Virus record (IMG/VR): IMGVR_UViG_3300021961_000670
Coordinates: 1-23,005 of that record
Source: a virus
Strand: one strand, 5' to 3'
DNA length: 23,005 bases
Shown: positions 1 to 23,005 of the stretch, one piece after another
How positions within the stretch are numbered: the stretch's first letter is position 1
Layout: the number at the start of each line of letters is the position of its first letter
The notes under the pieces: generated by a model
Seen by the model: only the letters and a program-made list of their open reading frames with translations
What the model was told of the DNA's origin: nothing
The model's database searches: none
Translations under genes and position numbers: made by a program

Positions 1-1925
1 CATGTTCTTTTAACTCAGCATCAACAAAATATATTAACAAAGTTTTAGGTACAGGTGTATTTGACAAACCTTACGCCGATTTCCCACTTTATGTACATGA
101 AGTTTATCCTAATCTGATAAACGCATTGTATGAAAGAGGTGAAATTAGAGGTATTAGTTTGGACGAAGTTTACAACGCAGAAAGTTCAAGATTCGCAACA
201 CAATGGGATACAACAATATCTCCAATGGTTGTTTCAGAAGTTAGAGGTGGAAATGTTTCAGACTTATTCCAATTACAAACAATTTCTGATGGTGAATCGG
301 CAAACTTCGAAGTTAAAATTTCAATTCAAAACATTAATCTTGAAACAGGTGACTTTGACGTATTAATACGTGATTTCAACGACACTGACGAAAATATCGT
401 AGTATTAGAGAAATTCTCAAGATGTTCAATGAACCCTGATTTACCTGGTTATATCGGTAGAAAAATCGGTACATCTGATGGTGAATACGAGTTACGTTCT
501 AAAATTGTAACATTAGTATTGGCTGAAAATCATCCTGTTGACGCAATTCCTGCTGGTTTTAAAGGTTTCACAACTGAAACGAATTTCTCAGGAAGAACTC
601 AAGGTAGTATTGTTTATAAAACACAATATCACGATGCTGGAGATGTTGTTACTTACAACTCAGACGGTTCACCAATCGTTGAATCAGGAGACAAAATTAG
701 AAAAGTATCTTTAGGTATGTCTTCTCAAGTTGGTTACGATAGAGATTTATTAAAATTCAAAGGAACAACTGCTGATGAATATACACATGGATTCCACTTA
801 TCGGCAAACGCAGCTACTATCACAGGTGCTACATTGGATGGTTTTATGTTTAAAACTACACCATATGATTTAGAAGGTAATGATAAAGGTAAATTAGGTG
901 TTTTAGCTAATCGTAAATTCACATTTGCGGTTTGTGGTGGATTTGACGGATGGGACATTTACAGAGGAGTAAGAACCTTTGGTGATGGTTTTATATTCGG
1001 AAAATCAACCTACATAAGTGGAAACACAGATAATGGTGGAGTTTTTAATATGTTTAACGGAAACTCAGATTATTATTCTTATTTACAAGGTATTAATACA
1101 TTTGCTAACCCTGAGGCGGTTGATATTAACGTATTCGCAACTCCGGGTATTAACTTCTACGACCAAAGTTCATTAGTTAACCAAGCAATTGACATGATTG
1201 AAAACGATAGAGCGGATTCATTATATATTATGAATACACCTAACGTAACAGGACCAACTGCAGCAGAAGATGTTGTAGGTTTCTTAGATGATGCGGCAAT
1301 TGATTCTAACTATTCAGCAACTTATTGGCCTTGGATTCAAGTAAGAGACGTAGATAACGCAACTCAACTTTACATCCCACCAACAGGTGAAGTATTGAAG
1401 AATATTGCTTTAACAGATAACGTATCTTACCCATGGTTCGCAGTCGCTGGTTACTCAAGAGGTTTAGTAAACGCAATCAAAGCGTCTAAAAAATTAACTT
1501 TAGACGAAAGAGATGAACTTTATAAGAATAGAATTAACCCAATTGCTACATTCTCAGATACTGGTACCATCATTTGGGGTAACAAAACTCTTCAGGTTAG
1601 AGAGTCTGCTTTAGATAGAATCAACGTTAGAAGATTGTTACTAAGAGCAAGAAAGTTAATTTCAGCGGTTGCTGTTAGATTGTTATTTGAACAAAATGAT
1701 GAGCAAGTAAGAAATGAATTCTTAAGATTGGTTAACCCAATTCTTGAATCGATTAAGAAGGAAAGAGGTTTATATGAGTTCCGTGTAACAGTGTCAAATG
1801 ATCCAGAAGATATTGACGCTAACACTTTAAGAGGTAAGATTTACATCAAACCAACTCGTTCTCTTGAATTTATCGATGTTGAATTCATCATTACTCCAAC
1901 AGGAGCTTCATTCGACAATGTATAA
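1..1925 (+). CDS. Tail sheath protein, gp18-like (5' partial)
   Basis: This is the contractile tail sheath subunit, which polymerises round the tail tube and contracts to drive the tube through the host envelope. The reading frame is open from base 3, so the window starts inside the gene; the TTG at 126 is not the start. About 640 residues are visible, and the N-terminal part is missing. Sheath-type signatures are ISDGESANFEVKISI, VLEKFSRCSMNP, YIGRKIGTSDGEYELRS and the C-terminal domain (NPILESIKKERGLYEFRV, then KIYIKPTRSLEFIDVEFII), which interlocks neighbouring subunits in the T4 family. T4 gp18 is 659 aa, so the whole protein here is probably longer, as I recall for large T4-like marine phages. 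A strong terminator follows, and the next gene is the tail tube, the normal partner order. Identification is from motif recall, not from a search, but the pattern is clear. Confidence 0.93.
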   Translation, partial: CSFNSASTKYINKVLGTGVFDKPYADFPLYVHEVYPNLINALYERGEIRGISLDEVYNAESSRFATQWDTTISPMVVSEVRGGNVSDLFQLQTISDGESANFEVKISIQNINLETGDFDVLIRDFNDTDENIVVLEKFSRCSMNPDLPGYIGRKIGTSDGEYELRSKIVTLVLAENHPVDAIPAGFKGFTTETNFSGRTQGSIVYKTQYHDAGDVVTYNSDGSPIVESGDKIRKVSLGMSSQVGYDRDLLKFKGTTADEYTHGFHLSANAATITGATLDGFMFKTTPYDLEGNDKGKLGVLANRKFTFAVCGGFDGWDIYRGVRTFGDGFIFGKSTYISGNTDNGGVFNMFNGNSDYYSYLQGINTFANPEAVDINVFATPGINFYDQSSLVNQAIDMIENDRADSLYIMNTPNVTGPTAAEDVVGFLDDAAIDSNYSATYWPWIQVRDVDNATQLYIPPTGEVLKNIALTDNVSYPWFAVAGYSRGLVNAIKASKKLTLDERDELYKNRINPIATFSDTGTIIWGNKTLQVRESALDRINVRRLLLRARKLISAVAVRLLFEQNDEQVRNEFLRLVNPILESIKKERGLYEFRVTVSNDPEDIDANTLRGKIYIKPTRSLEFIDVEFIITPTGASFDNV

Positions 1926-1946
1926 TTTCTGATGGGATATAAAAAG

Positions 1947-1975
1947 AAGGGAGGACTTTAGGTCCTCCTTTTTTA
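1947..1975 (+). terminator. Rho-independent terminator after sheath gene
   Basis: GGAGGAC (1950-1956) pairs perfectly with GTCCTCC (1962-1968) round a 5-nt loop, followed by a run of T (1969-1974). It lies 24 nt after the sheath stop codon. The A-rich 5' flank can pair with the T tract, so it might also work weakly on the other strand. Confidence 0.9.
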
Positions 1976-2061
1976 TTGAAACACCTTTACAGGTGGAATA
2001 GTAATGTTCCACGAGGAACCAATTTTTATAACAATTATACTTTTATATTTCACCCAGAATA

Positions 2062-2142
2062 CTGGAACTAGATATACTAGTATTTATTATTATATTTTAT
2101 ATTAATTAAGAAAAGCTTTATTATTTATTCTGGAACTAGATA
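2062..2142 (+). repeat. 13-bp direct repeat pair, CTGGAACTAGATA
   Basis: CTGGAACTAGATA occurs identically at 2062-2074 and 2130-2142, start to start 68 bp. After the first copy comes TACTAG, and after the second comes CTGGAG, so each copy is followed by a partial echo of its own sequence. The pair lies between the sheath terminator and the tube leader. Function is unknown; a protein-binding site, a recombination scar or chance are all possible. Confidence 0.55.
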
Positions 2143-2232
2143 CTGGAGCCTGTAAAAAACTAATGAAAAAAATTGATAAAATCAAGTCCTTCTGAAGAAT
2201 AATTCAAAAAAAAATTATTTCCAAATAGGATA

Positions 2233-2240
2233 TATTTATA
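2233..2240 (+). promoter_or_regulatory. TATTTATA element upstream of tail tube gene
   Basis: An exact TATTTATA with 39 nt between it and the tube ATG. The same octamer precedes three other start codons in this window. It is the reverse complement of the T4 late-promoter core TATAAATA. Here, after a terminator and before a gene that needs heavy late expression, a late-promoter role fits well, with a leader of roughly 30 nt. Direct evidence for transcription is absent. Confidence 0.45.
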
Positions 2241-2279
2241 AGAAAGTAAAAATAACAAAAAAAACTTAACAAATACAAC

Positions 2280-2768
2280 ATGGCAGATTTATTAATGAAA
2301 ATGCCGGCTCCATATGAGCCGAAAAGAGTTAACCGATTCATCGTTAGATTCGACTCATCTTTGGGTATCAACGAATGGTTCGTAACCTCAGCAGCTAGAC
2401 CTAGTGCGAAAATTAACTCAGTCGCAATTCCTTTCTTGAATACTTCAACATATGTTGCGGGTAGATTCGAGTGGAATGAGATTCGTGTAACATTTAAAGA
2501 CCCAATCGGACCTTCTGCGTCTCAAGCTTTGATGGAATGGTTCCGTTTACACGCGGAGTCTGTAACAGGTAGAATGGGATATGCTGCTGGATATAAGAAA
2601 AACGTAGATTTAGAAATGTTAGACCCAACAGGTGTTGTGGTTGAAAAATGGAAATTAGAAGGTTGTTTCATCACTGATTTAAACTTCAACGAACTTGACT
2701 ATTCAAGAGACGATTTAGCTTCAATCACGTGTTCTTTAAGAATGGATAGATGTATCCAAATTTACTAA
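2280..2768 (+). CDS. Tail tube protein, gp19-like
   Basis: This is the subunit of the inner tail tube, stacked as hexamer rings inside the sheath and serving as the DNA channel. The length of 162 aa matches T4 gp19 (163 aa). Typical features are the N-terminal KRVNRFIVRFDS strand, PSAKINSVAIPFLN, the central FEWNEIRVTFKDPIGPSASQALMEWFRLHAES segment with its conserved W and helix, and the C-terminal LEGCFITDLNFNELDYSRDD strand. The first ATG is used because the N-terminus then matches the usual start; a second in-frame ATG lies five codons in. The leader has no Shine-Dalgarno and is rich in A. The gene is flanked by terminators on both sides, so it is probably transcribed alone and strongly. 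Confidence 0.95.
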   Translation: MADLLMKMPAPYEPKRVNRFIVRFDSSLGINEWFVTSAARPSAKINSVAIPFLNTSTYVAGRFEWNEIRVTFKDPIGPSASQALMEWFRLHAESVTGRMGYAAGYKKNVDLEMLDPTGVVVEKWKLEGCFITDLNFNELDYSRDDLASITCSLRMDRCIQIY

Positions 2769-2791
2769 TAATGAATTAATCTGTCATATTG

Positions 2792-2820
2792 AAAGGTGTT
2801 ATTTTTATAACACCTTTTTT
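2792..2820 (+). terminator. Rho-independent terminator after tail tube gene
   Basis: AAAGGTGTTAT (2792-2802) pairs perfectly over 11 bp with ATAACACCTTT (2807-2817), with a TTTT loop and a trailing T run to 2820. It starts 23 nt after the tube stop codon. The A-rich 5' arm lets the hairpin function in either direction. Confidence 0.93.
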
Positions 2821-2867
2821 ATTTTATTAAACTTTACTTTACAATAGTTATTAGTTAAATTTAGAGT

Positions 2868-3617
2868 ATGGAACAATTAAGAATAGACCCTTCAATCGCA
2901 TACGACGTTGTTGAACTACCAAGTAAAGGTATTCACTACGCAAATAAAAAGAAATCATTAAGAGTTGCGTATTTAACCGCATCCGATGAAAATATTTTAG
3001 CAGCACCTAGTTTAGTCACAACAAATAGTGTAGTAACTGAATTACTAAAAAGAAAAATTTTAGATAGAGACATTTCAGTTGATGAAATAGTTGAAGAAGA
3101 TAAACAAGCAATCTTAATATTCTTAAGAAACACCGCGTTTGGTTCCGAATATAAAATTACTGCGGTAGACCCAAAAACTGAACAAGAATTTACATTCGAC
3201 GTTGACCTTTCATTACTTAAGGTTAAAGATTTTAACCTTAAAGAAGATTCGAACGGTGAATACACCTATTTCATGGAAAGGTCAAAGAAAGAAGTTACTT
3301 TTAAATTTCTAACTCAAAAACAAGAAAATGAAGTTAAAGACATCGAAAAAAGTTGGAGTGGTTTAGGTATTGCCCCAATTGTAACAAAACAACTTGAAAT
3401 GATGATTCAGTCAGTTGGAGGTGTTAGAGATAATATGTCAATTAGAGATTTTGTTGAAAACCTACCAATCAAAGATTCACAAGACTTCAAAAAATACGTT
3501 AGAGAAAATAAACCTGGTCTCGATTTGACCCAAACAGTAAATACCCCGTCAGGAGACACAATCCAAGTTGAAATTGGGTTCGGGGTTGAGTTTTTTCGTC
3601 CTTTCTACGGATTATAA
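2868..3617 (+). CDS. gp26-like baseplate hub assembly / tail assembly chaperone protein
   Basis: A 249-aa soluble protein resembling the T4 gp26 / 'T4 baseplate protein' family (Pfam T4_baseplate, from memory). The supporting pattern is an N-terminal LPSKGIHYANKKKSLRVAYLTASDENIL (residues 17-44), then a helical stretch, then FLRNTAFGSEYKITAVDP followed by a DVDLS segment (residues 85-115). In related proteins this second part often carries a Cys pair, absent here. T4 gp26 is 208 aa. Its position between the tube and the tape-measure candidate is where most long-tailed phages put a tail assembly chaperone, which holds the tape measure before tube growth. The 3' end overlaps an ATG-less ORF in another frame, and a T6 slip site with a hairpin lies nine to ten codons before the stop. 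Family assignment is fairly secure; the chaperone role is inference from position. Confidence 0.72.
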   Translation: MEQLRIDPSIAYDVVELPSKGIHYANKKKSLRVAYLTASDENILAAPSLVTTNSVVTELLKRKILDRDISVDEIVEEDKQAILIFLRNTAFGSEYKITAVDPKTEQEFTFDVDLSLLKVKDFNLKEDSNGEYTYFMERSKKEVTFKFLTQKQENEVKDIEKSWSGLGIAPIVTKQLEMMIQSVGGVRDNMSIRDFVENLPIKDSQDFKKYVRENKPGLDLTQTVNTPSGDTIQVEIGFGVEFFRPFYGL

Positions 3618-3625
3618 AAAAGGAC
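3591..3625 (+). promoter_or_regulatory. Candidate programmed frameshift site with hairpin
   Basis: The frame of the 249-aa gene reads GAG TTT TTT CGT here. The T6 run followed by C (3591-3597) lets a Phe tRNA move +1 from TTT to TTC, or -2 from TTT to TTT. Either shift enters the frame of the downstream ORF. Directly after it GTCCTTT (3598-3604) pairs perfectly with AAAGGAC (3619-3625), and the zero-frame stop codon lies in the loop. The hairpin is closer to the slip site than in classic cases, which lowers confidence. Confidence 0.55.
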
Positions 3626-3747
3626 AATTAGACGAATTTTTATTCTTAATTAAAAGAGGTTTCACATATGGTGACATTCTCACCATGCCAATTTGGGAAA
3701 GACGTTACTATGTTAACTATTTAATAGAATTAGAAAACAAACAATAA
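3598..3747 (+). CDS. Tail assembly chaperone C-terminal extension, expressed by frameshift
   Basis: This 49-codon segment follows the slip site in the +1/-2 frame and ends at TAA 3745-3747, 13 nt before the next start codon. The frame is open only from 3541, and it has no ATG or GTG until a Met at 3685, near its end; only TTG codons precede that. The peptide contains GQLDEFLFLIKRGFTYGDI then LTMPIWERRYYVNYLIELEN. A helical segment followed by a 'MP..ERR...N.L' motif is what I recall in the small C-terminal partners of phage tail assembly chaperones and in T4 gp51-type hub catalysts. The fusion would be 292 residues (+1) or 293 (-2). In T4 itself gp26 and gp51 are separate genes. That it is translated is inferred from its coding-like sequence and exact fit in the gap. 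Confidence 0.6.
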   Translation, partial: VLSTDYKKGQLDEFLFLIKRGFTYGDILTMPIWERRYYVNYLIELENKQ

Positions 3748-3749
3748 TC

Positions 3750-3757
3750 TATTTATA
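3750..3757 (+). promoter_or_regulatory. TATTTATA element directly before tape-measure start
   Basis: TATTTATA lies only 3 nt before the ATG and is part of a 15-mer (AATAATCTATTTATA, 3743-3757) repeated identically before the gene at 5730. With T4 late-promoter geometry transcription would start inside the first codons, so this copy is hard to read as a promoter for the annotated start. A translation-level role or a different spacing is possible. Confidence 0.4.
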
Positions 3758-3760
3758 GTT

Positions 3761-5677
3761 ATGGCAACACAAACTAAAGAGTGGTATGTAAATAATAGTA
3801 GTACTAAAGCAGAAGCCTTAGGTAAATACCAATTAGATCTTGGTACCGATTCGCCAGACCCAGCAATTGTAAATCATATTAAAAGTCAAAGTTCATTTGG
3901 TAGAGACATTCGAAAACCAAGTACAGGAAGAAATTCATCATCATCAGGTTCAACATCAAACGTTACAGGTAACTTAGCCGAAGGACTTCAAGGAGCGTTA
4001 GACGTATTCAAATCAACATCTGATTATGGTAATGTAAGTGATAAAGAAACATATAATGTTTCAAGTGTATTGGAAACCATATCAAAAGACGGACTTTCAG
4101 CAAAAACCCTTTTAGCTGGAATGGGAGATACTGTACAACAAATATCAAATCAATTAGCGATTGAATCCCAATTAAGAACTGACATTAATGAAAAAACAGG
4201 TTTAGCAGGTAAATTATCAAAAGATGTAAGAGCTGAAATTGTTGAATCAACGAGTCAAGCGGTTAGATTTGGTTATGGTATTGATGATATTACAGGGGCA
4301 TATGAAAAATTAATCGAGGAAAGTGGTAGATTTAATATTGTTAATCAACAAACTTTAGAAGGGTCATTAGGGGTATCAAGGGCGTTTATTGGAGATTATA
4401 AAGAAATTGGAGCAGTTTTCAATGAATTTGAAAAAGTTGGTTTTGGTGCAAGAGATGCTATAAAGGCGATTGATAGGGCGGGTACCGAATCACAAGGATT
4501 AGGGTTAAGAGGAAAAACAACTGTTAAAGATATTAGAGATAATATCGAAAAACTTAATCAATATGGGTTCCAAAAAGGTATTGACGGACTTGCTCAAATG
4601 TCAAGAAAGGCTACCGAATTTAGAATGAGTATGGGTGAGGCGTTTAAGGTTGCTGATAGTGTTATGGACCCTGATAAGGCGATTGAATTATCCGCAAACT
4701 TACAAGTATTAGGTGGTGCCATTGGGGCGTTTAATGACCCATTAAAATTAATGTACATGGCCACAAATAATGTGGAAGGATTACAGGACGCATTAATTGA
4801 AGCCGCTGGTAGTTTAGCCACTTACAATTCAGAACAAGGTAGATTTGAAATCACGGGGGTTAATTTAAGAAGAGCTAAAGAAATGGCCAATCAACTTGGA
4901 GTTGATTATAAAGAACTTACTAAGAGTGCAATTGCTTCACAAGAAAGATTGGCAGCTAGTAGTGATTTAATGGCTAGAGGATTTGACATGGACGAAAAGG
5001 ATAAAGAATTCCTAATCAACATGTCAAGAATGGATGGTGGTAGAATGGTTATTGACGTACCAAAAAGTCTACAAGCTAGTTTAGGGATAAAAGATACCCA
5101 AGTTGCGTTAACAGATTTAACCGACTCACAAGCAAACGCACTGAAAAAATATCAAGAGGAAATGGGTAACATGACCTCAGAAGAAGTTGCGAGAGACCAA
5201 TTTGAATCTATAACAAATATCCAAAGAGATGTTAATTCGATTGTCACAATGGCTAGAATTAGATTGGCTGGTGGTATTAGGGGTGAAGGTGGATTAAATT
5301 TAGATAATATCACTAAAGGTTTAGAAAATCAATTAACACAATATAGTAATAAAGTACAAAAGGGTGAAAGTGGAACAGTCCTTCAAGATTTAAAAACTAG
5401 TATACAAGAAAAATTAGATGTTGTAAAGGCAACTGGTTTCGGAGGGGCGGTAATGTCAAAAATTGAAAGTTTACAGACAAAACTAAATGAAGTTACGGGT
5501 GCTAATAGTACAAACAATAATGCCACACCAAACACATCATTACCAACCGCAAAAAATGTTAACTTAAATATTACAGTTCCAAACATTGGGGATCAAATAA
5601 GTAGAGAAATTGTTAGAAATCAAGATGTATGGTCAGATGTATTCTCAAGAGCAGAAAAGGATTATTTGTCACTTTAA
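3761..5677 (+). CDS. Probable tail tape-measure protein
   Basis: A 638-aa protein in the tape-measure position, after tube and chaperone and before the baseplate genes. The tape measure is an extended rod that sets tail length and is threaded through the growing tube. T4 gp29, with the same job, is 590 aa, so a tail of about T4 length is implied. Visible features are a Ser/Gly/Thr-rich low-complexity N-terminal part (about 45-75), mostly helical sequence from about 120 on, a Gly/Ala-rich stretch (LGGAIGAFNDPLKLMYMATN, about 320), and a Asn/Thr-rich spacer (about 580-600) before a short C-terminal tail. No convincing transmembrane segment is seen, unlike many tape measures. No enzymatic motif was recognised. 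The call rests on position, length and helical composition; another internal tail or hub protein remains possible. Confidence 0.62.
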   Translation: MATQTKEWYVNNSSTKAEALGKYQLDLGTDSPDPAIVNHIKSQSSFGRDIRKPSTGRNSSSSGSTSNVTGNLAEGLQGALDVFKSTSDYGNVSDKETYNVSSVLETISKDGLSAKTLLAGMGDTVQQISNQLAIESQLRTDINEKTGLAGKLSKDVRAEIVESTSQAVRFGYGIDDITGAYEKLIEESGRFNIVNQQTLEGSLGVSRAFIGDYKEIGAVFNEFEKVGFGARDAIKAIDRAGTESQGLGLRGKTTVKDIRDNIEKLNQYGFQKGIDGLAQMSRKATEFRMSMGEAFKVADSVMDPDKAIELSANLQVLGGAIGAFNDPLKLMYMATNNVEGLQDALIEAAGSLATYNSEQGRFEITGVNLRRAKEMANQLGVDYKELTKSAIASQERLAASSDLMARGFDMDEKDKEFLINMSRMDGGRMVIDVPKSLQASLGIKDTQVALTDLTDSQANALKKYQEEMGNMTSEEVARDQFESITNIQRDVNSIVTMARIRLAGGIRGEGGLNLDNITKGLENQLTQYSNKVQKGESGTVLQDLKTSIQEKLDVVKATGFGGAVMSKIESLQTKLNEVTGANSTNNNATPNTSLPTAKNVNLNITVPNIGDQISREIVRNQDVWSDVFSRAEKDYLSL

Positions 5678-5706
5678 GTAGGTGATAAAGTTTTTACCTA
5701 ATAATC

Positions 5707-5714
5707 TATTTATA
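5707..5714 (+). promoter_or_regulatory. TATTTATA element before 1590-aa baseplate gene
   Basis: This is the second copy of the 15-mer AATAATCTATTTATA (5700-5714), identical to 3743-3757. It lies 15 nt before the ATG at 5730. If read as a T4-style late element it would give a leader of roughly 10 nt. Confidence 0.45.
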
Positions 5715-5729
5715 ATAAAAGAATAATTA

Positions 5730-8700
5730 ATGCCAAGTTTCTTAAATTTCGACTCAACAAAATCCGAGAGAGACAAACTTTTAGCTAAGAATCTTAAGAA
5801 TCCTAGCCAAGGACCTCAATTGTTTAATGCAAGTAATTATTCAATTTCATCTCAAAATGAATATTCAGTAAGAGACTTACCTCCCGTTGATAGTAATAGA
5901 CCGAATGATTTAAGTCAACCATCAAATCTTAACATTTATAAACCTGAAAACTTTAGTATTTTCGAAACGTTAGATACATTAGTTAGAAGGGAAAACTTAG
6001 AACTATATCCATATTTTAATACTAATTTAAACCATACATTTGTTAGTTTATTTACAAATAACAATAATGTAGGTGAATCTGAATTAGTTAAATTCGCATC
6101 AAACTACATGAGGTCTAGTGATGGACCTATATTATCGAGAATTAGACAAAATCTAATTACGGTAACAGATGGTAGAATGAGAATTAGTGAGGCGTTAAGT
6201 GGAGATATTAGTACAATATCAGATATTGTTACAGGTAAACAACCTTTCATTTTACCAAATTATAAAATTACTGTTGCTAAGACCTTACCGGGAAAGACAA
6301 TAGATTTTATGCAAACACTCGCGGGTGTTACATTCCCTTTTTCAGAAATACCAGGAAATTATTTATCTGACCCTGAAAATCCAACACCAAACCCAAGACC
6401 TCAAGCAAAAACTGAAATTGGTAAATTGTGGCAAGATGTTACAGGTGCGTTAGGTTCATTATTGGGTATTCAAAGAAGACCTAAATTATCAAGAAAACCT
6501 TCAGATTTATTAATTGAATACATGGGTGAGGGTCAAAAACAAACCCTTTATAGAAACCTTTCATATTCAAAATACGCTCCTGATTACACAACAAGTGCGA
6601 GATCACAAAACTCATCTAAGATTTTTCAATTTGCCGATAATTTTGCTGAAGGAGTTAAAAATGTATTAGGATTAGAGGCACCAAATGGTGTTGCGTATAT
6701 TGGAGATGATAGAGGTGAAGACGTTCAATTTGCGATGTCCGATTTTAACGGTAGACCCGTTAGAAGTAGTTATTATTTAAGTCTAATGTTTGACCCTGTT
6801 GCGGCACAATTATTCCACAGGGATACTAATATAAATGAAGGTGGTCCTATTAGTGGTAATCTTACTTGGATTAGTACGAACTCTCAAAACAAGTTAGGTC
6901 TTGAGAATATGGAGTACGGTGAAGAATCTTCTAACTTAGAAAATTCATTGTCGACAAAATATGGTTTTAGAGAGAATTCAATATTAGGAGAAACACAAAG
7001 AATATTAAATTCATTACCATCAGATGGTTCAGGTTTATCACATGTTGCTAATGTTATTGACCAAACAAGTAGAGCATTTAAAGATGGTGACATCTTAATG
7101 TCAAGAGGTTCGGCTGTTAAGTATGTTGATAAAACTACGGGTGAAGAAAGTGGTGCGGAGTTTTGTAGAGTATGGACTAAAGATAGACCATATTTTAATT
7201 ATTCCGACACAATGAAAAGAACCGCGAATATTAGAAAATATGATGACAGTGTGATGGGAGGTTCAAGTAGACCTTGGAACATCAATATTGGACCTATGTC
7301 GAATGGTAATAAATCATTCGAAGGATCAACAAATATTTTTGACAAATACAAATACGGACAAGATTTTAATGGTAAAAGTTTTTATGCTAAGAAATATATG
7401 TTCTCAATTGAGAATCTTGCTTGGAGAACGTCAACTAAACCAGGTTTTACTGTTTTAGATTTACCATATTGTGAGAGAGGACCAAATGGTGGACGTGTTA
7501 TGTGGTTTCCACCATATGATTTAAAAGTATCAGAACAAAATAGTGCTAAATGGGAAAGTAATACTTTCTTAGGTAGACCCGAACCAATATACACATATCA
7601 AAATACTGAGAGAAGTGGACAAGTTTCATTTAAAGTTGTAGTTGACCACCCAAGTGTTTTGAATTTATTGGTTAGAGAACATTTTAAAGACAAGTCAGAT
7701 AAAGAAGCTGATGAATACATCAACGCATTTTTCGCTGGATGTGTTGATGTTGATTTTTATGATTTAATTAAAAGATACACCACATTAGATGCGGAGGATA
7801 TAAACCTTGTTATTGCTTTTTTAAACGGTGGTAAAAATCCTGACGAAATTCAAAAGTTTAAAAGTGTTTTTACACCTCCTAGTATATCTAGTTCATATAC
7901 CCCACCGATTGATCCAAAAGCGGAAACTATTAAATTAGATATTAATTTAAAATTCTTAAACGATACACCTGAAATAACTTTAAAAAAAGATTTCATATCT
8001 AATCGTGCTTATAAGAATGTTTACGACGATGTTATTAATAGTTCAGGAAGAACTGTTAATGAATTAACAAGTGAATTAAATAAATTATTAGACCCATCAA
8101 ATACAACATATAATAAAACCAAATACGATAAAGACCGTAAATTATTATATAACGCACCAAAACCAACTGGTGATATTACTGAAAATGTAAATAAAAAGGT
8201 AACTGAATTAACAACTATAATATCAAACGCAGCAACTGGTTATACTGAGTTTAATACAAAATTAGAAACACTTAAAAAAGACATAAAAGAAAACGCTTGT
8301 GGAGATGTAACAATTAACATCCTATCAAGTTGTTCTGCTGCTGCGGACAACAAATATAATTTTAAACTTTCAATAAGAAGGTCACACTCAATTATACAAG
8401 ACATTTTATCTAAAGTTTCTAACGATGGTGCTAAATACGATTCAAGAGATTGGTGGTCATTTAATGAATTACCAACAGATTCATCAAAAGAAAAATATGA
8501 GATTAAAAAAGAGTTTTCTTATAAGGATGATTTAGGATTTGAAAGAGAAGGTAAATTAACAATTGTTAGTAAAAATGCTGGAGAAGAGGTTATTAACGAA
8601 AATAATCAGAATTGTCATAAAGAAGAATTTGTAAGTGAAAAATTAAGAAGACATTCACCTGTAGCATTTGGTTGTAGACAATCATATGTTAGAATGGAAT

Positions 8701-10502
8701 ACCAAAGAACGGCAAAACAGACACCCGAAATAAAAGATGAGAAAGAAACAAAAGGTGATGTAATTCCAAAAAGTAGATTAGAACCAGACGGTAAAGAAAC
8801 AATACCAAGTGGGTACAAAAAACCTACTATTGATGTGATGAAAAGAATTATCATGAAGACGTTGTCCGAATGTTACTATTTCAAAACAGTGGAGGAAAAT
8901 ACCCCGTTAGTATTTAAATCATTAGTTGAAAAATTAAAATATTTTCACCCCGGTTTCCACTCAACAACACCTGAAGGATTAAACGCACGTTTAACTTTCT
9001 TAAATCAATGTGTAAGACCTGGTGACACTATACCTATTAAAGGTTTATCAGACGATAGTGATTTAAATGCTAGAAATACTACATTTGGACCACCACCTGT
9101 TTGTGTATTAAGAGTAGGTGATTTTTATCATTCTAAAATTATTATTAGAGATGTTAATATTACATTCGAAGATTCAACATGGGATTTAAACCCCGAAGGA
9201 ATTGGAGTACAACCGATGATTGCCAATGTTTCCTTACAAGTAAACTTTATAGGTGGACAAGGATTAAAAGAACCAATATCAAGATTACAAAATGCGTTAT
9301 CTTCTAATTTCTATGCGAATACCGAGATGTACGATGAAAGATCAGAATCGACAAATGAAAAAATTAATGGACAAGACGCAAAAACGTTCACCAAGGAATT
9401 TTTAACTGAACTTTACGAAAAATCAAAAACAACAAATAATAAAGCGGACGATATAAACGGAAAAGGAATACAAGAAGGAAAATATATTGGTGAATATGTT
9501 AAAACTGATAGTACTAATACTATTGAATATAAAACACTTATCACTAAGATTTTTGATAAGGTAAAAGATTATTTTGAAACCTATCAAAAAACTTATAATA
9601 TCATTGTTAAAGAGTATGGTACTAAAATTGCGAGTTTATATTTCTCACCAACGTATAGAAGTATTAAAGATTTAACTGTACAAACAAGTGAATCGGGTAC
9701 CGAAGATGTGGAATTATTAGGTGTTTATCCATCGGGAAAAGAAATGCCAGTTTTAATGAGAGGATTCAAAGCTGCGTTAGACGCAAAAGTAGAAACCGTA
9801 GATTTTGTTAGTATATTAAATTTTGATAGAATATTACCGAACTCAATTGAAGCAAACGCCAATAAATTATTAAAAAAGAAATTTAAAGATGTTTTATTAT
9901 CAGGTGATAATTCATTGGTTGGTAAGATGTTAAATAACTCAGCAATCAAAACACTTGAAGATGCTAGAAATGAAATTATTACTTTGATTGATAAGGCAAA
10001 CTATATTGTAAAATATAAAGAGGATGGTACGATTAGTGGTAGTACAGCGTCTAGTGTTTTATTTGAGTTACCTGGTATAACTGATTTTTATAGTAAGTAT
10101 TCTGATGTAATATCATATATTAAAAAACATCATAAAGATTTTACTGAAGATTTAGACATGTCAATTAATTTCAATAGCACATCGATTAGTGATAGTGATT
10201 TTGAAGAAGTTTTAAGTATTTTGATGAAAGACCCAATATTGATTGGTGATGTTATAGATGTGTTCGGATCAGAGGTTGATACATCAAAAATGGAATCTAA
10301 ACTTAAGAAGTTCGCGACTCAACCAGAAGAAAAGAAATTTAAATCACATAAAGACCCAAAACCAAAAACTTCATTAGAAGAGGTTATTTATGACGTACAA
10401 ACCACCGACACAATTACTGAAGCAGAAAAGAAGAGTGAGTTAGAAAAAATATTTAAAAATAAAAATAAAGTAGGTTCTACATTAAATTATTATAAACCAT
10501 GA
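5730..10502 (+). CDS. Giant baseplate / tail-tube-initiator-like protein (1590 aa)
   Basis: A very large protein in the baseplate cluster, whose exact identity I do not recognise. Two regions look like tail-tube-fold baseplate proteins of the gp48/gp54 type. The first, about residues 590-655, has FPPYDLKVSEQ, then SNTFLGRPEPIYTYQNTER and a following long strand. The second, about residues 1085-1190, has FGPPPVCVLRVGDFYHSKI, a 'DVNITFED' strand, then VQPMIANVSLQVNFIGGQ. Between and around them are long Lys/Asp/Asn-rich stretches (about 770-870 and 1230-1590) that look helical or flexible. No signal peptide, transmembrane helix or enzyme motif is seen. The stop codon overlaps the next ATG (ATGA), so translation is probably coupled to the gp53-like gene. 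The likely role is at the tube-baseplate junction, inside the virion. The structural role is fairly safe; the fused tube-initiator idea is inference. Confidence 0.6.
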   Translation: MPSFLNFDSTKSERDKLLAKNLKNPSQGPQLFNASNYSISSQNEYSVRDLPPVDSNRPNDLSQPSNLNIYKPENFSIFETLDTLVRRENLELYPYFNTNLNHTFVSLFTNNNNVGESELVKFASNYMRSSDGPILSRIRQNLITVTDGRMRISEALSGDISTISDIVTGKQPFILPNYKITVAKTLPGKTIDFMQTLAGVTFPFSEIPGNYLSDPENPTPNPRPQAKTEIGKLWQDVTGALGSLLGIQRRPKLSRKPSDLLIEYMGEGQKQTLYRNLSYSKYAPDYTTSARSQNSSKIFQFADNFAEGVKNVLGLEAPNGVAYIGDDRGEDVQFAMSDFNGRPVRSSYYLSLMFDPVAAQLFHRDTNINEGGPISGNLTWISTNSQNKLGLENMEYGEESSNLENSLSTKYGFRENSILGETQRILNSLPSDGSGLSHVANVIDQTSRAFKDGDILMSRGSAVKYVDKTTGEESGAEFCRVWTKDRPYFNYSDTMKRTANIRKYDDSVMGGSSRPWNINIGPMSNGNKSFEGSTNIFDKYKYGQDFNGKSFYAKKYMFSIENLAWRTSTKPGFTVLDLPYCERGPNGGRVMWFPPYDLKVSEQNSAKWESNTFLGRPEPIYTYQNTERSGQVSFKVVVDHPSVLNLLVREHFKDKSDKEADEYINAFFAGCVDVDFYDLIKRYTTLDAEDINLVIAFLNGGKNPDEIQKFKSVFTPPSISSSYTPPIDPKAETIKLDINLKFLNDTPEITLKKDFISNRAYKNVYDDVINSSGRTVNELTSELNKLLDPSNTTYNKTKYDKDRKLLYNAPKPTGDITENVNKKVTELTTIISNAATGYTEFNTKLETLKKDIKENACGDVTINILSSCSAAADNKYNFKLSIRRSHSIIQDILSKVSNDGAKYDSRDWWSFNELPTDSSKEKYEIKKEFSYKDDLGFEREGKLTIVSKNAGEEVINENNQNCHKEEFVSEKLRRHSPVAFGCRQSYVRMEYQRTAKQTPEIKDEKETKGDVIPKSRLEPDGKETIPSGYKKPTIDVMKRIIMKTLSECYYFKTVEENTPLVFKSLVEKLKYFHPGFHSTTPEGLNARLTFLNQCVRPGDTIPIKGLSDDSDLNARNTTFGPPPVCVLRVGDFYHSKIIIRDVNITFEDSTWDLNPEGIGVQPMIANVSLQVNFIGGQGLKEPISRLQNALSSNFYANTEMYDERSESTNEKINGQDAKTFTKEFLTELYEKSKTTNNKADDINGKGIQEGKYIGEYVKTDSTNTIEYKTLITKIFDKVKDYFETYQKTYNIIVKEYGTKIASLYFSPTYRSIKDLTVQTSESGTEDVELLGVYPSGKEMPVLMRGFKAALDAKVETVDFVSILNFDRILPNSIEANANKLLKKKFKDVLLSGDNSLVGKMLNNSAIKTLEDARNEIITLIDKANYIVKYKEDGTISGSTASSVLFELPGITDFYSKYSDVISYIKKHHKDFTEDLDMSINFNSTSISDSDFEEVLSILMKDPILIGDVIDVFGSEVDTSKMESKLKKFATQPEEKKFKSHKDPKPKTSLEEVIYDVQTTDTITEAEKKSELEKIFKNKNKVGSTLNYYKP

Positions 10503-10822
10503 GTAGGGAATATTTCGACAGGTACCAATTTTTTATAGAAGAGGGGAATTTTAAAATTGTTCCGGGTATTGAAATGCCTATTAAAGGAACCGACAAGTAT
10601 CTTAACTATAAAAAAGGTAAGACAAGATTGGACAAAGTTTCCCAAGATTTCTATGGTACACCTGTTTTCGGTTGGTTGATTTTACAGGCGAACCCACAAG
10701 TCGGTAGTATTGAGTTTGAGATTCCTGATAATACTATATTAAGAGTCCCATTTCCCCTAACAAGCTCTTTACAAGATTATAAAAGAGGTGTAGAATTGTA
10801 TAACTTATATTATGGGGAGTAA
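10499..10822 (+). CDS. gp53-like baseplate wedge protein with LysM-like fold
   Basis: A 107-aa protein with a LysM-like core at about residues 38-86: YKKGKTRLDKVSQDFYGTP, then FGWLILQANP, and a closing IPDNTILRVPFP. This 'regular start, Y-G-x, W.il..aN, ip.g..l.iP' layout is shared by T4 gp53 and by small LysM proteins in other contractile tails, where it bridges baseplate wedge and hub. T4 gp53 is 196 aa, so this is a short version. Its ATG overlaps the previous stop (ATGA), and its last 11 nt overlap the start of the next gene, so the three genes are translationally coupled and the products probably assemble together. A peptidoglycan-binding role cannot be excluded but fits the context less well. 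Confidence 0.75.
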   Translation: MSREYFDRYQFFIEEGNFKIVPGIEMPIKGTDKYLNYKKGKTRLDKVSQDFYGTPVFGWLILQANPQVGSIEFEIPDNTILRVPFPLTSSLQDYKRGVELYNLYYGE

Positions 10823-13800
10823 CAGAGAAAAAAAAACTGAGGATATATTAGTTAAGGTCGACCAGAATAATCTGATGTATATCGACCCTAATAGTGTTAT
10901 TAGTAAAAATGGTGAAGTCGCTCCGAGAGGAATCGACCAAGAAAATTTAGTAATGTATGTTAACCTTGAGGCTGATTTAATACCAAGGTCAACATTGTTA
11001 TCAACAAACGACCAAAATACGATGACTGAAATTGTTAAGGGAACTTTAAATTTCATGTCAAACAATGGAAAAGATTTTGATTCAACATGGACTAATGCTT
11101 ATAATGGTACAGATAGTCCAAATCCAAATAGTGAAAAAGGAGTTTTCAATGTTAAAAACACTAACTATGACGCATCTGCTCAATCATTTGGTATTGATAG
11201 TATTAGTATAACCGTTAAGGGAGCAAACTTTGTTCCTCAAGTTCAAATCAACTTTGTGGATGTAAGAGGTAAGACATTATTTGAGTCACCTGAAAATTCA
11301 CCATACAAAGCATTCTTTCATATACCGTGGCCGATATTTTATTTAACAGTTAAAGGTTATTATGGTAAGGCCATAAAATATCGATTACACTTAGTTAAAT
11401 TCAGTAGTAAATTCAATTCAAGTAACGGAAACTTTGAAGTAACAACTTCATTTGTCGGTTCAACGTATGCCTACATGAGTGATATACCACTTAAAGCGGC
11501 GTTATACGCACCTTTCATGTATGGTATTGAAACTGTGGACACACCACAATTTAATGAGGGAACTAAAAACTATATTCAAAAAGTTTCAAAATCATCAAGA
11601 GGTTATGCTTTATTGAATTCAGTTTATTCAGAATATAAAAGAAAAAATTTAATACCAAAGGATTTTCCAACTAAGACTTTAAAGGAAGTAGGTATCATAG
11701 CAAAATCATTAGATAAACTTTTAGAAAAAGAAATATTTGATGAGGTTGTGGATATGAAACTATTTGCGGCATTAAAGGAATTTGGAGATAGAATTACATC
11801 GTTTGAAAATGATATTAAGTCTTGGGCAAAAAGAAATTTAAGTCAAACATCCGTTCCTAAAAATGATGTTCTTTATTTTGAATTGTCTTCGGTAAATAAA
11901 TCAGAAATGATAAATGTTACCGGAAGTACGTCGACAACTACATTAGAAAAATTAATCGATAATAATAAAATTAAAGTTAAAGAGAGTCAGTTATTAACCT
12001 TAAACGTTACAAATAAAACAGGAACAAAGTTTAACTCACAAACCATTCTTTCAAAAAACGTTGGTTCTGTTGGTGATTATTATATAATCGAAGGTTCTAA
12101 GGTGTTAGTGGCGATTAATAAATTATTTGATGACATTGGTGGTATACGAACAACGTTCAATCAACAAAAACAGAAACTACAGGATTTTGTTGAACAGAAA
12201 ATGAACACCATTGTTAAACGTAACGGTCCTGGTACTTTAGGGTTTGAACCAACAGTAAGAAACGTATTTGCGATTATATTAGCAAACGCAGAAGTATACA
12301 TTAGATTAATGAAGGATGTCCATAGACGCGCAATCGATGTTGGACAAAATAGAAAAGATAAAATACAAAATTTTAGTAAAGAAAGTAAAGGAGATTCAAT
12401 ATATCCGTGGCCTGAAATAAAAAAGAATTTTTCAGGTGGAAAACAAAATATCATTGCTTATCCTGGTGATAAGGAGTTAGTATCAAAACTTCAATCTAAT
12501 GACCCTGTTCTTTGGCCTGAGGTTGAATTTATTGAAAACTATATAGGAATTACAACTAATAGATATGATCCGTTAGGTGATAAAGAACAAGGTGCCAATA
12601 ACATCACGTATATTTTTGAAGGTAGTGATTTTGATGAAACAAAAATAAAACCAATCAGTACGTTGTTTACTGTTAATGATTCATTTCCTTACACTGACAA
12701 GACCCACCCCGCGTTACTCTATGAAATATGGGAAAGGTCAAAATACATGACATTACTTGATTCGTTCAACACTTCTACAATACAACAATTAGCTGAAAAA
12801 GAATTTAGTAACATTAGAGAATGTATCCAAGACGATGACGATTTGTTAGGTGTGCTTTATAATAACGTTAAATCTGATAAAGATTTGGAAATGTTATTAC
12901 CGGGAGTTTCAGTTTTTGATAGATACCCTTATAAAAAAGATAATATCCCAACAACACCATCAATTGTTGACGTATTCGAAGTTCCGTTTTCAATAAAACA
13001 ATATACAAACTTAAATAAGTCAATAACGGTTGCCGACGAATATTCAGGATTAACTGAAAATTTAATATCGTTTATTGGACCTGAGTATAGAAAAAATATA
13101 TACCCATTTAATACACCTACGTATTTGTCATATATAGGTAAATCAAGTTTTGATGTTGAAGAATTAAAACCAAACGGTACGTTAAGTGTAAATTTAAGTG
13201 AAGGTTTTATTTGTTCACCAATAGATGGAAAATCATGGGTTAAGAGTACCTATGTTGATAATTTATTTGCTCAATATTTTAAAATATCAAATAAAAAAAC
13301 AGAAACATCAACAAGTATATTAAACACACCATATTTCCACAAACAACTACATAGTGATTTTATCAAAAGTAGTCCATATGGTAAATTCGCGTCTTCGGCT
13401 TATCTACTTTTAAATTCGTTACCGTTTAAAGATTTGAATGATGAAATTGAATTTAATGGTAAGAAGACAAGAATGTCTACTATGTTTAGAGAAGTTGGTG
13501 CAACACATTTTATACCATACTATCAAATATTAAGATGGGGTTCAATATATCATAGGTATAAAACCTACATTAATGTTGAAAATATTGGTTATAATGATAT
13601 TCTAACAGGTGTCACCACACCAATCGACACACAGTTATTTTTCGGTGTTAGTGGAGAAACCCCAACCCCTATAACTGCGTTTACATATACCGACGAATCA
13701 ACATCCATACCAATTTTCTACAATGATAGTGTGGGAGTTCATCCTTATTATGACGCGGTATATCACCAAATTGTAAAAGGAACCAATCATTACGTTGTTA

Positions 13801-16610
13801 GTGGAGGTACAACTGCGTATCAAAACAGTATTAACGATAAGGTACTTAGAATAAGTAAAAGAAATATTTTTAATAAAACAAAATTCATTACTCAGTTTGT
13901 CGACAACTCACAATTTGATGGAAATGATACTGATTTAACATATACAATTTTACCATGCGATGGTGCCAATTTATATAGTGGTAAAAAAGTTGAAACCTTT
14001 AATACTGAAACCGCTAGAGTTTTAGGAACAGAAATAGGTTCATTAGACATTTCAGGAAACAATTTTGCGATTGAGGAACAATTAAACTTCAGAGTTATTT
14101 GGTCCGACGACACCATTAATAATGATTATAGTGGAGTAACGTTACCGTCGTATAATGAATACTTTACAACTACGGGAAATACATACGAAAACAAAACATA
14201 TAAAAAAGTCTTAGATTTAATAGCCACTTTTAGTCCGACTATCTTAGAAGAATTTGAGAATATATTTTTAAACTTCGCAAGTGAAAGACTTGTTGAGGAA
14301 TTACCGTACAAAACATTTGACAAAGTAAAATATTATAAATTCCAAGATTTATTGGAGGGTATTTTAACTGTAGAAAAAACTGCGGGAGACGATTCTCTAC
14401 CATTTACTGAGGTTGCTAAAAGTATTAAAGAAAAACAAGTTGAAAAGTTAAAACAAGTTACAAAAGACTTATTAATGAATGATTCATTAATAAAAGTGAC
14501 ATTAGGTAATCCAAAAGAAATTAATCCTCATGTTTTAGATGGTTTCTGTGGAATTAGTTCAGGTAACACATTTAGTCATAATCGATACTACGTAAATCAA
14601 TCAACAGGAAATGATGGTGATATTAATAGAGATTATTTAGAACTTTATTTAGGTCCAAATAGATTAACAACAAAAGAAACTTCATTAGGACTTTCATACT
14701 ATGAACAATTCTTTATTGTTAACGATGTTGAATTTAACAAAGATAATATATTACAATTTAGACCAATCATCCAATTATATGCGGGGTGGGCTAATAGCGG
14801 TTATACTACAAATACCGGATTCACACCAACATCAAATAGTTTTAAATCACATTTAACAAGTTCAATTTTCGATGGTGAAAATGGTTCTAAAAAAAGACAA
14901 ACGGAGTTTTTACAAAAATTAATTCCATTGTTTACATTACTAAGAACCAAAGAAAGAACAGGTGGTATAAAGTTAGATAATGGATATAATAACGAAACAT
15001 TAAAACTTGAGATATACAATCACTTCAAATCGTTTAACGATAAATGGGTTGCAGGTAATTCAATAGGTCAACGTACATTATTAGAAGAATTTTTATTCTT
15101 AGATAAAGCCAATAGAGATATTGGTGATAAGGTTTTCTTAAACTTAGATAAACTTGTTGATTTAACAGACGAGAAAAACGCAAAACAAAATCTTTACGGA
15201 GCATTAGGTTCTCTAATTGCGGGTACAGGTTTTGATATGAGAGCATTACCAGCGTACGTTAATTTCTATGGAACCAACTTCTCAAACAAAACCAAAATAA
15301 CACCATCTAAAACTGTTGCTAAAAATTTATTCGGAACATTCTTAGAAGTTGATTATCAAGAATCCGCACCTAAGATTGTTGTACAATATGTGGACGGACC
15401 TGTTTCAAAACGACCATCCGACATGGGAGAAAAATACAAGTTCCAAGATGATAGTTTTAATATTGGTAACGTAAATAATAACTCATTGATTATCACCACA
15501 CCTGATGTGTTTAATACTGAAAACTTGGCGAAGTCAAATAAAGTAGTTGCGTTTGAGGTAAGTGTTGGTGACCAACATCAAAGTATATTCAAAGGTATTC
15601 AATTAGACCAAGCTACACTTAAAAATACATCGGAATCATTTGTGGTTTTAGAAAACTTGGCAAGATCTGAATCAGGAGCGGGTACGTATAATGTGGATAT
15701 TGGTTTATTCGATTACTATAGACAAGCGTCATATAGTTGCGAAGTCACATGTATGGGTAACGTAATGATTCAACCAACAATGTTCTTCTACTTAAAAAAC
15801 ATACCAATGTTCAGAGGTTCATATTGGATAACTGAGGTGAGTCACCAAATTAGAGGAACAGGTATTGAAACAACATTCAAAGGAACAAGACTACCTTCAA
15901 TATCATTACCAGACCCTAAGGATTCATTTGTATCTAGTTACCGTACATTGTTCGATAAGATAATGAACAAAGCAACGGCTAAGATTAATGAGTTAAACAA
16001 TACCACTAAAACAAGTGAAATTGTTGTAACTCCACAGGGAAGTTTTCTTATTGACAAAGGTGAAAAACAAATTAACGGTGAAGAAATCGTTAAGGAGGCG
16101 AATGTTGATAAATTCGGTATTCCTTATAATGGTGCCGAAAATGAAAAATATATCCAAAAGGTTAAATTTAGAGATAAGGAATGGTATAGAGCGGTTGCCG
16201 TTGAGATGGGAACTGAAAAATACCCAATCCCCGATGATACGACAATGTCGATTATTAACTTAGAAGGTAATTTAAAACATATTAAGTGGTCAGGTATCAA
16301 AGGTAATGGTCAAAAGTATTATTCGACTAAGTTTATACCTGTTTCAACAAACGCAAAATACCTACTTTCAAATAAAGTTAAGACGGTATTTTTAAACCCA
16401 GATAAACCTGATAAGGAAATAACATTAGAACATAACATAAACCAAGTATTAGATAACGACGCGGTTAAATATGATCAATCAACCTTCCAAGGACCAATTA
16501 ATATTGGGCCAAATGTTCAAGGATATGGTATTGGTTTATCAAAGAAATTGATGGACGAATTGAATGTTTATCCAGGTGGAGTCCTTTATTTCAAAATAAA
16601 AGAGAAATAA
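10812..16610 (+). CDS. Giant baseplate hub protein, gp27-like C-terminal region (1932 aa)
   Basis: The largest gene in the window. Residues about 165-225 (FHIPWPIFYLTVKGYYGKAI, then LVKFSSKFNSSNGNFEVTT and FVGSTYAYMSDIPLKAALYA) form a conserved-looking beta domain. Residues about 478-507 (FEPTVRNVFAIILANAEVYI, then KDVHRRA) form a helical block that I associate with large structural proteins of marine phages. Residues about 1636-1692 (YRQASYSCEVTCMGNVMIQP, then IPMFRGSYWITEVSHQI and ETTFKGTRLP) resemble the tube-like D domain of gp27 / VgrG / P2 gpD hubs. The last 170 residues form a separate domain ending in GYGIGLSKKLMDELNVYPGG, possibly a small beta barrel. T4 gp27 is only 391 aa, so this protein is about five times longer, perhaps absorbing wedge functions. 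Its start (ATGGGG) lies inside the 3' end of the gp53-like gene. No lysozyme motif was noticed. Confidence 0.62.
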   Translation: MGSNREKKTEDILVKVDQNNLMYIDPNSVISKNGEVAPRGIDQENLVMYVNLEADLIPRSTLLSTNDQNTMTEIVKGTLNFMSNNGKDFDSTWTNAYNGTDSPNPNSEKGVFNVKNTNYDASAQSFGIDSISITVKGANFVPQVQINFVDVRGKTLFESPENSPYKAFFHIPWPIFYLTVKGYYGKAIKYRLHLVKFSSKFNSSNGNFEVTTSFVGSTYAYMSDIPLKAALYAPFMYGIETVDTPQFNEGTKNYIQKVSKSSRGYALLNSVYSEYKRKNLIPKDFPTKTLKEVGIIAKSLDKLLEKEIFDEVVDMKLFAALKEFGDRITSFENDIKSWAKRNLSQTSVPKNDVLYFELSSVNKSEMINVTGSTSTTTLEKLIDNNKIKVKESQLLTLNVTNKTGTKFNSQTILSKNVGSVGDYYIIEGSKVLVAINKLFDDIGGIRTTFNQQKQKLQDFVEQKMNTIVKRNGPGTLGFEPTVRNVFAIILANAEVYIRLMKDVHRRAIDVGQNRKDKIQNFSKESKGDSIYPWPEIKKNFSGGKQNIIAYPGDKELVSKLQSNDPVLWPEVEFIENYIGITTNRYDPLGDKEQGANNITYIFEGSDFDETKIKPISTLFTVNDSFPYTDKTHPALLYEIWERSKYMTLLDSFNTSTIQQLAEKEFSNIRECIQDDDDLLGVLYNNVKSDKDLEMLLPGVSVFDRYPYKKDNIPTTPSIVDVFEVPFSIKQYTNLNKSITVADEYSGLTENLISFIGPEYRKNIYPFNTPTYLSYIGKSSFDVEELKPNGTLSVNLSEGFICSPIDGKSWVKSTYVDNLFAQYFKISNKKTETSTSILNTPYFHKQLHSDFIKSSPYGKFASSAYLLLNSLPFKDLNDEIEFNGKKTRMSTMFREVGATHFIPYYQILRWGSIYHRYKTYINVENIGYNDILTGVTTPIDTQLFFGVSGETPTPITAFTYTDESTSIPIFYNDSVGVHPYYDAVYHQIVKGTNHYVVSGGTTAYQNSINDKVLRISKRNIFNKTKFITQFVDNSQFDGNDTDLTYTILPCDGANLYSGKKVETFNTETARVLGTEIGSLDISGNNFAIEEQLNFRVIWSDDTINNDYSGVTLPSYNEYFTTTGNTYENKTYKKVLDLIATFSPTILEEFENIFLNFASERLVEELPYKTFDKVKYYKFQDLLEGILTVEKTAGDDSLPFTEVAKSIKEKQVEKLKQVTKDLLMNDSLIKVTLGNPKEINPHVLDGFCGISSGNTFSHNRYYVNQSTGNDGDINRDYLELYLGPNRLTTKETSLGLSYYEQFFIVNDVEFNKDNILQFRPIIQLYAGWANSGYTTNTGFTPTSNSFKSHLTSSIFDGENGSKKRQTEFLQKLIPLFTLLRTKERTGGIKLDNGYNNETLKLEIYNHFKSFNDKWVAGNSIGQRTLLEEFLFLDKANRDIGDKVFLNLDKLVDLTDEKNAKQNLYGALGSLIAGTGFDMRALPAYVNFYGTNFSNKTKITPSKTVAKNLFGTFLEVDYQESAPKIVVQYVDGPVSKRPSDMGEKYKFQDDSFNIGNVNNNSLIITTPDVFNTENLAKSNKVVAFEVSVGDQHQSIFKGIQLDQATLKNTSESFVVLENLARSESGAGTYNVDIGLFDYYRQASYSCEVTCMGNVMIQPTMFFYLKNIPMFRGSYWITEVSHQIRGTGIETTFKGTRLPSISLPDPKDSFVSSYRTLFDKIMNKATAKINELNNTTKTSEIVVTPQGSFLIDKGEKQINGEEIVKEANVDKFGIPYNGAENEKYIQKVKFRDKEWYRAVAVEMGTEKYPIPDDTTMSIINLEGNLKHIKWSGIKGNGQKYYSTKFIPVSTNAKYLLSNKVKTVFLNPDKPDKEITLEHNINQVLDNDAVKYDQSTFQGPINIGPNVQGYGIGLSKKLMDELNVYPGGVLYFKIKEK

Positions 16611-16624
16611 TAACAATATTGGGA

Positions 16625-16632
16625 TATTTATA
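16625..16632 (+). promoter_or_regulatory. TATTTATA element before small accessory gene cluster
   Basis: The fourth TATTTATA copy lies in the 39-nt gap after the giant hub gene, 17 nt before the ATG at 16650. It would be a suitable start point for the cluster of four small genes that ends at the terminator near 18650. Confidence 0.45.
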
Positions 16633-16649
16633 CTTATAACATTAATATT

Positions 16650-16853
16650 ATGGAGAACAATAAAATAAACAACAGTATTAATCAGTTCTTGAATCCAAAA
16701 CAAGTTAGAAACGTATCTAATGATGGAATGGAAAGAGAAGAATGTGATATGGTAACAGGAGAATGTTACGTGATTAGATCAAAAGACGGGATTGTTGAAA
16801 GAATAAATAAAAAATACATTACCGAAGACGGTAGACAATTATTACAAGACTAA
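16650..16853 (+). CDS. Small conserved-looking phage protein (67 aa)
   Basis: I do not recognise this protein. It is 67 aa, charged, without signal peptide or membrane segment. Two cysteines (32 and 39) sit in ECDMVTGEC, which could form a disulfide or half of a metal site. The second half (YVIRSKDGIVERINKKYITEDGRQLL) reads like a compact beta-beta-helix domain. It starts 39 nt after the giant hub gene, with a TATTTATA element in the gap, and ends 4 nt before the next start, so it is most likely co-transcribed with the following coiled-coil gene. Coding-like composition and tight packing support it as real. Confidence 0.72.
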   Translation: MENNKINNSINQFLNPKQVRNVSNDGMEREECDMVTGECYVIRSKDGIVERINKKYITEDGRQLLQD

Positions 16854-16857
16854 AGCT

Positions 16858-17499
16858 ATGTTAGAACAAAAATTACTAGAAGAACTTAATCGTCACAAAG
16901 CAATTAACAAATATGCTAAGAAAATGATTATGGAACAGGACGCACCTCCAGCACCACCGACAGATGATGCGATGCCTCCTGTAGATGACGCGGCATTACC
17001 ACCAGCCCCACCGGCTGATGACGTAGCATTACCACCAACACCACCAACAGATGATTTAGGTGGAGACATGGGAGGTACTGAAGAGATTGATATTACTGAT
17101 TTAGTTAATATGACTAAGAGTATCAAAAAAGACATCGAAGATAATAAGAATGACCAAAGCAATGTAGTTGGTCAAATGGATTCAGTTTTCTCTAAATTAG
17201 GGGAATTGGAACAGAAGTTATCTAGCATGGATTCAGTAATTGCTAAAATCGAGGAGTTAGGTACTAAGATTGAAAACATTAAAGAACCAACAGCACAAGA
17301 AAGACTTGAAATGCGTTCTTTAGATTCGTATCCATTTAATCAAAACCCACAACAATTTTTCGCGGCAAAACAAGGTGAAATGAGACAGAGTGGTAAAAAT
17401 GAATATGTTTTAACAAAACAAGACGTACAAGACTATTCGAACGATACAATAAAATCATCATTTAATCCAGAAAATCAAGAAGATGAATTTAGCTACTAA
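16858..17499 (+). CDS. Pro/Asp-repeat coiled-coil protein, probable virion component (213 aa)
   Basis: The product has three visible parts. A short N-terminal helix (1-26) is followed by a degenerate repeat of the form PPAPPxDDxxx at about 30-67, which should be an extended acidic linker. Residues about 84-142 form a coiled coil with regular hydrophobic spacing (VFSKLGELEQKLSSMDSVIA, IEELGTKIENI). The C-terminal part holds EMRSLDSYPFNQNPQQFF and an acidic tail. I recall similar Pro-linker/coiled-coil proteins with an 'RSLDSYPFN' motif in other large marine T4-like phages, without known function. The last 17 nt overlap the start of the Dps-like gene. A scaffold or virion accessory role is plausible but not shown. 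Confidence 0.7.
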   Translation: MLEQKLLEELNRHKAINKYAKKMIMEQDAPPAPPTDDAMPPVDDAALPPAPPADDVALPPTPPTDDLGGDMGGTEEIDITDLVNMTKSIKKDIEDNKNDQSNVVGQMDSVFSKLGELEQKLSSMDSVIAKIEELGTKIENIKEPTAQERLEMRSLDSYPFNQNPQQFFAAKQGEMRQSGKNEYVLTKQDVQDYSNDTIKSSFNPENQEDEFSY

Positions 17500-17848
17500 T
17501 GTAAACTTTCTTTTAGGTTTACAAATACAGATGAAAATCAACCACTGGCAGACAAAAGGTTATGCTAGACACAATGCTTATGGTGGATTTTACGAAGTGT
17601 TAGACGGTTTAATTGATACTTTTGTTGAATCCGCAATGGGTAAGTATGGTAGATTTGTTTTGAACGATGAAACTAAAACAATTCAATTAAACAACCTATC
17701 AGACATTGATATTAAAGGACTAATTACAACGGTAAGAAGTGCTTTCGTACAAATGGAATTAGACCCATCAGATACGGACTTATTGAATATACGTGACGAA
17801 ATGTTAGGTGAATTAAATAAATTAAGTTATTTATTAACTTTAGAATAA
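17483..17848 (+). CDS. Dps/ferritin-like helical protein (121 aa)
   Basis: The N-terminal half carries a Dps-like signature: KINHWQTKGYARHNAYGGFY followed by a 'LDGLIDTFVESAMGKYG' helix. H21-W22, G26, H30, Y37, D41, D45 and E49 follow the spacing of the Dps motif (HW..G..F..LH..f...Y....D..AE). In Dps these His, Asp and Glu residues form the iron ferroxidase site between subunits. Bacterial Dps is about 160-170 aa; this protein is shorter and its C-terminal half lacks a clear second half-bundle. I believe phage proteins of this type are grouped as DUF5856, from memory. The ATG lies in the end of the previous gene (17-nt overlap); the downstream ATG at 17499 is in another frame. The iron-binding function is inference. 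Confidence 0.65.
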   Translation: MNLATNVNFLLGLQIQMKINHWQTKGYARHNAYGGFYEVLDGLIDTFVESAMGKYGRFVLNDETKTIQLNNLSDIDIKGLITTVRSAFVQMELDPSDTDLLNIRDEMLGELNKLSYLLTLE

Positions 17849-17863
17849 AATAATTAAGAAAAA

Positions 17864-18619
17864 ATGATTTCAGGTTCATTTGCCACAACTGGCTCAACCC
17901 AAACAAGGACATCCTTATCATACATTAACGATTTGGTTACAGGTGCTACAGCACAAGGACTTTACCGTATTGTAGTTCCGAATCAATTCATGGATGATAA
18001 TATGGCTAACGTATTAAGACGTACATATGGATACCAAGTTCAATCAAGAACATCTTTAATGGGGACTTTTGATGATTATATCATCTCATGGGCACCACCA
18101 ATGCCAACCGCCACACCAGCACCGACGGCTTATCCGACAGCCACACCAACACAGACCCCTAATTCGACACCTAGTCCAACAGAAACGAATTATCCAACAC
18201 CTAATCCGACATCAACACCTAACCCAACCGCAACACCTAACCCAACGGCGTCTCCAGCACCAACTGCGAACCCAACGGCTACACCTGTGGCACCTACACC
18301 AACACCTACAGCAACATCACTCTACCAATCGTATAACTATAGTATCAGTGCTACCGACATAGCAGCGGCAACAGGTAATACAGGTCCAAACGCCGCGTAT
18401 AACAATAAAGTTGTGGTTGTGGTAACAAATGGTTATAATTGTGGAAATACAACTGTTCGTAACTTTACATACTCGTTTAGTTCACCGGGACCTTCATTTA
18501 TATCTTGGTTGATTTCACTAAAAACCAACGTACCTGTTTTAGGATATTATAAAGACGATGTTTTAGTTACATCAGGTCTTATTTCAACTCAAACAGCGAA
18601 TCCTTCGGTTCCTTGTTAA
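17864..18619 (+). CDS. Virion-type protein with long Pro/Thr linker (251 aa)
   Basis: This product has three parts. An N-terminal globular region (1-76) contains [20 protein letters not shown], a conserved W and R-rich turns. Residues 77-152 form a mucin-like linker of Pro, Thr, Ala, Asn and Ser in PTATP-type repeats. A C-terminal domain (153-251) is beta-rich, with [13 protein letters not shown] and a Cys at the very end that may pair with C193. No signal peptide or membrane segment is visible. The layout resembles virion surface proteins, in which an anchor is joined to a displayed domain by a flexible stalk. It ends at a strong terminator and closes the late-type cluster. Function is not recognised; decoration protein, whisker or tail fibre part are options. 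Confidence 0.65.
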
Positions 18620-18646
18620 GAACAAAAAATATTTTAAAAATAATTT

Positions 18647-18675
18647 AACCCGGATTTCCTAATTCGGGTTTTTTT
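18647..18675 (+). terminator. Rho-independent terminator closing the structural/accessory cluster
   Basis: AACCCGGAT (18647-18655) pairs with ATTCGGGTT (18662-18670) with one mismatch, followed by a T run to 18675. It separates the late-type genes from the replication module. Confidence 0.9.
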
Positions 18676-18701
18676 ATGTATCTTTTTTCTATAACTGATT
18701 T

Positions 18702-18707
18702 TATAAT
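18702..18707 (+). promoter_or_regulatory. Possible -10 element before SSB gene
   Basis: A TATAAT hexamer lies 15 nt before the SSB ATG, between a terminator and the gene, where a promoter is expected. No good -35 box, T4 MotA box or TATTTATA is visible upstream, and random TATAAT is common in such AT-rich DNA. Confidence 0.25.
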
Positions 18708-18722
18708 TTAAATTAAACTATT

Positions 18723-19565
18723 ATGTCAACATTCGATGCGGTACTGGCACAGTACGAGAAGAGCAAAAACGCCACAAGTGGCAATGCAAACAAATTTAAC
18801 CAAGAAGACAGAATGAAGAAATACTTCACAACTGTACTTCCTAAAGGTTCTAAGGGTGAAGAAAGAAGAATTCGTATTCTTCCTACACCAGATGGTTCCT
18901 CACCATTCAAAGAGGTTTATTTCCATGAAATCCAAGTAGATGGAAAATGGGTAAAACTTTATGACCCAAAACAAGAAGGAAAACGTTCACCATTGAACGA
19001 AGTTAAAGAAGGTTTAGAGATGACTGGTGTTGACTCTGACCGTGAATTGGCTCGTCAATATCGTTCACGTAAATTCTACATTGTTAAGGTTATTGACCGT
19101 GACCACGAACAAGATGGTCCAAAATTTTGGAGATTTAAACACAACGCAAAACAAGATGGTATCTTAGATAAAATCTTCCCAATCTTCCAAAAGAAAGGTG
19201 ACGTTACTAATCCTGAAAATGGACGTGACTTAACATTGTTCTTAACTCTAACCAAATCAGGTACAGGTAAAGAATACACAACAATTAATTCAATCATCCC
19301 TGAAGATGCGTCTCCACTTAATACAGATGAGGCGGTATCTAAATTGTGGTTAGATGATGAATTAACATGGTCTGATGTATATTCTAAAAAACCTGAAGAA
19401 TATCTTGAAATGGTGGCAAGAGGTGAAGTTCCACGTTGGGATTCAGAAACCAAGAAATGGGTTTCAAACTCACAAGGTGAAGAAGTATTGGCGGCACCAA
19501 AATCATCTACACCAGTAGTTGACCCACAAGTTGACGATGATGCGGATGAAGATTTACCGTTCTAA
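18723..19565 (+). CDS. Single-stranded DNA-binding protein, gp32-like
   Basis: The replication SSB coats ssDNA at forks and recombination intermediates and recruits partner proteins. At 280 aa it is close to T4 gp32 (301 aa). The N-terminal self-assembly region (1-30) is followed by KKYFTTVLPKGSKGEERRIR, then an OB-like core with FYIVKVIDRD, FWRFKHNAKQDGILDKIFP and GRDLTLFLTL strands. A long acidic C-terminal tail ends in DDDADEDLPF. Two oddities stand out. First, there is no Cys in the whole protein, so the gp32 zinc site (His plus three Cys in T4) cannot form. Second, the last residues resemble the bacterial SSB tip (DDDIPF in E. coli). It lies between two terminators, so it is probably made in excess of its neighbours. 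UvsX, RNase H and helicase follow. Confidence 0.88.
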   Translation: MSTFDAVLAQYEKSKNATSGNANKFNQEDRMKKYFTTVLPKGSKGEERRIRILPTPDGSSPFKEVYFHEIQVDGKWVKLYDPKQEGKRSPLNEVKEGLEMTGVDSDRELARQYRSRKFYIVKVIDRDHEQDGPKFWRFKHNAKQDGILDKIFPIFQKKGDVTNPENGRDLTLFLTLTKSGTGKEYTTINSIIPEDASPLNTDEAVSKLWLDDELTWSDVYSKKPEEYLEMVARGEVPRWDSETKKWVSNSQGEEVLAAPKSSTPVVDPQVDDDADEDLPF

Positions 19566-19577
19566 TTAATTCATAGG

Positions 19578-19608
19578 GGTCCCGTTATTTTGACGGGGCC
19601 ACTTTTTT
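19578..19608 (+). terminator. Terminator/attenuator between SSB and UvsX genes
   Basis: GGTCCCGTT (19578-19586) pairs with GACGGGGCC (19592-19600), 9 bp including two G-U pairs, with a 5-nt loop and a T run (19603-19608). The UvsX start codon is at 19621, leaving no room for a promoter, so it probably works as a partial terminator that lowers read-through into uvsX. Confidence 0.85.
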
Positions 19609-19620
19609 AAAAACAAAACA

Positions 19621-20601
19621 ATGGCAGGTATTAAAAAAACAGATTTCTCGGCAATCAAGAAGAAATTCTCGAAAGAAGCCGAATACAAAGCTGATCGTTT
19701 CTTCGATTTAGGAGACGCCTTCTTGGAAGCTACAGGTCTTCCAGGTCCTGCGATGGGTCACATTAATATGTTATTAGGACATAGTGATACAGGTAAAACA
19801 ACGGCTTTAGTAAAAACAGCAGTAGACGCACAAAAGAAAGGTATCCTTCCTGTGTTCATTATTACAGAACAAAAATGGAGTTGGGAACACGCAACATTAA
19901 TGGGTTTTGATAAAGACGGAGAATATCTTTTCAATAGTGATTTCGAATACATCGAACAAATCACAGACTACATTAATGAATTGATGGATGCTCAAGAAAA
20001 GGGTGACATTCCTTACGATATGTTATTCCTTTGGGATTCAGTAGGTTCAGTTCCTTGTAAGATGACTTACGATGGTAAAGGTGGTAAACAACACAACGCA
20101 TCAGTTTTAGCTGATAAGATTGGAATGGGAATCAACCAACGTATCTCAGGGTCAAGAAGAACAGACAAACCTTACACAAACAGTTTGGTTATCGTTAACC
20201 AACCTTGGGTAGAATTACCTGACAATCCTTTTGGACAACCAAAAATCAAAGCTAAAGGTGGTGAAGCCATTTGGTTAAACTCATCATTAGTATTTTTATT
20301 CGGTAACCAAAAAGGTGCGGGAACTACTAAAATCTCTATCACTAAAGATAAGAGAAAAATCAGAATCGCTACACGTACTAAAATCTCAATCAGTAAGAAC
20401 CACATTAATGGTGGTGGATATGAGGATGGTCGTATCTTGGTAACTCCACAAGGATTTATGCATGGTAAAGACGATACTGAAGAAAAACGTTCTATCGAAG
20501 AGTACAAACGTGATAACAGTGAGTACATCGGTAAACAATTAGGTGTTAATGTTACAGACATCGCAGATACACAAGTTGTAACAGAGGAAAGTGATTTATA
20601 A
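19621..20601 (+). CDS. uvsX: Recombinase UvsX (RecA family)
   Basis: ATP-dependent strand-exchange protein that forms filaments on ssDNA and starts T4-style recombination-dependent replication. Key motifs are visible: Walker A GHSDTGKT (53-60), catalytic-type Glu in ITEQKW (E83), Walker B DMLFLWDS (133-140), and the DNA-loop 2 region with NQPWVELPDNPFGQPKIKAKG (193-213, with the usual GGEAIW following). The sequence FGNQKGAGTTKI and the later NHINGGGYEDGRI are typical of the phage UvsX group rather than of bacterial RecA. It is 326 aa against 391 in T4, shorter mainly at the termini. It follows the SSB gene after a terminator with only 12-20 nt between, and gp32 and UvsX are known partners. 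The leader is A-rich without Shine-Dalgarno. Confidence 0.93.
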   Translation: MAGIKKTDFSAIKKKFSKEAEYKADRFFDLGDAFLEATGLPGPAMGHINMLLGHSDTGKTTALVKTAVDAQKKGILPVFIITEQKWSWEHATLMGFDKDGEYLFNSDFEYIEQITDYINELMDAQEKGDIPYDMLFLWDSVGSVPCKMTYDGKGGKQHNASVLADKIGMGINQRISGSRRTDKPYTNSLVIVNQPWVELPDNPFGQPKIKAKGGEAIWLNSSLVFLFGNQKGAGTTKISITKDKRKIRIATRTKISISKNHINGGGYEDGRILVTPQGFMHGKDDTEEKRSIEEYKRDNSEYIGKQLGVNVTDIADTQVVTEESDL

Positions 20602-20613
20602 TAAATTTATTTA

Positions 20614-21633
20614 ATGTCTGTTTTATTAGTAGATGGTGATAATTTACTTACGATTGGTTTCTATGGTTTCAAAAATGCCTTTTATAAGGGAGAACATATT
20701 GGAGGAATTTATCATTTTCTCAATACTCTTAGAAAAACATTTGAGACATACAATTTAGACAAGATAGTAGTATTTTGGGATGGATTGGAAGGTTCTCAAA
20801 CTCGTAAGAAAATTTACGCACCATACAAAGAAAACAGAAAATCACGTCTTCGTTCTGAAGAAGAAATAAGTTCTTACACTTTCCAAAGAGATAGAGTAAA
20901 ACAATATCTTGAAGAGTTATTTGTAAGACAGGGAGAGTATGAGTATTGTGAGACCGATGACAACATCGCTTACTATACTCAGAACTCACCTAAAGAGAAA
21001 AAAATAGTTTATTCTTCAGATGGTGACCTAACACAGTTAGTGTCAGAAAATACACAAATCTACAATCCGTCACACGGAAAACTTTACAAAAAAAACGATA
21101 CCATTGTTTATAACCATGAAGAAATCTTAATTGAGAATGTCAAATTGGTTAAGATGATGTGTGGTGACTCTTCGGACAACATCGCAGGAATTAGAGGAAT
21201 GGGAATAAAAAGATTTTTATCTCTTTTCCCTGAATTAAAAACCGAACATATTTCTGTTGAACAAGTTAAGAACAAATGTGAAGAAATATTTCAACAAGAT
21301 AAACACAACAAACTTGTTGCTAATTTACTAACAGGTGTTACCAAACATGGAGTATTAGGTGAAGAATTTTTTGATGTGAATAATCGTATCGTAAGTTTGG
21401 AGGAACCATATTTAACTGATGAGGCAAAAGAAAATATAGAATTACTAATAAATGAAAAATTAGACCAAGAAGGTAGGTCTTATAAAAACGCGATGAGAAT
21501 GATGAGGGATGACGGAATCTTTAGTCTGTTACCAAAATCGGATGACGGATTCGTTAATTTCCTAAACCCATTCCTTCGACTAACAACAAAAGAAAAAAAT
21601 AAAAGAATTATTAAAATTAAAAACTATGAGTAA
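20614..21633 (+). CDS. 5'-3' exonuclease / RNase H (FEN family), T4 Rnh-like
   Basis: The enzyme removes RNA primers and flaps from lagging-strand DNA, using two metal ions. At 339 aa it is near T4 RNase H (305 aa). The metal-ligand acids are in place: DGDN (D7, D9), FWDG (D56), CETDDNI (E113, D115, D116), SSDGD (D136, D138) and GDSSDN (D185, D188). The conserved helical arch basic motif YKENR is at 71-75. The helix-hairpin-helix type GIRGMGIK is at 192-199. It starts 12 nt after uvsX and its last 8 nt overlap the next gene (ATGAGTAA), so the module is one transcription unit. The family call is firm. The exact enzymatic preference (RNA or DNA flap) cannot be told. Confidence 0.92.
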   Translation: MSVLLVDGDNLLTIGFYGFKNAFYKGEHIGGIYHFLNTLRKTFETYNLDKIVVFWDGLEGSQTRKKIYAPYKENRKSRLRSEEEISSYTFQRDRVKQYLEELFVRQGEYEYCETDDNIAYYTQNSPKEKKIVYSSDGDLTQLVSENTQIYNPSHGKLYKKNDTIVYNHEEILIENVKLVKMMCGDSSDNIAGIRGMGIKRFLSLFPELKTEHISVEQVKNKCEEIFQQDKHNKLVANLLTGVTKHGVLGEEFFDVNNRIVSLEEPYLTDEAKENIELLINEKLDQEGRSYKNAMRMMRDDGIFSLLPKSDDGFVNFLNPFLRLTTKEKNKRIIKIKNYE

Positions 21634-22075
21634 CCAACAAATGGACATCACAAAATTTGAATTTTTGCTTAGTTTAGGTGGAAACATCGTATGTCAAAGA
21701 TTCTTCAACGTAAAAGACCATAATCCACAAGCGAGAAGATCGATGGATATGCACTATTACATAAAAAATATTTGCGAAGAAATTAGTGAAGATTTGAAAA
21801 TGAAAACTTCCGATTATATGAGCGAAAATCAAAACTTTTTCCTATCTTCGGAGTATGTGGAAGATTCAAATGAACAAGAAAAAGAGCACTTTTTATTGGA
21901 AATTAAGTTAGGTGACGACGTATTTATTTCTAGGATATTTCCGGCGTACTACTACCATCCGAAAGTTAGATACACGGTAGATATTCGACCAAAACTTAAG
22001 CGTATTTTGTCAGATTTAACTGACATTTTATCAGCTTACGATTTGGAAACAACGTACTTGCAATACCAACTGTAA
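21626..22075 (+). CDS. Unknown protein between RNase H and helicase genes (149 aa)
   Basis: I do not recognise a family with confidence. The protein begins with DITKFEFLLSLGGNIVCQRFFNV and contains SMDMHYYIKNICEEI, a Glu/Asn-rich middle, FPAYYYHPKVRYTVDIRP and a helical end. It has two Cys, no membrane segment and a mixed alpha/beta look. It overlaps the RNase H gene by 8 nt and precedes the helicase by 30 nt, so it is translated with the replication proteins. In T4 the helicase loader gp59 (217 aa) and gp40 lie near such genes, but no similarity is seen. A small replication or helicase accessory protein is a reasonable guess from location only. Confidence 0.75.
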   Translation: MSNQQMDITKFEFLLSLGGNIVCQRFFNVKDHNPQARRSMDMHYYIKNICEEISEDLKMKTSDYMSENQNFFLSSEYVEDSNEQEKEHFLLEIKLGDDVFISRIFPAYYYHPKVRYTVDIRPKLKRILSDLTDILSAYDLETTYLQYQL

Positions 22076-22105
22076 AAATTAAAAAATATATATAAAATAA
22101 TAAAC

Positions 22106-23005
22106 ATGGAAGAAAAGAATTTTGGTTATTTAGGGTTTTCATTTCAGCAATCTCTTATCAAGGCAATTATAGAGGATAAAAAATACGGTGAAACAATTAT
22201 CGACGTTTTAGAGAGCAAATATTTTGAGAACAATTCTTTTAGATTTTTAATGGAGAACATTAAAGAATTGTACAAAACATACGAGAAATTACCTGATTAT
22301 CACACATTGTCTCAAAAAGTTATGGCTGAAGGGGGAAACAAAGATTCTTCCAGGATTCATATTGACACGTTAGAAGCAATTAAAGAGGATACAAAGGATA
22401 CGTCTTATGTTAAGGATACTGCGTTGAATTTTTGTAAACAACAGAACCTTAAAAGAGAATTAAAATCTGTACAGAGTATCATTGAAAACGGACAATTTGA
22501 GGCTTATAGTAAGATTGAAGAAATCATTAAGAAAGCATTACAAGTTGGAATTTCAAATGATGAAGTTCTTGACGTATTTCATGATATTGACGCTGCGTTG
22601 GAGAAGGATTTTAGATTACCAATTCCAACAGGTATTGTAGGTATTGATAACCTTTTAAAAGGTGGGTTAGGAAAAGGTGAATTAGGTGTTGTACTTGCTC
22701 CAACTGGTACAGGTAAAACAACCTTATTAACTAAATTTGCGAATACCGCATATAATCTCGGATTGAATGTTGTACAAATTTTCTTTGAGGATAATCCGGG
22801 TAACATTAAAAGAAAACACTACACTATTTGGTCTGGTATTGCTCCTGACGAACAACCTGAACATGCGGAAGAAGTGAAGGAAAAAGTATTTGAGGCTCAA
22901 GCAAGATCAAACGGTAGTATCAATCTTATGAAATTCCCATCAGATAACATTACAATTTCTGATATTAAATCTAAATTGAGAAAAATGGCCGCTGATGGAA
23001 TCAAA
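22106..23005 (+). CDS. Replicative DNA helicase, gp41/DnaB-like (3' partial)
   Basis: The hexameric 5'-3' helicase unwinds the fork and works with primase. The frame runs from ATG 22106 to the window edge (300 codons) with no stop, so the C-terminal part is missing. An N-terminal helical domain (1-130) has GYLGFSFQQSLIKAIIEDKK, and the RecA-type core begins at about 175 with TGIVGIDNLLKGGLGKGE. Walker A is APTGTGKT (198-205). The next strand ends in FFEDN (E228, the catalytic Glu position), and NPGNIKRKHYTI follows. DnaB-type N-termini and the 'IPTGI.GID.LL.GGL..GEL' run are standard. It follows the 149-aa gene by 30 nt with an A/T-only leader (TATATATAAAATAATAAAC). T4 gp41 is 475 aa, so roughly a third is missing here. 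Confidence 0.9.
   Translation, partial: MEEKNFGYLGFSFQQSLIKAIIEDKKYGETIIDVLESKYFENNSFRFLMENIKELYKTYEKLPDYHTLSQKVMAEGGNKDSSRIHIDTLEAIKEDTKDTSYVKDTALNFCKQQNLKRELKSVQSIIENGQFEAYSKIEEIIKKALQVGISNDEVLDVFHDIDAALEKDFRLPIPTGIVGIDNLLKGGLGKGELGVVLAPTGTGKTTLLTKFANTAYNLGLNVVQIFFEDNPGNIKRKHYTIWSGIAPDEQPEHAEEVKEKVFEAQARSNGSINLMKFPSDNITISDIKSKLRKMAADGIK

Follow-up and report, generated by a model that had tools for sequence, protein, structure and literature searches.

The stretch of viral DNA analyzed here (IMG/VR record IMGVR_UViG_3300021961_000670, 23,005 nucleotides; hereafter the window) has a G+C content of 33% and carries a myovirus tail cluster in which sheath, tube, a 249-aa gene and a 638-aa gene follow one another in that order (Table 1). 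The 249-aa protein was matched to PF12322 (T4_baseplate), the family of T4 gp26 and gp51, with E = 1.7e-6 over residues 28–231 and a score of 28.3 bits, which passes the curated cut-off of 24.5 bits across the domain; it was also matched to phrog_150 (baseplate hub) with E = 1.4e-10. Pfam and phrog profiles gave no convincing family match for the 638-aa protein. The gene at its position in Flavobacterium phage immuto is annotated as tail tape measure protein, and by synteny with immuto the 249-aa gene is placed between tail tube and tape measure, as in G/GT-type chaperone genes. Position and family both support the role of tail assembly chaperone that had been suggested in a preliminary description of this DNA.

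Shine-Dalgarno motifs were found upstream of none of the 15 window genes examined. A Bacteroidota host would fit both these missing motifs and the kinship to immuto. Beside the tail genes, positions 17864–18619 encode a protein with a long repeat stretch, probably a low-complexity structural protein.

The zero-frame stop of the 249-aa gene (3615–3617) sits within an open +1 frame, and the ATG of the next gene follows at 3761. The part of the +1 frame that would be read after a shift, 3598–3744, would bring the product to 292 aa (TAC-NC, gp51-like). Gene, open frame, first ATG and T6C run all lie where the preliminary description had put them.

Table 1. Features of the chaperone locus, in window coordinates
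Feature	Position	Strand	Evidence or remark
Tail tube protein (T4 gp19 family), upstream neighbour	2280..2768	+	PF06841 E=5.3e-7; phrog_4542 E=5.8e-28
Zero-frame gene, short chaperone (TAC-N, gp26-like), 249 aa	2868..3617	+	PF12322, phrog_150, 49 viral-contig loci
Open +1 frame	3541..3747	+	First ATG at 3685; stop TAA 3745-3747
5' arm of conserved upstream RNA stem, ACCCCG	3543..3548	+	CCCC invariant 31/31; found by RNAalifold unaided
Inner hairpin of upstream structure	3561..3579	+	3561-3566 with 3574-3579; 90% of cells paired
3' arm of conserved upstream RNA stem, CGGGGT	3581..3586	+	GGGG invariant
Putative shift site TTT_TTT_C	3591..3597	+	P-site tRNA on 3594-3596 (TTT) would re-pair with 3595-3597 (TTC)
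A-site codon CGT, rare arginine codon	3597..3599	+	CGC 20, CGT 13, CAG 1 of 34
Downstream 7-bp inverted repeat	3598..3625	+	3598-3604/3619-3625; present in window, not conserved
Downstream neighbour, 638 aa, tape-measure slot by synteny	3761..5677	+	

Conservation of the +1 frame and selection on the extension

A scan of viral contigs with the window protein returned 49 loci, with proteins 62–100% identical; the 45 loci that hold the full region, window counted in, are referred to as the window clade. In all 45 the zero frame ends in FF[RQ]PF[YF]G[LIV] and the +1 frame is open beyond the zero-frame stop. A profile scan added 80 further loci, which form a second clade around immuto, and in each of the 79 readable ones the +1 frame is likewise open past the stop. 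Immuto-clade proteins are out of reach of the PF12322 model and were placed by phrog_150 and by direct similarity to the window protein. Their extensions are 27–37% identical to those of the window clade, and at most loci they carry the motif FF.LT, then ...GGY...T[VI]Y.MP.WLR. Among isolates, an open +1 frame was seen at the same place in immuto, Microcystis phage Mel-JY01 and Streptococcus phage GXN1, and at the corresponding place in Bacillus SP-15, Listeria LIS04 and Rhodothermus RM378; it is also open at the extension site of the metagenomic LR756508.

For tests of frame and selection, the 38 codons after the zero-frame stop were compared in 33 unique window-clade sequences. None of the 33 has a +1 stop in these codons, and both other frames are closed in all 33. 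Pooled dN/dS was 0.10 for the extension versus 0.30 for the gene body. In simulations of one sequence of window-like composition, 43 open codons arose by chance in about 3.5% of cases; an open frame in a single sequence is thus modest evidence, and it is the conservation that carries the weight. The extension is a conserved domain under strong purifying selection, and a selected out-of-frame extension behind a conserved shift site, as in G/GT-type genes, is what was found here. The programmed frameshift into an ATG-less extension that had been proposed from the window alone is supported by these counts.

Start codons in the extension

In several database records the tail of the extension is called as a small hypothetical gene of its own: L050 5854–5964 (immuto_232), L066 3821–3940 (SP15_046), L157 2328–2537 (121Q_595), L159 2376–2552 (GAP32_242) and L051 5728–5964 (WWT39326.1).

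Such calls as immuto_232 and SP15_046 would fit a reading in which the extension is a separate small protein: ribosomes would reinitiate close to the zero-frame stop on a codon other than ATG, and translation would be independent or coupled to the gene before it. The location of that stop inside the open +1 frame would suit reinitiation, and many members have TTG codons where the +1 frame is open. Those of the window (e.g. 3568), however, are confined to the part that also codes in the zero frame. In 8 of 34 unique sequences of the window clade and 17 of 73 of the second clade, the +1 frame does not open until right beside the slip site, as in GGGGTAGAATTTTTTC. Window-clade members whose +1 frame has a TAG immediately ahead of the slip site have no ATG, GTG or TTG until the conserved MP motif, and yet FF.LS..Y, which lies upstream of that motif, is conserved although these members have no start there. 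A usable start is thereby absent from about a quarter of the relatives, and the lack of ATG noted in the window extends to them. The window genes lack Shine-Dalgarno motifs, and T4 gp51 carries the domain fused in frame. Together these observations make a separately initiated protein improbable.

Shift site and direction

In all 34 unique window-clade sequences the codon at position −7 from the stop, which would occupy the P site, is TTT and the next base is C. The A-site codon is CGY in every sequence but that of L029, which has CAG; per 1000 codons the window uses CGC 0.1 times and CGT 5.6 times, versus 28 for AGA. As a sequence pattern, a putative UUU_CGN site of the +1 class is present in 33 of the 34. 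The pattern X_XXY_YYZ of the −1 class was not found in register, as the zero frame reads TTT TTT C and the −1 frame is closed in 33 of 33. Across the second clade, the P-site codon and following base are TTT_T at 61 of 79 loci and CTT_T at 18, within the codons TTT TTT TGG (59), TTT CTT TGG (15), TTT CTT TAC (3), TTT TTT TAC (1) and TTT TTT TTC (1). Re-pairing one base forward is possible in all members of both clades, from TTT to TTC or TTT and from CTT to TTT.

The uninterrupted T run itself is less constant. T6 is present in 32 of the 34 window-clade sequences and broken as TTCTTTC in L016 and L025; T7 or longer is seen at most second-clade loci, and the run is broken as TTTCTTT at 18 of 79. 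T6C as a strict requirement was therefore rejected. Since the +1 extension is kept where the run is broken, two further readings of the site are disfavored. Transcriptional slippage on the T6/T7 run, in place of ribosomal frameshifting, would draw on the long runs that most members share, but with intact extensions behind the interrupted runs of both clades we regard it as very unlikely. A −2 shift at TTTTTT would lead into the same frame as +1, and −2 frameshifting is known in phage Mu. It would nevertheless leave the Phe or Leu anticodon mispaired in the TTCTTTC and TTTCTTT members, whereas +1 pairs in all, and it appears a shade less likely again; of the two directions left open in the preliminary description, +1 or −2, the data favor +1. 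Finally, a sequencing or assembly indel that splits one continuous frame, for which a homopolymer at the junction might be blamed, is excluded for practical purposes by relatives that share the arrangement, namely 124 loci in two clades, together with the sequenced isolates immuto, SP-15 and LIS04.

RNA structure around the shift site

Upstream of the shift site, RNAalifold identified a stem whose 3' arm ends 4 nt before the T6C run. Its four C-G pairs are invariant and hence uninformative on pairing, so that covariation evidence rests mainly on the flanking pair, which is GC in 15 sequences, AU in 8, GU in 4 and other in 4. The Gly codon within the 3' arm is GGG in 34 of 34 sequences, though GGG makes up 5% of Gly codons. 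The region folds more stably than synonymous recodings of it (mean z −2.0, 26 sequences), against averages between −0.8 and +0.3 for other stretches of the 249-aa gene. The hairpin enclosed by the stem has one pair changed on both sides and is more weakly supported than the outer stem.

The perfect 7-bp hairpin that the preliminary description had pointed to downstream does exist in the window, with the zero-frame stop in its loop, but it is not conserved: no compensatory change was seen and at least one pair is broken in 20 of 31 sequences. It was rejected as a stimulator.

No Shine-Dalgarno sequence next to the E site is conserved in the window-clade alignment. A conserved stem was also searched for in the second clade and none was found there, which makes the upstream stem, as judged from the alignments, a feature at the level of the clade. 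Because the stem is confined to the window clade and CGY is not universal, no single stimulator explains all cases. In 70S assays, hairpins upstream of the slip site favor +1 shifting and reduce −1 shifting, much as internal Shine-Dalgarno duplexes do (PMC6321510). The window stem is farther from its slip site than the E-site-adjacent duplexes of that study.

Relation to T4 gp26 and gp51

T4 gp26 ends with the PF12322 domain, and gp51 consists of this domain (residues 1–201) plus about 48 residues. For the extension, helices were predicted at residues 2–21, 26–31 and 34–50 (mean pLDDT 88), and for the gp51 C terminus at 206–221, 226–231 and 234–248, that is, in the same order and with loops of 4 and 2 residues. 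When the extension was searched with Foldseek against a library of viral structures, the highest query TM-score, 0.80 over 49 columns, was obtained with gp51 of Acinetobacter phage ZZ1; the weak E-value (1.5) reflects the small size of the domain, 51 aa. At the profile level, hmmsearch of the window clade alone against gp51 was weak and not decisive, and hhalign of window-clade extensions against gp51 was suggestive only (4 of 400 shuffles as good), while a profile pooled from all extensions beat all 200 column shuffles when aligned with the gp51 C terminus. By helix layout, TM-score and pooled profile, the predicted long form includes the gp51 C-terminal domain.

The same family is present in T4 and in the window, with the domain on its own as the short form and, as the long form, the domain followed by the shared three-helix C terminus. 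They differ in that T4 has two diverged genes with one frame each and the window has one gene with a predicted +1 shift. Examination of T4 gp26 revealed no +1 extension, and complete genomes contain one PF12322 gene in SP-15, LIS04, GXN1, Atu_ph07 and RM378 and two in T4. On sequence and predicted structure, the short and long forms that would here be made from one gene appear to have their counterparts in gp26 and gp51. The link to gp26 and gp51 drawn in the preliminary description is supported by PF12322, the pooled profile and the helix layout; its fusion length of 292–293 residues holds as 292, but its composition, gp26 joined to gp51, does not. As gp51 has the gp26-like domain and the C-terminal domain in one frame, the fusion matches gp51 alone and the unshifted product matches gp26.

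Several further observations concern this family. Phage RB43 (L151 1501–3187) has three genes in tandem, all on one strand, at the place of T4 genes 51, 26 and 25; a match to gp51 identified the first, position and size the other two. In T4, unlike RB43, 26 and 51 are divergent. The RB43 order would fit a tandem duplication. On a T4-like contig (L064 3001–3363) the gp51 frame stops after about 120 codons, while tblastn matches residues 1–247, and the break may be a frameshift, an insertion or a sequencing error. Weak similarity links the extension family (window 3592–3744) to phrog_32580 (tail assembly chaperone) and to Pfam DUF6760, a family of unknown function, for which the best E was 1e-4 and 8 of the 50 members reached an E of 1 or less.

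Proposed mechanism

Very probably, then, this T4-related phage has a chaperone gene for tail assembly, a member of the gp26/gp51 family, whose expression involves programmed ribosomal frameshifting in the +1 direction. The majority of ribosomes would stop at the zero-frame stop codon and release the 249-aa short form, comparable to gp26. While a ribosome waits over the rare A-site codon CGT, its P site would hold TTT, and in some cases the peptidyl-tRNA-Phe would re-pair one base forward on TTC; +1 reading on to 3744 would give the long form, whose three-helix C-terminal domain would be the equivalent of the gp51 C terminus. In the window clade the conserved stem upstream of the slip site probably pushes the ribosome forward, in place of an internal Shine-Dalgarno of the prfB type. 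If the parallel with lambda gpG/gpGT holds, the short molecules would be many and the long ones few, and they would cover the tape measure protein and bring in the tube protein.

Testable assignments follow for T4, with gp26 as short form and gp51 as long form. The locus also offers a candidate +1 site that seems to function with no help from a Shine-Dalgarno sequence, and annotations that overlook the extension, or list it as a gene of its own, can be corrected accordingly.

Comparison with known systems

The closest bacterial parallel in mechanism would be Escherichia coli prfB (RF2), where +1 frameshifting occurs at CUU_UGA with an internal Shine-Dalgarno. P-site re-pairing and +1 direction would be shared, and part of the second clade even has CTT_T. 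The window clade differs in having CGY, not a stop codon, in the A site and an upstream stem instead of the internal Shine-Dalgarno. Tail assembly chaperones of the lambda gpG/gpGT type (Xu, Hendrix, Duda 2004) shift −1, whereas the window gene is predicted to shift +1.

Slip codon, A-site codon and +1 direction are shared with two other systems, as described in the accessible portions of the respective reports: influenza PA-X, where UCC_UUU_CGU represents the known +1 class UUU_CGN (PMC3498833), and the HF1-group haloviruses, for which a TTT-CGC +1 site has been proposed in the chaperone gene (PMC7230728). The ribosomes are eukaryotic and archaeal in these cases, the PA-X protein is different, and those portions describe no upstream stem.

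In a 2016 review, T4 stands as the exception among long-tailed phages with regard to the G-T frameshift (PMC5009743). From papers that cite Vladimirov et al. 2022, it can be gathered that some T4-like phages have separate short and long chaperone genes (PMC10885494) and that poly-T −1 signals in T4-like phages are credited to the same work (PMC12846349). To judge by these citing papers, both the −1 cases and T4 gp26/gp51 as two separate chaperone genes have been published before. In the searchable literature, where Vladimirov et al. 2022 is represented by the papers citing it, no mention was found of the +1 branch, of the rare CGY codon or of the upstream stem; the +1 branch with its upstream stem appears to be a new variant.

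The −1 direction is met within the family as well. In RaK2, PA5oct, 121Q, Vibrio 2.275.O, GAP32, Phosso and Atu_ph07, an extension in the −1 frame lies behind T_TTT_TTC. These jumbo phages share with the window the family, the shift position and the T6C letters, and their extension is homologous as well (E 6.5e-6 with the window clade, and 1.5e-7 in a second comparison with +1 extensions); they differ in the frame of the extension, the T6C of the window standing in another register, where it would serve +1. In L068 (LR756511), near 3700, PF12322 is continued in the −1 frame behind GGTTTTTTCTTC into a charged linker, after which a distant form of the shared C-terminal motif follows (INERKYIIHKFIE).

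One family, as read from its genes, has three routes to a short and a long form: a +1 shift, a −1 shift and two genes. Since relatives of gp26/gp51 keep the frameshift in both directions, the two genes of T4 look like a replacement for it. A wider scenario is offered tentatively, as possible rather than probable: that in phages of non-Shine-Dalgarno hosts an upstream stem replaces the internal Shine-Dalgarno and drives +1 shifting on UUU_CGY, and that the direction was flipped between −1 and +1 by a register change of T6C, the shift finally being replaced by gene duplication in T4.
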